64,000 nucleotides of DNA, taken from assembly GCF_030816725.1 (NCBI RefSeq), contig NZ_JAUSYG010000001.1:3286001-3350000 (forward strand), in the 5' to 3' direction. The position numbers were made by a program, and so were the translations under genes. This document shows, one piece after another, positions 1 through 64,000 of the stretch; the first letter of the stretch is position 1; each line of letters begins with the position of its first letter. This DNA is from Pseudarthrobacter defluvii. GTDB lineage: Bacteria > Actinomycetota > Actinomycetes > Actinomycetales > Micrococcaceae. Under the pieces are notes generated by a model that made no database searches, was not told the DNA's origin, and saw nothing but the letters and a program-made list of their open reading frames with translations.

Positions 1-1
1 C

Positions 2-514
2 TTCGCCACGCTGGCCACCTTCATGATTCCCTTCCAAGCGGTCATCACTCCGCTGTACCTGGTGCTGCACCAGATCGGCCTGACCAACAACCTCCTGGGC
101 CTGATGCTCGTCTACACCACCTTCAACCTGCCCTTCGGCATCTTCCTGATGCGGAACTCCTTTGCCGCCCTCCCGTCGAGCATCGAGGAAGCGGCCCTGG
201 TGGACGGGTGCGGGGTGCTGCGGGCGATGGTCCGGGTGCTGCTTCCGGTGGCCATCCCCGGGGTAATCAGCACAGCACTGTTCACCTTCTTCGCCTCGTG
301 GAACGAGTTTTTCGCAGCACTGATCCTGATGACGGACCAGTCCAAGTACACCCTTCCCGTTGCCTTGAACGTCCTTTCCAGCGGCACCTTTGGAACATTG
401 GACTGGGGAGCGCTGCAGGCCGGCGTCGCGGTGACCATCGTCCCCTGCATCGTCATCTACGTCCTGCTCCAGAAGTACTACGTGGGAGGCATGCTCACGG
501 GCGCGATGAAGTAG
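2..514 (+). CDS. Carbohydrate ABC transporter permease, C-terminal part
   Basis: This is the C-terminal 170 residues of a MalG-type inner-membrane permease for sugar uptake; the 5' end lies outside the window. The EAA loop that contacts the ATPase is visible (EEAALVDGCG, about 110 residues before the end). It is followed by hydrophobic segments and the usual tail ending in QKYYVGGMLTGAMK. The reading frame is open from base 2. No other gene of this transporter is in the window, so its substrate cannot be read. The gene ends at a TAG and is followed by about 110 bases without a clear terminator. Family identity is secure; substrate is unknown. Confidence 0.9.
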   Translation, partial: FATLATFMIPFQAVITPLYLVLHQIGLTNNLLGLMLVYTTFNLPFGIFLMRNSFAALPSSIEEAALVDGCGVLRAMVRVLLPVAIPGVISTALFTFFASWNEFFAALILMTDQSKYTLPVALNVLSSGTFGTLDWGALQAGVAVTIVPCIVIYVLLQKYYVGGMLTGAMK

Positions 515-627
515 GGCCCCGGCAAGGGCAGAGGCGCCGGTACTGCCACGTCGCCCCGCAGGGTCCGTTGTAGCTCTGAAGGGCCGGGCGTAAACTCAGC
601 CCACCATCCATGCGGAGGCGAAAAGCC

Positions 628-1365
628 ATGAAGACCATCCGGACGCAGGCCCTCGAAGCGGAACACCACGCCACTCTCACTCCCGGCGAGGACGAGCGGT
701 TCTCCGGATACGGCGTGATGGGGCTGCCGTTCAGTTCCGGGTACGTCCTGGCCATGCGGCGCTTCCCCGTCACCAGCGTCGGTCCGGGGTACACCTCGGT
801 CTGGCTGCGCCGGCCCAGCGGTTCCTGGACCATCTATGCGGACGCAGCACCGGAGGTTTCCTGTGCCCGCTACTTCAGTGCCGCCCTCAACGAGGCCGTC
901 CAGTGCGACGTCCGCGTGGACTGGACCGGCGACACCTCGTTCACCGTCAGCATCGGCCGGGACGTGGACCTGACCTGGACCGTGGAGCTCGAGTCAACTC
1001 CTGTCACCGCGGCCATGAGCGCGGTCATGACGGCGCTTCCCAACAAGATCCTGTCGAACAAGGCACTCCTGAAAACCATGGGTTCCGCCGCCGGGCCCAT
1101 GCTCAGCGCGGGCCGCCTCGGACTGACGGGCAGCGTACCCAACAAACAGGGCTTCCGGGCCAAACCCCGGCGCATATGGTTTATCTCCCGCAGCACCGTA
1201 ACCCTCGGCGGCGAGGACCTGGGCCGCCCGCAGCCACTCCCGGTCCAGTCACGGCTGGGTGACTTCTGGATACCCCAGCGCGGCATCTTCGTGATCGGCG
1301 CCTCGTCCTTTGACCGCTTTGATCCCGCGGAGCACCTGCCTGCCACCGCCCGCCGTACCCCGTAG
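628..1365 (+). CDS. Hypothetical protein
   Basis: A 245-residue soluble protein of unknown function. I chose ATG 628 over the in-frame ATG at 610 because GGAGG (614-618) sits 9 bases before it. The sequence has a beta-rich N-terminal half and no signal peptide or membrane helix. There is a central helical stretch around residues 125-165 and a beta-rich C-terminal end. I recognise no domain. Codon use (GC-rich third positions) matches the neighbouring real genes, which supports it being coding. It stands alone between the permease gene and the DinB-like gene, so context gives no function. Confidence 0.75.
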   Translation: MKTIRTQALEAEHHATLTPGEDERFSGYGVMGLPFSSGYVLAMRRFPVTSVGPGYTSVWLRRPSGSWTIYADAAPEVSCARYFSAALNEAVQCDVRVDWTGDTSFTVSIGRDVDLTWTVELESTPVTAAMSAVMTALPNKILSNKALLKTMGSAAGPMLSAGRLGLTGSVPNKQGFRAKPRRIWFISRSTVTLGGEDLGRPQPLPVQSRLGDFWIPQRGIFVIGASSFDRFDPAEHLPATARRTP

Positions 1366-1434
1366 GCTACCTCCGCCCCTTCAGTGGATGCGCGATGTCC
1401 ACGGCGGGCACCCTCTGCTTGCTAGGGTCTGCGT

Positions 1435-1959
1435 ATGGCATCCCATTCCCACTCCATGGACGACGTGATCAATGAACCTGAGCGCGTCCAGTTCGAGTTC
1501 TTCCTGGACGAGCACCGCGCCGCGCTCAACCAGTGCCTGGATGGGCTGACCGAAGAGCAGGCCAGACGCCGGCTGGTACCCTCCCGCACCACGCTGCTGG
1601 GCCTGGTGAAGCATGCCGCATTCGTGGAAAAGGTGTGGTTCGATGAGGCCTTCACCGGCCGTCCCCGCAGTGAGATCGGCATCCCGGCCACCCCGGATGA
1701 ATCGTTCATCCTCGACGACGGCGACACCGTCGCCTCGGTCCGGGCGGCCCACCTTGCAGCCTGCGCAGCATCCCGTGCCGCGGCTGCCCCTATAAGCCTG
1801 GACGATGCGGTGACCGGCAACCGGCGGGGACCTGTCCCGCTGCGCTGGGTCTACCTGCACATGCTTTGTGAGCTGGCGCAGCACTGCGGGCACGCGGACA
1901 TCCTTCGCGAGCAGATCCTGGCGGTGGAACGCGCGGACGCACGCCCCTCACGCCACTAG
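1435..1959 (+). CDS. DinB family protein (DUF664-like)
   Basis: A 174-residue four-helix-bundle protein of the DinB/DUF664 superfamily. Members are small metal-binding proteins, some of them thiol-dependent transferases. The diagnostic features are the HAAFVEKVWF stretch near residue 60 (His of the metal site) and the C-terminal HMLCELAQHCGHADILRE segment with clustered histidines. These match the usual three-His arrangement. The start is ATG 1435; an alternative is ATG 1456. Its 3' end overlaps the convergent LuxR-type gene by 12 bases. The catalytic activity is not predictable from sequence alone. Confidence 0.8.
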   Translation: MASHSHSMDDVINEPERVQFEFFLDEHRAALNQCLDGLTEEQARRRLVPSRTTLLGLVKHAAFVEKVWFDEAFTGRPRSEIGIPATPDESFILDDGDTVASVRAAHLAACAASRAAAAPISLDDAVTGNRRGPVPLRWVYLHMLCELAQHCGHADILREQILAVERADARPSRH

Positions 1960-2990
1960 CCGGGCCACCAGCTCCCCGCGGCTTCCGACCCCCACCTTTT
2001 CAAATACCGACTTCAGGTGGTCGTGCACGGTATGCGGGGAGATGAACAGGTGCCGGGCGATCTCCGCGGTGGAACTTCCGGTCAGCACCTCCAGGCAGAC
2101 CTCACGCTCCCGGGCAGTGACGCCAAACGCCATCAGCAGCAGGCCGGCCAGCTCATGGGTGGTGGCCGGTTCCACGGTGACCACCATCTGCTCCGGGTCA
2201 TCGCCGGTGATCAGCCGGCTGGCCTGCAGGATGACCCAGTTGTTGCCGGCGTCCCGCATCCTGGCCCTCGCCGTCCCGGATGCCGCCGCATGCGCCTGTG
2301 CCACCACCGCGTAGAGCGTCTGGTTGAAGCGGCCGGGCGCGGCATCCTCCACAGTGGGGAGCCAGGAGGCGGCGGCGGGCGTGGCCGCGCGCAGGTCTCC
2401 GTGCAGCCCGGCCAGGACAATGACGGGCCCGACGGCGGCCGGGCCCGTTGGGTGCGCCACGCGGACAAGCGCCCTGGTCGCCGCGGCCAGGGTTGCGGTC
2501 ACCGCGGCGAGGAACTCCACTTCCCGGTCCGTGAAGTCGGGGCCGCCCTCCCGGAAGATGCTGCCCACTCCCCAGCACGCCTCGTCCACCCGGAACGCGG
2601 CACGCAGCTCATGGTCCAGGCCCAGCGGCTTGAGCAGATCGTTGATCCGGACGCTGCGCATAACCTCCCGGTGCGGCGCATCCGAAATCCTGGCAACGGG
2701 GCGTGGGCGCCGCAGCAGCTCCACGAAGGTGTTGGGTTCCTGGCCCGTGTACTCCGACTGGGCAAACCGCAGGAAGTACTCCTCGAACTGGTGCTCTGCC
2801 ACCGCTGCCAGTTGGTAATGGAGGTCATCGCCATCGAGTCGGGGTCGACGCCGGCCCAGCACCCCTGCGCGAACGGCACCTCCCGCTGTACGACGGCGAG
2901 CGCGGAGGTGTAGAGGTCGGCCAGGTCCATCCCGGCGGCGGCCATGGCCGCAATCTCCCGCCGGGCACGCTCCGCGCGCTCCTCCCACAT
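1948..2990 (-). pseudogene. LuxR family transcriptional regulator, frameshifted
   Basis: The C-terminal 60 residues are a clear LuxR/GerE helix-turn-helix (TAREREVCLEVLTGSSTAEIA, then ISPHTVHDHLKSVFEKVGV). The remainder resembles the GAF-like sensor of actinobacterial LuxR proteins. The N-terminus lies in another frame: ATG 2990 begins MWEERAERARREIAAMAAAG, running to about TSITNWQRWQ. The rest (EHQFEEYFLRFAQSEYTGQEPN onward) lies one base off. The shift falls at about 2790-2805. With one base corrected, the product would be about 347 residues. A GGAGGT lies directly upstream of ATG 2990. It is either a true disrupted gene or a sequencing error. It diverges from the NTF2-like gene. Confidence 0.7.
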
Positions 2991-3160
2991 ACCTCCAGTA
3001 TCGTCCCGGCGGCCGGTGCGGCAATCCCCCATTTCGGGGGTTTTCCCGCCCCGCTGAAACCCCTGGTGGGGGGATCGCGGCGCTGCGTGCCGCCGTCGTA
3101 CTTTTCCTTCAGGGACACCGCGCACAAGGCGCGGCGTCCCCGGGATCACGGGAGGCAGCA

Positions 3161-3595
3161 ATGGGACAGGCAAGCGATGTGATGGACCGGCTGATGGCGG
3201 GCATGGAGGCAAAGGACAGGGAGGCCCTGGCCGGCTGCTTTGCCGTTGACGCGGTGATGGCGACTGCTGACCAGGGCGGCATCAGCGGCCGGGAGGCGAT
3301 CGCGGATTACTTCTTCCACTTCTGGGAGGCCATGCCGGACGTCAGGTACGAGCAGTCGGCCAGGCACGAGGCCGGTGACGTGGCCATCGTCGAGGGCTTT
3401 GTGGCCGGTTCGAACACGGGGCAGCTGAGCCTGCCCGGCGGCGGGACTCTGCCGCCCACGAGGAAACAGGTCCGGATCCGGAGTTGCGACGTGGCCACAG
3501 TGGAAGCGGGCGTGATCACCGGGTACCACGCCTATTTCGACCAGATGGAGCTCCTGGGACAGCTGGGGCTGCTCCCTGAACTGTCCAAACAGTAA
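3161..3595 (+). CDS. NTF2-like / SnoaL-type protein
   Basis: A 144-residue protein of the nuclear transport factor 2-like superfamily (SnoaL/ester cyclase type), which forms a cone-shaped alpha+beta barrel holding a small hydrophobic ligand. The N-terminal helix pattern (DVMDRLMAGMEAKDREALAG), the early acidic pocket residues (FAVDAVM) and the closing GVITGYHAYFDQMELLGQLG are typical. A GGGAGG lies 6 bases before ATG 3161. It diverges from the frameshifted LuxR-type regulator, which could be its regulator. No substrate can be assigned. Confidence 0.8.
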   Translation: MGQASDVMDRLMAGMEAKDREALAGCFAVDAVMATADQGGISGREAIADYFFHFWEAMPDVRYEQSARHEAGDVAIVEGFVAGSNTGQLSLPGGGTLPPTRKQVRIRSCDVATVEAGVITGYHAYFDQMELLGQLGLLPELSKQ

Positions 3596-3640
3596 GGGCG
3601 GCCCCGGCACGGCCTTCCGGCTGTGACGGAACCGCCCCTT
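3594..3640. terminator. Possible bidirectional terminator between convergent genes
   Basis: AAGGGCGG just after the NTF2-like stop codon pairs with ACCGCCCCTT at 3631-3640. The stem spans the gap between this gene and the convergent ppsA. There is no strong T-run, so it may be a weak or Rho-assisted stop. Confidence 0.4.
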
Positions 3641-3659
3641 GTCACCTACTGGTTACTGG

Positions 3660-6092
3660 TCAGGCTGCACCGGCGGCGGCAACAGCCACACCGCCGGAGA
3701 CCTCGTTGGCGGCGTCGTCGGACGCCCCGGCCAGCCGGATCCAGGTGTCCACCACAGTGTCTGGGTTGAGGGAAACGGAGTTGACGCCTTCCTGCACCAG
3801 CCATTCGGCGAAGTCGGGGTGGTCGCTGGGGCCCTGGCCGCAGATGCCCACGTACTTTTCCCGGGCCCGGCAGGCCTTGATGGCCATGCTGAGCAGCTTC
3901 TTCACAGCCGCATCCCGCTCGTCGAAGCTGTTGGCCACGATGGCAGAGTCCCGGTCCAGGCCCAGGGTCAGCTGGGTCATGTCGTTGGAGCCGATGGAGA
4001 AACCGTCGAAGTACTCCAGGAACTCGTCGGCGAGCAGCGCGTTGGATGGCAGCTCGCACATCATGATCACCTCGAGGCCGTTCTCGCCGCGGCGCAGCCC
4101 GTTCTCGGCGAGCAGTTCAATGACGCCCTGCGCCTCGTCCAGCGTCCGCACAAACGGGATCATCAGCTTGACGTTGGTCAGGCCCATCTCGTTGCGCACG
4201 AAGGACAGGGCTTCACACTCAAGGTCGAAGCAGTCACGGAAGGACGGCTCCAGGTAGCGGGACGCGCCGCGGAACCCGATCATCGGGTTCTCTTCGTGCG
4301 GCTCGTACGCCGGGCCACCGATCAGGTTGGCGTACTCGTTGGACTTGAAATCGGACATGCGCACGATCACCGGTTCCGGCGCGAACGCTGCGGCGATGGT
4401 GGCCACGCCTTCGGCCAGCCGCTTGATGTAGTAGTCGCGGGGGCTGTCGTAGGCGCTGATCCGCTCCCGGATCTCGGCGGCCACGTCTTCGGGCTGGCTG
4501 TCCAGGTTCAGCAGGGCCTTGGGGTGGATGCCGATCTGCCGGTTGATGATGAACTCCAGCCGCGCCAGCCCCACGCCGTGGTTGGGCAGCTGGGCGAAGG
4601 TGAAGGCCTGCTCCGGGGTGCCGACGTTCATCATGACCTTCACCGGCGCCTCAGGCATCTGCGTGATGCCGGTTTCCTCAACACTGAAGTCCAGCAGGCC
4701 CTGGTAGATGGTGCCGGTCTCGCCGTCGGCGCAGGAGACAGTGACCTCCTGGCCATCGGACAACGAGTCAGTGGCGTTGCCGGTGCCCACGACGGCGGGA
4801 ATCCCCAGTTCGCGGGCGATGATGGCGGCGTGGCAGGTACGGCCGCCGCGGTTGGTGACGATGGCGGAGGCCCGCTTCATGATGGGTTCCCAGTCGGGGT
4901 CCGTCATGTCGGCCACCAGGACGTCGCCGGTCTGGAAGGAGGCCATCTGGTCGATGGCGGTGAGGATCCGGACCTTGCCGGCGCCGATCCGCTGGCCGAT
5001 GGCACGGCCTTCCACCAGCACGGGCCCGCTTTCGTTCAGGCGGAACCGGCTCATGCTGCCGGGGGCCCGGCGGGACTGCACGGTTTCCGGACGTGCCTGC
5101 AGGATGTACAGGCCGCCGTCGATCCCGTCCTTGCCCCACTCAATGTCCATGGGACGGCCGTAGTGCTTCTCGATGGCGACGGCGTGGCGTGCAAGCTGCT
5201 CCACGTCGTCGTCCGTCAGGCTGAAGCGCGAGCGCAGGGAGTCCTCCACCGGGACGAAATCGATGGTGCGGCCGATTTCGCTGCTGTTGGTGTACGTCAT
5301 CTGCAAGGCCTTCTCGCCCAGGCCGCGCTTGAGGATCGCCGGGCGGCCGGCCTCCAGGGCGGGCTTGTAGACGTAGAACTCGTCCGGGTTCACGGCACCC
5401 TGCACGACGGCTTCGCCCAGGCCGTAGGAGGAGGTGACGAACACGGCGTCCTGGAAGCCGGACTCGGTGTCCATGGTGAACATGACACCGGACGCACCGA
5501 CGTCGGAACGCACCATGCGCTGGATGCCGGCGGACAGTGCCACCTCGGCGTGCTCGAACTTGTGGTGCACGCGGTAGGCGATGGCGCGGTCGTTGTAGAG
5601 GGAGGCGAAGACGTCCTTGATGGCCTGCAGGATGTTCTCGATCCCGCGGACGTTCAGGAAGGTTTCCTGCTGCCCGGCGAAGGAGGCATCGGGAAGGTCC
5701 TCCGCGGTGGCGCTGGACCGTACCGCCCAGGACAGGTCGGCGGAGCCGGCGTGCTTGTCCACCAGCTGCTGGTACGCCTCGCGGACCTGCGCCTCGAAGT
5801 CCGGCAGGAAGGGGGTATCGCGGACCAGGGAGCGGATTTCCTGGCCGGCGGCGGCCAGGGCCGTCACGTCATCCGTGTCCAGTCCCACCAGCCGGTCGGC
5901 AATCTTCTGGTCCAGGCCGGAATCGGACAGGAACCTGCGGTACGCGTCCGCCGTGGTGGCGAACCCGTCCGGAACCTGGACGCCGGCCGAGGTCAGGTTC
6001 TGCACCATCTCGCCCAGGGAGGCGTTCTTGCCGCCCACCTTGTCCAGGTCCTTGAGTCCAAGTTCAGAGAACCACAGAACGTCAGTCGTCAT
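3660..6092 (-). CDS. ppsA: Phosphoenolpyruvate synthase
   Basis: Pyruvate, water dikinase (EC 2.7.9.2) makes PEP from pyruvate and ATP for gluconeogenesis in the cytosol. At 810 residues it matches the family. The order is an N-terminal ATP-grasp-like pyruvate-phosphate-dikinase domain ([12 protein letters not shown] at residues 18-29), the swivelling phosphohistidine domain ([21 protein letters not shown], His421 carrying the phosphoryl group), and the C-terminal PEP/pyruvate TIM barrel with the catalytic CGQGPSDHP near residue 750. AGGAG precedes ATG 6092. The regulator gene ppsR lies 146 bases upstream on the same strand. The neighbouring lactate operon delivers pyruvate, which fits growth on lactate. 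The C-terminus has a short Ala/Val-rich extension. Confidence 0.97.
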
Positions 6093-6238
6093 GTTTACTG
6101 CTCCTTTGCAGAGGGTGGCGTAGGCATCGCCGGCCGCGCACGGTAGTGCCGGCCGGAAGAAAGATCCAGCTAACAGTTTCAGGTCTTCAGCGGACTTTCC
6201 ACATGATGTGCGCTACGCCACGTTTGTGAAATTCCGGG

Positions 6239-7057
6239 CTAGTGCTTGAGGTTCATCCGCTGCAGGATGGTGGCCGCCATCTCCTCCACGGAGACGGTGG
6301 CCGAGTTCAGGTACGGAATGCGGTGCGAGACGTACAGCTGCTCGGCGCTGCGCAGCTCAAAACCGCACTGCCGCAGCGACGCATACGGGGAGCTGGGCCG
6401 CCGTTCGGTCCGGATCTGGCTGAGGCGCAGCGGGTTGGAGGACAGGCCGAAACACTTCGATACGAAAGGCCGCAGCGGCTTGGGCAGCCCGTCGTGCTGG
6501 AAGTCTTCGTCCACCAGTGGAAAGTTTGCGGCGAAGATCCCGTGCTGGAGCGCCAGATACATGGTGGTGGGCGTCTTGCCGCACCGGGACGGGGCCACCA
6601 GGATCACCTGGGCCTTCTCCAGCGCACGCAGGCTCTGCCCGTCGTCGTGCTCCATCGCGTACTCCACCGCCGCCATCCGGGACTGGTAGCGCGCGGCGTT
6701 CCCTAGCCCGTGCGCGCGGCCCGGTTCGCCGCTGGCCGGTGCCCCCAGCGCCTGTTCCAGGACTCCCACGTGCGTACCGATCAGGTCCACGATGACGCCC
6801 TTGCAGCCGCCCAGGATCTGGCGTATTTCGCTGCTGACGGCGGTGGAAAAGACCAGCGGCTGCGGCCCGGTGGCAGCAAGGCCGTCGATGGTACGCACCA
6901 CGGACCGGGCCTGTTCAGCCGTGGTGATGAAGGGGATGGTGACGCGGTCGAAGTTGTCCACGGGGAACTGCGTCAGCAGCGTATTCCCCAGGGTTTCCGC
7001 GGTGATGCCGGTGCTGTCCGACAGGAAGTAGACAGGCCGTAGAGCAGCAGTGGTCAT
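6239..7057 (-). CDS. ppsR: PEP synthase regulatory kinase/pyrophosphorylase (DUF299)
   Basis: A 272-residue PpsR-family bifunctional enzyme. It switches PEP synthase off by ADP-dependent phosphorylation of a Thr next to the catalytic His, and on again by phosphate-dependent pyrophosphorolysis. The N-terminal signature YFLSDSTGITAETLGNTLL and the central P-loop-like APSRCGKTPTTMYLA (about residues 153-168) are both present. In ppsA the TCHAA target site is intact, consistent with the pair working together. It stands upstream of ppsA on the same strand, separated by 146 bases that contain an inverted repeat. ATG 7057 begins MTTAALRPVYFL; an upstream Shine-Dalgarno sequence is weak. Confidence 0.95.
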   Translation of the reverse strand: MTTAALRPVYFLSDSTGITAETLGNTLLTQFPVDNFDRVTIPFITTAEQARSVVRTIDGLAATGPQPLVFSTAVSSEIRQILGGCKGVIVDLIGTHVGVLEQALGAPASGEPGRAHGLGNAARYQSRMAAVEYAMEHDDGQSLRALEKAQVILVAPSRCGKTPTTMYLALQHGIFAANFPLVDEDFQHDGLPKPLRPFVSKCFGLSSNPLRLSQIRTERRPSSPYASLRQCGFELRSAEQLYVSHRIPYLNSATVSVEEMAATILQRMNLKH

Positions 7058-7066
7058 GGGATGACT

Positions 7067-7699
7067 CTAGCGGGCAATGATGACGTCAAGCCTGCGCGGT
7101 CCATGGACGCCCTCCACGCGTTCGAGCTCGATGTCGCTGGTGGCACTCGGCCCGCTGATCATCGTGATGGGCCGGGTCCCGTCGATCCGGCCCAGCGCCT
7201 CGGGCAGGATCCCGGTGATATCGGCGGCCTTCACCACGCAGATATGGTGGTCCGGGACCAGGCTGATGGCGCGGCGGCCCTGGTTGGCGCTGCCGTCCAG
7301 GATGATGGTTCCCGTCTCGGCGACCGCCACGGCGCTGCCGGTCACCACGGCATCGATACCATCGAGCTCGGCGACGCTGAGCGGTGCCGCCGGAGAGTCG
7401 ACGCGGCGGCGGGACCCGCCGTCGTCGCCGGTTCCTGCCAGCCACCCGGCGTCGAACCCTTCGGGCACGACGAAACTGCGCGCCCCGTCAAGGAGCGACG
7501 CAATCCGTGCGGGCACCTCTGTTTCCGGAACCACCGCCACCTGCGCTTTGTAGTCCACCAGCCGGTCCACCAGGAGCTCGATCAGTGCGTCCATGTCCAG
7601 TTCCGATGCTGCCCGGTATTCCCGCGGAATCTGCGGCGCCTGCGGGCTGTCTTGCAATGCTGCCCTGATCCGGGAGAGGATGTCTTCGCGTGCGGTCAT
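7067..7699 (-). CDS. lutC: Lactate utilization protein LutC (YkgG family)
   Basis: A 210-residue LutC/YkgG subunit of the LutABC iron-sulfur L-lactate oxidase complex. The family core is clear (DAVVTGSAVAVAETGTIIL, then PDHHICVVKAADI). The start is ATG 7699, since MTAREDILSRIRAAL is the normal family N-terminus. The longer upstream frame overlaps lutB and is not typical. Start and lutB stop overlap by 4 bases (ATGA), indicating translational coupling. It is the last gene of lutA-lutB-lutC and is followed at 10 bases by the ppsR start on the same strand. Thus lactate oxidation and PEP synthase control may share a transcript. Confidence 0.95.
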   Translation of the reverse strand: MTAREDILSRIRAALQDSPQAPQIPREYRAASELDMDALIELLVDRLVDYKAQVAVVPETEVPARIASLLDGARSFVVPEGFDAGWLAGTGDDGGSRRRVDSPAAPLSVAELDGIDAVVTGSAVAVAETGTIILDGSANQGRRAISLVPDHHICVVKAADITGILPEALGRIDGTRPITMISGPSATSDIELERVEGVHGPRRLDVIIAR

Positions 7700-9255
7700 T
7701 GCGGGGTTTCCTTCGTGTCTGGGGACAGCGTGCGGGACGGACCGGCCTCCGGTGTGCCGGGCGTGCCGGGTGCGCCGCCGGCGTTCCGGTGTTCCTTGGC
7801 CCACCAGTCCCGGAACGACTGCGCCGGGGGCGCCGGGATGTCACGGCTTTGGGTCCAGCCGGCGGCGATGCCGGGCAGCTTGGTGATCTTCCTGTCCGGC
7901 CCTGCGGCCAGTCGGCCCAGCGGCAGCCCCTTCTCCACCAGGCCCAGGCGTTTGCCGGAGGACAAAGCCCAGGATGCGGCTTTCATGCCCACATCCATCT
8001 GGCTGGGGACCTTCTTCTTTCCGCGCTTGCTGTCCACATCCACGCTGCGCAGGTGCACCAGGATGTCCGGGATGTTGATTTTGACGGGGCAGGCATCGTA
8101 GCAGGCACCGCAGAGGGAGGAGGCGTACGGCAGCGAGTTGTTTTCCTCCGCCTCGATGCCGGTGAGCAGCGGGGAAAGGATCGCGCCGATGGGGCCCGGG
8201 TAGGTGGAGCCGTAGGCGTGGCCGCCCGTGCGCTCGTATACCGGGCAGACGTTCATGCAGGCGCTGCAGCGGATGCAGTGCAGGGCGGAGCGGCCCATTT
8301 CATCGGCGAGCGCGGCGCTGCGGCCGTTGTCCAGGAGCACCAGGTGCACGTTCTGCGGCCCGTCGCCCTCCGTTACTCCGGTCCACAGGGAGGTGTACGG
8401 GTTCATCCGCTCCCCGGTGGAAGAACGCGGGAGCAGCTGCATGAACACTTCCAGGTCCTGCCAGGTGGGCAGCAGCTTCTCGATGCCCATCACCGTGATC
8501 AGCGTTTCCGGAAGCGTGAGGCACATGCGGCCGTTGCCTTCGGATTCCACGACTGCCAGGGTGCCGGAGTCGGCAAGGGCGAAGTTGGCCCCGGACACGG
8601 CCACCTTCGCCGTGAGGAACTTCCGGCGCAGGTGCTCGCGGGCAGCCATGGCCAGGACGGAGGGATCGTCGGTCAGCGCAGGATCGGCACCGGGCATTTC
8701 GCGGAGGAAGATGTCCCGGATTTCGGTGCGGTTCTTGTGGATGGCGGGTACCAGGATGTGGCTGGGCTTGTCGTGGTCCAGCTGGACGATGAGCTCGGCG
8801 AGATCGGTTTCGAAGGCCCCGATGCCCTGCTCCTCGAGGTACTCATTGAGCCCGATTTCCTGGGTGGCCATGGACTTGATCTTGACCACTTCGGTTTCGC
8901 CGGTGTCCCGGACCAGTCCGGCCACGATTTCGTTGGCTTCCCGGGCGTCGCGGGCCCAGTGGATCACGCCGCCGCGTGCGGTGAAGTTCGTTTCGAACTC
9001 CTCCAGGAGCTCGGGCAGCCTGGCCATCACCGCCTGCTTGATGGCGGACCCCGCGTCGCGGAGCTGTTCCCAGTCGGGCAGTTCGGCGACCACGGCCTGG
9101 CGCTTGTCGCGGATGGTGTGGGTGGCATGGCCGAGGTTGGCGCGCAACTGCGCGTTGCCCAGTTCACGGTGCGCCGCCGTGGGGAAGGACTCCCCGGCGA
9201 ACAGGTTGCCCGAGCCGAAGGCGGGCAGGGCGGGCATTCCCAGGAAGGTGGTCAT
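7696..9255 (-). CDS. lutB: Lactate utilization iron-sulfur protein LutB
   Basis: A 519-residue LutB subunit, which carries electrons in L-lactate oxidation to pyruvate. The N-terminal two thirds is the LutB/LUD-like domain. Near residues 320-400 there are two ferredoxin-type cysteine clusters (CIRCSACMNVCP and CGACYDACP), each expected to bind a [4Fe-4S] cluster. The C-terminal end is a DUF3390-like tail with a Pro/Gly-rich extension. I start it at ATG 9255, where the ATGA overlap with the lutA stop occurs. The open frame runs further upstream but only as antisense-like noise within lutA. It forms an operon with lutA and lutC. Confidence 0.95.
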   Translation of the reverse strand: MTTFLGMPALPAFGSGNLFAGESFPTAAHRELGNAQLRANLGHATHTIRDKRQAVVAELPDWEQLRDAGSAIKQAVMARLPELLEEFETNFTARGGVIHWARDAREANEIVAGLVRDTGETEVVKIKSMATQEIGLNEYLEEQGIGAFETDLAELIVQLDHDKPSHILVPAIHKNRTEIRDIFLREMPGADPALTDDPSVLAMAAREHLRRKFLTAKVAVSGANFALADSGTLAVVESEGNGRMCLTLPETLITVMGIEKLLPTWQDLEVFMQLLPRSSTGERMNPYTSLWTGVTEGDGPQNVHLVLLDNGRSAALADEMGRSALHCIRCSACMNVCPVYERTGGHAYGSTYPGPIGAILSPLLTGIEAEENNSLPYASSLCGACYDACPVKINIPDILVHLRSVDVDSKRGKKKVPSQMDVGMKAASWALSSGKRLGLVEKGLPLGRLAAGPDRKITKLPGIAAGWTQSRDIPAPPAQSFRDWWAKEHRNAGGAPGTPGTPEAGPSRTLSPDTKETPQ

Positions 9256-10055
9256 CGCAGGGCCTTTCCGGTGGAGACGCGGACTTCGCCGATGACGGAC
9301 GCCGGTTCTTCCATGGTGCTGGCGAGGATTTCGGCCAGGTGGAGGGTGGTGGTGGAGCTGCCCTGGCGGGACAGTCCGCCGCCGATGTGCATCAGGCAGG
9401 AGGCGTCCCCGCCGGTGCAGAGCTCGGCCCCGGTGGACTCGATGTTGGCCGCCTTGTCCTGGAGCATGGCCGACGAGACATCGGCGTTCTTCATGGAAAA
9501 CGTGCCGCCGAATCCGCAGCACTGGTCCTGTTCGGGCAGCTCGGCAAGGTCGATTCCCTGCACGGTCCGCAGCAGTCGGGACTGCCTGTCCCCGAGCCGC
9601 AGCAGCCGCATCCCGTGGCAGCTGGGATGGTAGGTCACCCGGTGCGGGAAGTAGGAACCCAGTTGGGCTCCGGCGTCGGTCACGCCCAGCACGTCCACCA
9701 GCAGTTCGGACAGCTCGTAGGTTTTGGTGCCGACGGCGGTGGCGCGGGCTTCCAGGGCAGCGTCGCCGCAGGCGCGCGCCACCATGGGGTGCTGGTGCTT
9801 GACCGAGGCCACGCAGGAACCGGACGGGGCGACCGCGACGTCGTAGTCCGCGGTGTCGAATGCGGCCACGTGGTTGGCGACCACCGGGACGGCTTCTTTT
9901 AGGTAGCCGGTGTTGACGTGCATCTGGCCGCAGCAGGCCTGGCCGGAGGGGAACACTACTTCGTGCCCCAGCCGCTCCAGGATCCTGACGGTGGCCTTCG
10001 CCGTGGCCGGGTACATCGCGTCCACGATGCAGGTGGCGAACAAGGCAATTCTCAT
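9252..10055 (-). CDS. lutA: Lactate utilization protein LutA (CCG-domain Fe-S oxidoreductase)
   Basis: A 267-residue LutA subunit of the L-lactate oxidase. Two cysteine-rich CCG domains are visible: QACCGQMHVNTGY around residues 38-50, and the second motif CCGFGGTFSMKN near residue 187. The start is ATG 10055 (MRIALFATCIVDA), preceded by GGAAGG. The gene is the first of lutABC and faces the lactate permease gene divergently. The 186-base gap between them contains three TGGTCNGACCA palindromes, one of them 26 bases upstream of this start. Repression by the nearby FadR/LldR-type GntR protein is therefore likely. Confidence 0.95.
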   Translation of the reverse strand: MRIALFATCIVDAMYPATAKATVRILERLGHEVVFPSGQACCGQMHVNTGYLKEAVPVVANHVAAFDTADYDVAVAPSGSCVASVKHQHPMVARACGDAALEARATAVGTKTYELSELLVDVLGVTDAGAQLGSYFPHRVTYHPSCHGMRLLRLGDRQSRLLRTVQGIDLAELPEQDQCCGFGGTFSMKNADVSSAMLQDKAANIESTGAELCTGGDASCLMHIGGGLSRQGSSTTTLHLAEILASTMEEPASVIGEVRVSTGKALR

Positions 10056-10080
10056 GACGGCCTTCCGGAGGGTGAGCGTA

Positions 10081-10091
10081 TGGTCTGACCA
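10081..10091. promoter_or_regulatory. Predicted LldR/FadR-type operator 1
   Basis: TGGTCTGACCA is an 11-base palindrome of the FadR-subfamily form TGGTCNGACCA. It lies just upstream of lutA. A degenerate half (GTAGACCAC) follows directly. Confidence 0.7.
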
Positions 10092-10180
10092 CAGTAGACC
10101 ACGTGATGGCCGCCACTGACAAGCCCGCGTTTGGATGGTGAACCGGCTCACATTCCATCCAAAAGTGGGCTACACTTCCG

Positions 10181-10205
10181 TGGTCGGACCATTGTGGTCT
10201 GACCA
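10181..10205. promoter_or_regulatory. Predicted LldR/FadR-type operators 2 and 3
   Basis: TGGTCGGACCA (10181-10191) and TGGTCTGACCA (10195-10205) are 14 bases apart centre to centre and lie 37 bases before the permease start. TACACT at 10171-10176 could be the -10 box, which would put both operators over the transcription start. Confidence 0.7.
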
Positions 10206-10241
10206 AAGCCATCCCCATCGCCCTCATCGTGGAGGAACTTC

Positions 10242-11987
10242 GTGGACCACTTCACCCCCAGCACAGACCCGGTGCTGAACAGCGTTGCCTGGTCGGCCAT
10301 CGTCGGCCTGCTGCCGCTGCTGACCTTCTTTGTCCTTCTCGCCGTCGTCAGGACCAAAGCCCACGTGGCCGGGGCCTTCGCCCTGCTGGTGGCCCTGGCC
10401 GTGGGCATCCTGGCTTTCAAGATGCCCGCAGGCCTGGCGCTTCTGTCCGCCACCCAGGGCGGGGTCTTCGGCGCCTTCCCCGTGCTGTGGATCGTGGTCA
10501 TGGCCGTCTGGCTCTACCAGGTCACGGTGCTGAGCGGCCGTTTTGAAGACCTCCGCCGGGTGTTCGATGTCATTGGCGGCGGCGACGTCCGCCTGCAGGG
10601 CGTCCTGATCGCGTTCTGCTTCGGCGGCCTGCTCGAGGCCCTTGCCGGCTTTGGTGCGCCGGTGGCCATCACCGCCACCATGCTGCTGGCCCTGGGCCTG
10701 CCCCCGCTCCGGGCCGCTGCTGCCGTGCTGGTGGCAAACACCGCCCCGGTCGCCTTTGGTGCCATGGCCATCCCGATCACCACCGCTGCGGGACTCACCG
10801 GCCTGCACGCCACGGACATTGGTGCCATGGTGGGCCGCCAGGCGCCGTTGCTGGCAACCTTCGTCCCGCTGATCCTGCTCTTCATCCTGGACGGACGCAA
10901 GGGTTTGAAGGACTGCTGGCCTGCCGCGCTGGTCATCGGATTCTCCTTCGCCGCAGCGCAGTTCCTCTGCTCGAACTTCTTCTCCTACGAACTCACCGAC
11001 ATCATGGCTTCGCTGGTGGGCCTGGGCGCGGCTGTGCTGTTCTTCCGCTTCTGGAAGCCCCGGGGCACCACAGCAGCGCGTGACCGGCTGGGCGTCGCCG
11101 CGGAGGCTGCTGCGGCCGGCACCACGCCGGCAGGCCAGGGTCCGCGAAGCGCCCGGTCCGGCAGCGTGGCCACCGTAGAGGCGGCCGACGGCGAAAGCCT
11201 CACCCCGGCACGCACGTGGCTGGCACTGTTTCCCTACTTCCTGGTCATTGTGGTGTTCGGCATCGCCAAACTGTGGAAGCTCGGCGTCGACCTTCCGGCC
11301 GCCCTCGCCGCCACCGATGTCAAGGTTCCATGGCCTGTCCTGCACGACGCCCTGGTGGGCGCCGACGGCAAGCCGCTGTCCTCCACCGTCTACGTCTTCC
11401 AGTGGCTGTCCAGCCCGGGCACGCTCCTGCTGATCACGGGCTTGATCGTCGCGGCCGTCTACGCCCGCTTCGATGACGGCGGCCGCTTCCACATGACAGT
11501 AGGCAACGCCGTGGCCGAAATCGGACGGACCATCTTCAAGATGCGCTGGGCCGGCCTGACCATCATCACGGTGCTCGCCCTGGCCTACGTCATGAACAAC
11601 TCGGGCCAGACGGTCTCGATCGGCGTCTGGCTGGCCGGCACCGGAAGCTTCTTCGCGTTCCTCTCCCCGGTGCTCGGCTGGCTGGGCACGGCCGTGACCG
11701 GTTCGGACACCTCCGCGAACGCACTGTTTGCCAAACTGCAGCAGACTGCCGGCCTGAATGCAGGCATCGACCCGAACCTGCTCGTGGCCGGCAATACGGC
11801 CGGCGGTGTAGTGGGCAAGCTCATCAGCCCGCAGAACCTCGCCATTGCCGCCACCGCCGTGAACCTTGACGGCCAGGAGTCTGTCCTTCTGCGTAAGGTA
11901 GTCGGATGGAGCGTGGGGTTGCTTCTGGTGCTGTGCACCATCGTCTACCTGCAATCCACCCCAGTCCTGGGCTGGATGCTCCCGTAG
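10242..11987 (+). CDS. lldP: L-lactate permease
   Basis: A 581-residue LctP-family lactate/glycolate:proton symporter in the cytoplasmic membrane. The first half carries the conserved GGLLEALAGFGAPVAITATML, a hallmark of the family, and at least twelve hydrophobic segments are spread through the protein. The second half has the matching conserved GTAVTGSDTSANALFAKLQ and GGVVGKLISPQNLAIA motifs. GTG 10242 is chosen because GGAGGAA lies 5-11 bases before it. A soluble Ala/Gly-rich loop lies around residues 275-320. It is the first gene of the rightward lactate arm (permease, GntR regulator, D-lactate dehydrogenase) and has two operators directly upstream. Confidence 0.96.
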   Translation: MDHFTPSTDPVLNSVAWSAIVGLLPLLTFFVLLAVVRTKAHVAGAFALLVALAVGILAFKMPAGLALLSATQGGVFGAFPVLWIVVMAVWLYQVTVLSGRFEDLRRVFDVIGGGDVRLQGVLIAFCFGGLLEALAGFGAPVAITATMLLALGLPPLRAAAAVLVANTAPVAFGAMAIPITTAAGLTGLHATDIGAMVGRQAPLLATFVPLILLFILDGRKGLKDCWPAALVIGFSFAAAQFLCSNFFSYELTDIMASLVGLGAAVLFFRFWKPRGTTAARDRLGVAAEAAAAGTTPAGQGPRSARSGSVATVEAADGESLTPARTWLALFPYFLVIVVFGIAKLWKLGVDLPAALAATDVKVPWPVLHDALVGADGKPLSSTVYVFQWLSSPGTLLLITGLIVAAVYARFDDGGRFHMTVGNAVAEIGRTIFKMRWAGLTIITVLALAYVMNNSGQTVSIGVWLAGTGSFFAFLSPVLGWLGTAVTGSDTSANALFAKLQQTAGLNAGIDPNLLVAGNTAGGVVGKLISPQNLAIAATAVNLDGQESVLLRKVVGWSVGLLLVLCTIVYLQSTPVLGWMLP

Positions 11988-12056
11988 CCCTCCACCCGCG
12001 CCCAACCGGGGTGCGGGCCCTCCCGGCCCGCACTCCCCCACTCCAGAGGATCGCCC

Positions 12057-12803
12057 GTGACACCCGCCGCAGCCGGAGCAGCCCCCCGACGTCGAACCCA
12101 CGATGCGCTCCTGAAAGACATTGAAGCGGACCTGCGGGCCGGCAAAATCAAGGTCGGAGACCGGCTCCCGGGCGAACGGACCCTGGCGGAAAACTATGGA
12201 ATATCCAGGGCGTCCGTACGCGAGGCCATCCGTATCCTCGACGCCATGGGCGTGGTCCGCAGCTCGGTGGGCTCCGGTCCCACCTCCGGTGCCATTGTGG
12301 TCTCCGATCCGTCCGCAGGGCTCTCCTCCGCCCTCCGGCTGCATGTTGCCAGCAACCGGCTGCCAGTTCAGGACATCGTCCAAACCCGTATCCTCCTGGA
12401 GACGTGGACTGCCCGCGCCGGTGCCGCGCGCGAAGGCGGCGACGCGGAGCGGAAACAGGCGGCCCAACTGCTGGAGGCCATGGACCAGCCCGAGCTGGAC
12501 CGGGCAACCTTCCACGAGCTGGACGCCCGGTTCCATGTGGCGCTGAGTTCGCTTGCAGGCAACGAGGTCATGGCCACCATCATGGAGTCCCTCAGCGGCT
12601 CGATTGTGGGCTACGTCAAGGGAGCCATGGACGCGATGGAGGACTGGCCGGCGGTCCTGGCAGCACTGCGCACCCAACACCACGGAATCTTTGATGCCGT
12701 CCAGTCCCGTGACGGCGAACTCGCCGCACGCCTGCTGCGCGAACACATCGAATGGTTCTACCAGCGGGCCGGGGACGCCACCCTGCCCCACCCCATTACC
12801 TGA
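12057..12803 (+). CDS. lldR: FadR/LldR-type GntR transcriptional regulator of lactate genes
   Basis: A 248-residue GntR-family repressor with a winged helix-turn-helix at about residues 15-80 (LRAGKIKVGDRLPGERTLAE, then SRASVREAIRILDAMGVV). A FCD ligand-binding domain follows; its metal-site His residues appear as FHELDARFHVALS and RLLREHIEWF. It starts at GTG 12057 with AGAGGA upstream. It lies between the lactate permease and the D-lactate dehydrogenase genes. The FadR subfamily binds TGGTCNNACCA-like sites, and exactly such sites lie in the divergent lut/permease region. The natural inference is a lactate-responsive repressor; the ligand itself is not proven by sequence. Confidence 0.9.
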   Translation: MTPAAAGAAPRRRTHDALLKDIEADLRAGKIKVGDRLPGERTLAENYGISRASVREAIRILDAMGVVRSSVGSGPTSGAIVVSDPSAGLSSALRLHVASNRLPVQDIVQTRILLETWTARAGAAREGGDAERKQAAQLLEAMDQPELDRATFHELDARFHVALSSLAGNEVMATIMESLSGSIVGYVKGAMDAMEDWPAVLAALRTQHHGIFDAVQSRDGELAARLLREHIEWFYQRAGDATLPHPIT

Positions 12804-12819
12804 TTTCTTGGAGCCACGC

Positions 12820-15645
12820 ATGAGAACCACCGCAGGAGCCGAATCCCCCGTCCAGCAGCTGGATCTGGATACCGTCAGCACGCGGGACCTGGACCGCCAT
12901 GCCATGGCACACGACGCCTCGCACTACCTCCTGGTCCCGCAAGGGGTAGCCACCCCACGCAATGCCGCCGACGTGGGCGCCCTGCTCCGGCGCAGCCGGG
13001 AGCTTGGGCTTCCCGCCACCTTTCGTTCCGGTGGCACGAGCCTGTCCGGGCAGGCCCTGAGTGACAGCCTGCTGATCAACACCCGCCAGCATTTCCGCGG
13101 TGTTGAGGTGCTCGACGGCGGCGCCCGGGTCCGTGTCCAGCCCGGGGCCACGGTGCGCAGCGTCAACGCCAGGCTTGCCCCCTTTGGGCGCAAGCTCGGC
13201 CCCGATCCCGCCAGCGAAATCGCCTGCACCGTGGGCGGTGTCATCGCCAACAACTCCTCAGGAATGGCGTGCGGCACTGAGCTCAACACCTACCGGACGC
13301 TGGAATCAATGGTGCTGGTGCTGCCCTCGGGCACGGTCATCGACACCGCCGACGCCGACGCCGACCGGCGGCTGCGCGAGCTGGAACCGGAACTCCACGA
13401 GGGGCTCCTGAAGCTGCGCCGGCGGGTCGTGGGAAACGACGAGTCCGTCCGCATCATCAATTCACTGTTCTCGATGAAGAACACCATGGGCTACGGCGTG
13501 AACTCCTTTCTGGATTACGAACGTCCCGTGGACATCCTGATGCACCTGATGATCGGCAGCGAGGGGACCCTCGGCTTTGTGGCGGAGGCTGTCTTCCGGA
13601 CCGTCGAGGTCAAACCCGCCGTCGCCACCGGGCTGCTGGTCTTCAATACCCTCGAGGCGGCAATGGGAGCCCTGCCGGACCTGGTGTCCACCGGCCTTGC
13701 CACCGTCGAACTCATGGACGCGGCAGCGTTGAAGGTGGCCCAGGCCGCCGCCGATGCCCCCGCCGCGATCCGTTCCCTGCCGGTCCAAGGACACGCCGCG
13801 CTGCTGGTGGAACACCAGGGCGCGGACGCCGCCGACCTGTCCGGCAAGCGGGCAGGCTCGCAGCAGCTGTTCGACTCGCTGGACCTTGCAACACCCTTCG
13901 CGCTGACCTCGGACCCGAAAGACCGGGCTGCCCTGTGGCACGTCCGCAAGGGCCTGTACACGGCCGTGGCCGGCGCCCGTCCCTCGGGAACCAACGCACT
14001 GCTGGAGGACATCGTTGTTCCGGTTCCCGCCCTTGCCGGCACCTGCGGCGAACTGACGCGGCTCTTCCACGAGCACCATTACAAGGAATCGGTGATCTTC
14101 GGGCACGCCAAGGACGGAAACGTCCACTTCATGCTCAACGAGCGCTTCGACGATCCGGACCAACTGCTGCGCTACCAGGCCTTCACCGACGAGATGGTGG
14201 ACCTGGTCCTCGGCGCGGGCGGTTCACTCAAAGCCGAGCACGGGACCGGCCGCATCATGGCCCCGTTCGTCCGCCGCCAGTACGGCGACGAGCTCTACAG
14301 AGTCATGCAGGAGATCAAGCGGCTGATCGACCCGCCCAACCTCCTGAACCCGGGTGTGCTGCTCGCCGACGAACCACTCTCCTACATCGAGAACCTGAAG
14401 GTGGCTCCCACCGTCGAGGAGGAAGTGGACCGCTGTGTCGAGTGCGGGTACTGCGAACCGGTTTGCCCCAGCAAGGACATCACGCTTACTCCGCGCCAAC
14501 GCATCGTGCTTCGGCGCGACATTGCTGCCGCTGAGCAGCGCGGCGACCACGCCCTCGCCGCCGGCCTGCGCAAGGACTATGACTACGACGGCGTGCAGAC
14601 CTGCGCCGCCGACGGCATGTGCGTCACTGCCTGCCCGGTGTTGATCAACACCGGAGACCTGGTGCGGCGGCTCCGCAAGGAAAATGCCAACACCGTCGCC
14701 GCGGCCGGCTGGAACAAGGCCGCCGAGAACTGGGGCGCCGTGACCGCCGGCGGCGGCCTGGCCCTGACTGTAGCCAAGGCCATGCCGGCGTCGCTGCCAA
14801 AGGCCGCCACCGCCGTCGGCCGTGCGCTGCTGGGACCGGAGACGGTGCCCGCCTACGCCGACGTGCTGCCAGGCGGCGGTTCCAGGCGCCGGGAACGCCG
14901 GGACCCAGGCAGCATGGCGGTGTTCTTCCCGGCCTGCATCGGCACCATGTTCGGCCCTGCGGATGGCCCGGAAGGCAAGGGAAAGGGCTCGGCCCAGGCA
15001 TTCCTGGACCTCTGCGAACGTGCCGGAGTGGGCATAACCGTCCCGGAAGGCATCGAGAGCCTGTGCTGCGGCACCCCGTGGAAATCCAAGGGCTTCTCCC
15101 AGGGCTATGACGCCATGACAGCCAAGGTCCTGGACCAGCTGTACGAGGCCAGCGGCCGCGGCAGGCTGCCCGTGGTGTGCGATGCCGCTTCCTGCACGGA
15201 AGGCCTGGACACCATGAAGCGTCTTGCCGGCGCGGACGGAGAACGGTATGCCGGACTGCGTTTTGTTGACTCGGTGGAGTTCGTCCACCAGCACGTCCTG
15301 GGCCGGCTCACGGTGACTGCTCCGCTGGGTTCCATGGCTCTGCACCCCACGTGCTCATCCACCCAGCTGGGAACCAACCCCGCGCTGCTCGAAATTGCCG
15401 GGGCCGTCACGGATGATGTCTTCGTGCCGCTCAACTGGGGCTGCTGCGCGTTCGCCGGCGACCGGGGCCTGCTCCATCCTGAACTCACCGACTCCGCGAC
15501 CAACCGGCAGGCCGGCGAGATCAACGAACGGGAATTCGACGCCTACGCCTCCACAAACCGCACCTGCGAGCTGGGAATGTCCAAGGCGACTGGCCACTCC
15601 TACCGCCACCTGCTGGAAATCCTCGAGGAGGCCACCAGGCCCTGA
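12820..15645 (+). CDS. FAD-linked D-lactate dehydrogenase with Fe-S and CCG domains
   Basis: A 941-residue fusion of a GlcD/Dld-type FAD enzyme and a GlcF/GlpC-type iron-sulfur protein, probably oxidising D-lactate to pyruvate at the membrane quinone pool. The FAD-binding PCMH domain (FRSGGTSLSGQALSD, then ASEIACTVGGVIANNSSGM) covers residues 40-215. The FAD-oxidase C domain runs to about residue 510 (SLKAEHGTGRIMAPFVR). Two 4Fe-4S motifs follow (CVECGYCEPVCP and CAADGMCVTACP), then two CCG-type regions (SLCCGTPWKSKGF and WGCCAFAGDRGLLHP). ATG 12820 has TGGAG upstream and lies 16 bases after the regulator stop. With lutABC, both lactate enantiomers could be used. A 2-hydroxyglutarate or glycolate substrate is the main alternative. 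Confidence 0.9.
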   Translation: MRTTAGAESPVQQLDLDTVSTRDLDRHAMAHDASHYLLVPQGVATPRNAADVGALLRRSRELGLPATFRSGGTSLSGQALSDSLLINTRQHFRGVEVLDGGARVRVQPGATVRSVNARLAPFGRKLGPDPASEIACTVGGVIANNSSGMACGTELNTYRTLESMVLVLPSGTVIDTADADADRRLRELEPELHEGLLKLRRRVVGNDESVRIINSLFSMKNTMGYGVNSFLDYERPVDILMHLMIGSEGTLGFVAEAVFRTVEVKPAVATGLLVFNTLEAAMGALPDLVSTGLATVELMDAAALKVAQAAADAPAAIRSLPVQGHAALLVEHQGADAADLSGKRAGSQQLFDSLDLATPFALTSDPKDRAALWHVRKGLYTAVAGARPSGTNALLEDIVVPVPALAGTCGELTRLFHEHHYKESVIFGHAKDGNVHFMLNERFDDPDQLLRYQAFTDEMVDLVLGAGGSLKAEHGTGRIMAPFVRRQYGDELYRVMQEIKRLIDPPNLLNPGVLLADEPLSYIENLKVAPTVEEEVDRCVECGYCEPVCPSKDITLTPRQRIVLRRDIAAAEQRGDHALAAGLRKDYDYDGVQTCAADGMCVTACPVLINTGDLVRRLRKENANTVAAAGWNKAAENWGAVTAGGGLALTVAKAMPASLPKAATAVGRALLGPETVPAYADVLPGGGSRRRERRDPGSMAVFFPACIGTMFGPADGPEGKGKGSAQAFLDLCERAGVGITVPEGIESLCCGTPWKSKGFSQGYDAMTAKVLDQLYEASGRGRLPVVCDAASCTEGLDTMKRLAGADGERYAGLRFVDSVEFVHQHVLGRLTVTAPLGSMALHPTCSSTQLGTNPALLEIAGAVTDDVFVPLNWGCCAFAGDRGLLHPELTDSATNRQAGEINEREFDAYASTNRTCELGMSKATGHSYRHLLEILEEATRP

Positions 15646-15750
15646 GGCATCCCCGCTAGACTTGGCCGGGCAAGGACGGATTGGGGGATCCAGGGCGGCA
15701 CAGCCGCTTGTTCCGCTGGTCGGTCGCAGCCAGCGGACCCAAGGACCATC

Positions 15751-16392
15751 ATGACCTTCTTCCAGGACTTTCCCGTCCCTCCCCTGCCGCCCCGGCCGCG
15801 GGCAACCAGGCACGTCCTGCCGCCGTGGGTGGCCGCTCCCGCTTACGAAGTGCCGGCTGTTGTCCACCTCGGCAGGTTCGTGAGCCGGACGCCGGGAATG
15901 GTGCTGGCGGTCAAAGGCGGCGAAGTCTTCTCTACCGGGTGCCTGTTCAGTCTGTCCTGGCTCTTCCGCCGGACCGATCAATCCGATGGGGACTGGGACG
16001 ATTTGCAGCCGCTGTTTTTCCAGCCTGGCAGGGGCTTTCGTGGGCGCAGCGAACGGCAGACCGGGCTGATGTTCGGCGTCGAATTCCCCGATGGTTCAAA
16101 GGCCAGCACCGGCAGCCAGGTACCCTACGGGTTGATGGAACCGGGCACCAACCCGGAACCCCCGGTCCTCGCCCTGAACGGCGGTGGTGGTGGCGGTGGC
16201 GATGAGGAGTTCTCCGGCAGCGGCACGCTCTGGCTGTGGCCGCTCCCGCCGGACGGGGACCTCCGGCTGGTTTGCCAGTGGACGGATTTCGGCCTGGCGG
16301 AAACGTCATTAATGCTCGACGGCGGGACGCTGCGGAGTGCCGCGGCGTCCGTTCAGCCGTACTGGCCGGAGGGGGAGCGCACTGATGGGTGA
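15751..16392 (+). CDS. Hypothetical protein
   Basis: A 213-residue protein of unknown function. It has a Pro-rich N-terminal 30 residues and a beta-rich body. A run of Gly (residues 145-151) sits before FSGSGTLWLWPLPPDGDLRLVC, and aromatic residues are frequent. There is no signal peptide or membrane helix. AAGGA lies 6-10 bases before ATG 15751. The 3' end overlaps the next small membrane-protein gene by 8 bases, so the two are probably translated together. I do not recognise the family. Confidence 0.7.
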   Translation: MTFFQDFPVPPLPPRPRATRHVLPPWVAAPAYEVPAVVHLGRFVSRTPGMVLAVKGGEVFSTGCLFSLSWLFRRTDQSDGDWDDLQPLFFQPGRGFRGRSERQTGLMFGVEFPDGSKASTGSQVPYGLMEPGTNPEPPVLALNGGGGGGGDEEFSGSGTLWLWPLPPDGDLRLVCQWTDFGLAETSLMLDGGTLRSAAASVQPYWPEGERTDG

Positions 16393-16531
16393 CTTTACCG
16401 GGCTTGTCCTGTTTGTCCTCGTCGGGGCCGTCTTCTTCTACATCCTGTACGGCGTGATCCGCGCCGCGGTCCGCGATGGAATCCTGCAGGCCGACGAGCG
16501 GCGCGCGAGGCGCTCCGAACAGCTGAATTAG
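16385..16531 (+). CDS. Small single-pass membrane protein
   Basis: A 48-residue protein with one strong transmembrane helix at residues 5-25 (GLVLFVLVGAVFFYILYGVI). A short basic cytoplasmic tail rich in Arg and Glu follows. ATG 16385 lies inside the end of the preceding gene and is preceded by GGGGGAGC. Longer in-frame starts exist, but they run through that gene and look non-coding. Its function is unknown. Its stop codon overlaps the stop of the convergent next gene by two bases. Confidence 0.6.
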   Translation: MGDFTGLVLFVLVGAVFFYILYGVIRAAVRDGILQADERRARRSEQLN

Positions 16532-16791
16532 GCCTCCACCGCGGTGACGATGCTTCCGTACCCCTGCAGGAACATCCGCCGGCCCTGGCCTTCGTCGGTC
16601 CACACCCAGATAACGGAGTAATCCGATGTCACGGCGTCCACCACCCCGGTGCCGGAGACGGTTCCCTCGGCGAAGCGGACTCTGTCCCCCGCGGCGATCC
16701 GGGGATGCCTGGTCCGCTTCCTCCTGGGCTTGAGGGCGGTTTGCCCTGCCGTCGCAGGGTCTGACGTGCAGGTGCTGACGTGCTGGCGCAT
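16528..16791 (-). CDS. Hypothetical protein, SH3-like
   Basis: An 87-residue protein. After a basic, possibly disordered N-terminal 30 residues, the sequence from about 33 on (GDRVRFAEGTVSGTGVVDAV, later IWVWTDEGQGRRMFL) looks like a small beta-barrel of the SH3/KOW type. I do not recognise a named family. The coding frame ends within the stop codon of the convergent small membrane-protein gene. The ATG 16791 start has no strong Shine-Dalgarno sequence, so a shorter form is possible. Confidence 0.6.
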   Translation of the reverse strand: MRQHVSTCTSDPATAGQTALKPRRKRTRHPRIAAGDRVRFAEGTVSGTGVVDAVTSDYSVIWVWTDEGQGRRMFLQGYGSIVTAVEA

Positions 16792-16913
16792 GGGATTCCT
16801 CTGGGCTCGCGGGCGGACGGTCAGCTCATTACGACCCTGCCCGCTGCTCCCAGGTCACGGCCGCGTCCTTTCAAACCGAATGTGACTGGTTGATCCCGTC
16901 ACCTGCTGGATGG

Positions 16914-18014
16914 TCAGTCCAGCGCCGCCACGGATCCCAGCGCATCCCAGGCGAAGCTGGCCAGCCAGTGCGTGGACATGAAGTCGCCGCTCTCCAGCCC
17001 GTGGAGCCCGGCCTTCAGCAACGGATCCAAGGCCTCGTTGAGCACAGCCGCCGCGGCGGAGGCCTCGGGCCTGGTGGATTCGCGGAGCGTGGCGATGATG
17101 CGTGCCACCTGTCCGGCGCGGGTCAGGTTTAGCCCGTGCAGATGCACCAGGTAGCCGTCGGTCTCATCCGTAACGCTCACCGGCTGCAGGATCCGCGACT
17201 CCACGGAAAGCTCCGGGAGGAACGCTGCGAACCAGGCGGCGAACTCATCAGCGGTCAGGACGCGGCGCATCAGGTCCGCCTCGCTCAGGCCGGCGGAGAG
17301 GAAGTCCTGGCCGCTGAGCTCCCAGTCGCCCGGCCAGCCGCGGTCATTCGCGAACCAGGTGCGGGCCGCTTCCTCGCAGGCCTTCGCCGCATCAGTACGG
17401 CCGAGCGAGCGGAAGGCATCCAGCATGTAGCCCACGCCGAATGCAGCATTCGTGTGCAGCCCGTGCCGCACCGGGTATTGGGCCTTGGCCATCCACGCCA
17501 CGCTGAGCTCCGCCACGGCGTCCACCAGCGGATCCAGCGCGGTGCCCCATTCACGGAGCTGTGCATTGGAGGAGCCAGCACACGTGGCGGCCAGCCGCAT
17601 CAGCCACGCCCACCCGTAGGGCCGCTCCCAGGAGGGGTTGGCTACCAGGTAGTCCCGTTCCACTGCCAGCTTGGCCGGCGTCAGGTTGGCGCCCAGTGCT
17701 TCCCGGAGCGACGCCCCGGTGGAGCTGTCCACCCAGGCTGCCGTGCCGCCGTCGGACGCTCCCGCCGGGGCAGCCCCTGCAGAAGGCGACCCGTGGGTGC
17801 CGCCCAACAGGCTGGCCCCCAGCCAGTGCATGTGCACGCAGGAGTGCCAGTCGAAGGAGGTGTAGAAGGCGGGGTGGATCTGTTCGGGGGTGGGCCGGTC
17901 ATCGGCGGACACCTGGGTGTGGTGGGCCGAGTGCGGGAAGGGCTCCGAAAGGTTGCCCAGCACCACGGCTGCGTAGTCCGGGGCCACCTGTACGCGGAGG
18001 TCGTTGTCCATCAT
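16914..18014 (-). CDS. DUF2891 family protein
   Basis: A 366-residue protein of the DUF2891 family, whose function is unknown. The family core is visible as the HPAFYTSFDWHSCVHMHWLG stretch near residue 47 and the later THWLASFAWDALGSV near the end. The helical repeat pattern resembles an alpha/alpha barrel. There is no signal peptide. The gene is the third of a DUF969-DUF979-DUF2891 run, starting 19 bases after the DUF979 stop. AGGAG lies just before tandem ATG codons at 18014 and 18011; the second has the better spacing. Context ties it to 5-oxoproline metabolism (see the pxp genes), and a hydrolytic role is conceivable but not shown. Confidence 0.85.
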   Translation of the reverse strand: MMDNDLRVQVAPDYAAVVLGNLSEPFPHSAHHTQVSADDRPTPEQIHPAFYTSFDWHSCVHMHWLGASLLGGTHGSPSAGAAPAGASDGGTAAWVDSSTGASLREALGANLTPAKLAVERDYLVANPSWERPYGWAWLMRLAATCAGSSNAQLREWGTALDPLVDAVAELSVAWMAKAQYPVRHGLHTNAAFGVGYMLDAFRSLGRTDAAKACEEAARTWFANDRGWPGDWELSGQDFLSAGLSEADLMRRVLTADEFAAWFAAFLPELSVESRILQPVSVTDETDGYLVHLHGLNLTRAGQVARIIATLRESTRPEASAAAAVLNEALDPLLKAGLHGLESGDFMSTHWLASFAWDALGSVAALD

Positions 18015-18033
18015 GCTCCTTTGAGAGGAAGGG

Positions 18034-19005
18034 TTAGTGGAAGGCCAGGAAGTACATCAGCGCGATGTTGACCGCCAGCAGCGGGATGGCGGTGCCAACC
18101 TGCGCGGTGATCACGCCGTACTTGTTCTTCATCTCCAGCAGCGCGGACGGCACCAGGTTGAAGTTTGCCGCCATCGGGGTGCAGAGCGTGCCGCAGAAGC
18201 CGGCCAGCATGCCGATGGCGAAGATAATCGCCGGGTCGCCATGGAACGTCTGGACCAGCACGGGCCAGCCGATGGCCGCCGTCATGATCGGGAACGCTGC
18301 GAAGCCGTTGCCCATCAGCACGGTGAACAGGAACATGCCGATGCAGTACACCAGGACGCCGGCGATCAGCGAGCCCTTGGGCAGCAGTCCGGAGGCCAGC
18401 GTGCCGACGGCGGTGCCCACGCCGGCCTTTGTGAAGAGGATGCCCAGCGTGGTAAGCATCTGCGGCAGCAGCGCAGCCCAACCAATGGACTCGAGGATGC
18501 GGCGGCTTTCGAAGATGGGCGTCGCCGGGTTCTTGGGCTTGAGGATCAGAAGGGCGACGACGACGGCGGCCACGGCGCCGATGGCCAGGGCTACCAGCGT
18601 GGTGTTCTTAGGATCGAGCAGCGGGGCGCCGCCGATGTTCAGCACCGGCGCGGCCAGCACCAGGATCACGGTGACCAGCGGCAGCGTCAGGGCCGGGATG
18701 AAGAGCTTGTTGCCGAAGCGCTTGGCGTACGATTCCCGCTCGGGGCCGGTGGAGGTGCGGTGCTTGCCGTGGCCCAGCAGGCCGGTGGAGGCCAGCACCA
18801 CCAGGACCAGGACGGCGACGCCCAGGATCCAGCCCGGTGCGGTGCCGGCCTGGACCCAGGTGCTGTAGAAGAAGCACAGGCCCAGCAGGCCCCAGAAGGC
18901 GGAGCTGCCCCAGCGGCGGGGGTGGTTGGTGTCGGCGGCAATCAGCGATGCCCAGGCGACGAACAGAATGCCGATCAGCCAGTACACGGCTTCAACGTTG
19001 ATCAT
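18034..19005 (-). CDS. DUF979 family membrane protein
   Basis: A 323-residue integral membrane protein of the DUF979 family with about nine hydrophobic helices. Conserved-looking elements are the N-terminal YWLIGILFVAWASLIAADT, the loop NTTLVALAIGAVAAVVVALL, and the C-terminal FCGTLCTPMAANFNLVPSAL. The repeated small-residue re-entrant-like motifs (GMLAGFCGTLCTPMAANFN) resemble secondary transporters. ATG 19005 overlaps the DUF969 stop by 4 bases, and AGGAG precedes it. DUF969 and DUF979 always look like the two halves of one membrane system. Here they sit with 5-oxoprolinase genes under what appears to be the same operator, so transport of 5-oxoproline or a related compound is inferred. Confidence 0.85.
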   Translation of the reverse strand: MINVEAVYWLIGILFVAWASLIAADTNHPRRWGSSAFWGLLGLCFFYSTWVQAGTAPGWILGVAVLVLVVLASTGLLGHGKHRTSTGPERESYAKRFGNKLFIPALTLPLVTVILVLAAPVLNIGGAPLLDPKNTTLVALAIGAVAAVVVALLILKPKNPATPIFESRRILESIGWAALLPQMLTTLGILFTKAGVGTAVGTLASGLLPKGSLIAGVLVYCIGMFLFTVLMGNGFAAFPIMTAAIGWPVLVQTFHGDPAIIFAIGMLAGFCGTLCTPMAANFNLVPSALLEMKNKYGVITAQVGTAIPLLAVNIALMYFLAFH

Positions 19006-19715
19006 TTGGCTTCTCCTGCGGTTTCCTTCGGGGCGGTGAGCTCGTATTCGCGGTATTCCTTGTCCAGCTGCTTGTCCAGGCGCAGGAGCCGGAAGCCGTG
19101 GATGAGGAAGGCGGCGATGGCGGTGGGGATGGCCCACAGGGCCAGCTGCAGCGGTTCCAGGTGCAGGTGGTAGGTGGTGTCCACGAACGTGGTGATCAGC
19201 AGGATGGAGCCGACGGCCACGAATACGTCCTCACCGAAGAACACGCCAACGTTGTCAGCTCCCGCGGAATGGCCCTTGATCTTCTCGCTGATCTTTTCCG
19301 GCACATGCCCGTAGCGGCGCAGCGCAGCGCCCTCTGCCATGGGGAAGACCAGCGGGCGGACGGTCTGGGCGTGGCCGCCGATGCTGTTCAGGCCCACGGC
19401 TGCGGTGATCTGGCGGACGGCCAGGTAACCGATCAGGACGCGGCCTGCCGTGAGTTTGGCGAGCCGGCCGATGAGGACCTTGGCCTGCTCCTGCAGCCCG
19501 AAGAACTCGATGATGCCCACCACCGGCAGCACCGCCACGAAGATGGTGACCGAGCGGCTGCTGGCAAAGCCGGTGCCGAACGAGTCGAGGATCTGCGCGG
19601 GGTTCATGCCGCCCAGCAGCGCGGTGACGATGCCGGCGACGGTGACGACAATCAGGGGGTTCAGGCGGATGGCGAAACCAACGATCACCAGCAGCACCCC
19701 AATGAGTACAAGCAT
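19002..19715 (-). CDS. DUF969 family membrane protein
   Basis: A 237-residue membrane protein of the DUF969 family. I start it at ATG 19715 (MLVLIGVLLVIVGFAIRLN) because the longer upstream frame is non-hydrophobic and AGGGA lies before this ATG. Hydrophobic helices occur near residues 1-20, 25-45, 60-85, 110-130 and 165-215. The polar middle part includes AVGLNSIGGHAQTVRPL, which looks like a substrate-binding re-entrant loop. It is first in the DUF969-DUF979-DUF2891 run. A palindrome identical in core to the one before pxpA lies at 19882-19897, 167 bases upstream. Confidence 0.85.
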   Translation of the reverse strand: MLVLIGVLLVIVGFAIRLNPLIVVTVAGIVTALLGGMNPAQILDSFGTGFASSRSVTIFVAVLPVVGIIEFFGLQEQAKVLIGRLAKLTAGRVLIGYLAVRQITAAVGLNSIGGHAQTVRPLVFPMAEGAALRRYGHVPEKISEKIKGHSAGADNVGVFFGEDVFVAVGSILLITTFVDTTYHLHLEPLQLALWAIPTAIAAFLIHGFRLLRLDKQLDKEYREYELTAPKETAGEAK

Positions 19716-19881
19716 GACTATCCCTTCCCAGGGGACCCGTGACGGGTCTTTCAAAGTGGGGGCCGGCGCGCAGATGCCTCGATGGGTTGGTGGGGCGGCG
19801 CCGAGGGGCGGGAGCCCCGGTTGCGTTGGGACTGCAGGAATCAGTGAGCTGCAGAACAACGGTGTGATCCACAGCATAGCG

Positions 19882-19897
19882 TTTTGTTCAACAATCC
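19882..19897. promoter_or_regulatory. Predicted GntR operator before DUF969
   Basis: TTTTGTTCAACAATCC contains the palindrome TTGTTCAACAA and shares 14 consecutive bases (TTGTTCAACAATCC) with the site upstream of pxpA. It lies between the GntR gene stop and DUF969. Confidence 0.6.
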
Positions 19898-19927
19898 CGC
19901 AACCCCCTTCTGGGAGGGCGGCGGTTC

Positions 19928-20605
19928 CTAACGGCCGACGGCGTCCAGCAGCTGGGCTTCGGCGCGGTCCAGGTAGGTGGCAAGGAAGTCCGCTGCCGCG
20001 GCCCGGTCCCCTGCCTCCAGGAGTGCGACGATGTGGGCGTTGTCCTCCACGTAAGGCTCATGGAAGGCCGGGTTGGCCGCCATGGAATGGAACACCAGGC
20101 GCATCTCGGCCAGGACCTGGTCCATGAGGCTGTTGAGCCGTTCGCTCCCGGCGCGGTCCACGATGGCGCGGTGGAAGTGCTGGTTGGCGCCGGCCATGCC
20201 CGGGATGTCCCCTTCCGCGGCCGCGGCCCGGGCGGCTTTGATGATGGCCGGCAACGGCTCCAGGGACGCTTCACCGGACCAGAGCACCGCGGCCGGTTCC
20301 AGGAAGCGGCGCACCCGGTAGATCTCGCGGATGTCGCCGGCCGTGGGGTGGGCTACGAACACGCCGCGGTTGGGGATGCGGGTGACGATGTGCTCGGCAT
20401 GCAGCGCCGTGAACGCCTCCCGCAGGGTGTTGCGGGACACGCCCAGGGCCTCGCGGAGGGCTTCCTCCGCGAGCTTGGAACCCGGCTTGAGCAGGCCGGC
20501 CTCAATGCGGCTCCGCAGCTGGGCGGCAACCCAGAGGCCTGTTTCGGCGTGCTTCGTGGTCCTGGCCTGGGCCTGGAGATCGGCCAGCACCTCGTCAAAC
20601 GTCAT
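19928..20605 (-). CDS. GntR family regulator (FCD domain)
   Basis: A 225-residue GntR/FadR-type regulator. The winged helix lies at about residues 30-95 (GLLKPGSKLAEEALREALG, SRNTLREAFTALHAEHIV, RIPNRGVFVAHP). An FCD domain then shows the metal-binding pattern (NQHFHRAIVDRAGS and DNAHIVALLEAGD). ATG 20605 is preferred to the TTG 33 bases upstream. There is no strong ribosome site. It sits on the same strand between the biotin carboxylase gene (84 bases) and DUF969 (212 bases), and the same palindrome lies before pxpA and DUF969. A 5-oxoproline or glutamate-type effector is inferred. Confidence 0.88.
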   Translation of the reverse strand: MTFDEVLADLQAQARTTKHAETGLWVAAQLRSRIEAGLLKPGSKLAEEALREALGVSRNTLREAFTALHAEHIVTRIPNRGVFVAHPTAGDIREIYRVRRFLEPAAVLWSGEASLEPLPAIIKAARAAAAEGDIPGMAGANQHFHRAIVDRAGSERLNSLMDQVLAEMRLVFHSMAANPAFHEPYVEDNAHIVALLEAGDRAAAADFLATYLDRAEAQLLDAVGR

Positions 20606-20689
20606 GGCACCACGATATCGGCCCGGGCCTCCGCCCAAGTGCCAGACTCAGTGCCACCACTGGCGCCCTTCCGCTGCAAACCCCGGGGC

Positions 20690-22453
20690 TCAGCCGATGG
20701 TGGCGAGCACCTGTCCGGGCGCCACGGCCTCACCCGCGGCAGCGAACTGCTCCCCCAGGGTGCCGGCACGGTGGGCGGCGACGGCCGTCTCCATCTTCAT
20801 GGCTTCCAGCACCAGCACCGTCTCCCCCTCCTCGACACTGGCCCCCGGCGAAGCCAGCCACTTGACCACGGTGCCGGCCATGGTTGCCAGCAGGTCGCCG
20901 TCGTTCTTCCCCGCCTCGGCCTTCCCGCTGCCGTCCGGGACCCCGGCGCCGGAAGCGTCGCCAGCGCGACGGCCGCCGCCGTCGAGCAGTGAATCCAGCA
21001 GCGCCTTGGGAAGCCCCAGCTCCATCCGCTTGCCGTCCACCTCGATGCCGATGGTGCGGCGCGGCTCCTCGGGAGCGGCCGGGCTGAAGGCCGGATCCGC
21101 GTCCAGGGCAGCGGTGAACTCGTTCTCGATCCAGGTGGTGTAGACGCCCAGGGCGTCCGTGGCGGTGAAGTCCGGCGCCTCCACAACGGCCCGGTGGAAC
21201 GGCAGCACCGTGGCCAGCCCGTCGATGCGGAACTCGCGCAGTGCGCGGCGGGCGCGGCGGAGGGCCTGCTGCCGGTCCGCGCCGGTGACCACCAGCTTGG
21301 CCAGCAGCGAATCGAACTGTCCGGGGACCACCGATCCTGCCCGGACGCCCGTGTCCAGGCGGATCCCGGGCCCGGTGGGCACCTCGAACCCGGTGACGGA
21401 GCCGGGGGACGGCAGGAAGCCCCTGCCCGGATCCTCGGCATTGATCCGGAACTCAAAGGCGTGCCCACGAGGTTCCGGGTCCTCCAGGACGGGGAGCTTC
21501 TCGCCCGCCGCGATGGCCAACTGGGCGGCCACCAGGTCCACCCCCGAGGTCTCCTCAGTGATGGGGTGCTCCACCTGCAGCCGGGTGTTCACCTCCAGGA
21601 AGCTGATGAAGCCGCTTCCGTCCAGCAGATACTCGACCGTGCCGGCGCCGACATATCCGGCCTCGCGACAGATTGCCTTGGCGGAGGCATGGATTTCCGC
21701 GCGCTGTTCGGGGGTGAGGAAGGGCGCGGGGGCCTCCTCCACGAGTTTCTGGTGGCGGCGCTGCAATGAGCAGTCGCGGGTGCCGACGACCACCACGTTG
21801 CCGTGGCTGTCCGCGATCACCTGGGCCTCCACATGGCGCGGCCGGTCCAGGAACTTCTCCACGTAGCACTCGCTGCGGCCAAAGGCAGCCAACGATTCAC
21901 GGACCGCAGAATCGAAGCTTTCCTCGATGTCGGCGAGATTCCGGACCACCTTGAGGCCGCGGCCGCCGCCGCCGAACGCGGCTTTGATGGCAACCGGCAG
22001 GCCCACCTGCTCGGCGAAGGCGCGGACCTCGGCGGCGCTGCCCACGGGGCCGTCGCTGCCCGGTGCCAGCGGGGCGCCGGCGCGGACGGCCACTTCGCGG
22101 GCGCTGACCTTGTCGCCGAGCAACCGGATGGTCTCCGGGGAGGGCCCGATCCACGTCAGGCCGGCGTCCATGACGGACTGGGCGAAGGCGGCGTTTTCGG
22201 ACAGGAAACCGTAGCCGGGGTGGACGGCGTCGGCGCCGCATTTCCCTGCGATGGCAAGGATCTTTTCGATGTCCAGGTAGGTGTCCTGGGGCCTGGAGCC
22301 CGCTAGCGAGTAGGCCTCTGTGGCGGCGGAGACGTGCAGGGCGTCGGCATCGGGATCGGCGTAGACGGCCACGCTTTCCAGTCCTGCGTCGTCGCAGGCC
22401 CGGGCGATCCTTACGGCGATTTCTCCGCGGTTGGCAATGAGGACTTTACGCAT
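20690..22453 (-). CDS. Biotin carboxylase-BCCP fusion (acetyl-CoA/urea carboxylase type)
   Basis: A 587-residue protein. Residues 1-445 are a biotin carboxylase: [20 protein letters not shown], the ATP-grasp loop [10 protein letters not shown], and [20 protein letters not shown] with QVEHPITEE. It is followed by a linker and a C-terminal biotinyl domain with the biotin attachment lysine in [12 protein letters not shown] 22453 overlaps the pxpBC stop by 8 bases, with AAGGAAAG upstream. It therefore belongs to the pxpA-pxpBC transcript. No ordinary carboxyltransferase gene is near. The PxpB/PxpC (KipI/KipA) domains are homologous to the carboxyltransferase part of urea carboxylase, so they may be its partner. 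An acetyl-CoA carboxylase-like subunit is the default annotation. Confidence 0.9.
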
Positions 22454-24155
22454 GGGGGCTTTCCTTAGGTGTGTGGGGCAGTTCTGCCGGCGGCGCTGCA
22501 GCGGCGAACCGCACGGTGGCGCCTGGGGGAAGTTGGGCGGCCTTGTCCAGGTCTGCGTGGACGACGACGGCAATCACCGGATACCCGCCGGTCACCGGGT
22601 GATCGGAGAGGAAAAGGACGGGCTGGCCTTCGGGCGGCACCTGCACGGCGCCGCGGACGGTTCCTTCGCTGGAGAGTTCGCCGTCCCGGCTGCGGGTGAG
22701 TGCCTGCCCCTTCAGGCGCAGGCCGATGCGGTTGGACTGCGGCGTGACGGTCCATTCCTGTCTGAGGAAGTCCTGCAGCATCCCGTCGCTGAACCAGTCC
22801 TGCCGGGGACCGGGTACCACGCGCAGCACGGTCGCCTGGTTCTGGTCCGGGAGAGGTGACACCTCCGGGTACCCCACAATGCTGCCCGGCTTGACGGCTT
22901 CCACGGGCAGAACGGCGCCGGCCTGGAGTGGGTCGGGTCCAACCCCGGACATCGTGTCCGTGGACCTGCTGCCGAGGGCTTCGGGGCCGCCAATCCCGCC
23001 GCGGACCCCGATGTAGGAGCGCAGCCCTGCCGTGGCGTTGCCCACCGCCAGCGTCTCTCCTGCCAGCAGCGCGAAGGGGGCGTCGCTCGCGGGGTGCCGT
23101 ACCGCCGTCATGCGCTGTTGTTCCTTGTTCGACGGTGTGATCTCCAGCGGGACGTCTGCGCCGGTGACGGCGAGGACCTGGTCGGTGAGGGCAACAAGCT
23201 CCAGTCCGCCGAAGAGGAGTTCGATCCCCGCGGCTGCTTCCGCGTTTCCCACCAGGCGGTTGGCGCGGCGCAGGGCGCCCCGGTCCATGGCGCCGGCGCT
23301 GCTGACGCCCAGGGACGCGAAGCCGCGGCGGCCCAGGTCCTGGATGGTGGCCTGCAGCCCGGGCTTGCGGACAAGGAGGCCTGTGCGTGATCCTGCCGCC
23401 GGCTGGCCTTCAGCCTGATGTTCTGCCGTCTCAGGTTCTGTCGCCTCAGGCGCTTTGGCTGCCATCCCAGGCGCTTTGGTCACGGTGGCTTGGGCCCGGA
23501 CGGCGTTGAACCTGACGGTGTCGCCGGGGCGGATCAGGGCCGGATTCTCCCGGCCGAGGTCCCACAGCACGGCATCGGTGCGGCCGATCAGTTGCCAGCC
23601 GCCCGGCGACTGCCGCGGGTAGACCGCCGAGTACGAGCCGCCCAGGGCCACGGCGCCGGCGGGCACAGCCGTCCGCGGTGAGCGGCGGCGGGGCACCTCA
23701 AGACTGGAATTTTCGCCTGTGAGGTATGCGAAGCCCGGCGCGAAGCCGGCAAAGGCTGCAGTCCAAAGCTGGCCCGTGTGGGCGGCCACCACTGCCTCGG
23801 GTCCCAGGCCGGTGAGCGCCGCAACTTCGTCCAGGTCCTCGCCGTCGTACACCACATCGATGGTGACCAGCGCGCTCTCGGTCTCCGCGCGCGACTCCAG
23901 GTCCAGGCTGACGATGTGCGCGGACAGTGCCTGCACTGACTGGGGCGAGTCCGCGGTGGCCAGGACGGTTGCCGCTGCGGCAATGACGTCGATCTGCCCC
24001 GGCTGCGGGTGCGCGGTGAGCTGGGCCTGGAGGCTGAGCACGGCATCGAGGGAGGAGAGCTCAACCAGGATGGCCCGGTCCCCGGCGGGGCGGATGCCGG
24101 TCACTGCCGCATGGGCGGCTTGACTGGCCGGCGGCTGCTGCTGGGTGGCGGTCAT
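22446..24155 (-). CDS. pxpBC: 5-oxoprolinase subunits B and C fused (PxpB-PxpC, KipI-KipA)
   Basis: A 569-residue fusion of PxpB (KipI/AHS1, about residues 20-235) and PxpC (KipA/AHS2, about residues 275-555). The PxpB part shows [10 protein letters not shown] and the [15 protein letters not shown] loop; the PxpC part shows [18 protein letters not shown] and [20 protein letters not shown] Glu/Ala/Pro-rich linker lies between them. With PxpA, these proteins hydrolyse 5-oxoproline to glutamate using ATP. In most bacteria B and C are separate genes. The start is ATG 24155, 2 bases after the pxpA stop. The gene overlaps the biotin carboxylase gene by 8 bases. Urea-amidolyase-like activity is the alternative. 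Confidence 0.92.
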
Positions 24156-24157
24156 GG

Positions 24158-24916
24158 CTAGGCGAAGCTCTGGATCTGGATGCCGGCGTTCTCCAGGGCG
24201 GAACGGACCGCGGCGGCCATGGCCACGGCGCCGGGGGTGTCACCGTGCAGGCAGATGCTCTCGGCCTTGACGGCGACCAGGGATCCGTCGATGGCGCGGA
24301 CTATGCCATCGCCGGCCAGGCGAAGGACATGCTCGACGACGTCCTCCACCTGATGGAGCACGGCGCCCGGTTCGCGCCGGGAGACCAGGGTGCCGTCCGG
24401 GTTATAGGCGCGGTCAGCGAAGGCCTCGGCAACGGTCCGCAGCCCGGCGGCCTCGGCCTGGCGCTGGATTTCGGAGTTCGGCAGCACCATAAGGGGCAGG
24501 GTGGGGTCAACGGCGAGGATGGCGGCCACCACGGCGCCGGCCTGCTGCGGGTGGTTGACGATGGTGTTGTAGAGGGCGCCGTGGGGCTTGACGTAGCGGA
24601 CGGCGGTTCCGGCGGCGAGGGCCACGGCCTGGACGGCGCCGATCTGGTAGACGACGTCGGCGGTCAACTCGGCCGGGGTCATGTCCACGAACCTGCGGCC
24701 GAATCCTGCAAGGTCCCGGTAGCCGGGGTGGGCGCCTACGGCGACACCGGCCTTCACGGCCGCCTGGCAGGTGGCCATGATTCCCACGGGGTCGCCCGCG
24801 TGGAAGCCGCAGGCCACGTTGGCACTGGACACGCTTTCGAAAATGGCGGCGTCGTCGCCGAAGGACCAGTTCCCAAAGGACTCGCCGACGTCGCTGTTCA
24901 GGTCGATGCTGGGCAT
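24158..24916 (-). CDS. pxpA: 5-oxoprolinase subunit A (LamB/YcsF)
   Basis: A 252-residue PxpA protein. The family signatures are [11 protein letters not shown] at residues 5-15 and [12 protein letters not shown] at 33-44. [15 protein letters not shown] and VKPHGALYN follow. It supplies the amidohydrolase-like subunit of the ATP-dependent 5-oxoprolinase that recycles pyroglutamate to glutamate in the cytosol. It is the first gene of pxpA-pxpBC-biotin carboxylase. A near-perfect 17-base palindrome (24966-24982) lies 50 bases upstream of its start, as expected for regulation by the GntR gene downstream. Confidence 0.95.
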
Positions 24917-24965
24917 TGTGATCTCCGTCTCGGATTGGTGTCCTTCAAGAATGCCCTAAAAATTC

Positions 24966-24982
24966 GGATTGTTCAACAATCC
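24966..24982. promoter_or_regulatory. Predicted GntR operator before pxpA
   Basis: GGATTGTTCAACAATCC is a perfect 8+1+8 palindrome. The core recurs at 19882-19897 before DUF969. Confidence 0.65.
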
Positions 24983-25006
24983 ACAGTCCTTGATTACCAC
25001 CCCTCC

Positions 25007-25109
25007 AACGCCGGCTCATGTCTGGCAGGTTCATCTTGAACGCCCGCTCACGTCTGGCGGCATCATCTTGAACGCCCGCTCTCATGGCTTCGATAGCTAT
25101 GAGAGGGCG
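25007..25109. repeat. 32-base tandem repeat array A with terminal hairpin
   Basis: AACGCCGGCTC at 25007-25017 and AACGCCCGCTC at 25039-25049 and 25071-25081 recur with an exact 32-base period; on the minus strand they read GAGCGGGCGTT. The last two units also share TCATCTTG before the core. A stem-loop at 25073-25109 (CTCATGGCT...AGCTATGAG with flanking CGCCC/GGGCG) closes the array. It occupies the otherwise gene-free 323 bases between pxpA and the rRNA operon. Confidence 0.7.
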
Positions 25110-25198
25110 TCGATGGTTTACCTGTCAGGGGTGAGCGGGGGTCCTGGGGCTGGTCCCGGTATTGGGTTCGTTTTGGGTGGTGTGTCGTTAAATGTGGG

Positions 25199-25222
25199 AG
25201 GCCCCAACCGTGTGGTTGGGGC
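25199..25222 (-). terminator. rRNA operon terminator
   Basis: A 10-base GC-rich stem (AGGCCCCAAC/GTTGGGGCCT) with a short loop lies 18 bases beyond the 5S 3' end on the minus strand. No long T-run follows, but position and stability fit the end of the rRNA transcript. Confidence 0.7.
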
Positions 25223-25239
25223 CTCGACCTCAATGATTG

Positions 25240-25358
25240 TTCCGGCGGTGACCTACTCTCCCACACCCTCCCGGGTGCAGTACCATCGGCGCTGTGGGTC
25301 TTAGCTTCCGGGTTCGGAATGGGACCGGGCGTTTCCCCCACGCTATGACCGCCGTAAC
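25240..25358 (-). rRNA. rrf: 5S ribosomal RNA
   Basis: About 119 bases on the minus strand starting GTTACGGCGGTCATAGCG, with the conserved CCCATTCCGAACCCGGAAG loop, ending GTAGGTCACCGCCGG. The ends pair as expected for helix I. It is the last gene of the 16S-23S-5S operon. Confidence 0.95.
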
Positions 25359-25489
25359 CCTTTCACCCGCTCCCCCGCGTTGGTGTTGCTTTGGGGGTGG
25401 GAAGACTGTGGTTACAACATGTGGTGTTGTATTCAGTTGTGTTGGTTCCCTGTGCAACCCGTGTGTTGCGGGGTTGTTGGTTGGGAACC

Positions 25490-25502
25490 ACATAGTGGAC
25501 GC
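25490..25502 (-). other. 3' half of the 23S rRNA processing stem
   Basis: ACATAGTGGACGC here is perfectly complementary to GCGTCCACTATGT at 28796-28808, on the far side of the 23S gene. The long-range stem would bring both 23S ends together for RNase III-type cleavage. The rest of the 25359-25524 spacer holds no gene. Confidence 0.7.
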
Positions 25503-25524
25503 AAGCAGAATTTGTATGTTTCTG

Positions 25525-30692
<5,168 letters not shown>

Positions 30693-31607
30693 TAAAACAG
30701 ACACAACCAGGAACCACGGAAATAACGCGGAACCAGGCTGCACAAAATTTGAAACCAGCCAAAAACACCAAACCGATACCACAGGGGCGGCACGATTCGG
30801 CAAATTCAACCAATTACATACATAATCGGTATCAACAAACTTGGCACACTATTGAGTTCTCAAACAACAGACACACCCGGCACCACCCAAACCAACGTTC
30901 AGGATCGCTCCGGAGCAACTTTCCAAACCTACCCGATCACACCCTGCGACGCAAATCCATGTCTCAGGATGCTCATCAGTGGAAGACCGGCCCCACCCAT
31001 TTCCAGCGCCCTAAAGAGCAACCAGATTTTGGCTTTGATTTCGGGGTTTTTGGCCGCGCGGTGATCAGTTCTTCACTGTCTCCCCCGCGGCGACTTAGAA
31101 AACAATACCCGTCCACACCCCCCACCGCAAATCGACTCTTCTGTCCCAAAGAACCGCGGAATCTAGCGGCAGAACGGGGCATCGGCGCACCCAGGCCGGC
31201 TGCCGCCGTCGTTATTGCCTCGTGTGGTCTCCGGCACAGGCCCGGCAGTTCGGTATAGAGTGCTGGGTCCCTGCCATGGGAACTGCAATCAGAGGCAAGT
31301 AACCCACCTGTGAAAAAACGGGTATTGACCACTCGAGCCCCTGTGTGCCCGGGGCCCTTAAAGTCATGACTGGAGCTGGCGGCGAAAGTGTTCGGCTGAG
31401 ACCACGAACGCTTCCCCCAGCCGCCGCCAGCTCCGCACCCGGCCGGGACCACGGACCGTGACTCCCCAGGACGAACCTCAAGATTGCAGCAATAAGTCCC
31501 AATAACGGACAAAGCGCCTTCCCCGTCATCCCTGGGGTTCCTAGAGTGTCCCCTATGGCAATGGCCGGGGGACCTTCCCCCAGCAGATCAAGCCAAGGGG
31601 GATATAT
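30693..31607 (-). other. rRNA operon leader and promoter region
   Basis: No gene is supported here. The 5' leader contains a second copy of the boxA-like element (minus-strand GTTGTTTGAGAAC, 30856-30868), matching the one in the spacer. Promoter hexamers for the rRNA operon cannot be fixed with confidence. A strong stem-loop lies farther upstream at 31372-31434. Open frames in this stretch lack ribosome sites and typical codon use. Confidence 0.6.
31372..31434. repeat. Long stem-loop upstream of the rRNA operon
   Basis: GGAGCTGGCGGCG (31372-31384) and CGCCGCCAGCTCC (31422-31434) are perfect inverted repeats. Inside them AGTGTTCG and CGAACGCT form a second stem with one mismatch. The 10-base palindrome AGTCATGACT lies immediately to the left (31362-31371). 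No T-run follows on either strand, so a simple terminator is not obvious. Confidence 0.6.
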
Positions 31608-31817
31608 ATGGGCGCAGCTATTCCGCTCGCTGGCATGGGAGCATCCAGCGCGCCACCTAACGCGGGTGTTCCTGTTCCCGCCCCGCCGAGGACGCGCTTG
31701 GCAAGACCACGCGCGGTCCAGCAGACTCGGGCTTCCGTGCGGCGGGAACATGAGGTACAGCGTCTGATCCGCGACCTCGCCACTCTTGCAGCATCCCACC
31801 GCCCCGAAGCCCAGTAA
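31608..31817 (+). CDS. Possible small protein
   Basis: A 69-residue open frame with a good ribosome site (AAGGGGG, 7-8 bases before ATG 31608). It has an Ala/Pro/Gly-rich N-terminal half and an Arg-rich, probably helical C-terminal half (HEVQRLIRDLATLAASHRP). I do not recognise a family. Its real-gene status rests mainly on the Shine-Dalgarno match and the neat spacing to the next gene, so confidence is limited. Confidence 0.4.
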   Translation: MGAAIPLAGMGASSAPPNAGVPVPAPPRTRLARPRAVQQTRASVRREHEVQRLIRDLATLAASHRPEAQ

Positions 31818-31982
31818 AAGAGCATGCCGTGGCGCGGTTCCCGGGGCACCTGTGGCTCCTTCGCCGGGAAGGTGGATAAAGCCACTGCACCCCAGGTCCG
31901 TGGTGTCCCGGTTCCAAAGACCCTGTTTCCGTACTTTCGCCCGCCCTAGTCTGTCGTCATCCACCACATCAAGGAGGCATCC

Positions 31983-32456
31983 ATGCGCACAGCAGAACCA
32001 ATGACTGAAACAGAGCGGATCCATCGTCTCTCCGAGAACCTGCTGAGCCAGGTGTCGAGGGGCAGGGAATGGGCCACGCCGGGCGTCCAGGCTGCGCTCC
32101 AACGGGCGGTGGCCGGACTTGATACAGGCATCGAGACCGCTTCCCCGCGACTCCAGGCGTTGCTCCGACGGTTGGCGGATGAGCTCGCCGGCGGCGTGGA
32201 GGTACTCACTCCCCGGGTCCAGGAACAACTCAAGCGGGTCGGCCCGAAAGCGTCTCCCCCGGTCCCTGTCCAGGCTCGTCGGCCCGAACCCAGGATGTGG
32301 TTGTGGGTTCTGGGGCTCGGGGCCCTCGCCGCCGGTGCCGCAGTGTGGCGCTCCAGGCAGCCGTCCAAAAAAGAACCAGCGCCTTCAGCGGGCGAGCCGG
32401 CGCCCGGCCGCACGGATCCGAATGTCGATGCTGACCTAACCTCCGGACGCATGTAG
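31983..32456 (+). CDS. Hypothetical single-pass membrane protein
   Basis: A 157-residue protein with an excellent ribosome site (AAGGAGG, 6 bases before ATG 31983). Residues 10-90 are amphipathic helices with regularly spaced repeats (WATPGVQAALQRAVAGLDTG, ETASPRLQALLRRLADELAG, VLTPRVQEQLKRVG). One transmembrane helix follows at about 105-122 (WLWVLGLGALAAGAAVW), then a short Pro-rich tail. The triple TP-x-V/L-Q-x-x-L-x-R motif suggests a three-fold helical repeat facing one side of the membrane. The pattern resembles small actinobacterial membrane-linked proteins of unknown role. A strong hairpin terminator follows. Confidence 0.75.
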   Translation: MRTAEPMTETERIHRLSENLLSQVSRGREWATPGVQAALQRAVAGLDTGIETASPRLQALLRRLADELAGGVEVLTPRVQEQLKRVGPKASPPVPVQARRPEPRMWLWVLGLGALAAGAAVWRSRQPSKKEPAPSAGEPAPGRTDPNVDADLTSGRM

Positions 32457-32575
32457 GAGCCTGCGCTGCGGAGGCCACCATAGGAGCGTCCGCGGGGACC
32501 ACAAAGCGGTCTGCACGGAAATCTTCCTGGTGACGGTCACCCAGACGTTCATTTCCGGAGGTGACTTTCAAACCA

Positions 32576-32617
32576 GACGAGCCGCGGATCTCCTCGAGTT
32601 GGAGACCGCGGCTCGTC
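32576..32617. terminator. Bidirectional Rho-independent terminator
   Basis: GACGAGCCGCGG (32576-32587) pairs perfectly with CCGCGGCTCGTC (32606-32617). An inner TCTCC/GGAGA extends the stem. CTATTGGTTCATTG follows on the plus strand. It separates the plus-strand membrane-protein gene from the convergent lipoprotein gene. Confidence 0.85.
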
Positions 32618-32696
32618 CTATTGGTTCATTGTTCACTGTGAAGTCCTGAAAACGTCGTTCGGACGTTAGAGCCAGAGCCTCTGTCTGACGGGCACT

Positions 32697-33407
32697 CTAC
32701 TTCGCGATGCCCCCGTGCCTGCTGCAGGCGCCCTGACGCGTTGTGCCCGGCCAAACATAGCCGTCACTGCAAATGATTGCACCCCCGACGGCGGCCGGTG
32801 CGGGAGCGGGTGCTTGCGCAGCCTTCTGAGCTGCCTGCGCTGCGGCGGCTTGCTCGGCTGCGGCCTTGGCAGCGGTGTCCCGGGCCGCCTGGTCTGCTGC
32901 AGCCTTTGCAGCGGCAGCCTGGTCTGCGGCGGCTTTGTCAGCTGCGGCTTTATCTGCGGCAGCCTTCGCAGCAGCGGCTTGCTCGGCGGCAGCCTTATCG
33001 GCCGCTGCCTTTTCAGCGGCAGCCTTTTCCGTGGCGACGTCGTCGAGGTTCTTGACGCCCAGATGCACCGTGGAGCCCCTGGCCGCTTGCGCACCGTCGG
33101 CGGGGTCCTGGGAGATCACCTGCCAGTTCTTCTTGACCATGATCGACTTGCCCTTGACGGTGTCCACGGACTCAACCTTGAAGCCGAGCTTTTCCAGCTG
33201 GTCCGTGGCCTTGTCCAGGGTCAAGGTCACCACGGCCGGAACAACCACGGTCTCTGTTGTTTGGGAAACAGCCGTTGCTGTTGCGGTTGCCGTTGGCTGC
33301 GTCACTGCCTGCTTGCCGCCGCAGCCCGTCAGCATGAGGCCTGCCAAGACAGTCAAAGCAAGCGTCTTCTTCAACCTGCCGACGGCAGGAACTGTTACTA
33401 CTTTCAT
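32697..33407 (-). CDS. PASTA-domain lipoprotein with DUF3761 C-terminus
   Basis: A 236-residue secreted lipoprotein. The signal peptide ends at a lipobox (LTGC, Cys29). A PASTA domain follows at about residues 55-122 (PAVVTLTLDKATDQLEKLGF, then ISQDPADGAQAARGSTVHL). The next stretch, about residues 128-205, is a low-complexity Ala/Lys/Gln helix built from AAADKAAAEQ-like units. The end is a small Cys-containing domain of the DUF3761 type (ICSDGYVWPG, CSRHGGIAK). PASTA domains bind peptidoglycan fragments, so wall attachment is likely. ATG 33407 has AAGGGGAAAA upstream. The next gene on this strand also codes for an Ala-rich surface protein, and the two may be expressed together. Confidence 0.85.
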   Translation of the reverse strand: MKVVTVPAVGRLKKTLALTVLAGLMLTGCGGKQAVTQPTATATATAVSQTTETVVVPAVVTLTLDKATDQLEKLGFKVESVDTVKGKSIMVKKNWQVISQDPADGAQAARGSTVHLGVKNLDDVATEKAAAEKAAADKAAAEQAAAAKAAADKAAADKAAADQAAAAKAAADQAARDTAAKAAAEQAAAAQAAQKAAQAPAPAPAAVGGAIICSDGYVWPGTTRQGACSRHGGIAK

Positions 33408-33473
33408 TTTTCCCCTTGGAATACATGTGATGGTGATGAAAACTGCGTCCGGAAATACCGGACATGGGCTCAC

Positions 33474-34814
33474 TTATTCGCAGGCGACGCCGTCGGAATC
33501 CCGGTCCAGTGCAGGGCGGTAGCCGGCCTGGCCCGCGTACAGCGGTGCGGCTCCGGCAGCCTTCGCCGCGGTGCAGTTCGCGTAGTAGGCAGCGGCAGGG
33601 GCCGGAACGGGTGCGGCAGGTGCCGGGGCGACCGGTACCTGGGCGGCCGGAGCAGGAGCAACGGCCGCCGGCGCGGGAGCCGGGGCAACCGGTGCAGGAG
33701 CCGGCGCAACTGCTGCAGGTGCGGGTTCCGCCGCAACTGGCGCAGGAGCCGGAGCCTGCTGGTTTGTCGGCGCCAACTGCCCGTTGCAGTCGCCAAGGAT
33801 CCGGGCCATGGCGTCGTGTTCGGCCTGGGTGACCCACAGCCCGTAGGTGGCCTTCACGGAAATCTGGCGTGCAATGTACTCACACCGGAAGCTCTTGTTC
33901 GGCGGCAACCAGGTGGCCGCGTCGCCGTCGCCCTTCTTGATGTTGGTGGGCCCATCGGTTGCCTGCAGGTTCAGCGGGTCATTGGCAAACGCCGTCCGCT
34001 GTTCCTGGGTCAGCTGTTGGGCACCCTTCTGCCAGGCATCGCTGAGCGCCACCACATGGTCGATCTGCACAGCGCTGCTGGTGCCCGATCCCCGCACAAA
34101 GCTGATGGTGGTGCCCGTGTACGGATCCGCCAGGGTGCCCGACTGCACCTTGCACGGCACACTGTTCGTGTACGTGATGCCGGTGAGGTCGCGCTTGAGG
34201 ATGTCGTTGCGGGTATCGCAGCCGTTCCGGTCCACATCCGCCCACGCCTGGCCGAACCGCGCCCGGTCATACCCCGTCTTCGGCGCCCGGCCCTTGATGG
34301 GAAGGGTTGCCAGCAGGTCCATCGCTTTGGTGGCATACGCAGGCTGCGCGTTCGGCGCGGTGGCAGTGACGCCGGCGGCAAGATCGTAGGGGCTTTCGGG
34401 GTCCAGCGGTTCCCCGGTGTCCTGCGCGGTGGGAGTTGGGGTGGACGACGGCGACGCCTTGGCCGTTGGAGCCGCGCTCACCTTCGCAGGCGCTGCCTTG
34501 GCGGTGGTGTCCGAAGATGCCGCCGCCAGGTCTGCCTTGGCAACGTGCGGCAGCGTGAAAGCGCCGCCAATGAAGAGCGCCAGTGAAGCGACGATCGCGA
34601 CGGCGCCGGCCTTCCGTTTCGCAGGCAGCCAGGCCCAGGAACGCCGTCCAGTGAGCAGGACATACAGCCCGGTGAGGGCAAATGAAATTCCCAGGACAAC
34701 CAAGGCGCCGCCGAATCCGCCGCTCCGCGCTGCGAGGAGCATAAACACTGCGGTAATTGCGCCAACTATGAAGGTTGAAGCGCGGGGTTTCCGCGGCGTT
34801 TCGTAGTCGGACAT
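33474..34814 (-). CDS. Membrane-anchored HNH nuclease (DUF1524) with Excalibur domain
   Basis: A 446-residue protein. Three hydrophobic helices lie in the first 95 residues (for example STFIVGAITAVFMLLAARSG). A Thr/Ala/Pro linker follows, then a DUF1524/GmrSD-type HNH nuclease domain at about residues 190-330. It has the DHVVALSDAW metal-binding His and the later NDPLNLQATDGPTNIKKGD and WLPPNKSFRC motifs. A long Ala-Pro-rich linker leads to a C-terminal Excalibur calcium-binding motif (YYANCTAAKAAG, RDSDGVACE). The nuclease would face outside the membrane, fitting a role in DNA uptake, nutrient recovery or competition. ATG 34814 has GGGGAAAG upstream. Confidence 0.88.
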   Translation of the reverse strand: MSDYETPRKPRASTFIVGAITAVFMLLAARSGGFGGALVVLGISFALTGLYVLLTGRRSWAWLPAKRKAGAVAIVASLALFIGGAFTLPHVAKADLAAASSDTTAKAAPAKVSAAPTAKASPSSTPTPTAQDTGEPLDPESPYDLAAGVTATAPNAQPAYATKAMDLLATLPIKGRAPKTGYDRARFGQAWADVDRNGCDTRNDILKRDLTGITYTNSVPCKVQSGTLADPYTGTTISFVRGSGTSSAVQIDHVVALSDAWQKGAQQLTQEQRTAFANDPLNLQATDGPTNIKKGDGDAATWLPPNKSFRCEYIARQISVKATYGLWVTQAEHDAMARILGDCNGQLAPTNQQAPAPAPVAAEPAPAAVAPAPAPVAPAPAPAAVAPAPAAQVPVAPAPAAPVPAPAAAYYANCTAAKAAGAAPLYAGQAGYRPALDRDSDGVACE

Positions 34815-35095
34815 TCTTTCCCCATTTACAGGAGGCCCAGGAAGGGTGCCTCCAGGTATGCCGGGCCTGCTGCTAAACCCAATAAACTCGTCGCCGACGA
34901 GCCTATGCTTCATTTCCTGCGTTATAACGCGCCTCTCACGATCCTCGGCCAACATTCAGACAGTCTTGATGCGACCTTGAGTAAAGGGTGTCGCAATACG
35001 GTTCCGGGGCTTAACAATTAGCAGGGGGACACCGCTTTCACTTGGTTATGGAACCGCCATTCCCAGGAGCAACGGGCGCAGATAGAGTGACCGGC

Positions 35096-35488
35096 ATGCA
35101 GATGCGCCTTGAAGTTGTACAGGTCCCGGTATCCGACGTCGACAGGTCCAAAGCGTTTTACACCGAAAAGCTGGGCTTCGTCCCGGACCACGACGTGGAG
35201 CACATCCCCGGCATGCGAGTGGTCCAACTGACTCCCCCAGGTTCCGCCACATCGGTGGTCATCGGTACGGGAATGACCACCATGACACCGGGCACCCTCG
35301 AGGGGCTGCAGCTGGTGGTTCCCGACATTGCCGAGACCCGCAGCGAGCTGGTCCGCCGCGGCGCTGACATCAGCGAGATCCAGGACCTTGGCGGCGTCCT
35401 GTTCGCCTACTTCAGTGACCCCGACGGCAATCGCTGGGTGATGCAGGGCGAGACCCAGCAGCACATCCAGGAGGCGCACAAGCCCTAA
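35096..35488 (+). CDS. VOC family (glyoxalase-like) protein
   Basis: A 130-residue vicinal-oxygen-chelate protein, two beta-alpha-beta-beta-beta units that bind a metal. The pattern is clear: VVQVPVSDVDRSKAFYTEKLGF at the N-terminus and VLFAYFSDPDGNRWVMQ at the end. The start at ATG 35096 has no Shine-Dalgarno sequence. A TAGAGT at 35083-35088 just upstream suggests a leaderless or short-leader transcript. ATG 35102 is an alternative start. Such single-domain proteins include antibiotic-resistance, epimerase and dioxygenase types; no assignment is possible. Confidence 0.85.
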   Translation: MQMRLEVVQVPVSDVDRSKAFYTEKLGFVPDHDVEHIPGMRVVQLTPPGSATSVVIGTGMTTMTPGTLEGLQLVVPDIAETRSELVRRGADISEIQDLGGVLFAYFSDPDGNRWVMQGETQQHIQEAHKP

Positions 35489-35490
35489 GG

Positions 35491-35549
35491 AAGAACCACC
35501 AAAGGTGAGCGGGCGTCGCCAAGAAACCCACCAAAGGTGAGCGGGCGTC
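35491..35549. repeat. 32-base tandem repeat array B
   Basis: Two cores GAGCGGGCGTC begin at 35507 and 35539, exactly 32 bases apart, each preceded by ACCACCAAAGGT or CCCACCAAAGGT. The array fills the gap between the VOC gene and the convergent LacI-family gene and ends near the LacI stop codon. Confidence 0.7.
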
Positions 35550-35559
35550 AGGGAGGGCG

Positions 35560-36585
35560 CTACTTCTTGGGCGGCGGCGCCGTGGACCCCCGGACCACCA
35601 GCTCCGTGCCGAGTTCGATCCGCTGAGGGAGTTCCTCGTCACCGTCGAGATGGCGAAGTAGGGCCCTCATCGCAGTCTCCGCCATCTGCACCACGGGCTG
35701 GCGGATGGTGGTCAGGCCCGGCTCGACCCACTCGGCCGCCGGAATGTCGTCGAAGCCGATGATGGACAGGTCCTGCGGTATGCGGAGCCCGGCAGCGCGC
35801 GCAGCCCGGTATGCCCCAAGGGCCTGGCCGTCGTTGCCGGTGAATATCGCCGTAGGCCGGTCCGGCAGCTCCAGCAACTTCCGCGTGGCAGCTTCACCCG
35901 CTTCGATGGAGAAGTCGCCAGGAACCATTAAGGCCGGGTCCAGGGTGATGCCTGCGCGGCGCAGTGCAGAGACGTAGCCGTCCTCCCGGGCACTGCTGCA
36001 CTGCAGGTCCTCGCGGCCCCCGATCATCGCGATCCGCTTGTGCCCCAGCTGCAGCAGGTGCTGCGTTGCCGAATGGCCGCCCTCCCAGTTGGCTGCCCCC
36101 ACAGTGGTCAGGTCGGGCCCGGGTTGGCCCACGGGATCGATCAGCACGACGGGTATTCCCAGGGACTTCACGCGTTGGATCTGCTTGGCGTCCAACTGGT
36201 AGACGGCCATCAGCAGGCCGTCCGACTTCCGCTCGGCCAGGTTGGCCAGCCAGGGCCGGATGCGCGAGCCATCCAGGTTCAGGCTGCTGACTACGGTTCC
36301 GTACCCGGCATCCTGCGCCACGCGCTCAACGCCTTCGATGATTTCCAGCGCCCATTCAGAGCCCAGGCCCGGGAACACCAGGTCCACCAGCCCGGCCTTC
36401 TGCCTGCGCTTGGCCGGGCGCCGGGCGTAGTCGCGTTTGGCGATGATTTCCTCCACCCGCGCCCGGGTCTCGGCCGCCACGTGGGCGTGCCCGTTCAAGA
36501 CCTTGGAGACGGTGGGGACAGAAACTCCTGCCTCTCGGGCTATCTCGCTGATCGTCGCGCGCCTGGTGTCCTGCTTGCTCACCAC
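35560..36585 (-). CDS. LacI family transcriptional regulator
   Basis: A 341-residue LacI/GalR-type repressor. The N-terminal helix-turn-helix plus hinge is clear (ATISEIAREAGVSVPTVSKV, then LNGHAHVAAETRARVEEII). A periplasmic-binding-protein-like sugar sensor follows, ending with the usual FDDIPAAEWVEPGLTTIRQP. The start is GTG 36585 (AAGGG upstream); GTG 36582 is also possible. It is the last gene of a cupin, DUF6807 and Gfo/Idh group and probably controls the surrounding sugar genes. GAAAC-N9-GTTTC sites before the GH3 and GH42 genes are candidate operators. Confidence 0.93.
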   Translation of the reverse strand: MVSKQDTRRATISEIAREAGVSVPTVSKVLNGHAHVAAETRARVEEIIAKRDYARRPAKRRQKAGLVDLVFPGLGSEWALEIIEGVERVAQDAGYGTVVSSLNLDGSRIRPWLANLAERKSDGLLMAVYQLDAKQIQRVKSLGIPVVLIDPVGQPGPDLTTVGAANWEGGHSATQHLLQLGHKRIAMIGGREDLQCSSAREDGYVSALRRAGITLDPALMVPGDFSIEAGEAATRKLLELPDRPTAIFTGNDGQALGAYRAARAAGLRIPQDLSIIGFDDIPAAEWVEPGLTTIRQPVVQMAETAMRALLRHLDGDEELPQRIELGTELVVRGSTAPPPKK

Positions 36586-36619
36586 GGGGACCGCCCTTTC
36601 ACCCGGGCCATGCCCGGTG

Positions 36620-37357
36620 TTAATTATCGGAAAGTTCCCACGCCTGAATCCGGCCACACATGCCATAGATCCTGAAGTTTTCCCGTTTTCCCATCGTAGT
36701 TCGCGCGTTCCCCAGATAGATACTTTCTGCCGTGTCCAGGGACGCAAGCTGTTGCCGCGTGAGTTCGGCCTGCCGGGCCGCTCCCCCTGCCAGCAGGTCC
36801 GCCCACGCCGTGGTCCTGCCGGACACCAGGCGGGCCGCGGACGCGTGGAACCCTGCCAGCGCTGGCGGCCCGGAGGCAAGCACGGTCTCCTTCAGCGCGA
36901 AGTAACCTTCCAAAGCCAGATCACGACGGCGGCGGGCGGCTTGCTCTCCGGCTGCCAGTCCGGCGTCGGCGTCCTTGTGCTCCAGTGCCGCTGCACGCTG
37001 GTAGGTGTCCGCATCCGCCAGGTGCTCGGGCGGAAACGTCATCACGGCGTCGCCGTGCTCGGGAAGTCCGGCGTTCTGCATCACCACCAGGATCCTCAGG
37101 TCCCCCGAGTCGTTGATGGCGCGGTGCACCGTGCCGGGCGTAAACCACAACACCGTCCCCGGGTTTAACGGGCTGGATGTGTAACCACGTGAGTCCAGTG
37201 TCTCCAGACGGCCGTGTCCTTCGAGCACCACGTACGCTTCGGTGGACGCCGTGTGGAGGTGCGGTGACCCGCCGGCTGCTCCGTCGGCTCCGGGCCAGTC
37301 GTAGACGCTGATCTCGGACAGGCCGGTGGCACCTGGAAAGGAGGAGGCCACGCTCAC
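36620..37357 (-). CDS. Cupin domain protein
   Basis: A 245-residue protein with a cupin at about residues 10-115 (SEISVYDWPG, then SPHLHTASTEAYVVLEGHGR and PGTVHRAINDSGDLRIL). It has a helical C-terminal half ending TMGKRENFRIYGMCGRIQ. GTG 37357 overlaps the stop of the DUF6807 gene by 4 bases, so the two are translationally coupled. The long open frame beyond that start lies on top of the DUF6807 gene and is not real. Together with DUF6807 and Gfo/Idh it probably handles a modified sugar. The precise reaction is unknown. Confidence 0.85.
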   Translation of the reverse strand: MSVASSFPGATGLSEISVYDWPGADGAAGGSPHLHTASTEAYVVLEGHGRLETLDSRGYTSSPLNPGTVLWFTPGTVHRAINDSGDLRILVVMQNAGLPEHGDAVMTFPPEHLADADTYQRAAALEHKDADAGLAAGEQAARRRRDLALEGYFALKETVLASGPPALAGFHASAARLVSGRTTAWADLLAGGAARQAELTRQQLASLDTAESIYLGNARTTMGKRENFRIYGMCGRIQAWELSDN

Positions 37358-38328
37358 CGCCAGCTGCGCAGTGCGGCGTCGGCGGCAGCGGCCAGTGCCG
37401 CGGCACGCGCGGCGTCCACGCCGCCGTCGGCAATCACCACTGCATAGCGGTAGGTGAGCGGCGAGCCTTCCCGCAGGGGCACCTCCGCACTGAAAAACGG
37501 TGCCGAGCCCAGGCAGGCGAACATGGAGGAGCGTGCGAACCACTGGTTGGGCGCGCCCGGGTTTGAAGGGTCCTCAACGAACGCGATGGTGGAGGATCGG
37601 CAGGTACCGTCGTGCTTTCCGGTAAAAGCGATCCACGGCGAACGGGTGCCCATGAACTCGTCCGTTCCGGTGGCGTCCTGGCTGCGGAACTCACCGCCCG
37701 TGAAGGACCGGGGCCCGCGCCAGAAGAGGCCGCCGTAGCCGGCATTGTCCCGCCCTTCGGTGGTGGGGCTCCCGATGCGGATGTCCGCACCGGAGATGTT
37801 GCTCATCCGGGTTTCGAAAAGGATGGCGTAGGCCCCGGCAGTGTCGCTGCCGGTCCCTTCCTCCAGGAGCTGGATGCTGAACCGGCGGTTCTCCGCGATG
37901 ACCGGCCCGCCTTCCTCGGATGTCCAGGTGAGGGACTCCGACGCGGTGATGCCGGCGCCGTACTGGTCGATTCCCGTGAAGGATTCGTGGGTCATGGCAC
38001 CGTTGTTGTCCAGGTTGGCGTACTCCGTGGCGCGCGTGTAGGTGGCCCCGCCCCAGAAGTTGTGCGGCCCCACGTTGGGGAGCGCCCAGGAGAGCCCCTT
38101 GTGCCAAACATGGTCGCAGGGGCGGGAAATGGTTACCTCCTCGCCACCCAGGGTGGTGAGCGGGTGGAAGAACGGGCGCGGGCTTTCGTACTGCTCGTCC
38201 GTTGGTTTGTAGGTGTAGGTGGCGATGGGGCACCCGTCGGCGGTGAAGGTGAGGGCCCTGCCGTCGTCCTCGAAGCTGAGCCGGGCGGTGGCAGTGGCAG
38301 AAGGGGCGGTGGGTGAAGAGGTGGTCAC
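37354..38328 (-). CDS. DUF6807 (PmoA-like) family protein
   Basis: A 324-residue protein of the DUF6807 (PmoA family) type, beta-rich. Marked family stretches are SPRPFFHPLTTLGGEEVT, the HVWHKGLSWALPNVG segment with clustered His and Trp residues, and the later PWIAFTGKHDG. Members often sit with Gfo/Idh enzymes and glycoside hydrolases and may act on sugars or sugar derivatives, but no reaction is established to my knowledge. GTG 38328 has AAAGGA upstream. It lies 24 bases after the Gfo/Idh stop and overlaps the cupin gene by 4 bases. Confidence 0.85.
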   Translation of the reverse strand: MTTSSPTAPSATATARLSFEDDGRALTFTADGCPIATYTYKPTDEQYESPRPFFHPLTTLGGEEVTISRPCDHVWHKGLSWALPNVGPHNFWGGATYTRATEYANLDNNGAMTHESFTGIDQYGAGITASESLTWTSEEGGPVIAENRRFSIQLLEEGTGSDTAGAYAILFETRMSNISGADIRIGSPTTEGRDNAGYGGLFWRGPRSFTGGEFRSQDATGTDEFMGTRSPWIAFTGKHDGTCRSSTIAFVEDPSNPGAPNQWFARSSMFACLGSAPFFSAEVPLREGSPLTYRYAVVIADGGVDAARAAALAAAADAALRSWR

Positions 38329-38352
38329 GATGGGTCCTTTGGAAGGTGGGAA

Positions 38353-39483
38353 TCAAACGGCGGTGTCGACGGCGGTCCGGTCCAGGGCCGTGGCGTCCAG
38401 GACGCGCGTGCCCAGGCCGTCGCCGTCCATGCCGCCGTAGAACGGGTGGCCTGGAACGATCTGGCCTCGGCGTACCGGCTGCCCGGTAAAGGCTGAGGCG
38501 TAAATGGCGGCAGCGAGTTCAAGGGTTTGCCGCGCGGAGTCTGCGTCGGCCGGAAGCGGCCCGCCGGCGTCGAGCGCGTCATACATGGCCAGGAACTGGG
38601 CCGCATGGCCGCTGCCGCGCTCCAGGGGCTGGCCATTCCACGCTGCAGCCACCGCACCTTCGTGGCCGGGAGCCCCCGTGACGGTCCAGTTGTCCGTGCT
38701 GTAGCCGTAAAGGTGGCTCAATTCAACGGAGGCGAACTCGCAGTCGATGCGGATATCCGAGGTTTCCCGTGGCGAAAGCAGCGAATTGATCATGGTTGCC
38801 ACGGCACCGTTGCGGAACCGGACCAGCGCGGCCGACAGGTCCTCAGTCGACGTGGCCCGCGCCTGCCGCCCGGCAACGGCGGTCACTTCCTCCCAGGGGC
38901 CCATCAGGTACAGGAGCAGATCGAACTGGTGGATGCCGTGGCCCATGGTGGGACCACCGCCCTCGGCGTTCCAGGTGCCGCGCCAGGGCAGGTCCCAGTA
39001 ACTGTCCGGCCGGTACCAGAGGGTGTCGCACCGTGCCACCAGCGGCCGGCCGAAGTCGGACCCGCCGATCAGCTGCTTTGCCGCGGCGGACGCGTCTCCG
39101 AAGCGGTGCTGGAACACGCAGGAGAACTGGGCGCCGGCCTTGGCCTGCGCCGCTTCAAGCCGGTCGAAGTCCGCCAGGCTGAGTGCCGGGGGCTTCTCGG
39201 AGAGCACATGGACCCCTGCCTCCAGACATTCGATGGCCTGGTCGATGTGGAACATGGGCGGCGTGCAGAGATGCACGATGTCAGGTTTTGCCTCGGCCAG
39301 GAGCTCCGCCAGAGTGAGGTAGGTGCCGGGGATGTCATGCTTCCCGGCGAAGGCATCCAGCCTGCCCTGGTCCACGTCGCAGGCCGCCACGAGCTGGGCC
39401 CTGCCTCCGGTCCTGGCCAGGCTTTCCGCATGGACCGCCGCAATACCGCCGGTTCCCACGATGGCCACTCTGTACGTCCGCAT
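38353..39483 (-). CDS. Gfo/Idh/MocA family oxidoreductase
   Basis: A 376-residue NAD(P)-dependent sugar oxidoreductase. The Rossmann motif is IVGTGGIAAVHAESL at the N-terminus. The conserved lysine is in SEKPPALSLADF near residue 97. The C-terminal dehydrogenase domain includes GGGPTMGHGIHQFDLLLYL. ATG 39483 has GGAGAG upstream. It is first in the minus-strand group with DUF6807, cupin and LacI, and shares a divergent promoter region with the GH3 gene. It likely oxidises or epimerises the sugar released by the glycosidases of this locus, or acts as an NAD-dependent glycosidase. Confidence 0.92.
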   Translation of the reverse strand: MRTYRVAIVGTGGIAAVHAESLARTGGRAQLVAACDVDQGRLDAFAGKHDIPGTYLTLAELLAEAKPDIVHLCTPPMFHIDQAIECLEAGVHVLSEKPPALSLADFDRLEAAQAKAGAQFSCVFQHRFGDASAAAKQLIGGSDFGRPLVARCDTLWYRPDSYWDLPWRGTWNAEGGGPTMGHGIHQFDLLLYLMGPWEEVTAVAGRQARATSTEDLSAALVRFRNGAVATMINSLLSPRETSDIRIDCEFASVELSHLYGYSTDNWTVTGAPGHEGAVAAAWNGQPLERGSGHAAQFLAMYDALDAGGPLPADADSARQTLELAAAIYASAFTGQPVRRGQIVPGHPFYGGMDGDGLGTRVLDATALDRTAVDTAV

Positions 39484-39701
39484 GTTCTCTCCGTCGTTGC
39501 AGTGAAATAAGTAGCAGTGAGGCCGGCAGACAGGAGCACCGTGCTGCCTTCGCCGCGGCCTGTTGGATGCCCCGGTCAGTACCGTGCTTGGAAACTTTCC
39601 AGACTCCACCCGAAGATTTCGCGTCCCACTGCCCGTGCAAACGTCTCGCCTCCGCTTCAACCCTAGGAATCGAGTTCATGCTGAGTCAATGCTTTTACCC
39701 T

Positions 39702-39740
39702 AGAAACAAAACATAAGTTTCTGATAGTTTCTTAGAAACT
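39702..39740. promoter_or_regulatory. Predicted LacI-type operators in the GH3 promoter region
   Basis: GAAAC (39703-39707) and GTTTC (39717-39721) form GAAAC-N9-GTTTC. Next to it, AGTTTC-TTA-GAAACT (39726-39740) is a perfect palindrome. The first arrangement recurs before the GH42 gene. Confidence 0.6.
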
Positions 39741-39763
39741 TCTTTCGATCCTAGGAGACGCCC

Positions 39764-42140
39764 GTGACCAGCGGTGCCGCCGAAAACCAAGTCCATGCCT
39801 CCTCTGCTGGAAATGGCCAGCCGGATCCCGCCGTCGGGCGCCCGTCCGTTGATGAGCTGGTGCAGCAGATGACGCTGGAGGAGAAGCTGGCACAGCTGGT
39901 GGGCGTCTGGGTCAACGCCTCCACCGACGGGGACTCTGTGGCGCCTCTGCAGAACGAGATGGCCGGTGACGGGCGGTCCTGGGAGGATGTCATTGCCTCC
40001 GGCCTTGGCCAGATCACGCGCATGTATGGCACCGTTCCGCTGGAACCGCTTGAGGGAGCCCGCCGGCTTGCCGCTGCCCAGAAGCAGATCATGGCAGCTT
40101 CCCGCTTCAGCATTCCGGCCCAGGTTCATGAGGAATGCCTCGCCGGGCTGGCCGCCTGGAAGGCCACCGCCTTTCCCGTGCCGCTTGCCTGGGGCGCCAC
40201 GTTCAACCCCACGTTGGTGCGCCGGATGGCAGGCCTCATCGGTGACCAGATGCGTGCGCTGGGGGTCCATCAGGGCCTGGCCCCGGTCCTCGACGTGGTG
40301 CGCGACCTCCGCTGGGGCCGCGTGGAAGAAACCATTGGCGAGGACCCGTACCTGGTGGGAACGGTAGCCGGCGCCTACGTCTCGGGACTGGAGGCTTCCG
40401 GGATCGTTGCCACCCTCAAGCACTTCGTAGGCTATTCGGCCTCACGCGCCGGGCGGAACCACGCCCCGGTGTCCATGGGTCCGCGCGAGTTGGCCGATGT
40501 CATGCTGCCCCCGTTCGAGCTGGCGCTGAAGCACGGCGGCGCCCGGTCGGTCATGCACGCCTATACGGACACCGATGGCGTTCCCGCGGCCGCCAACCGT
40601 GCCCTGCTCACCTCGCTGCTGCGCGACCAGTGGGGCTTCGCAGGCACCGTGGTGGCGGACTACTTCGGTGTCGCCTTCCTCGACGTGACCCATGGCGTCG
40701 CTGCCGATTCCGGCGAGGCCGCTGCACTGGCACTGGCTGCAGGAGTGGACGTGGAACTGCCCACCGTCAACTGCTACGGCCAGCCGCTGCTGGAACGCGT
40801 CCGCTCCGGCGCAGTGTCCGAATCCCTGGTGGACACCGCCCTGCGCCGGGTGCTGCGGCAAAAGCAGGAAGCGGGGCTGCTTTCGCCAGGTTTCGACCCC
40901 GCTCCCCCGGTCCTGGCCGCCGGCACCGTCGATCTGGACCCTGCGGCCAACAGGGCGCTGGCCCGGGAAATCGCCGCGCAGTCCCTGGTGTTGCTGACGA
41001 ACAGGAAGCACGACGGCGGGCCCGGCCTGCCGCTGCCTGCTGCGGCCCGGGCGTCACTGGGCGTGGTGGGGCCGCTGGCGGAGGATCCGTTCGCCATGCT
41101 GGGCTGCTACTCCTTCGACGCGCACGTGGGTGCCTCCCACCCGGACGTTCCCATGGGCATCAGTGTTCCCACGGTGTCCGCCGCGGCTGCCCGGCGTTAC
41201 GGATCCGTGCGCAGCGCAGCCACCGGAACCTGCGAGGCCATCACCGAGGAAGAAATCGCGGATGCTTGCGCCATCGCCGCATCCGTTGAGACCTGCGTCA
41301 TTGTGGTCGGCGACAACGCCGGGCTGTTTGGCCGCGGCACATCCGGCGAGGGCAACGACGCAGCCGATCTTCAGCTGCCGGGTGACCAGCACCGCATGCT
41401 GGACCGGGTGCTGGCCGCCGCAAAGGACGCCGGGACCTGCGCCGTCGTGGTGGTCCTCAGCGGCCGGCCCTACGCACTGGGCGACTTCGCTGAGCGGGGC
41501 CGCAGCGATCGTGCAGGGATTCTTCCCGGGCGAGGAGGGCGCGGAAGCACTCTGGGATGTGTTGTCGGGGGCGGCGAATCCGTCCGGAAAGCTGCCGGTC
41601 TCCGTTCCGCGCACGTCCGGCGGCCAGCCGGGAACCTACCTGCACAGCCGCCTTGCGGGTCCCACCGGTGTCAGCGCCCTGGACCCCTCGCCGCTTTTCA
41701 GCTTTGGCCATGGCCTGTCCTACACGTCGTTCGGCTTCTCCGGCCACGCGGCGAGCCGGTCGGCCATGTCCACGTCGGACTCTGTCACCGTGGCCTGCAC
41801 CGTCACCAACACTGGTGCAGTCGAAGGCGCCGAAGTGGTGCAGCTGTACCTGGAGGACCCGGTAGGAGAGGTGGTGCGCCCCGTCCGCGAGCTGATTGGC
41901 TACGCACGGGTGGAACTCGCTGCCGGAGCCTCGGCTCAGGTGGAGTTCACGGTGCACGCGGACCGGACCTCATTTACGGGCCTGGACCTGAAGCGGGTTG
42001 TCACGCCGGGGCTGGTGAAACTGCATGTGGCCACCTCCAGCACTGCCGACGTCCACACCCACGAGGTCATGCTGCATGGTGATCGGCGGGTGGTGGGGTT
42101 CGACCGGGAGATGCTGACGCCCGTGACCGTGACCCCGTAG
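39764..42140 (+). pseudogene. Glycoside hydrolase family 3 beta-glucosidase, frameshifted
   Basis: A GH3 enzyme (beta-glucosidase or beta-xylosidase) of about 791 residues once one frame change is allowed. The N-terminal TIM barrel is intact with LKHFVGYSASRAGRNHAP and the nucleophile Asp299 in GTVVADYFGV. The second alpha/beta domain breaks at about residue 579: a run of four G (41496-41499) should be three. Read as three, the frame continues DFAERAAAIVQGFFPGEEGA to the C-terminal fibronectin-like domain (VTNTGAVEGAEVVQLYLEDP) and stops at 42140. As written, the product is cut at 42082 in the wrong frame. GTG 39764 has AGGAG upstream. A homopolymer sequencing error is as likely as a real mutation. 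Confidence 0.85.
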
Positions 42141-42158
42141 GTTGGGGCGAATCCACGC

Positions 42159-42866
42159 CTATGCGGTGGTGAACTTCTCCTCCACCAGGCGCAGCAGCGG
42201 CCGGGAGTTCAGGCACACCAGGAACACCACGGCGCCTGCGATGACCGGCAGCAGGTACGCGGTGGTTGCCAGCAGCAGGGTGGCGGTCACGAACAGGATG
42301 CCCACGTTGCCCAATGAAACCCGCTTCCGGGCACTGAAGCTGTAGAGGGACAGCCGGTACAGGTCGCGCGTCCGGAACGAGAAACGGGATAGCAGCAGCA
42401 AGGCGTGCACGGCCGTGGTGAGCACCAGCAGGGCCAGGACCAGCAGCGCCAAGCGGACGGCCGGTGCTGCCGGACTCGAAGGGTTCAGGGCGGCTGGCAG
42501 CCCGGCCAGATTGACCGCGATCACGGCCAGGACGAGCAGGCAGGGCGTCCAGACCTTCAGCGCAGGAACGAAGTTCAGCCGGTAGCTCCGGACGAAGTCC
42601 TTGTACACGCCGCTGTCGTGGCCGGCCAGCAGGCGGTTGAACGCATACATGCACGCCACCAGTGCCGGGCCGGCGGGAACCAGCGCTACCGGAACCAGCC
42701 AGATACCGGCTGCCGGCCCTGCAAGCAGGGCCGGCAGCAGCAGGATGTTGGCCAGGACCAGGAGTGCAGAGCCTGTCATCACGCCGGCGATGGTGCCGGC
42801 CGCCCTGAACAGGGGGCCGGCACCGTACTCCGCCTTCTTCTGAACCACCAACTGCCTTTCGGTCAC
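42159..42866 (-). CDS. DUF624 (YesL-like) membrane protein
   Basis: A 235-residue membrane protein of the DUF624/YesL family, with about six hydrophobic helices. The family motif is visible as the YGAGPLFRAAGTIAGVM start and AGHDSGVYKDFVRSYRLNF in the middle. YesL-type genes usually accompany ABC importers for complex oligosaccharides, as here. GTG 42866 is the longest start but has a weak ribosome site; the GTG six codons inside could be used instead. It follows the binding-protein gene by 31 bases on the same strand. Its role is unknown. Confidence 0.85.
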   Translation of the reverse strand: MTERQLVVQKKAEYGAGPLFRAAGTIAGVMTGSALLVLANILLLPALLAGPAAGIWLVPVALVPAGPALVACMYAFNRLLAGHDSGVYKDFVRSYRLNFVPALKVWTPCLLVLAVIAVNLAGLPAALNPSSPAAPAVRLALLVLALLVLTTAVHALLLLSRFSFRTRDLYRLSLYSFSARKRVSLGNVGILFVTATLLLATTAYLLPVIAGAVVFLVCLNSRPLLRLVEEKFTTA

Positions 42867-42897
42867 GGCGGAAGGCCCGCTGCCGCCGTCGTACGTT

Positions 42898-44517
42898 CTA
42901 CTTCTTGTCCGCGTACGCCTTGTACGCCTTGTTGGCCAACTCTACGTATTTGCCCATGCCCTTGCTGTCCAGCTCCTTGACGTAGGCGTCGAACTCGGAG
43001 AGGGGCCGCTGGCCGGTGATGAACTTGAGCGTGTTCTGCTTGACGTGGTCCTTGAGCGGGGTGAGCGTCAGCGTGGCCTGTTCACGGTCGGTGTCGCTGA
43101 ACGGCACCGGCGGTGACACCGGGCGCGGCTTCTTGCTCTTCATGGCCTTCTGGAACGCCAGCTCCTCCTCGTTGAAGGTGGACTGCAACAGGTCCGTGGT
43201 GCCGCCATAGGCGAAGTTGCCGCCGGAGAATCCGTAGTCCACGCGCAGGTCCTTGGTGCCGGCCGGGTTCAGGCCCTGGAAGTTGATGTCCTTGGCCAGG
43301 ACCCGCTTGCCGCCCTCCTTGTTGTACGTGGTGCCCTGAACGCCCCACTTGGCGAACTCCTGGCCCTGGTCGCTGTAGAACAGCCAGTCGATGTACTGCA
43401 TCAGTGCCACGAAGCTGTCCTTGTCCTTGACGGACGAGTTGAGCATGATGCCGTTCTCCAGCCGGGAACCGCCGATGATGTCACCGGCGGGGCCGCCGGG
43501 GACCGTGATCTTGCGGACCGCGAAGTTGCCCTTGCCCAGCGACTGCTCCATGGACGTGCGGTAGGTGATGATGTTCTGCGAGTTGGCGCTGATTACGAAC
43601 GACTTCCCGGAGGTGAACTTCTGAATGGCCGCATCGTCGGTCTGCGTGAAGCTTTCCGGGTCCATCAGGCCCTCGGAGACCAGGGAGTTGAAGTAGGTCA
43701 CCAGGTCCTTGAACTGGCTGGAGGCGGAGCCGAAGGTGAACTCCTTCTTGTTTTCGTCAAAGGTCAGCCCGTCCACCAGGCCCCAGCCGGCAACCGTGCC
43801 GAAGGCGGTGCCGGCAATGTTGAGCACACTGTTGCCGTTGAAGCGGTCGGAGAAAGGGACCACGTCCGGGTGGTTTTTCTTGAGCTTGCGCAGCACCTCG
43901 CGGAACTCGTCCCAGGTCTTGGGTTCGGCGATGCCGTCCTTCTCCAGCACATCGGTGCGGAACGCCAGGGTGTAGTCAGGCCACAGTTCCTCGTGCAGAC
44001 CGGGGAGGACGTAGTACTTGCCATCCGCCTGGGTGAGGCCGGCGATTTCGGGTTCCAGCTTCCACTTCTTGACCTTGTCCTGGTAGTGCGGCATCAGGTC
44101 CACGTAGTCACTGACGGGCAGGACGGCGCCGGAGGACACGTAGGCGCTCTCCTGGCCGGGGTAAGTTTTGGCGATGATCTCCGGCGCCTTGCCGGAGCTG
44201 ATGAGCAGGCTGCGCTTCTGCTCGTAATCGCTGAACGGCACCACGGTTGTTTCCAGGGTGACGTTGTTGTCGCTGGCCATCTTGGTGAACAGCAGCCAGT
44301 CCTTCTTGATGGGATAGGTGGGCTGGTCGCTGAAAAGGAAGGTGAAGCTCAGCGGCGTCGTCGCCTTGAAGGTGTCCCCCACCCCAAAGCTGTCCATGGC
44401 GCCGTTGCGGGCCTTGGCGGTGTCCACCTTGCTTTCGGAATCGGAGTCACATCCGGCCATCACCAGGCCGAAGGCTGCGAGCGCTGACAGGCCGAGGAAG
44501 TCTCGTCTGCGGATCAT
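42898..44517 (-). CDS. ABC transporter sugar-binding lipoprotein (LplA/LipO type)
   Basis: A 539-residue extracellular solute-binding protein, large as usual for the LplA/YtcQ group. The N-terminal twin-arginine-like IRRRDFLGLSALAAFG leads to a lipobox (MAGC) with lipidated Cys about residue 23. I start at ATG 44517, since AAAGGA lies 7 bases before it; the ATG at 44532 is part of that leader. It belongs to a complete importer with the two permeases upstream. It is expected to capture an oligosaccharide, perhaps the substrate of the GH42 and GH3 enzymes. No ATPase gene is present, as is typical when a shared MsiK-type ATPase is used. Confidence 0.93.
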   Translation of the reverse strand: MIRRRDFLGLSALAAFGLVMAGCDSDSESKVDTAKARNGAMDSFGVGDTFKATTPLSFTFLFSDQPTYPIKKDWLLFTKMASDNNVTLETTVVPFSDYEQKRSLLISSGKAPEIIAKTYPGQESAYVSSGAVLPVSDYVDLMPHYQDKVKKWKLEPEIAGLTQADGKYYVLPGLHEELWPDYTLAFRTDVLEKDGIAEPKTWDEFREVLRKLKKNHPDVVPFSDRFNGNSVLNIAGTAFGTVAGWGLVDGLTFDENKKEFTFGSASSQFKDLVTYFNSLVSEGLMDPESFTQTDDAAIQKFTSGKSFVISANSQNIITYRTSMEQSLGKGNFAVRKITVPGGPAGDIIGGSRLENGIMLNSSVKDKDSFVALMQYIDWLFYSDQGQEFAKWGVQGTTYNKEGGKRVLAKDINFQGLNPAGTKDLRVDYGFSGGNFAYGGTTDLLQSTFNEEELAFQKAMKSKKPRPVSPPVPFSDTDREQATLTLTPLKDHVKQNTLKFITGQRPLSEFDAYVKELDSKGMGKYVELANKAYKAYADKK

Positions 44518-44535
44518 GGGTGTTCCTTTCATGGG

Positions 44536-45477
44536 TTATTCCTTGACGGAGCCGAGCATGACGCCCGAAAAGAAGTACTTCTGGACGAACGGGTAGACGC
44601 ACAGGATGGGAATGACGGTGAGGACGATGGTCACGGATTGGATGTTCGCGGCGATCTGGCCCATGTTTTCGGCTGTGCCGCCGGCCGAGCCCGCGGTGGT
44701 GACGCCGGCGATCATGTTGCGCAGGTAGATGGTCACCGGGAACAGTTCCGGCTTGTCCAGGTAGAGGAACGCCTGGAACCAGGAGTTCCAGTTGGCCACC
44801 GCGTAGAAGAGCACCATGGTGGCCACAATGGCCTTGCTTAGCGGCAGGACCACCTTGAACAGCACCCCGTATTGGCTGAGGCCGTCGATGGCGGCCGCCT
44901 CCTCAAGTTCCCGCGGCATGTTCTCGAAGAATGACTTCATGATCAGCAGGTTGAACACGCTGATGGCGTTCGGCAGTACCACGGCCCAGAGGGTGTTCCG
45001 GAGGCCCAGCGAGCTGATGAGCACGTAGTTGGGGATCAGGCCGCCGTTGAAGAACATGGTGAACACGGCGATGCCGATGAAGACGCTGCGGCCCTTCAGG
45101 TCCTTCTTGGCGATGGCGTAGGCGAATGACGTAGTGAGCACCATGGAGATGGCCGTGGCCACTACGGTATAGAGGACCGTATTGCCGTAGTTACGCCAGA
45201 ACGTCGAATCCGCGAGGATCAACTTGTAGGTTTCGATATTGAAACCCATCGGGAACAGGTTGACCTGCCCCGCGTTGATGAAGCCTTCGCTCGAAAAGCT
45301 TTGGGCCAGGATGTTCAGGAACGGGTACAGGGTCAGGAACACCACAACCAGCAGGAACACCAGGTTGGCCACCCGGAACACCCGCATCCCGCGTGAGACC
45401 CTCATGTCCTTGAGCAGGACCCCCGTCTCCTTCACGCCGTTCTTCCTGCCCGGCCGGCTGAGGACCCGGTCCTTCAT
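44536..45477 (-). CDS. Carbohydrate ABC permease (LplC/YtcP type)
   Basis: A 313-residue inner-membrane permease. Six hydrophobic helices are visible, with the EAA loop (ELEEAAAIDGLSQYGVLFKV) that contacts the ATPase. The C-terminus FVQKYFFSGVMLGSVKE is typical. Start choice is open: ATG 45477 is preferred, but three 15-base units beginning GTGAAAG (45478-45525) offer in-frame GTG starts, each with its own GAAAGG-like ribosome site. The first of these overlaps the end of the preceding permease gene. It forms an importer with the binding protein and the other permease. Confidence 0.93.
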   Translation of the reverse strand: MKDRVLSRPGRKNGVKETGVLLKDMRVSRGMRVFRVANLVFLLVVVFLTLYPFLNILAQSFSSEGFINAGQVNLFPMGFNIETYKLILADSTFWRNYGNTVLYTVVATAISMVLTTSFAYAIAKKDLKGRSVFIGIAVFTMFFNGGLIPNYVLISSLGLRNTLWAVVLPNAISVFNLLIMKSFFENMPRELEEAAAIDGLSQYGVLFKVVLPLSKAIVATMVLFYAVANWNSWFQAFLYLDKPELFPVTIYLRNMIAGVTTAGSAGGTAENMGQIAANIQSVTIVLTVIPILCVYPFVQKYFFSGVMLGSVKE

Positions 45478-45518
45478 GGCTGCTTCTTTCACCGCTGTCC
45501 CTTTCACGATCGTCCCTT

Positions 45519-46499
45519 TCACCACAGGCTCGTTCCTGCGAGGCGCTTGGATATGCCGTTCGCGGAGAGGATCAGCGTGAGCCCGATGACGGATTCGAAC
45601 ATCCCGATTGCGGCCGCGTAGCTGAAGTTGCTGGATTCCAGACCCACCCGGTAGAGGTAGGTGGAGATGACGTCGGAGGTGGCGTAGTTGAGCGGGTTGT
45701 AGATAAGGAGGATCTTCTCGAACCCCACCGCCATGAAGGTGCCGATATTCAGGATCAGCAGCGTAATGATGGTGGGTCGGATGGCCGGCAGCGTGACGTG
45801 CCAGGTCTGTTGCCAGCGGTTGGCCCCGTCGATCCGGGCCGCCTCATACAGCGACTCGTCCACGCGGGTTAGTGCCGCCAGGTAGAGGATGGCGCCCCAG
45901 CCCATGGTCTGCCACACCTCGGAGCTGATGTACATGGGCCTGAACCAGGCAGCGTCCTGGGTGAAGTTCACCGTGGTGCCGAACACCGTGTTGGCGATCT
46001 GGTTCACGGTGCCCGTCATGGAGAAGTTCTGCAGGATCATGCCCGCGATGATCACCACGGACATGAAGTGCGGCAGGTACGTCACCGTCTGAATGAGCTT
46101 CTTGAACTTCTCCGAACGCAGTTCGTTCAGCAGCAAAGCAAAGATGATGGGCATCGGGAAGCAGAACAGCAATGTCAGGACGCCCAGGATGACGGTGTTC
46201 TGGAAGGCCTGCCAGAAGCTGGGATCGTTGATGAACAGGGTGACGTACTTCAGGCCCACCCATTTCTCGCCGAATATGTTGCCGCCGGGCTGGAACTGCC
46301 GGAACGCGATCACGTTGCCGGCCATTGGGAGGTACCGGAACACCCCGAAGTAGGCCAGCGGAAGCAGCACCAGCGTGTACAGCCGCCAGTCCCGTTTGAT
46401 GGCCAGCTTCCAGCCGCCTGGTTTGTTCCGGGGTTTTTGGGCTCCCGCCTCCGTGTCCCTGGGGACCGACTCCGGGGGTACTTCCAATCTCATGGCCAT
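45519..46499 (-). CDS. Carbohydrate ABC permease (LplB/YteP type)
   Basis: A 326-residue inner-membrane permease. It has a cytoplasmic N-terminus of about 35 residues, then six helices. The LplB-type sequence YLPMAGNVIAFRQFQPGGNI and an EAA loop (ESLYEAARIDGANRWQQTWH) are clear. ATG 46499 has AGGAGG 5 bases upstream. It lies 9 bases after the GH42 gene. The two permeases and the binding protein make up the importer; the order GH42-permease-permease-binding protein-DUF624 indicates one operon. Confidence 0.94.
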   Translation of the reverse strand: MAMRLEVPPESVPRDTEAGAQKPRNKPGGWKLAIKRDWRLYTLVLLPLAYFGVFRYLPMAGNVIAFRQFQPGGNIFGEKWVGLKYVTLFINDPSFWQAFQNTVILGVLTLLFCFPMPIIFALLLNELRSEKFKKLIQTVTYLPHFMSVVIIAGMILQNFSMTGTVNQIANTVFGTTVNFTQDAAWFRPMYISSEVWQTMGWGAILYLAALTRVDESLYEAARIDGANRWQQTWHVTLPAIRPTIITLLILNIGTFMAVGFEKILLIYNPLNYATSDVISTYLYRVGLESSNFSYAAAIGMFESVIGLTLILSANGISKRLAGTSLW

Positions 46500-46508
46500 G
46501 ACTGCCTC

Positions 46509-48569
46509 CTACCGGCCGGTCTCTGCGGGTGATTCTTCGATGACCAGGACGCCGTTGGCGGTCAGCTCTGCGTCGCCAGCGACGGCCAGCCCCGTGATGC
46601 TGTCCCTTCCGCCCGCTCCTACGTCCACCCTGGCGGGGGCATCGTTGTGGTTCAGGACCAGCAGGTAGCTGCGTCCGTTGCCCGTACGACGGCGGACCTG
46701 CACCCCCAGCGGGGCGTCCAGTTCCGGGTGGATCCCCGCAGCAGTCCGTTCAGCGGCAAGCAGTTCCGCCAGGTAGGTGCCGTCCACCCGGGCGGACAAG
46801 TAAGTGGCGGTCCCGCTGCCGAAGGTGTTGCGGGTTACGGCCGGGCCGCCCGCCAGCCGTCCGGACGAGTAGCTCGCCAGCACTTCTGCCGTGGTGGTGT
46901 GCAGGTGCTCGGTCCAGTAATCCGCGGAAGCTGTGCCGCCGTCGGCCGTTGTCAGCTTCACCGCTTCGTCCTCTCCGGCGATTGGGTGCATTTCCTCACT
47001 CCACGCGCCCAACACGTTGCGCAGGGCGCCGGGGTAGCCGCCCAGCCGGATGGTGTTGTCCTGGTCCACGATGCCCGACAGGTAGCTGGCCACCAGGCGG
47101 CCGCCGCCAGCTACATAGTCTTCGATGTTCTGCGCTGCCTGGTCGGTCAGGAGATAGGTGGCGGGCAGGACCACCAGGCTGTACTTGCTGAGATCGGCCT
47201 TGGTGTCCACGAAGTCCAGGGGGATGTTTGCGTCGAAGAAGGGCCTGTACAGGCGAAGGACCTCCTGCGGGTAGTTCAGGTCAGACCGCGGCGAGTTTCC
47301 CAGTTCCAGGGACCACCAGCAGTCCCAGTCGAAGACCATGGCCACCCTGGCGCTGGCACGGGTGCCGGTGATGCCGGCCAGGCCCTTCAGCTCCCGGCCC
47401 AGCTCGGAGACCTCCCTGAATACGCGGGTGTTGGGTCCAGCGTGGTTGACCATGCCGGAATGGAAGCGTTCGGTGCCGCCCTTGGCCTGGCGCCATTGGA
47501 AGAACAGGATGGAGTCCGCGCCCTGGGCGATGGCCTGGTAGGAACCCAGCCGCATCTTGCCGGGGAGCTTGGAGACGTTGACGGACCACTGGCTCACGGC
47601 GCCCGTGGCCTGTTCCATTACGAGCCACGGCCGGCCCCGGCGCAGCGAGCGCATCAGGTCGAAGTTCAGGGCCGCGGCCACATGCGCGTCTTCTTCCCGG
47701 GGATCCGGATAGATGTCCAGGGCCGCCGCATCCTCTTCCGCTGCCCATGCCCAGTAGTCATTGTTCTTGTAGAAGCGCATGAAATTGGTGACGATGGGCA
47801 GGTCCGGGGTGTGCCGGCGCAGGATGTCCCGCTCAGCCTTGAAGTGGGCAAGCATGCTGTCGGAGGTGAAGCGGTGGTAGTCCAGGCGGCGGGAGGGGTT
47901 TGACCAGGTGCGGGGCTGGGCGGGGGCGTTCACCTGGGACCAGTCGGAGTAGCGCTGGCCCCAGACGTCGGTGCTCCAGGCCTGGTTCAGGTTTTCCAGG
48001 TCGCCGTATTTCTCCTGCAGCCAGGCCCGGAAGGCCCGGTCGGCGTGCGGGCCATAGGAGACCGGGCCGTATTCGTTGTTAACGTGCCACATGCACAGGG
48101 CCGGATGCGCCGCGTAGCGCTCCCCCATCTTTTCAGCCATGGCCAGGGACTTTTCCGGGTAGGCGGGATGCGAAACGTCGAAGTGCTGGCGGGATCCGAA
48201 TCCGAAAGTACTGCCGTCGGCCAGAACCGGAAGGATGTCCGGGTGCTGGGCGATCAGCCAGGCCGGCGGGACGGCGTCCGGAGTGGCCAGGTCCACGCCG
48301 ATGCCGTTCGCGTGCAGCAGGTCCATGATCTCGTCCAGCCAGCCAAAGTCATAGTCCCCGTCAGCTGTCTCAAGCCTGCTCCAGGAGAAGACGGCCAGCG
48401 TGACCAGGTTGACCCCGGCTTCCTGCATGAGACGCACGTCCTCGTCCCACACCTCGCGGGGCCACTGCTCGGGGTTGTAGTCACCGCCGTATGCGATTCC
48501 GCCGAGCCGATCATGCAAGCGCCTTAATCGGTGCTCGGAAGTGCTGGAGCTGTGCTCGCTGGTCATCAT
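46509..48569 (-). CDS. Beta-galactosidase, glycoside hydrolase family 42
   Basis: A 686-residue GH42 enzyme that cleaves beta-galactosides with retention. The N-terminal TIM barrel shows GGDYNPEQWP at residues 28-37. The acid/base is Glu166 in MWHVNNEYG and the nucleophile Glu319 in VMEQATG. The trimerisation domain and a small beta domain follow. ATG 48569 and ATG 48566 are adjacent, and AAAGGA gives the second one better spacing. There is no signal peptide, so it acts in the cytosol on sugars brought in by the importer genes downstream. It is the first gene of the operon. A GAAAC-N9-GTTTC site lies 60 bases upstream. Confidence 0.96.
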   Translation of the reverse strand: MMTSEHSSSTSEHRLRRLHDRLGGIAYGGDYNPEQWPREVWDEDVRLMQEAGVNLVTLAVFSWSRLETADGDYDFGWLDEIMDLLHANGIGVDLATPDAVPPAWLIAQHPDILPVLADGSTFGFGSRQHFDVSHPAYPEKSLAMAEKMGERYAAHPALCMWHVNNEYGPVSYGPHADRAFRAWLQEKYGDLENLNQAWSTDVWGQRYSDWSQVNAPAQPRTWSNPSRRLDYHRFTSDSMLAHFKAERDILRRHTPDLPIVTNFMRFYKNNDYWAWAAEEDAAALDIYPDPREEDAHVAAALNFDLMRSLRRGRPWLVMEQATGAVSQWSVNVSKLPGKMRLGSYQAIAQGADSILFFQWRQAKGGTERFHSGMVNHAGPNTRVFREVSELGRELKGLAGITGTRASARVAMVFDWDCWWSLELGNSPRSDLNYPQEVLRLYRPFFDANIPLDFVDTKADLSKYSLVVLPATYLLTDQAAQNIEDYVAGGGRLVASYLSGIVDQDNTIRLGGYPGALRNVLGAWSEEMHPIAGEDEAVKLTTADGGTASADYWTEHLHTTTAEVLASYSSGRLAGGPAVTRNTFGSGTATYLSARVDGTYLAELLAAERTAAGIHPELDAPLGVQVRRRTGNGRSYLLVLNHNDAPARVDVGAGGRDSITGLAVAGDAELTANGVLVIEESPAETGR

Positions 48570-48628
48570 TGTCCTTTGCTAGGCATATGGCCGCGGGCTC
48601 CCCGTTAATGCGACCTGCATCACACAGA

Positions 48629-48647
48629 GAAACTATCGTAAAGTTTC
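48629..48647. promoter_or_regulatory. Predicted LacI-type operator before GH42
   Basis: GAAAC-TATCGTAAA-GTTTC, the same GAAAC-N9-GTTTC form as at 39703-39721 before the GH3 gene. Confidence 0.6.
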
Positions 48648-48831
48648 AGCAATAACAACAGGGGTAAGGGAAGTGGGAGGAGACTATTTTTCGTGCTGTT
48701 CTGGCCATGAGGGGAGCCACCAGGCGTCCCCGCGCTTCATTCGGGTAGACGGGCTGCCGTGGTGGACGCTGCTGGGCTGCGACTTTTCGGCGGGCCAAGG
48801 AAAGTATCGGACCGGGAGCGCGTCAGGGAAA

Positions 48832-48917
48832 GAACCACCAAGGGTGAGCCGGCGTCCGCAGGAAACCCGCCAAAGGTGAGCGGGCGTCCGCAGGGAACCC
48901 GCTAAGGGTGAGGCGGT
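48832..48917. repeat. 32-base tandem repeat array C
   Basis: Three units begin with GAG at 48846, 48878 and 48910, exactly 32 bases apart. The first two read GAGCCGGCGTCCGCAGGAAA and GAGCGGGCGTCCGCAGGGAA, followed by CCCGCCAAAGGT or CCCGCTAAGGGT; the third is degenerate (GAGGCGGTGT). The flank AAGAACCACCAAGGGT matches array B. Confidence 0.75.
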
Positions 48918-48936
48918 GTTTGGTAGTTGGCTGGAC

Positions 48937-49539
48937 TCAGGCGCCCCGAGCAGCGTCCCCCGGCGCAGGTTCCCGCACGTCCTGGACGAGTTCGTTGTGC
49001 CGGAGGAACCACGGTTTGAACGGAGGATCGAAGCGGGCGAACCGGGGCGGGCCCACCGGTGTCAGGCCAGCCAGCGTGAGTGCAGCCTGCAGTCCGTTGT
49101 TGCGCTTTTCAAATGCGTGGGCGGAGCCGCGGCCGGAAAAACCCAGCACTGCGGCAAGGGAGCCCGGCACGGCGCGCACCCTGACCTTGGGATCTGTGGG
49201 CACCGGTGCGGTTTCAGCGGTGACGCCTGCCGGAAGCACGAAGGCCACCGTGAATTCGGCAGGTCCTCCGGTGCCGGGCAGCGGACCGCTTTGGAGCACC
49301 GGGGCGGTCATGGCCAGCTTCTGCGGCGCCTGCTCCTGGAGCACGGGGGCTGTCATGGCCAGCTTCTCCCGGGCAGCGTTGTTGCCGCTGATGTAGTTGA
49401 AGAGATGGCGGAAGGCGGCGTTTCCTGCGCGGTCGAAGTCCGCTGTCACGGTCACTTCGGCCACGGCGAAGTCCGGATACCTCCGCAGTTCGAAATGCGG
49501 ATAGCGCCGGACCAATTCATAGGGCTGCTGCTCGGTCAT
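48937..49539 (-). CDS. SOUL family heme-binding protein
   Basis: A 200-residue SOUL/HBP-type protein. The family hallmarks are the N-terminal YELVRRYPHFELRRYPDFAVAE and a duplicated MTAPVLQ element (KLAMTAPVLQEQ and KLAMTAPVLQSG). The C-terminal part has RRNNGLQAAL-like residues and a FLRHNELVQDV end. These proteins bind heme or porphyrins. ATG 49539 gives the usual N-terminus; the longer upstream frame is unlikely. There is no strong ribosome site, so translation may be leaderless. The tandem duplication of the MTAPVLQ motif is visible at protein and DNA level. Confidence 0.88.
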   Translation of the reverse strand: MTEQQPYELVRRYPHFELRRYPDFAVAEVTVTADFDRAGNAAFRHLFNYISGNNAAREKLAMTAPVLQEQAPQKLAMTAPVLQSGPLPGTGGPAEFTVAFVLPAGVTAETAPVPTDPKVRVRAVPGSLAAVLGFSGRGSAHAFEKRNNGLQAALTLAGLTPVGPPRFARFDPPFKPWFLRHNELVQDVREPAPGDAARGA

Positions 49540-49724
49540 GGTGAACCAGAGCCTACGCTCATCGGCACCGGCGAGACCAGACCTGCGTGCACTGCCGGCA
49601 CCGGCCCACCCGGGAGCAGCCCGGCGCCCGTTCTGCCCCAGGCATGCACTCCAGTCCGCCCGTAGATGTTGCCAAGACCACGCCGCCTGATATTGCCCCA
49701 CGATAAGCAAGCGAAGCATAATAG

Positions 49725-49750
49725 TTAGCAGAACTAATTAGCGCTGCTAA
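49725..49750. promoter_or_regulatory. Predicted MarR operator
   Basis: TTAGCAG (49725-49731) and CTGCTAA (49744-49750) are perfect inverted repeats flanking AACTAATTAGCG. They lie 30-56 bases before the marR-type start codon, the usual site for autorepression. Confidence 0.65.
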
Positions 49751-49780
49751 GGAACGTCAGCAGGAGGCGCATCCACTTAC

Positions 49781-50230
49781 ATGTCACCCACCCAAACCAA
49801 GAACAAGGCAACCGCCCCCGACACCCTCGCCATCGAGCTCCGCACCGCCGTGATGCGCACCTCGCGCCGGCTCCGCGTCGAGGCAACCGGCGACGTCATC
49901 ACCCCCGGCCAATACACGGTCCTGGCCCTCCTGAACGGCAGCGGCCCCAGCACACTGCGGGACCTGGCCAGGAGCGAGCATGTCCAGGCGCCGTCCATGA
50001 CCAGGATCGTGAACGCACTGGCCGGCCAGGGCTTTGTCACCAGGAGCGCAGATCCCGACGACGGCAGGCAGGTCCGCGTGGACATCACCGACGCCGGCAG
50101 GACAGTCCTGGCAGAGGCGAGGGGCCAACGGACCGCCTGGCTGGCCCAACGCGTGGCAAGGCTCAGCGAAGAAGACCGACTCACGCTCAGCCGCGCAGCC
50201 CGCCTCATGCAGGAAATGAGCGGCAAATGA
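49781..50230 (+). CDS. MarR family transcriptional regulator
   Basis: A 149-residue winged-helix repressor. The recognition helix region is LRDLARSEHVQAPSMTRIVN and the wing is TRSADPDDGRQVRVDITDAG, both standard for MarR. AGGAGG lies 13 bases before ATG 49781, longer than usual. Its stop overlaps the start of the MFS transporter gene by 4 bases (ATGA). It therefore very probably represses the exporter and itself, binding the palindrome just upstream and releasing on contact with the exported compound. Confidence 0.93.
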   Translation: MSPTQTKNKATAPDTLAIELRTAVMRTSRRLRVEATGDVITPGQYTVLALLNGSGPSTLRDLARSEHVQAPSMTRIVNALAGQGFVTRSADPDDGRQVRVDITDAGRTVLAEARGQRTAWLAQRVARLSEEDRLTLSRAARLMQEMSGK

Positions 50231-51483
50231 GCGCGATGTTCCGGGCCCTCGAAAACCCCAACTACCGCATCTGGGCCAGCGGAGCGATCGTTTCCAACAT
50301 CGGCACTTGGATGCAGCGGGTGGCACAGGACTGGCTGGTGTTGACCGTCCTCACGGGCCACTCAGGTGCCGCCGTGGGACTCACCACGGGCCTGCAGTTC
50401 CTGCCCATGCTGCTGTTCGGCCCCTACGGCGGGGTGCTGGCGGACCGATACCGCAAGCGCATCATCCTCATGTGGACACAGCTGGCCATGGGGTTCACCG
50501 GCCTTGCCATCGGACTCCTGGTAGTCACCGGAACCGCCCAGCTATGGCACGCATACGTGGCAGCGTTCTGCCTGGGCCTGGCGAGCGCCGTGGATGCGCC
50601 CGCCCGCCAGGCCTTTGTTTCCGAACTGGTGGGCCAGGAGAACATCTCCAATGCGGTGGCGCTGAATTCGGCATCCTTCAACACCGCCCGGCTCACCGGC
50701 CCGGCCATCGCCGGCGTGCTCATCGCGTGGGTGGGCACCGGCCCGGTGTTCCTGCTCAATGCCGCCAGCTTCGCCGCAGTCCTGGTCTCACTGTTCAGGA
50801 TCCGCGCCACCCAGACCGCCCCCGCCGCAAAGGGGGAAAGGAACAAACACCAGGTGGCCGAAGGCATAAGGTACGTGCGCCGCAGGCCGGACCTGATGCT
50901 GATCATGGTCCTGGTGGGCGTCCTGGGCGCGTTCGGCATGAACTTTCCCGTGATCAACTCGCTGATGGCCACCACCGAATTCAGCATGGGGCCAAGCGAA
51001 TTCGGGCTCCTCGGCTCGATCATGGCCGTGGGGACACTCGCCGGGGCTCTCCTGGCAGCGCGCCGCTCCGGACCCCGGCTGCGGTTCCTCCTGGGCGGGG
51101 CCGTGGGGCTGGGAATCTCCACCATCCTGGGCAGCATCGCACCCACATTCTGGGTCTACGCCGCCGTCCTGGTTCCCGTGGGCCTGGCGTCCATCACCTT
51201 CCTGAACAGCTGCAACACCAGCATCCAGCTCTCGGTGGAGCCGCAGTTCCGCGGCCGTGTACTGGCCCTGTACCTGGCCATCCTCCAGGGCGGCACGGCC
51301 ATCGGTTCGCCGCTGGTCGGCTGGATCGGCAGCCAGTTCGGCGCCCGCTGGTCCGTGGCGGTGGGCGGGATCGTGGTGCTGATCGCGGGTGTGGCCGCCG
51401 TGGTCGCGGTGACCAGGCGGAACCGGCTCACCCTCCGCGGCGCGCTCCGGATTGCCTTGGGCAGGCGGGAACCTGCCGTCTAA
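50227..51483 (+). CDS. MFS transporter (EntS/MFS_3 type exporter)
   Basis: A 418-residue major facilitator with twelve predicted helices, of the EntS/MFS_3 group. The N-terminal ALENPNYRIWASGAIVSNIG and RVAQDWLVL are family signatures, and the cytoplasmic loop LADRYRKRIILM carries the conserved basic motif. The second half begins around ADLMLIM-like helices after an RRRP loop. Translational coupling to the MarR gene indicates drug or toxic-metabolite efflux. The substrate is unknown. The gene ends with no clear terminator before the convergent cupin gene. Confidence 0.93.
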   Translation: MSAMFRALENPNYRIWASGAIVSNIGTWMQRVAQDWLVLTVLTGHSGAAVGLTTGLQFLPMLLFGPYGGVLADRYRKRIILMWTQLAMGFTGLAIGLLVVTGTAQLWHAYVAAFCLGLASAVDAPARQAFVSELVGQENISNAVALNSASFNTARLTGPAIAGVLIAWVGTGPVFLLNAASFAAVLVSLFRIRATQTAPAAKGERNKHQVAEGIRYVRRRPDLMLIMVLVGVLGAFGMNFPVINSLMATTEFSMGPSEFGLLGSIMAVGTLAGALLAARRSGPRLRFLLGGAVGLGISTILGSIAPTFWVYAAVLVPVGLASITFLNSCNTSIQLSVEPQFRGRVLALYLAILQGGTAIGSPLVGWIGSQFGARWSVAVGGIVVLIAGVAAVVAVTRRNRLTLRGALRIALGRREPAV

Positions 51484-51535
51484 GACGGCTGACAGGAAAC
51501 AGCCGACGGCGGCGCCAAAGCAGGTGCCGCAGGCT

Positions 51536-51889
51536 TCACGGCTGCGGCACCTGGCTCACAATGTCCACGGAGACTTCCACTGCCGGGACCGGCCCGCGGT
51601 TCTCCAGCCAGTGGGTGGTATTCCGGTCCTCCGGCCACCCGGCCCCGGGCCCGTACTCCGTGGCCACCCCGTCGCGGTGGTCGGTGATGGTCCCCTGCAG
51701 GACGTAAACGGTGCCCGGCCGTCCTTTGTGGTCATGCAGTGGCCCGAAAACTCCGCCGGGTTCGATGGTGACCATCCTCATCCGCAGCTGCCGGCCTTCC
51801 ATTCCCTCGATTTCGCCGGCAAGATCAACCGTTGCCAGCAACTCCACCGAGACGCCCTTCGACTCCGGCACCGCTTCTTCCCCGCCCAT
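51536..51889 (-). CDS. Small cupin protein
   Basis: A 117-residue single-domain cupin. Metal-ligand motifs are seen as GGVFGPLHDHKGRPGTVYVLQG and the second half GPGAGWPEDRNTTHWLENRG. It starts at ATG 51889 with AAGGAAGG upstream; the longer frame runs through the hairpin and is discarded. Single-domain cupins of this sort include sugar isomerases and metal-dependent oxygenases, so the reaction is open. A strong hairpin lies between it and the upstream VOC gene. Confidence 0.85.
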   Translation of the reverse strand: MGGEEAVPESKGVSVELLATVDLAGEIEGMEGRQLRMRMVTIEPGGVFGPLHDHKGRPGTVYVLQGTITDHRDGVATEYGPGAGWPEDRNTTHWLENRGPVPAVEVSVDIVSQVPQP

Positions 51890-51914
51890 CGCCCTTCCTT
51901 CCTCATGACCACTT

Positions 51915-51988
51915 ACGACGGCGGCGCCGGCCTGCCGCTGCCACGCACCCGGATGCGGGTGCGTGGCAGCGGCAGGTGCCGGCGTCGT
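51915..51988. repeat. Large imperfect hairpin between VOC and cupin genes
   Basis: A perfect 20-base stem (51931-51950 with 51957-51976) closes a six-base GGATGC loop. Outer arms ACGACGGCGGCGCCGG (51915-51930) and TGCCGGCGTCGT (51977-51988) pair imperfectly. A second 15-base palindrome, GCCTGCCGGGCAGGC, lies at 52003-52017. Neither has a T-run. Confidence 0.75.
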
Positions 51989-52026
51989 ACTTTGAATGAC
52001 TGGCCTGCCGGGCAGGCGGCGTCCGG

Positions 52027-52413
52027 TCAGACCGGCAGGGAGGAGATGTTGAGGATGTTGCCCTCGCTGTCCAGGAACCACGCTCCCTGGCCGTACCCCT
52101 CCATCGTTGCGATGCCGTTCTCGGTCTTCAGCCCTGGCATGTCGTAATCCTCGAAAACGACGCCGCGGGCCCGGAGTTCGTCCACGTCCCGCTGAACATC
52201 ATCGCTTCCCCAGCCAATTTGCGTGTTTTTGGCCGAACCGGCGTTGTCCGTCTGGTAGATCAGGAACGAGGTCCCCTTTCCGCACCGATAGACAAGGCCG
52301 CCGTCCGCCATTGTCCGCTCTGGCTCAAACCCCAACTTGTCCCGATAAAAATCGCGCGCCCGGTCGATGTCTTTGGCCGGCAGCACAGCCATGACTTCCA
52401 TATCTTTGAGCAT
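52027..52413 (-). CDS. VOC family (glyoxalase-like) protein
   Basis: A 128-residue VOC-fold protein. The start EVMAVLPAKDIDRARDFYRD and the end GAWFLDSEGNILNISSL are characteristic, with the metal-coordinating positions in the expected strands. AAGGAG lies before ATG 52413. It is unlike the VOC gene at 35.1 kb in detail, so the two are not recent copies. Function could be resistance, detoxification or a dioxygenase-like activity. Confidence 0.87.
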   Translation of the reverse strand: MLKDMEVMAVLPAKDIDRARDFYRDKLGFEPERTMADGGLVYRCGKGTSFLIYQTDNAGSAKNTQIGWGSDDVQRDVDELRARGVVFEDYDMPGLKTENGIATMEGYGQGAWFLDSEGNILNISSLPV

Positions 52414-52650
52414 GACGAATCTCCTTGTGCTCTGATGGCGTTGCTCTCCCCCTGAAATGGTCCGGCCGTCCCCTGCCGGGCGTCGTGGCCGTCCTTCCCG
52501 CCGATTGCCGGGGCGGCCGCCTGGAACCCCTGGGCCCGACGCGGCGCAAAACAGCAGCGGGAGGTTCCCGAAGTCTACGAGGCCATTATGGGACCGAAAA
52601 TCCCACGGCGGAATAGGGGATTTAAACGGCCCTGAAGCGGCCTCCCCCTG

Positions 52651-52974
52651 CTACTTACGTGCCACCCAGATTGCTTTTCGCAGGGCAGCGCCCGCTACGG
52701 ACACGAGGGGTACCAGGCATACCAGCGCGACGATGGTGTTGGGGCGGAAGGCCGGGCGGCCATTAACAGTCCGGTAGATGCCCAGTGGCACCACGAAGCC
52801 GCCGCCGCCTCCGCCGGAGGCCCCGTCCTCAGACTCCGTGCCGCCGCCGAAGCCGAAGGACACCAGCGCCACGGGCACGATCTCCTCCCCGCCCAGGTTC
52901 ACGGCGGTGCCGTAGGCACGGGCGACGCCCATGTTCTTAAACGAATCTGCAAGCGATGCGAGAGTGTCAGCCAT
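52651..52974 (-). CDS. GerW/YtfJ-like protein
   Basis: A 107-residue GerW (YtfJ, spore-protein-like) family member. Residues 1-30 form an amphipathic helix. The Gly-rich middle (SFGFGGGTESEDGASGGGGG) and the following FVVPLGIYRT are the family pattern. A hydrophobic segment near the C-terminus (NTIVALVCLVPLVSVAGAAL) suggests membrane attachment. In Bacillus the family affects spore coat and germination, yet this organism is unlikely to sporulate, so its role here is different or unknown. ATG 52974 has no clear ribosome site. Confidence 0.75.
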   Translation of the reverse strand: MADTLASLADSFKNMGVARAYGTAVNLGGEEIVPVALVSFGFGGGTESEDGASGGGGGGFVVPLGIYRTVNGRPAFRPNTIVALVCLVPLVSVAGAALRKAIWVARK

Positions 52975-53042
52975 GGAAAAAGGCTAGGCTGGCGGGCTCC
53001 GGACCCGAAAGGACCATAAGTCCCGCTCCCGCGGCGGTCCGC

Positions 53043-53387
53043 CTACTTCCGGATTTCCGCCATCCGCAGCCGGACTATGTCCTTCAGCACGTCCTCGGGA
53101 ACAGGGTGGTCGGCGGTGAAGCGGATGGTTCCCTTTGACAACGAGTACCCCTCCAGGCGGCCGGCTACCGCTTCCACTACCGCAGAGGAGAACGGGAAGA
53201 CCGAGAGGTGCCGGGCCGCGGCCACGGCGGCGACCAGCGGTTTGCCGTCCAGCTTCAGGGCGGGCATGCCGTAGCTCATGCCGTCCGTCGCCTCCGGAGC
53301 CAGGGACCGGGCGATCTCCACCACGCGCTGCAGGCAGCGGCGGTCAGGTTCGTCCAGCGCGGCCAGGGCTTCGTCCACGGCGCCCAC
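53043..53387 (-). CDS. DUF1801 domain protein
   Basis: A 114-residue DUF1801 (YdhG-like) protein with a frataxin-like fold. Typical stretches are the SYGMPALKLDGKPLVAAVA segment and SKGTIRFTADHPVPEDVL. The start is GTG 53387, with GAGG a few bases before it. It lies 8 bases after the SRPBCC gene, so the two form an operon. Some members are iron-linked chaperone-like proteins; the role here is unknown. Confidence 0.82.
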   Translation of the reverse strand: MGAVDEALAALDEPDRRCLQRVVEIARSLAPEATDGMSYGMPALKLDGKPLVAAVAAARHLSVFPFSSAVVEAVAGRLEGYSLSKGTIRFTADHPVPEDVLKDIVRLRMAEIRK

Positions 53388-53395
53388 CGGGAGCC

Positions 53396-53863
53396 TCAGC
53401 TCTTCCTGGCAGCTACAGTGGACGCAAGCGCCGACAGTCCCCGTTCAAAGTCGGCGCCCACCATCTTGTCCATGTTCATGAACAGTGCGAACACCCTGCC
53501 CAGCCCCTTGTTCTCACCCGTCATCCGCCAGGTCACCTCTGTGCCGGTGTCCACCGGCGTGAAGCTGAACGTGGTGGGGTTCAGCGCCTTAAACGGCTTG
53601 GTGAATTCGAGCCGGATCCGGATCAGGTTCGCCGGTACCGATTCCACAATCTCCATGGTGCCGCTGCCGGCCTTTCGGTTGCCGCTCCACGCATAACCGG
53701 CCCCGGCACCGGATTCGCTGCCGAAGTGGCGGCGGTTCATGCCCGGATCGATCGTTTCCCACGGCGACCAGTCGGCCCACTCGTGGAAGTTGTTGACCAG
53801 CGGGAAGATCTCCTCCGGCTGGGCAGGGATGACAGCACTGCGCCGGACCTCAAAAGTGGACAT
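53396..53863 (-). CDS. SRPBCC family (polyketide cyclase-like) protein
   Basis: A 155-residue SRPBCC/START-fold protein. The N-terminal EVRRSAVIPAQPEEIFPLVN and NNFHEWADWSPWETIDPG are characteristic, and the C-terminal helix (GRVFALFMNMDKMVGADFERG) closes the ligand cavity. ATG 53863 has only a weak ribosome site. It overlaps nothing and is followed closely by the DUF1801 gene. Such proteins bind small hydrophobic ligands; no specific function can be given. Confidence 0.88.
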   Translation of the reverse strand: MSTFEVRRSAVIPAQPEEIFPLVNNFHEWADWSPWETIDPGMNRRHFGSESGAGAGYAWSGNRKAGSGTMEIVESVPANLIRIRLEFTKPFKALNPTTFSFTPVDTGTEVTWRMTGENKGLGRVFALFMNMDKMVGADFERGLSALASTVAARKS

Positions 53864-53909
53864 GGCCCCAGCATAGGGGCCGCTGCAGGCCGAGGTTAAG
53901 GGCCTGCAG

Positions 53910-54827
53910 TTAAGGAAGGACCACGTTTACCGGGTCCTTGCCCTCGAGCAGCAGCCCGATCTGCTTCCTGAGGAGCCGGACCATCCGGGGGAACATGGCC
54001 GAGCTGGCACCACCAACGTGCGGGGTGATGAGCACACCGGGGGCGGTCCACAGCGGATGGTCCGCCGGCAGCGGTTCCGGATCGGTCACGTCCAGGGCAG
54101 CCCGCAGCCGGCCGCTGGAGGTCTCGGCGAGCAGCGCATCGGTATCCGCCACGGGACCGCGGGCCACATTTAGCAGCAGGGCACCGTCCGGCATGGCCGC
54201 CAGGAACTTTGCGTCCACCAGCTGCTGGGTCTGCTCACTCAGCGGAACACTGACCACCACGATCTCGTGCAGCGGCAGCTGCTCGTAGAGCGCATCGATC
54301 CCGTAGATGGTGCCGCGTTCGTCCTCCCGGGCCCGGCTGGCCATCCGGGTGACCTCGGTTTCGAACGGCAAAAGCCTGGCCTCGATGGCTTTGCCCACTC
54401 CCCCGTAGCCCACCAGCAGCACGCGGCGGTCGGCGAGGCTGGGCCGTGGGCTGTTGTCCCAGGTTCCTGTGCCCTGGTTCTGCACAAAGTCCGGAATCCC
54501 GCGCTGGGACGCCACCATCATGCCCACGGCGAGCTCCGCCGTCGACGTTTCATGGACTCCGGCCGCGTTGGCGAAGGTGACGCCCGCGGGCAAAACCTCG
54601 GCCACGCCGTCGTACCCGATGGACTGGCTCTGGACCAGGCCGACATCGACGCCTTCCAAGGCGGCGAGACCGGCCGATTTGCCCATGTAGCCGGGAACCA
54701 GCAGGTCCAGCCGGCCTTCCGGGGCGGGCCCGGTGAGGTCCCAGCGGACGAACTCGACGCCCTCCATCGGCGCGAGCGCGTCAATGAGCCGCTCGTCGGG
54801 CAGGCATACGCGCAGCCGGGCGCTCAT
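53910..54827 (-). CDS. D-2-hydroxyacid dehydrogenase family protein
   Basis: A 305-residue NAD-dependent D-isomer-specific 2-hydroxyacid dehydrogenase. The Rossmann motif is LLVGYGGVGKAIEARLL near residue 137. The catalytic Arg (LLNVARGPVADTDALL), Glu (DVTDPEPLP) and His (ITPHVGGASS) are present. ATG 54827 overlaps the deoR stop by 4 bases, so the two are co-translated. It is the third gene of the Gfo/Idh-DeoR-dehydrogenase arm of the sulfosugar locus. A role on a 2-hydroxy acid such as sulfolactate is possible but not indicated by any visible residue. A general phosphoglycerate dehydrogenase-like enzyme is the neutral call. Confidence 0.88.
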   Translation of the reverse strand: MSARLRVCLPDERLIDALAPMEGVEFVRWDLTGPAPEGRLDLLVPGYMGKSAGLAALEGVDVGLVQSQSIGYDGVAEVLPAGVTFANAAGVHETSTAELAVGMMVASQRGIPDFVQNQGTGTWDNSPRPSLADRRVLLVGYGGVGKAIEARLLPFETEVTRMASRAREDERGTIYGIDALYEQLPLHEIVVVSVPLSEQTQQLVDAKFLAAMPDGALLLNVARGPVADTDALLAETSSGRLRAALDVTDPEPLPADHPLWTAPGVLITPHVGGASSAMFPRMVRLLRKQIGLLLEGKDPVNVVLP

Positions 54828-55606
54828 GCGGCGACCATCAGCTTCACGTTCGCGGCACTCAGCGCACTCTCGATTTCCTGGGGCGGCGGTGCATCCGTCA
54901 CCAGGATGTCCACCGCATCAAAAGCCGCCAGCCGCGCCAACGCATAACGCAGCATCTTCTGGTGGGTTGCCACCACCACCACCTGTTCCGCCGCATTCAT
55001 AAGGGCGATCTTAGTGGCACGCTCCACGTCGCGTTCAATGTAAAACGCCTCATCGTGGATGCCGCTCACCCCGATGAATGCTGTCTTGGCACGCAGCCCG
55101 GCTGCGGCGCTGATGGTCATGGGCCCGCTGAAGGCCTGGCTGTCCAGCAGCAACTCCCCGCCCAGGCAGATGGTGCGGGCAGCCGTCAGCTGGAGGCAGC
55201 GCTGGATGGTTGGCGCGGAGGGCGTGATGACGGTGCCCGTGAAGGAAGTGGGGAGCTGCTGCGCTATCTGGTACGTGGTGGTGCCGGCGTCGAGAATGAC
55301 GGCGTCCCGCTCCCCGATCAGCGACAGGCAGGCCCTGGCCACCCGCAGCTTGGCGTCCGCATCCTCCCTGACCCTGGCGGCGAAGTCGGCGTTTTGGCCA
55401 TGCCCGTCCACTGCGCTGACACCGCCGTGGACCACCCGGGCCAGCCCGCGTTTGGACAGCACCCGGGTGTCCCGTCGCACGGTCATGTCGGAGACCGCAA
55501 AGGTCTCCGCCAGGTCGTTGGTGGAAATGAACCCCCTCCGGCCAAGCTCGTCCAGGATGGTGCGCTGACGGGGCGTCAGCGGTGCCTCTTCGTGTGCGGT
55601 GCTCAT
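54824..55606 (-). CDS. DeoR family transcriptional regulator of the sulfosugar locus
   Basis: A 260-residue DeoR/GlpR-type regulator. The N-terminal helix-turn-helix is TPRQRTILDELGRRGFISTN and LAETFAVSDMTVRRDTRVLS. The sugar-phosphate-sensing domain includes the VILDAGTTTYQIAQQL loop and the IGVSGIHDEAFYI region. ATG 55606 has a GGGAGGGAAG ribosome site. E. coli uses a DeoR-type protein (YihW/CsqR) for sulfoquinovose genes, so the family fits. It is 70 bases downstream of the Gfo/Idh gene, and this gap contains one of two matching TGTTG-N6-CCAACA palindromes. Confidence 0.93.
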   Translation of the reverse strand: MSTAHEEAPLTPRQRTILDELGRRGFISTNDLAETFAVSDMTVRRDTRVLSKRGLARVVHGGVSAVDGHGQNADFAARVREDADAKLRVARACLSLIGERDAVILDAGTTTYQIAQQLPTSFTGTVITPSAPTIQRCLQLTAARTICLGGELLLDSQAFSGPMTISAAAGLRAKTAFIGVSGIHDEAFYIERDVERATKIALMNAAEQVVVVATHQKMLRYALARLAAFDAVDILVTDAPPPQEIESALSAANVKLMVAA

Positions 55607-55652
55607 ATGGCGCTCTTCCCTCCCCAATGTGCCGGGCAGGAGCCTGGCGGGA

Positions 55653-55668
55653 TGTTGGACTTCCAACA
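55653..55668. promoter_or_regulatory. Predicted DeoR operator 1
   Basis: TGTTGGACTTCCAACA, a perfect palindrome (7+2+7), lies 46 bases before the deoR start. It agrees with operator 2 at 13 of 16 positions. Confidence 0.7.
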
Positions 55669-55676
55669 AAACTCTT

Positions 55677-56942
<1,266 letters not shown>

Positions 56943-56959
56943 CTACAACGAGGTGGAAC

Positions 56960-57862
56960 GTGCCCCAACCGTCAACTGGAACCCTGCTCTTCGTAGGTTG
57001 CGCCACCCTTGACTCCATCGCTTTGGTCCAGGATTACCCGGCGGCAGACAGCCGCACGGTGGCTGCGGACTTTGCGACGGCGGGCGGCGGCCCCGCTGCC
57101 ACAGCAGCCGTTGCGGCGGCCCGGGCCGGCGCAAATGCTGCCTTTGCCGGAGTCCTCGGCACCGATGAGGAAGGCGACCGCATCATCCACGGCCTGCAGG
57201 CCGAGGGGGTGGATACCTCCGCCGTCGTCCGGGATGAGGACGTCAGGACCGGCGCCAGCGTGATCGTGGTCAGCAAAGCCACCGAAAGCCGGGCCATCGT
57301 CACCCGCCCTGTCCCGCCGGTCAGCTTCCCCGCCGGCGGCCGCTTCTCGGAGCTGCTGCAGTCCGCCGCCTGGGTGCACACCGACCACCTGGGCTGGAAC
57401 GCCGTAGCCAACGCCGCCGGCCGTCCCGCCGGGCTCATGATCAGCGTCGACGCCGGCAACCCGATCCCGGAGTTCAGCCCCCGCGGGATCGCACTGTATG
57501 TACCCACCATCGAAAGGCTCCGCGCAGGATACGGCGCGGACCTCTCCCCCGAGGCCCTCCTGGGCAAAGCGCTCGACGACGGCGCCTCCGCCGTCGTCGC
57601 CACCGCCGGCTCCGACGGCGCGTGGGTTGTGGAACGCGGCGGCGAACCCGTGCACGTCCCCGCCACCCCCGCGACCATCGTCTCCACCCTCGGTGCCGGT
57701 GACGTCTACCACGGCGCCCTTCTGGCGGCCGTCGCCGCCGGACTTCCGCTCGTGGATGCGGCAGTCTTCGCCGGCCGCACAGCCTCCGCCTCCTGCGGCG
57801 GGCTGGACGGCCGCTCCGCCATCCCTCACCAGACCATCAATCCCGTCCCAGCATCCATCTGA
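56960..57862 (+). CDS. PfkB family sugar kinase, YihV-like (sulfofructose kinase candidate)
   Basis: A 300-residue ribokinase-fold enzyme. The N-terminal GGGPAATAAVAAARAGAN (residues 39-56) and the catalytic anion-hole/base motif LGAGDVYHGALL (Asp near residue 249) are textbook PfkB. The same GGGPAATAAVAAAR run occurs in E. coli YihV as I recall it, and a basic residue, Arg32, stands at the position of the YihV sulfonate-binding Lys27. GTG 56960 has GAGGTGG just upstream, giving MPQPSTGTLLFVG; the earlier GTG at 56915 is less likely. It probably phosphorylates sulfofructose at C1. It is followed at 21 bases by the aldolase gene. Confidence 0.88.
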   Translation: MPQPSTGTLLFVGCATLDSIALVQDYPAADSRTVAADFATAGGGPAATAAVAAARAGANAAFAGVLGTDEEGDRIIHGLQAEGVDTSAVVRDEDVRTGASVIVVSKATESRAIVTRPVPPVSFPAGGRFSELLQSAAWVHTDHLGWNAVANAAGRPAGLMISVDAGNPIPEFSPRGIALYVPTIERLRAGYGADLSPEALLGKALDDGASAVVATAGSDGAWVVERGGEPVHVPATPATIVSTLGAGDVYHGALLAAVAAGLPLVDAAVFAGRTASASCGGLDGRSAIPHQTINPVPASI

Positions 57863-57883
57863 ACCAGCTGAAAGAAGCAGCCC

Positions 57884-58768
57884 ATGAGCCCCACAGACCT
57901 CTCCCCCCTCCAGCGCCCGTCAGGCGCCTTCGCGATGCTCGCCGTGGACCAGCGTGAAGCCATGCGGAACATGTTCGCCGAGCACACAGACCAGCCCGTC
58001 ACCGACGAGGACCTGCGCGACTTCAAGCTCGAAGCCGCCCGGATCCTTACCCCTTACGCCTCAGGCATCCTGATCGACCGCCAGTTCGCCCTGGACCAGG
58101 CCATCGAAGCGGGCGTGGTGGATCCCGGCTGCGGTCTGATTGCCTCCGCCGACCACTTCGAGTCCGCGCACGGCGAACTGGTGGGCGAGGTGACCATCGA
58201 CAAGCTGGTGGACCCGCACAAGTACAAGGCCCTGGGCGTCAAGGCCCTCAAGCTGCTGGTGCTCTACCGGCCCGATGAGCCCGCGGAAGGCCGGGTGGCG
58301 ATGGTCAAGGAGTTCGTTGAAAGCTGCCGGTCCGGCGGGCTGATCAGCATCATCGAACCCGTCTCCCGCAAGCCCCTTGCCGGCGGTGACTTCGACTGGA
58401 ACGCCGGAATCCTGGCCGCAGCCAAGGAACTCGGCAGCCTTGGCGCCGACCTCTACAAGGCCGAGGTCCCCTTCAAGGGACAGGCGTCCGAGGAGCAGGT
58501 CCGTGCGGCCTGCGCCGAACTGACCAAAACCATCGACGGCCCCTGGGTGGTCCTGTCGTCCGGTGTTCCCGAAGACGTCTTCCCGGACGCCGTCCGCTGG
58601 GCCTGCCTGGAAGGCGCCAGCGGCTTCCTCTCCGGACGCGCCGTATGGGCGTCCTGCATCGGCGCCCCCGACGTCGTCGAATCCCTGTCAACCGATGCCG
58701 TCCGCAGGCTGCAGCGCCTCTGCGCCGTGGTGGACGAGATCGTCTCCGCCCAAAGGAGCCACGCCTAG
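57884..58768 (+). CDS. YihT-like class I aldolase (sulfofructose-1-phosphate aldolase)
   Basis: A 294-residue TIM-barrel class I aldolase. It matches E. coli YihT from memory along its length: SGAFAMLAVDQREAMRNMFA at residues 13-32, ALKLLVLYRPDE at 121-132, ISIIEPVSRKP at 154-164, and LGADLYKAEVPFKG with Schiff-base Lys192 (Lys193 in YihT). PWVVLSSGVPEDVFPDAVRWA and SGRAVWASCIG follow, with Arg252 equivalent to the sulfonate-binding Arg of YihT. The reaction cleaves 6-deoxy-6-sulfofructose-1-phosphate to sulfolactaldehyde and dihydroxyacetone phosphate. Tagatose-bisphosphate aldolase (LacD) is the alternative, but these details favour YihT. GAAAGAAG precedes ATG 57884. Confidence 0.9.
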   Translation: MSPTDLSPLQRPSGAFAMLAVDQREAMRNMFAEHTDQPVTDEDLRDFKLEAARILTPYASGILIDRQFALDQAIEAGVVDPGCGLIASADHFESAHGELVGEVTIDKLVDPHKYKALGVKALKLLVLYRPDEPAEGRVAMVKEFVESCRSGGLISIIEPVSRKPLAGGDFDWNAGILAAAKELGSLGADLYKAEVPFKGQASEEQVRAACAELTKTIDGPWVVLSSGVPEDVFPDAVRWACLEGASGFLSGRAVWASCIGAPDVVESLSTDAVRRLQRLCAVVDEIVSAQRSHA

Positions 58769-58774
58769 CACCCC

Positions 58775-58794
58775 TGGCACGCCGCGGCGTGCCA
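58775..58794. repeat. Perfect 20-base palindrome between aldolase and transporter genes
   Basis: TGGCACGCCGCGGCGTGCCA reads the same on both strands. It lies 7 bases after the aldolase stop and may act as an mRNA-stabilising hairpin, an attenuator between enzyme and transporter genes, or an operator. Confidence 0.7.
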
Positions 58795-58870
58795 ACGGGG
58801 CCACCCCTTCCGCAGCAAGCAAACGCAGTAAGCAACCCAGGCACAGCAAACACTCAACGAGGAGATTATT

Positions 58871-60160
58871 GTGAGTCAGATTTCACGCAGGCAGGCAGTC
58901 GCCCTTCTGGGCGCCCTTGGCTTCGGCGCTGCTGCGGCAGCGTGCGCCGGCCCCGGGGGTTCCCCCAAACCGGCAGGTGCCTCCGGACCGGCGGCCCCCT
59001 CCACCGGTGCCGTCACCGGCAAGGTGTCGTTCGCCCACTGGCGCGGTGAGGACAAGGCCGTGTTCGACGAACTCATCAAGCGTTTCGCGGCCAAGCACGA
59101 CGGGGTGGAGGTGGCCCAGGACATCTCCACGTCCAACGACTACAACGCCCAGGCCCTGCAGAAGCTCCGCGGCGGCTCCATCGGCGACGCGTTTGCCACC
59201 TTCCGCGGCGCACAGTTCAAGAACTTCACCGAAGCTGGAATCTATACCGAACTCAAGGACAGCCAGGCGGTGAAGAACTACCAGAAGGGGCTGCTGTCCG
59301 CGGGCCAGAACGGTGACAGCCAGCTCGGCCTGCCCTACCAGGTGGTGTTCCCCATGCCGATGGCCAACCTCGACCTGTTCGATAAGGCAGGCGCGGAGAT
59401 CGCCCCCAAGAACTGGGACGCGTTCCTGGGCATGTGCGAAAAGCTCGCCTCCGCCGGTGTCATCCCCATCTCCTGGCCGGGTGGCGACGTTGGAAACGGC
59501 GGCCAGCTATTCAACTGCATGATCGCCAACAACGCCCCCGTGGACGACATGTGCGCCCAGATCGAACAGGGCAAGCTCAAGTGCACCGACGACTGGTTCA
59601 TCAAGATGCTCAACCAGTACAAGGACCTGCGGCCGTTCGTGCAGCCCAACGCCACCGGCACCGCGGTGGAACCGGCACAAAACCTGTTCTCCCAAGGCAA
59701 AGCAGCCATGCTGGCCACGGGCTCGTACCACCTCGCCGCGGTCCGCGGACTCGGCGCCAAGTTCCCCATCGACCTGGTGTTTCCCAACACCACCTCGGAC
59801 GGCAACGGCAAGTATGAGGGCGCCTACAACGCCACCTTCATTCTGGGCGTCAACTCGGCCAGCAAGAACCAGGCCGCCGCGGCAGCCTGGATCGATTTCC
59901 TCTCCGAGCCGGAGAACGCCGGCTACTACGCCAACCAGACAGCCCAGCACGTGTCCGTGGACAAGGTGGAGTACACCAACCCGGACCTGAAGCGGCTGAG
60001 CCCCTGGCTGCAGAAGAAGACGGCGCTCGCAGCCCGCTTCCAGTTCAACAACCTCGATGTCCGCAACGCGGTGGAAGCCAGCGCCACCGCTGTCATCTCG
60101 GGCACCAGCCCTGAGCAGGCAGCCGCTGCCGCCCAGAAGATTGTTGACGAACGGCTATGA
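58871..60160 (+). CDS. ABC transporter sugar-binding lipoprotein
   Basis: A 429-residue extracellular solute-binding protein of family 1. The N-terminal SRRQAVALLGALGFGAAAAACAGP shows Arg-Arg, a hydrophobic core and a lipobox ending at Cys25. The mature part begins after a Pro/Ala/Gly linker. Body motifs such as SIGDAFATFRGAQFKNFTEAG and LFSQGKAAMLATGSY are usual. GTG 58871 has GAGGAGAT upstream. Together with the two permeases it makes an importer, expected to bind sulfoquinovose or its glycerol glycoside. The importer may use a shared ATPase, as none is encoded here. Confidence 0.93.
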   Translation: MSQISRRQAVALLGALGFGAAAAACAGPGGSPKPAGASGPAAPSTGAVTGKVSFAHWRGEDKAVFDELIKRFAAKHDGVEVAQDISTSNDYNAQALQKLRGGSIGDAFATFRGAQFKNFTEAGIYTELKDSQAVKNYQKGLLSAGQNGDSQLGLPYQVVFPMPMANLDLFDKAGAEIAPKNWDAFLGMCEKLASAGVIPISWPGGDVGNGGQLFNCMIANNAPVDDMCAQIEQGKLKCTDDWFIKMLNQYKDLRPFVQPNATGTAVEPAQNLFSQGKAAMLATGSYHLAAVRGLGAKFPIDLVFPNTTSDGNGKYEGAYNATFILGVNSASKNQAAAAAWIDFLSEPENAGYYANQTAQHVSVDKVEYTNPDLKRLSPWLQKKTALAARFQFNNLDVRNAVEASATAVISGTSPEQAAAAAQKIVDERL

Positions 60161-61113
60161 GCATCCATCCCGGAACCGCCGCCAAGCACAAGGCACCGGA
60201 CAGTCAGGCCGCCGCGAACGCTCCCAAAGTGCGCCGCCGCTCCCCCACCCGGGTGAATCCGGCACTGTACCTGTTCCCGCTCCCCGCCGTCGCCGTCATT
60301 GCGTTCTTCCTGGTGATGCCCACACTGCAGGCCTTCCAATACGCCATCACCGACTGGAACGGCTTCTCCGCGGCATTCAACTACGTGGGCCTGGACAACT
60401 TCATCCGCGCGTTCACCAACGACTCGCTGTTCACCAACGCCCTGACCAACAACCTGAAGTTCGTGCTGCTGGTGGTGATCGCGCAGACGTTCTTCTCGCT
60501 GATCCTCGCCCTGCTCCTGACGAAGAATTCGCGCGGCAGCATCCTGCTCCGCGCCCTGTTCTTCTTCCCCACCATCCTGTCCTCCGTATCGGTGGCCTTC
60601 ATCTGGAAGTTCATCTACGACCCCAACTTCGGGCTGGCCAATTCTGTCCTTCGAACCGTTGGGGTGGACGGCGGCGCCTACCTCGGCAACGACGCGCAGG
60701 CCCTCTATTGGGTGGCTGTCACCCAGGTGTGGTTCCACTCGGGCCAGATGATGGTGGTTTACATCGCCGGCCTGCAGGCCATCCCGCGGGAACTCTATGA
60801 AGCAGCGGAAATGGACGGGGCCAACAAGTGGCAGCAGTTCAAGTCCATTACTTGGCCGTTCGTGGCCCCCGCCACCTCCATTGTGGTGGCCTACACCACC
60901 GTGCAGTCGTTCAAGGCGTTCGACCTGATCCTGGGCATCGCGGGCAACCCGCCCAAGAGCTCCCTGGACATCCTGTCCACCCGTATTTACAGCACCTTTG
61001 CCAACTCGGAGTTCGGCTACGCCGCCGCCCAGTCGATCATCTTCATGGCGATGATCGCCCTGGTCACGTGGCTGCAGCGCCGCCTGCTCCGGCTGACCCC
61101 GAAGGGGGAATAG
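60157..61113 (+). CDS. Sugar ABC permease (MalF type)
   Basis: A 318-residue inner-membrane permease with six helices and a cytoplasmic N-terminus of about 40 residues rich in basic amino acids. The EAA loop (PRELYEAAEMDGANKWQQFK) is intact. ATG 60157 overlaps the binding-protein stop by 4 bases. It starts the transmembrane half of the importer with the next gene. Its substrate is inferred from the locus to be sulfoquinovose or its glycoside. Confidence 0.94.
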   Translation: MSIHPGTAAKHKAPDSQAAANAPKVRRRSPTRVNPALYLFPLPAVAVIAFFLVMPTLQAFQYAITDWNGFSAAFNYVGLDNFIRAFTNDSLFTNALTNNLKFVLLVVIAQTFFSLILALLLTKNSRGSILLRALFFFPTILSSVSVAFIWKFIYDPNFGLANSVLRTVGVDGGAYLGNDAQALYWVAVTQVWFHSGQMMVVYIAGLQAIPRELYEAAEMDGANKWQQFKSITWPFVAPATSIVVAYTTVQSFKAFDLILGIAGNPPKSSLDILSTRIYSTFANSEFGYAAAQSIIFMAMIALVTWLQRRLLRLTPKGE

Positions 61114-61117
61114 CAGC

Positions 61118-61933
61118 ATGCTCGCCTCGCTAAGCCGCCGCGCCATCCTGGCCATCTATGCGGTCATCATCATCATTCCCCTGACAGTAGTGGCCTTCGG
61201 CAGTTTCAAGTCCACGCAGGAACTTTTCGCCGGGCCGTTCAGCCTCCCGCACTCCCTATCCCCTGACAACTTCGCCGAGGTGGTGGGCGGCCAAAACCTG
61301 GGTAATTCCTTCATCAACAGCGCGATTGTCACGGGCATCTCCGTACCTCTCACCCTGTTCCTTGCCAGCCTGGCCGGCTACGCCGTCTCACGGCTGAAGG
61401 GCTTCATGTCCTGGGCCATCTTCGGCTTTTTGGTGCTGGGCATGGCCATCCCGGCGCAGGCGAACATGGTGCCGCTCTACGTTCTCTTCGGCAGGCTTGG
61501 CCTGCTGGACAGCCTCGCCGGCCTCATCCTGGCCAACGTGGTGTCCACCCTGCCCATCGCAGTGTTCATCCTGGGCGGTTTCATGCGGACCCTGCCCAAG
61601 GAACTCTACGAAGCCTCCTCCATTGACGGCAGCGGCCCGTGGAAAACCTACTCCTCCATCGCACTGCCGCTGTCCGCGCCTTCCATCGCAGCGGCCGCCA
61701 TCTTCCTGTTCGTCATCCACTGGAACGAGCTGCTGTACCCGCTGCTGTTCATCCAGTCCCCGGGGAACCGGACCTTGCCGCTGGCTCTGCTGAGCTTCCA
61801 GGGCGAGTTCCAGACCAACTACCCGCTGCTGTTTGCGGGCGTGACCCTGGCGTCCTTGCCCGTGGTGGTGGCCTACGTCTTCCTGCAGCGCTACTTCGTG
61901 GCCGGCATCACGGCAGGGGCAAGCAAGGGATGA
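61118..61933 (+). CDS. Sugar ABC permease (MalG type)
   Basis: A 271-residue inner-membrane permease with six helices. The EAA loop is LPKELYEASSIDGSGPWKTY and the C-terminus QRYFVAGITAGASKG is typical. GGGGGAA lies before ATG 61118. It overlaps the aldehyde dehydrogenase gene by 4 bases, so transport and oxidation are in one transcript. Confidence 0.94.
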   Translation: MLASLSRRAILAIYAVIIIIPLTVVAFGSFKSTQELFAGPFSLPHSLSPDNFAEVVGGQNLGNSFINSAIVTGISVPLTLFLASLAGYAVSRLKGFMSWAIFGFLVLGMAIPAQANMVPLYVLFGRLGLLDSLAGLILANVVSTLPIAVFILGGFMRTLPKELYEASSIDGSGPWKTYSSIALPLSAPSIAAAAIFLFVIHWNELLYPLLFIQSPGNRTLPLALLSFQGEFQTNYPLLFAGVTLASLPVVVAYVFLQRYFVAGITAGASKG

Positions 61934-63435
61934 GCACGACGGCGGCGCGTGGCTTTGCAGCCGGCGAACAACTTCCAGCCAACGAAAGGCACCCAGTGAA
62001 CCTCAAATCAGCCCGGCACCTCGTGAACGGCACATGGCACGCCGCCGGAACCACCAAGGACGTGATTGACCCGGGCAACGGCAGCACCGTAGGCGAGGTG
62101 GCCTGGGGCGGGGCCGAAGACGCCACCATAGCCGCGGACGCCGCCGCCGAGGCTTTTGGTTCCTGGTCCCGCACCACGGTCCGGCACCGGGCAGACCTGC
62201 TGCGCAACGCCGCCGACCTCCTGGCCGAACGCCGAGACGAACTCGCACACACCCTGGCGCTCGAGGCGGGCAAGCGGCTGCCCGAAGCACAGGGCGAGGT
62301 GGACTTCTCGGTGGAGTACTTCCGCTGGTTTGCCGAGGAAGCGCGCCGTGCCACCGGCACCGTCAGCCCGCCCGAGCTCCAGGGCCGCCGCCATCTCAGC
62401 AGCCGCAGGCCCATCGGCGTGGCCCTGAGCCTCACGCCCTGGAACTTCCCGGTGTCCATCCAGGCCCGGAAGCTGGCTGCGATGCTCGCGGCCGGCTGCA
62501 CGGTGGTGGGCAGGGTCTCCGAAAAGGCCCCGTTGGCTGCCACCGGACTCTTCGAGGTCCTGCATGACGCCGGCTTCCCCGCCGGGGTGGTCAACCTGGT
62601 CCATGGGCCCTCCCGCGAAATCACCGGGGCCCTGATGTCCCACCCGGCGGTCAGGGCGGTCAGTTTCACCGGTTCCACCGGGGTGGGGCGGCAGATCATG
62701 GTTTCGGCTTCCGAGCGCGTGGTCCGGCCGCTGCTGGAACTGGGTGGCAACGCACCTTTCATCGTGTTCGAGGACGCCGACCTGGACGCCGCGGTCGAGG
62801 GTGCCGTGCTGGGGCGGCTCCGCAACACCGGCCAGTCCTGTGTGGCCGCCAACCGGTTCCTGGTCCAGGACAGCATCGCCGAGGAGTTTGCCCGGAAGCT
62901 GGGCGCCCGCTTTGATGCGATGACCGTTGGGCATGGAGTTCCCGACGACGGCGCACCGGTTCCGGACCTCGGTCCCGTGATCGACGCCGAAAGGGTGTCC
63001 GCGGTGCAGGCGCTGGTGGATGACGCCTTGGAGCGCGGTGCCCGCCGCGTCACCGAACGCACGTCTGCCCCCGCAGAAGGTTCCTATCTGGCACCCACGC
63101 TGCTCACCGACGTCCCGGACGACGCACTCCTGGTGACGGAGGAAGTCTTTGGTCCGGCAGCCGGCGTCGTCACCTTCTCTTCGGAGGACGAGGCAATCCG
63201 GAAGGCGAATGCCACGGAGATGGGCCTCGCCGCCTACGTCTGGAGCGGCAGCCCGAAGCGCGGCTGGGACATCCCGGAGCAGCTCGAAGCCGGCATTGTG
63301 GGCGTGAATGACCCCCTGCCCTCTGTCGCCTTCGCCCCCATGGGCGGGGCCAAGCAGTCCGGCCTGGGCCGGGAAGGATCAAGCCTGGGCCTCGAGGAGT
63401 TCGAGGAGGTCCAGTACGTGGCCTGGAGGCCCTAG
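61930..63435 (+). CDS. Aldehyde dehydrogenase, candidate sulfolactaldehyde dehydrogenase
   Basis: A 501-residue NAD(P)-dependent aldehyde dehydrogenase of the succinate-semialdehyde (GabD-like) group. The cofactor loop is SFTGSTGVGRQIM. The catalytic base is Glu270 in LELGGNAPFI and the nucleophile Cys304 in NTGQSCVAANRF, 34 residues apart as normal. GabD-like enzymes oxidise sulfolactaldehyde to sulfolactate in known sulfoglycolytic bacteria, and the neighbours favour that here. ATG 61930 overlaps the permease gene by 4 bases. A GTG at 61996 with GAAAGG upstream, giving VNLKSARHLVNG, is a strong alternative start that would remove the unusual N-terminal 22 residues. Confidence 0.92.
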   Translation: MSTTAARGFAAGEQLPANERHPVNLKSARHLVNGTWHAAGTTKDVIDPGNGSTVGEVAWGGAEDATIAADAAAEAFGSWSRTTVRHRADLLRNAADLLAERRDELAHTLALEAGKRLPEAQGEVDFSVEYFRWFAEEARRATGTVSPPELQGRRHLSSRRPIGVALSLTPWNFPVSIQARKLAAMLAAGCTVVGRVSEKAPLAATGLFEVLHDAGFPAGVVNLVHGPSREITGALMSHPAVRAVSFTGSTGVGRQIMVSASERVVRPLLELGGNAPFIVFEDADLDAAVEGAVLGRLRNTGQSCVAANRFLVQDSIAEEFARKLGARFDAMTVGHGVPDDGAPVPDLGPVIDAERVSAVQALVDDALERGARRVTERTSAPAEGSYLAPTLLTDVPDDALLVTEEVFGPAAGVVTFSSEDEAIRKANATEMGLAAYVWSGSPKRGWDIPEQLEAGIVGVNDPLPSVAFAPMGGAKQSGLGREGSSLGLEEFEEVQYVAWRP

Positions 63436-64000
63436 GTGCTGACCACCGGGCTGGTGCTGGGCGCCGTCGTCATGGGTGCCGGCATGCAGAGGATCACCGG
63501 GATGGGCTTCGCCCTTGTGGCGGCCCCCTTCCTGGTCCTGCTCCTGGGGCCGGTGGAAGGCGTGGTGCTGGTGAACGTCTGCGGCGCCGTAACGGCAGGC
63601 GCCATCATCCTCCGCGTGGTCAGGGACATCGACTGGAAACGGTATCTGCTGCTCGCAGCCTCCGCCCTGCTGGGCATCATCCCGGCCGCATTCCTGATCC
63701 GCCTCATCCCACCGGCGGTCCTGGAGATCTCCATCGGGGTGCTCCTCGCGGCCGGGCTAACGGTCCTGCTCGTCCTGAAGTCCGCCACCCTCCCGGAGCG
63801 CCGCCGCTACCTCTTCACTGCGGGCGGCATCAGCGGGTTCATGAACACGGCAGCGGGCGTGGGCGGCCCGGCTGTCAGCATGTACTCCATTGCCACCCGG
63901 TGGCAGCACAAGTCCTTCGCGGCCACCATGCAGCCGTACTTCTTCACCATCGGCTCGTTCTCGCTGATCTCGAAGGCCATCACGGCTCCCGAGACCTTCC
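63436..64000 (+). CDS. TauE/SafE family exporter (partial), candidate sulfolactate exporter
   Basis: The N-terminal 188 residues of a TauE/SafE (TSUP) membrane protein; the gene runs off the window. The family marks are the first helix GLVLGAVVMGAGMQRITGMGFALVAAP and the repeated SGFMNTAAGVGGPAVSMYS motif. GTG 63436 directly follows the dehydrogenase stop codon, with GGAGG 6-10 bases upstream. TauE/SafE proteins export sulfite and organosulfonates, so sulfolactate export is the natural role at the end of this pathway. Helices 1-6 are visible. Confidence 0.9.
   Translation, partial: MLTTGLVLGAVVMGAGMQRITGMGFALVAAPFLVLLLGPVEGVVLVNVCGAVTAGAIILRVVRDIDWKRYLLLAASALLGIIPAAFLIRLIPPAVLEISIGVLLAAGLTVLLVLKSATLPERRRYLFTAGGISGFMNTAAGVGGPAVSMYSIATRWQHKSFAATMQPYFFTIGSFSLISKAITAPETF

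Follow-up and report, generated by a model that had tools for sequence, protein, structure and literature searches.

A probable Arthrobacter AK04-type sulfo-EMP cluster in Pseudarthrobacter defluvii

The genome of the soil actinobacterium Pseudarthrobacter defluvii very probably carries an actinobacterial sulfo-EMP cluster of the Arthrobacter AK04 type for the use of sulfoquinovose (SQ), a sulfur-containing sugar of plants, located at the end of the 64,000-nucleotide stretch analysed here (the window; positions 3,286,001-3,350,000 of a complete single-contig genome of 4,580,739 bases, 4.58 Mb). The reading is based on gene content, gene order, family membership, residues, and conservation. According to PMC8873060, an estimated 10^10 tons of SQ are produced each year, and bacteria of such a kind pass the sulfur of SQ on to other microbes as sulfolactate. 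The cluster type is already published and the locus is one more carrier of the pathway, an observation that is right but ordinary. The analysis adds little to this: the position of the isomerase gene, the placement of a hydroxyacid dehydrogenase outside the pathway, the lack of an ATPase gene in the cluster, and a proposed candidate operator, together with two small extras, namely a segment of about 10.9 kb that some genomes have and others lack at one site, and conserved sequence in the divergent control region.

Gene layout and proposed pathway

Open frames exist for all the genes named by the sequence-only reading (a YihT-like aldolase, a YihV-like PfkB kinase, a DeoR regulator, an ABC importer, a GabD-like dehydrogenase, and a TauE/SafE permease), and their families and tight order are confirmed. 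The same reading had noted that no isomerase lies in the window, which holds inside its limits, and extension of the contig locates a YihS-type isomerase gene that begins at extended position 64,222, 42 bp past the end of tauE (extended 64,179). From the kinase through the isomerase, successive genes are spaced by -4 to 102 bp. The features are as follows:

53910..54827 (-): D-2-hydroxyacid dehydrogenase (PF02826), judged a flanking gene
54824..55606 (-): DeoR-family regulator (PF08220 and PF00455), putative regulator of the cluster
55677..56819 (-): SqgA, NAD-dependent sulfoquinovosidase (GH188), a Gfo/Idh/MocA protein (8qc2, 8qc3)
56880..56921 (.): conserved stretch of the divergent control region, candidate operator (23-locus alignment)
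56915..57862 (+): PfkB-family sulfofructose kinase, YihV type (7ag6, PF00294)
57884..58768 (+): class I sulfofructose-1-phosphate aldolase, YihT type, DeoC/LacD superfamily (1to3, 7ag7, tree)
58871..60160 (+): ABC solute-binding protein (PF01547)
60157..61113 (+): ABC permease 1 (UgpA-like, below cut-off)
61118..61933 (+): ABC permease 2 (PF00528)
61930..63435 (+): GabD-like aldehyde dehydrogenase, putative sulfolactaldehyde dehydrogenase (SSADH family; start codon uncertain)
63436..64000 (+): TauE/SafE permease, putative sulfolactate exporter (PF01925), running to the window end with its stop at extended 64179
64222..65496 (extended numbering; genome 3350222-3351496, past the window): YihS-type isomerase (2rgk, 7ag4)

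In the proposed pathway, the solute-binding protein and the two permeases, probably together with an ATPase whose gene lies elsewhere, would import SQ or its glycosides, SqgA would cleave the glycosides with NAD+ as catalytic cofactor, and the YihS-type isomerase would convert SQ to sulfofructose. The PfkB kinase would turn sulfofructose into sulfofructose-1-phosphate, which the class I aldolase would split into DHAP and sulfolactaldehyde; the GabD-like enzyme would oxidize sulfolactaldehyde to sulfolactate, and TauE would export the product, by analogy with PMC8873060. The probable target of the DeoR-family protein is the region between the divergent sqgA and kinase genes.

Assignment of the sulfosugar enzymes

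The aldolase, the kinase, the isomerase, and SqgA each have the matching characterised sulfosugar enzyme as their best solved relative, and this supports the pathway reading. No NCBIfam model above its cut-off names any of the scanned cluster enzymes; the best models are those of tagatose-bisphosphate aldolase for the aldolase (142.6 of 184 bits), D-mannose isomerase for the isomerase (531.8 of 600 bits), ribokinase for the kinase (99.9 of 299.65 bits), and SSADH for the aldehyde dehydrogenase (478.1 of 646.35 bits).

The ranking of the aldolase models, all of them tagatose-bisphosphate aldolases below cut-off, would fit a tagatose- or galactose-type pathway, in which a PfkB kinase acts with a LacD-type tagatose-bisphosphate aldolase and the remaining genes serve general sugar uptake. 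The residues K192 and R252 of the window aldolase, which align with K193 and R253 of E. coli YihT as the sequence-only reading had pointed out, are equally compatible with such a pathway: both are present in 22 of 22 aligned aldolases, LacD included, and their use as a YihT signature is rejected. The comparison with solved structures, however, points the other way, with E-values of 3.4e-82 for 1to3 and 5e-82 for 7ag7 against 1.3e-13 for the best LacD, that is, about 279 bits to the YihT structures and 54 bits to LacD; 146 of 291 aligned residues are identical to E. coli YihT, and the curated LacD model TIGR01232 gives 46.7 bits at a cut-off of 432.2. Moreover, in a tree of 22 rows the window aldolase and E. 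coli YihT fall within a 15-row group (support 96/94), outside which stand five LacD/tagatose-bisphosphate aldolases and two weak matches from same-order genomes. Long branches drew a warning from the tree program, the five LacD/tagatose-bisphosphate rows do not form one clade, and the gap in the structure scores is the simpler argument. Grouping with LacD had been set beforehand as the outcome that would speak against the YihT assignment, and both the tree and the structure scores came out against LacD. Together with the presence of SqgA, the YihS-type isomerase, and the GabD-like dehydrogenase in the same cluster, this leaves the tagatose-type pathway with next to no probability, and sulfo-EMP is the reading kept here.

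The other two enzymes of the sulfo-EMP core are assigned along the same lines. The sulfofructose kinase structure 7ag6 is the first of 52 solved matches of the kinase (E 1.6e-28); the kinase shares only 99 of 277 aligned residues with E. coli YihV. The isomerase, 59% identical to E. coli YihS over genome 3350222-3351451, matches 2rgk (E 1.2e-175) and 7ag4 (E 2e-173) far ahead of the next epimerase (5.5e-44). As judged from sequence, the locus combines the marks of sulfo-EMP: a cluster-linked YihS-type isomerase, a YihV-type kinase, and a class I aldolase that groups with YihT and not with LacD.

SqgA finds its best solved relatives in 8qc2 (E 1.7e-231) and 8qc3 (E 3.8e-223), matched over 372-378 residues; PMC10755693 describes the two, under the names FlSqgA and ArSqgA, as GH188 sulfoquinovosidases that depend on NAD. 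Its sequence places it in this family and carries R166, L170, and K172, the sulfonate-site residues named in PMC11465081. A genome search with E. coli YihQ, the GH31 sulfoquinovosidase, gave no match in a run without a positive control.

The aldehyde dehydrogenase belongs to the SSADH/GabD family, and its best solved relative is the E. coli SSADH, ahead of 8of1, which we take to be RlGabD. Its Arg180, Glu270, Arg298, and Cys304 correspond, by motif and by alignment with 8of1, to Arg171, Glu261, Arg289, and Cys295 of RlGabD (PMC10599462), so that the catalytic Cys/Glu and the proposed sulfonate-binding Arg pair of GabD/SlaB enzymes are in place, although SSADH shares the fold and these residues are no proof of substrate. 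Since the closest solved relative is the E. coli SSADH, the assignment of the substrate rests on context. The enzyme has no second cysteine (CVA), as is the case for the Arthrobacter enzymes according to PMC10599462. Six matches to YihU-related proteins (29-34% identity) occur elsewhere in the genome and none in the cluster.

Transport, control region, and the flanking dehydrogenase

The cluster contains no ABC ATPase gene. The sole UgpC-type ATPase of the genome above the curated cut-off is encoded at 3,537,284-3,538,354, about 186 kb off, and is a candidate shared ATPase for the importer.

The description of the regulator as a DeoR protein as in E. coli stands for the family (PF08220, PF00455), whereas the resemblance to E. 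coli CsqR is only generic: 71 of 257 aligned residues are identical, every NCBIfam cut-off listed is missed, and the protein is best regarded as a generic DeoR-family member. A candidate operator for it is offered by the divergent region, where an alignment of the window with 22 of 25 related loci (L007, L024, and L029 were left out beforehand) reveals a conserved stretch at about 56880-56921 that holds the inverted repeat TGTTG-N6-CAACA at 56893-56908. Seventeen of the 23 loci carry the perfect repeat; in L016, L018, L019, L022, L025, and L027 it is imperfect. A genome search that tolerates up to 3 mismatches finds the 42-base stretch once. The repeat with its 3' neighbours has one exact match in the window, against a chance expectation of 0.41 matches when 3 mismatches are tolerated, so that the repeat alone is weak evidence; what speaks for it is its conservation over the 23 loci, which related sequences would show by descent too. 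A consensus scan of both strands of the divergent region found no promoters, and none of the titles or abstract openings retrieved for DeoR regulators or operators in actinobacterial SQ clusters deals with the operator. The conserved stretch overlaps the listed start of the kinase gene (56915), for which the GTG at 56960 is the likelier start codon: it is in frame, lies behind GAGGTGG, and aligns with an ATG in L027.

On the other side of the regulator gene, the sequence-only reading had begun the locus at 53910 and thereby taken in the D-2-hydroxyacid dehydrogenase, which the evidence places in the flank. A role of this enzyme in the pathway, for instance on sulfolactate, with a product that is not simply exported, would be in keeping with the 4-bp overlap between its gene and the regulator gene and with the adjacency of the two in 16 of the 25 loci. 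Conversely, the isomerase gene takes its place in four of the 25 (L016, L018, L019, and L022; among the others, L007 and L024 are truncated where the stretch ends and L026, L027, and L029 differ otherwise), and in all four aldolase-negative genomes fetched the dehydrogenase gene has the same MFS gene as its neighbour, and the retrieved stretch carries no gene of the cluster. These genomes were chosen for a dehydrogenase copy 84-88% identical; G009 and G025 have no aldolase match, and G074 and G117 are absent among the 41 aldolase matches in the genus. A pathway role is accordingly judged very unlikely, and the gene is treated as flanking. The distance between the dehydrogenase and MFS genes is about 0.3 kb in three of the four and about 1.2 kb in one, while in the genome of the window the MFS gene comes after the isomerase gene. 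The adjacency of the two genes in four of four aldolase-negative genomes indicates that about 10.9 kb is present or absent at one site.

Distribution, variants, and comparison with known systems

A match to the aldolase at E <= 1e-20 is found in 41 of 121 sampled genomes of the genus, its own included, with 36 of the matches at 81-100% identity and five at 32-33%. If the aldolase stands for the cluster, the cluster is common, not universal, in the genus. The view that the gene set and its controls are unusual is not supported, as a close aldolase relative occurs in 36 of the 121 genomes, again counting its own.

The YihS-type isomerase is present in 21 of the 25 loci within the stretch examined. 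In L014, L024, and L027 a protein of another isomerase family takes its place, and in the stretch examined of L026 neither a YihS-type nor an SftI-type isomerase was found. The L027 protein matches the NCBIfam model of the sulfoquinovose isomerase SftI (E 4.7e-83; 279.4 bits, cut-off 700). SftI-type (fucose-isomerase-like) genes lie between the aldolase and the transporter genes at L014:10906-12303, L024:1684-3105, L027:10882-12309, and L048:9787-11196, and this isomerase type is seen in some Arthrobacter relatives only. A metallopeptidase M24-like gene (Pfam E 6.3e-8; closest solved structure a dipeptidase) is found near the gene for the second permease or the aldehyde dehydrogenase in six distinct loci (L014:15422-16567, L024, L025, which equals L047, L026, L027, and L048); none of the titles or abstract openings retrieved for M24 peptidases or for hybrid or plasmid SQ clusters deals with it.

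Two plasmids carry related sets. The plasmid pYA7-1a of Arthrobacter sp. YA7-1 (L057; NZ_CP110115.1:80959-101804), typed as conjugative, encodes a GH188-like gene, a kinase, a YihT-type aldolase (69% identical), GabD, and TauE, along with an SDR, a dgoD-like dehydratase, a DHDPS-family aldolase, and an SMP-30 lactonase; no YihS-like isomerase match was found there. This oxidative set resembles the sulfofucose pathway described in PMC12421959, whose aldolase, however, belongs to PF03328. Plasmid c of Cereibacter sphaeroides (L058; NZ_CP015291.1) carries a YihT-type aldolase (61% identical), a kinase, a GabD-like dehydrogenase, a tartrate dehydrogenase, and ABC genes including an ATPase, with no YihS-like isomerase match in 16.9 kb. 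A movable sulfosugar module, in which lineages swap the front end (a YihS-type or SftI-type isomerase, or the sulfofucose-like oxidative set of pYA7-1a) and keep kinase, aldolase, GabD, and TauE, and which may serve other sulfosugars here too, is an improbable reading of the locus.

About 6 kb past the isomerase gene lies a second sugar locus (L004:8766-18145, genome 3357766-3367145). One of its proteins is L-fuconolactonase-like (NF052480, 124.7 bits, below the cut-off of 400), and another, which has no NCBIfam match, resembles an alpha-L-fucosidase; the locus possibly serves the use of L-fucose.

The closest known system is that of Arthrobacter AK01 and AK04, which were isolated on SQ, grow on it, and excrete sulfolactate, as followed by 13C-NMR (PMC8873060). 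According to the same source, the published cluster has homologues of YihS, YihV, and YihT, a GabD that replaces the reductase, ABC transporter genes, and, in AK04, TauE, and the order of steps proposed earlier for the window (uptake, cleavage, phosphorylation, aldol cleavage, oxidation to sulfolactate, and export) fits it. The AK04 contig NZ_JAJOMC010000078.1 (L015) matches 11 of 15 query genes, the ten cluster genes and the flanking hydroxyacid dehydrogenase, all collinear with the window, strands included, and 80-94% identical to it; by this sequence comparison, the four other flank-gene queries have no match on its 16.8 kb. Six more of the 25 loci (L006, L018, L020, L021, L022, and L023) are contigs in Fig. 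4 of PMC8873060. The IolG homologue of the Arthrobacter cluster, at that time unexplained, was later explained by PMC10755693, which established the SQase activity of SqgA relatives; the window SqgA appears to have no notable sequence difference from the two solved enzymes, with the sulfonate residues kept.

The yih cluster of E. coli K-12 shares the isomerase, the aldolase, and the kinase (59%, 146/291, and 99/277 aligned residues, as above) and differs in the remaining parts: it has the GH31 SQase YihQ where the window cluster has GH188, the reductase YihU in place of a dehydrogenase, YihO/YihP in place of an ABC importer and TauE, and another gene order. Lastly, Sulfo-EMP2 (SqvD, SqiK, SqiA) passes, according to the review PMC12890257, through the same intermediates as the pathway proposed for the window; what sets the window's cluster apart is its YihS-type isomerase and its class I aldolase. 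That 2026 review mentions hybrid sulfo-EMP1/2 sets in Actinobacteria and places Arthrobacter under sulfo-EMP.
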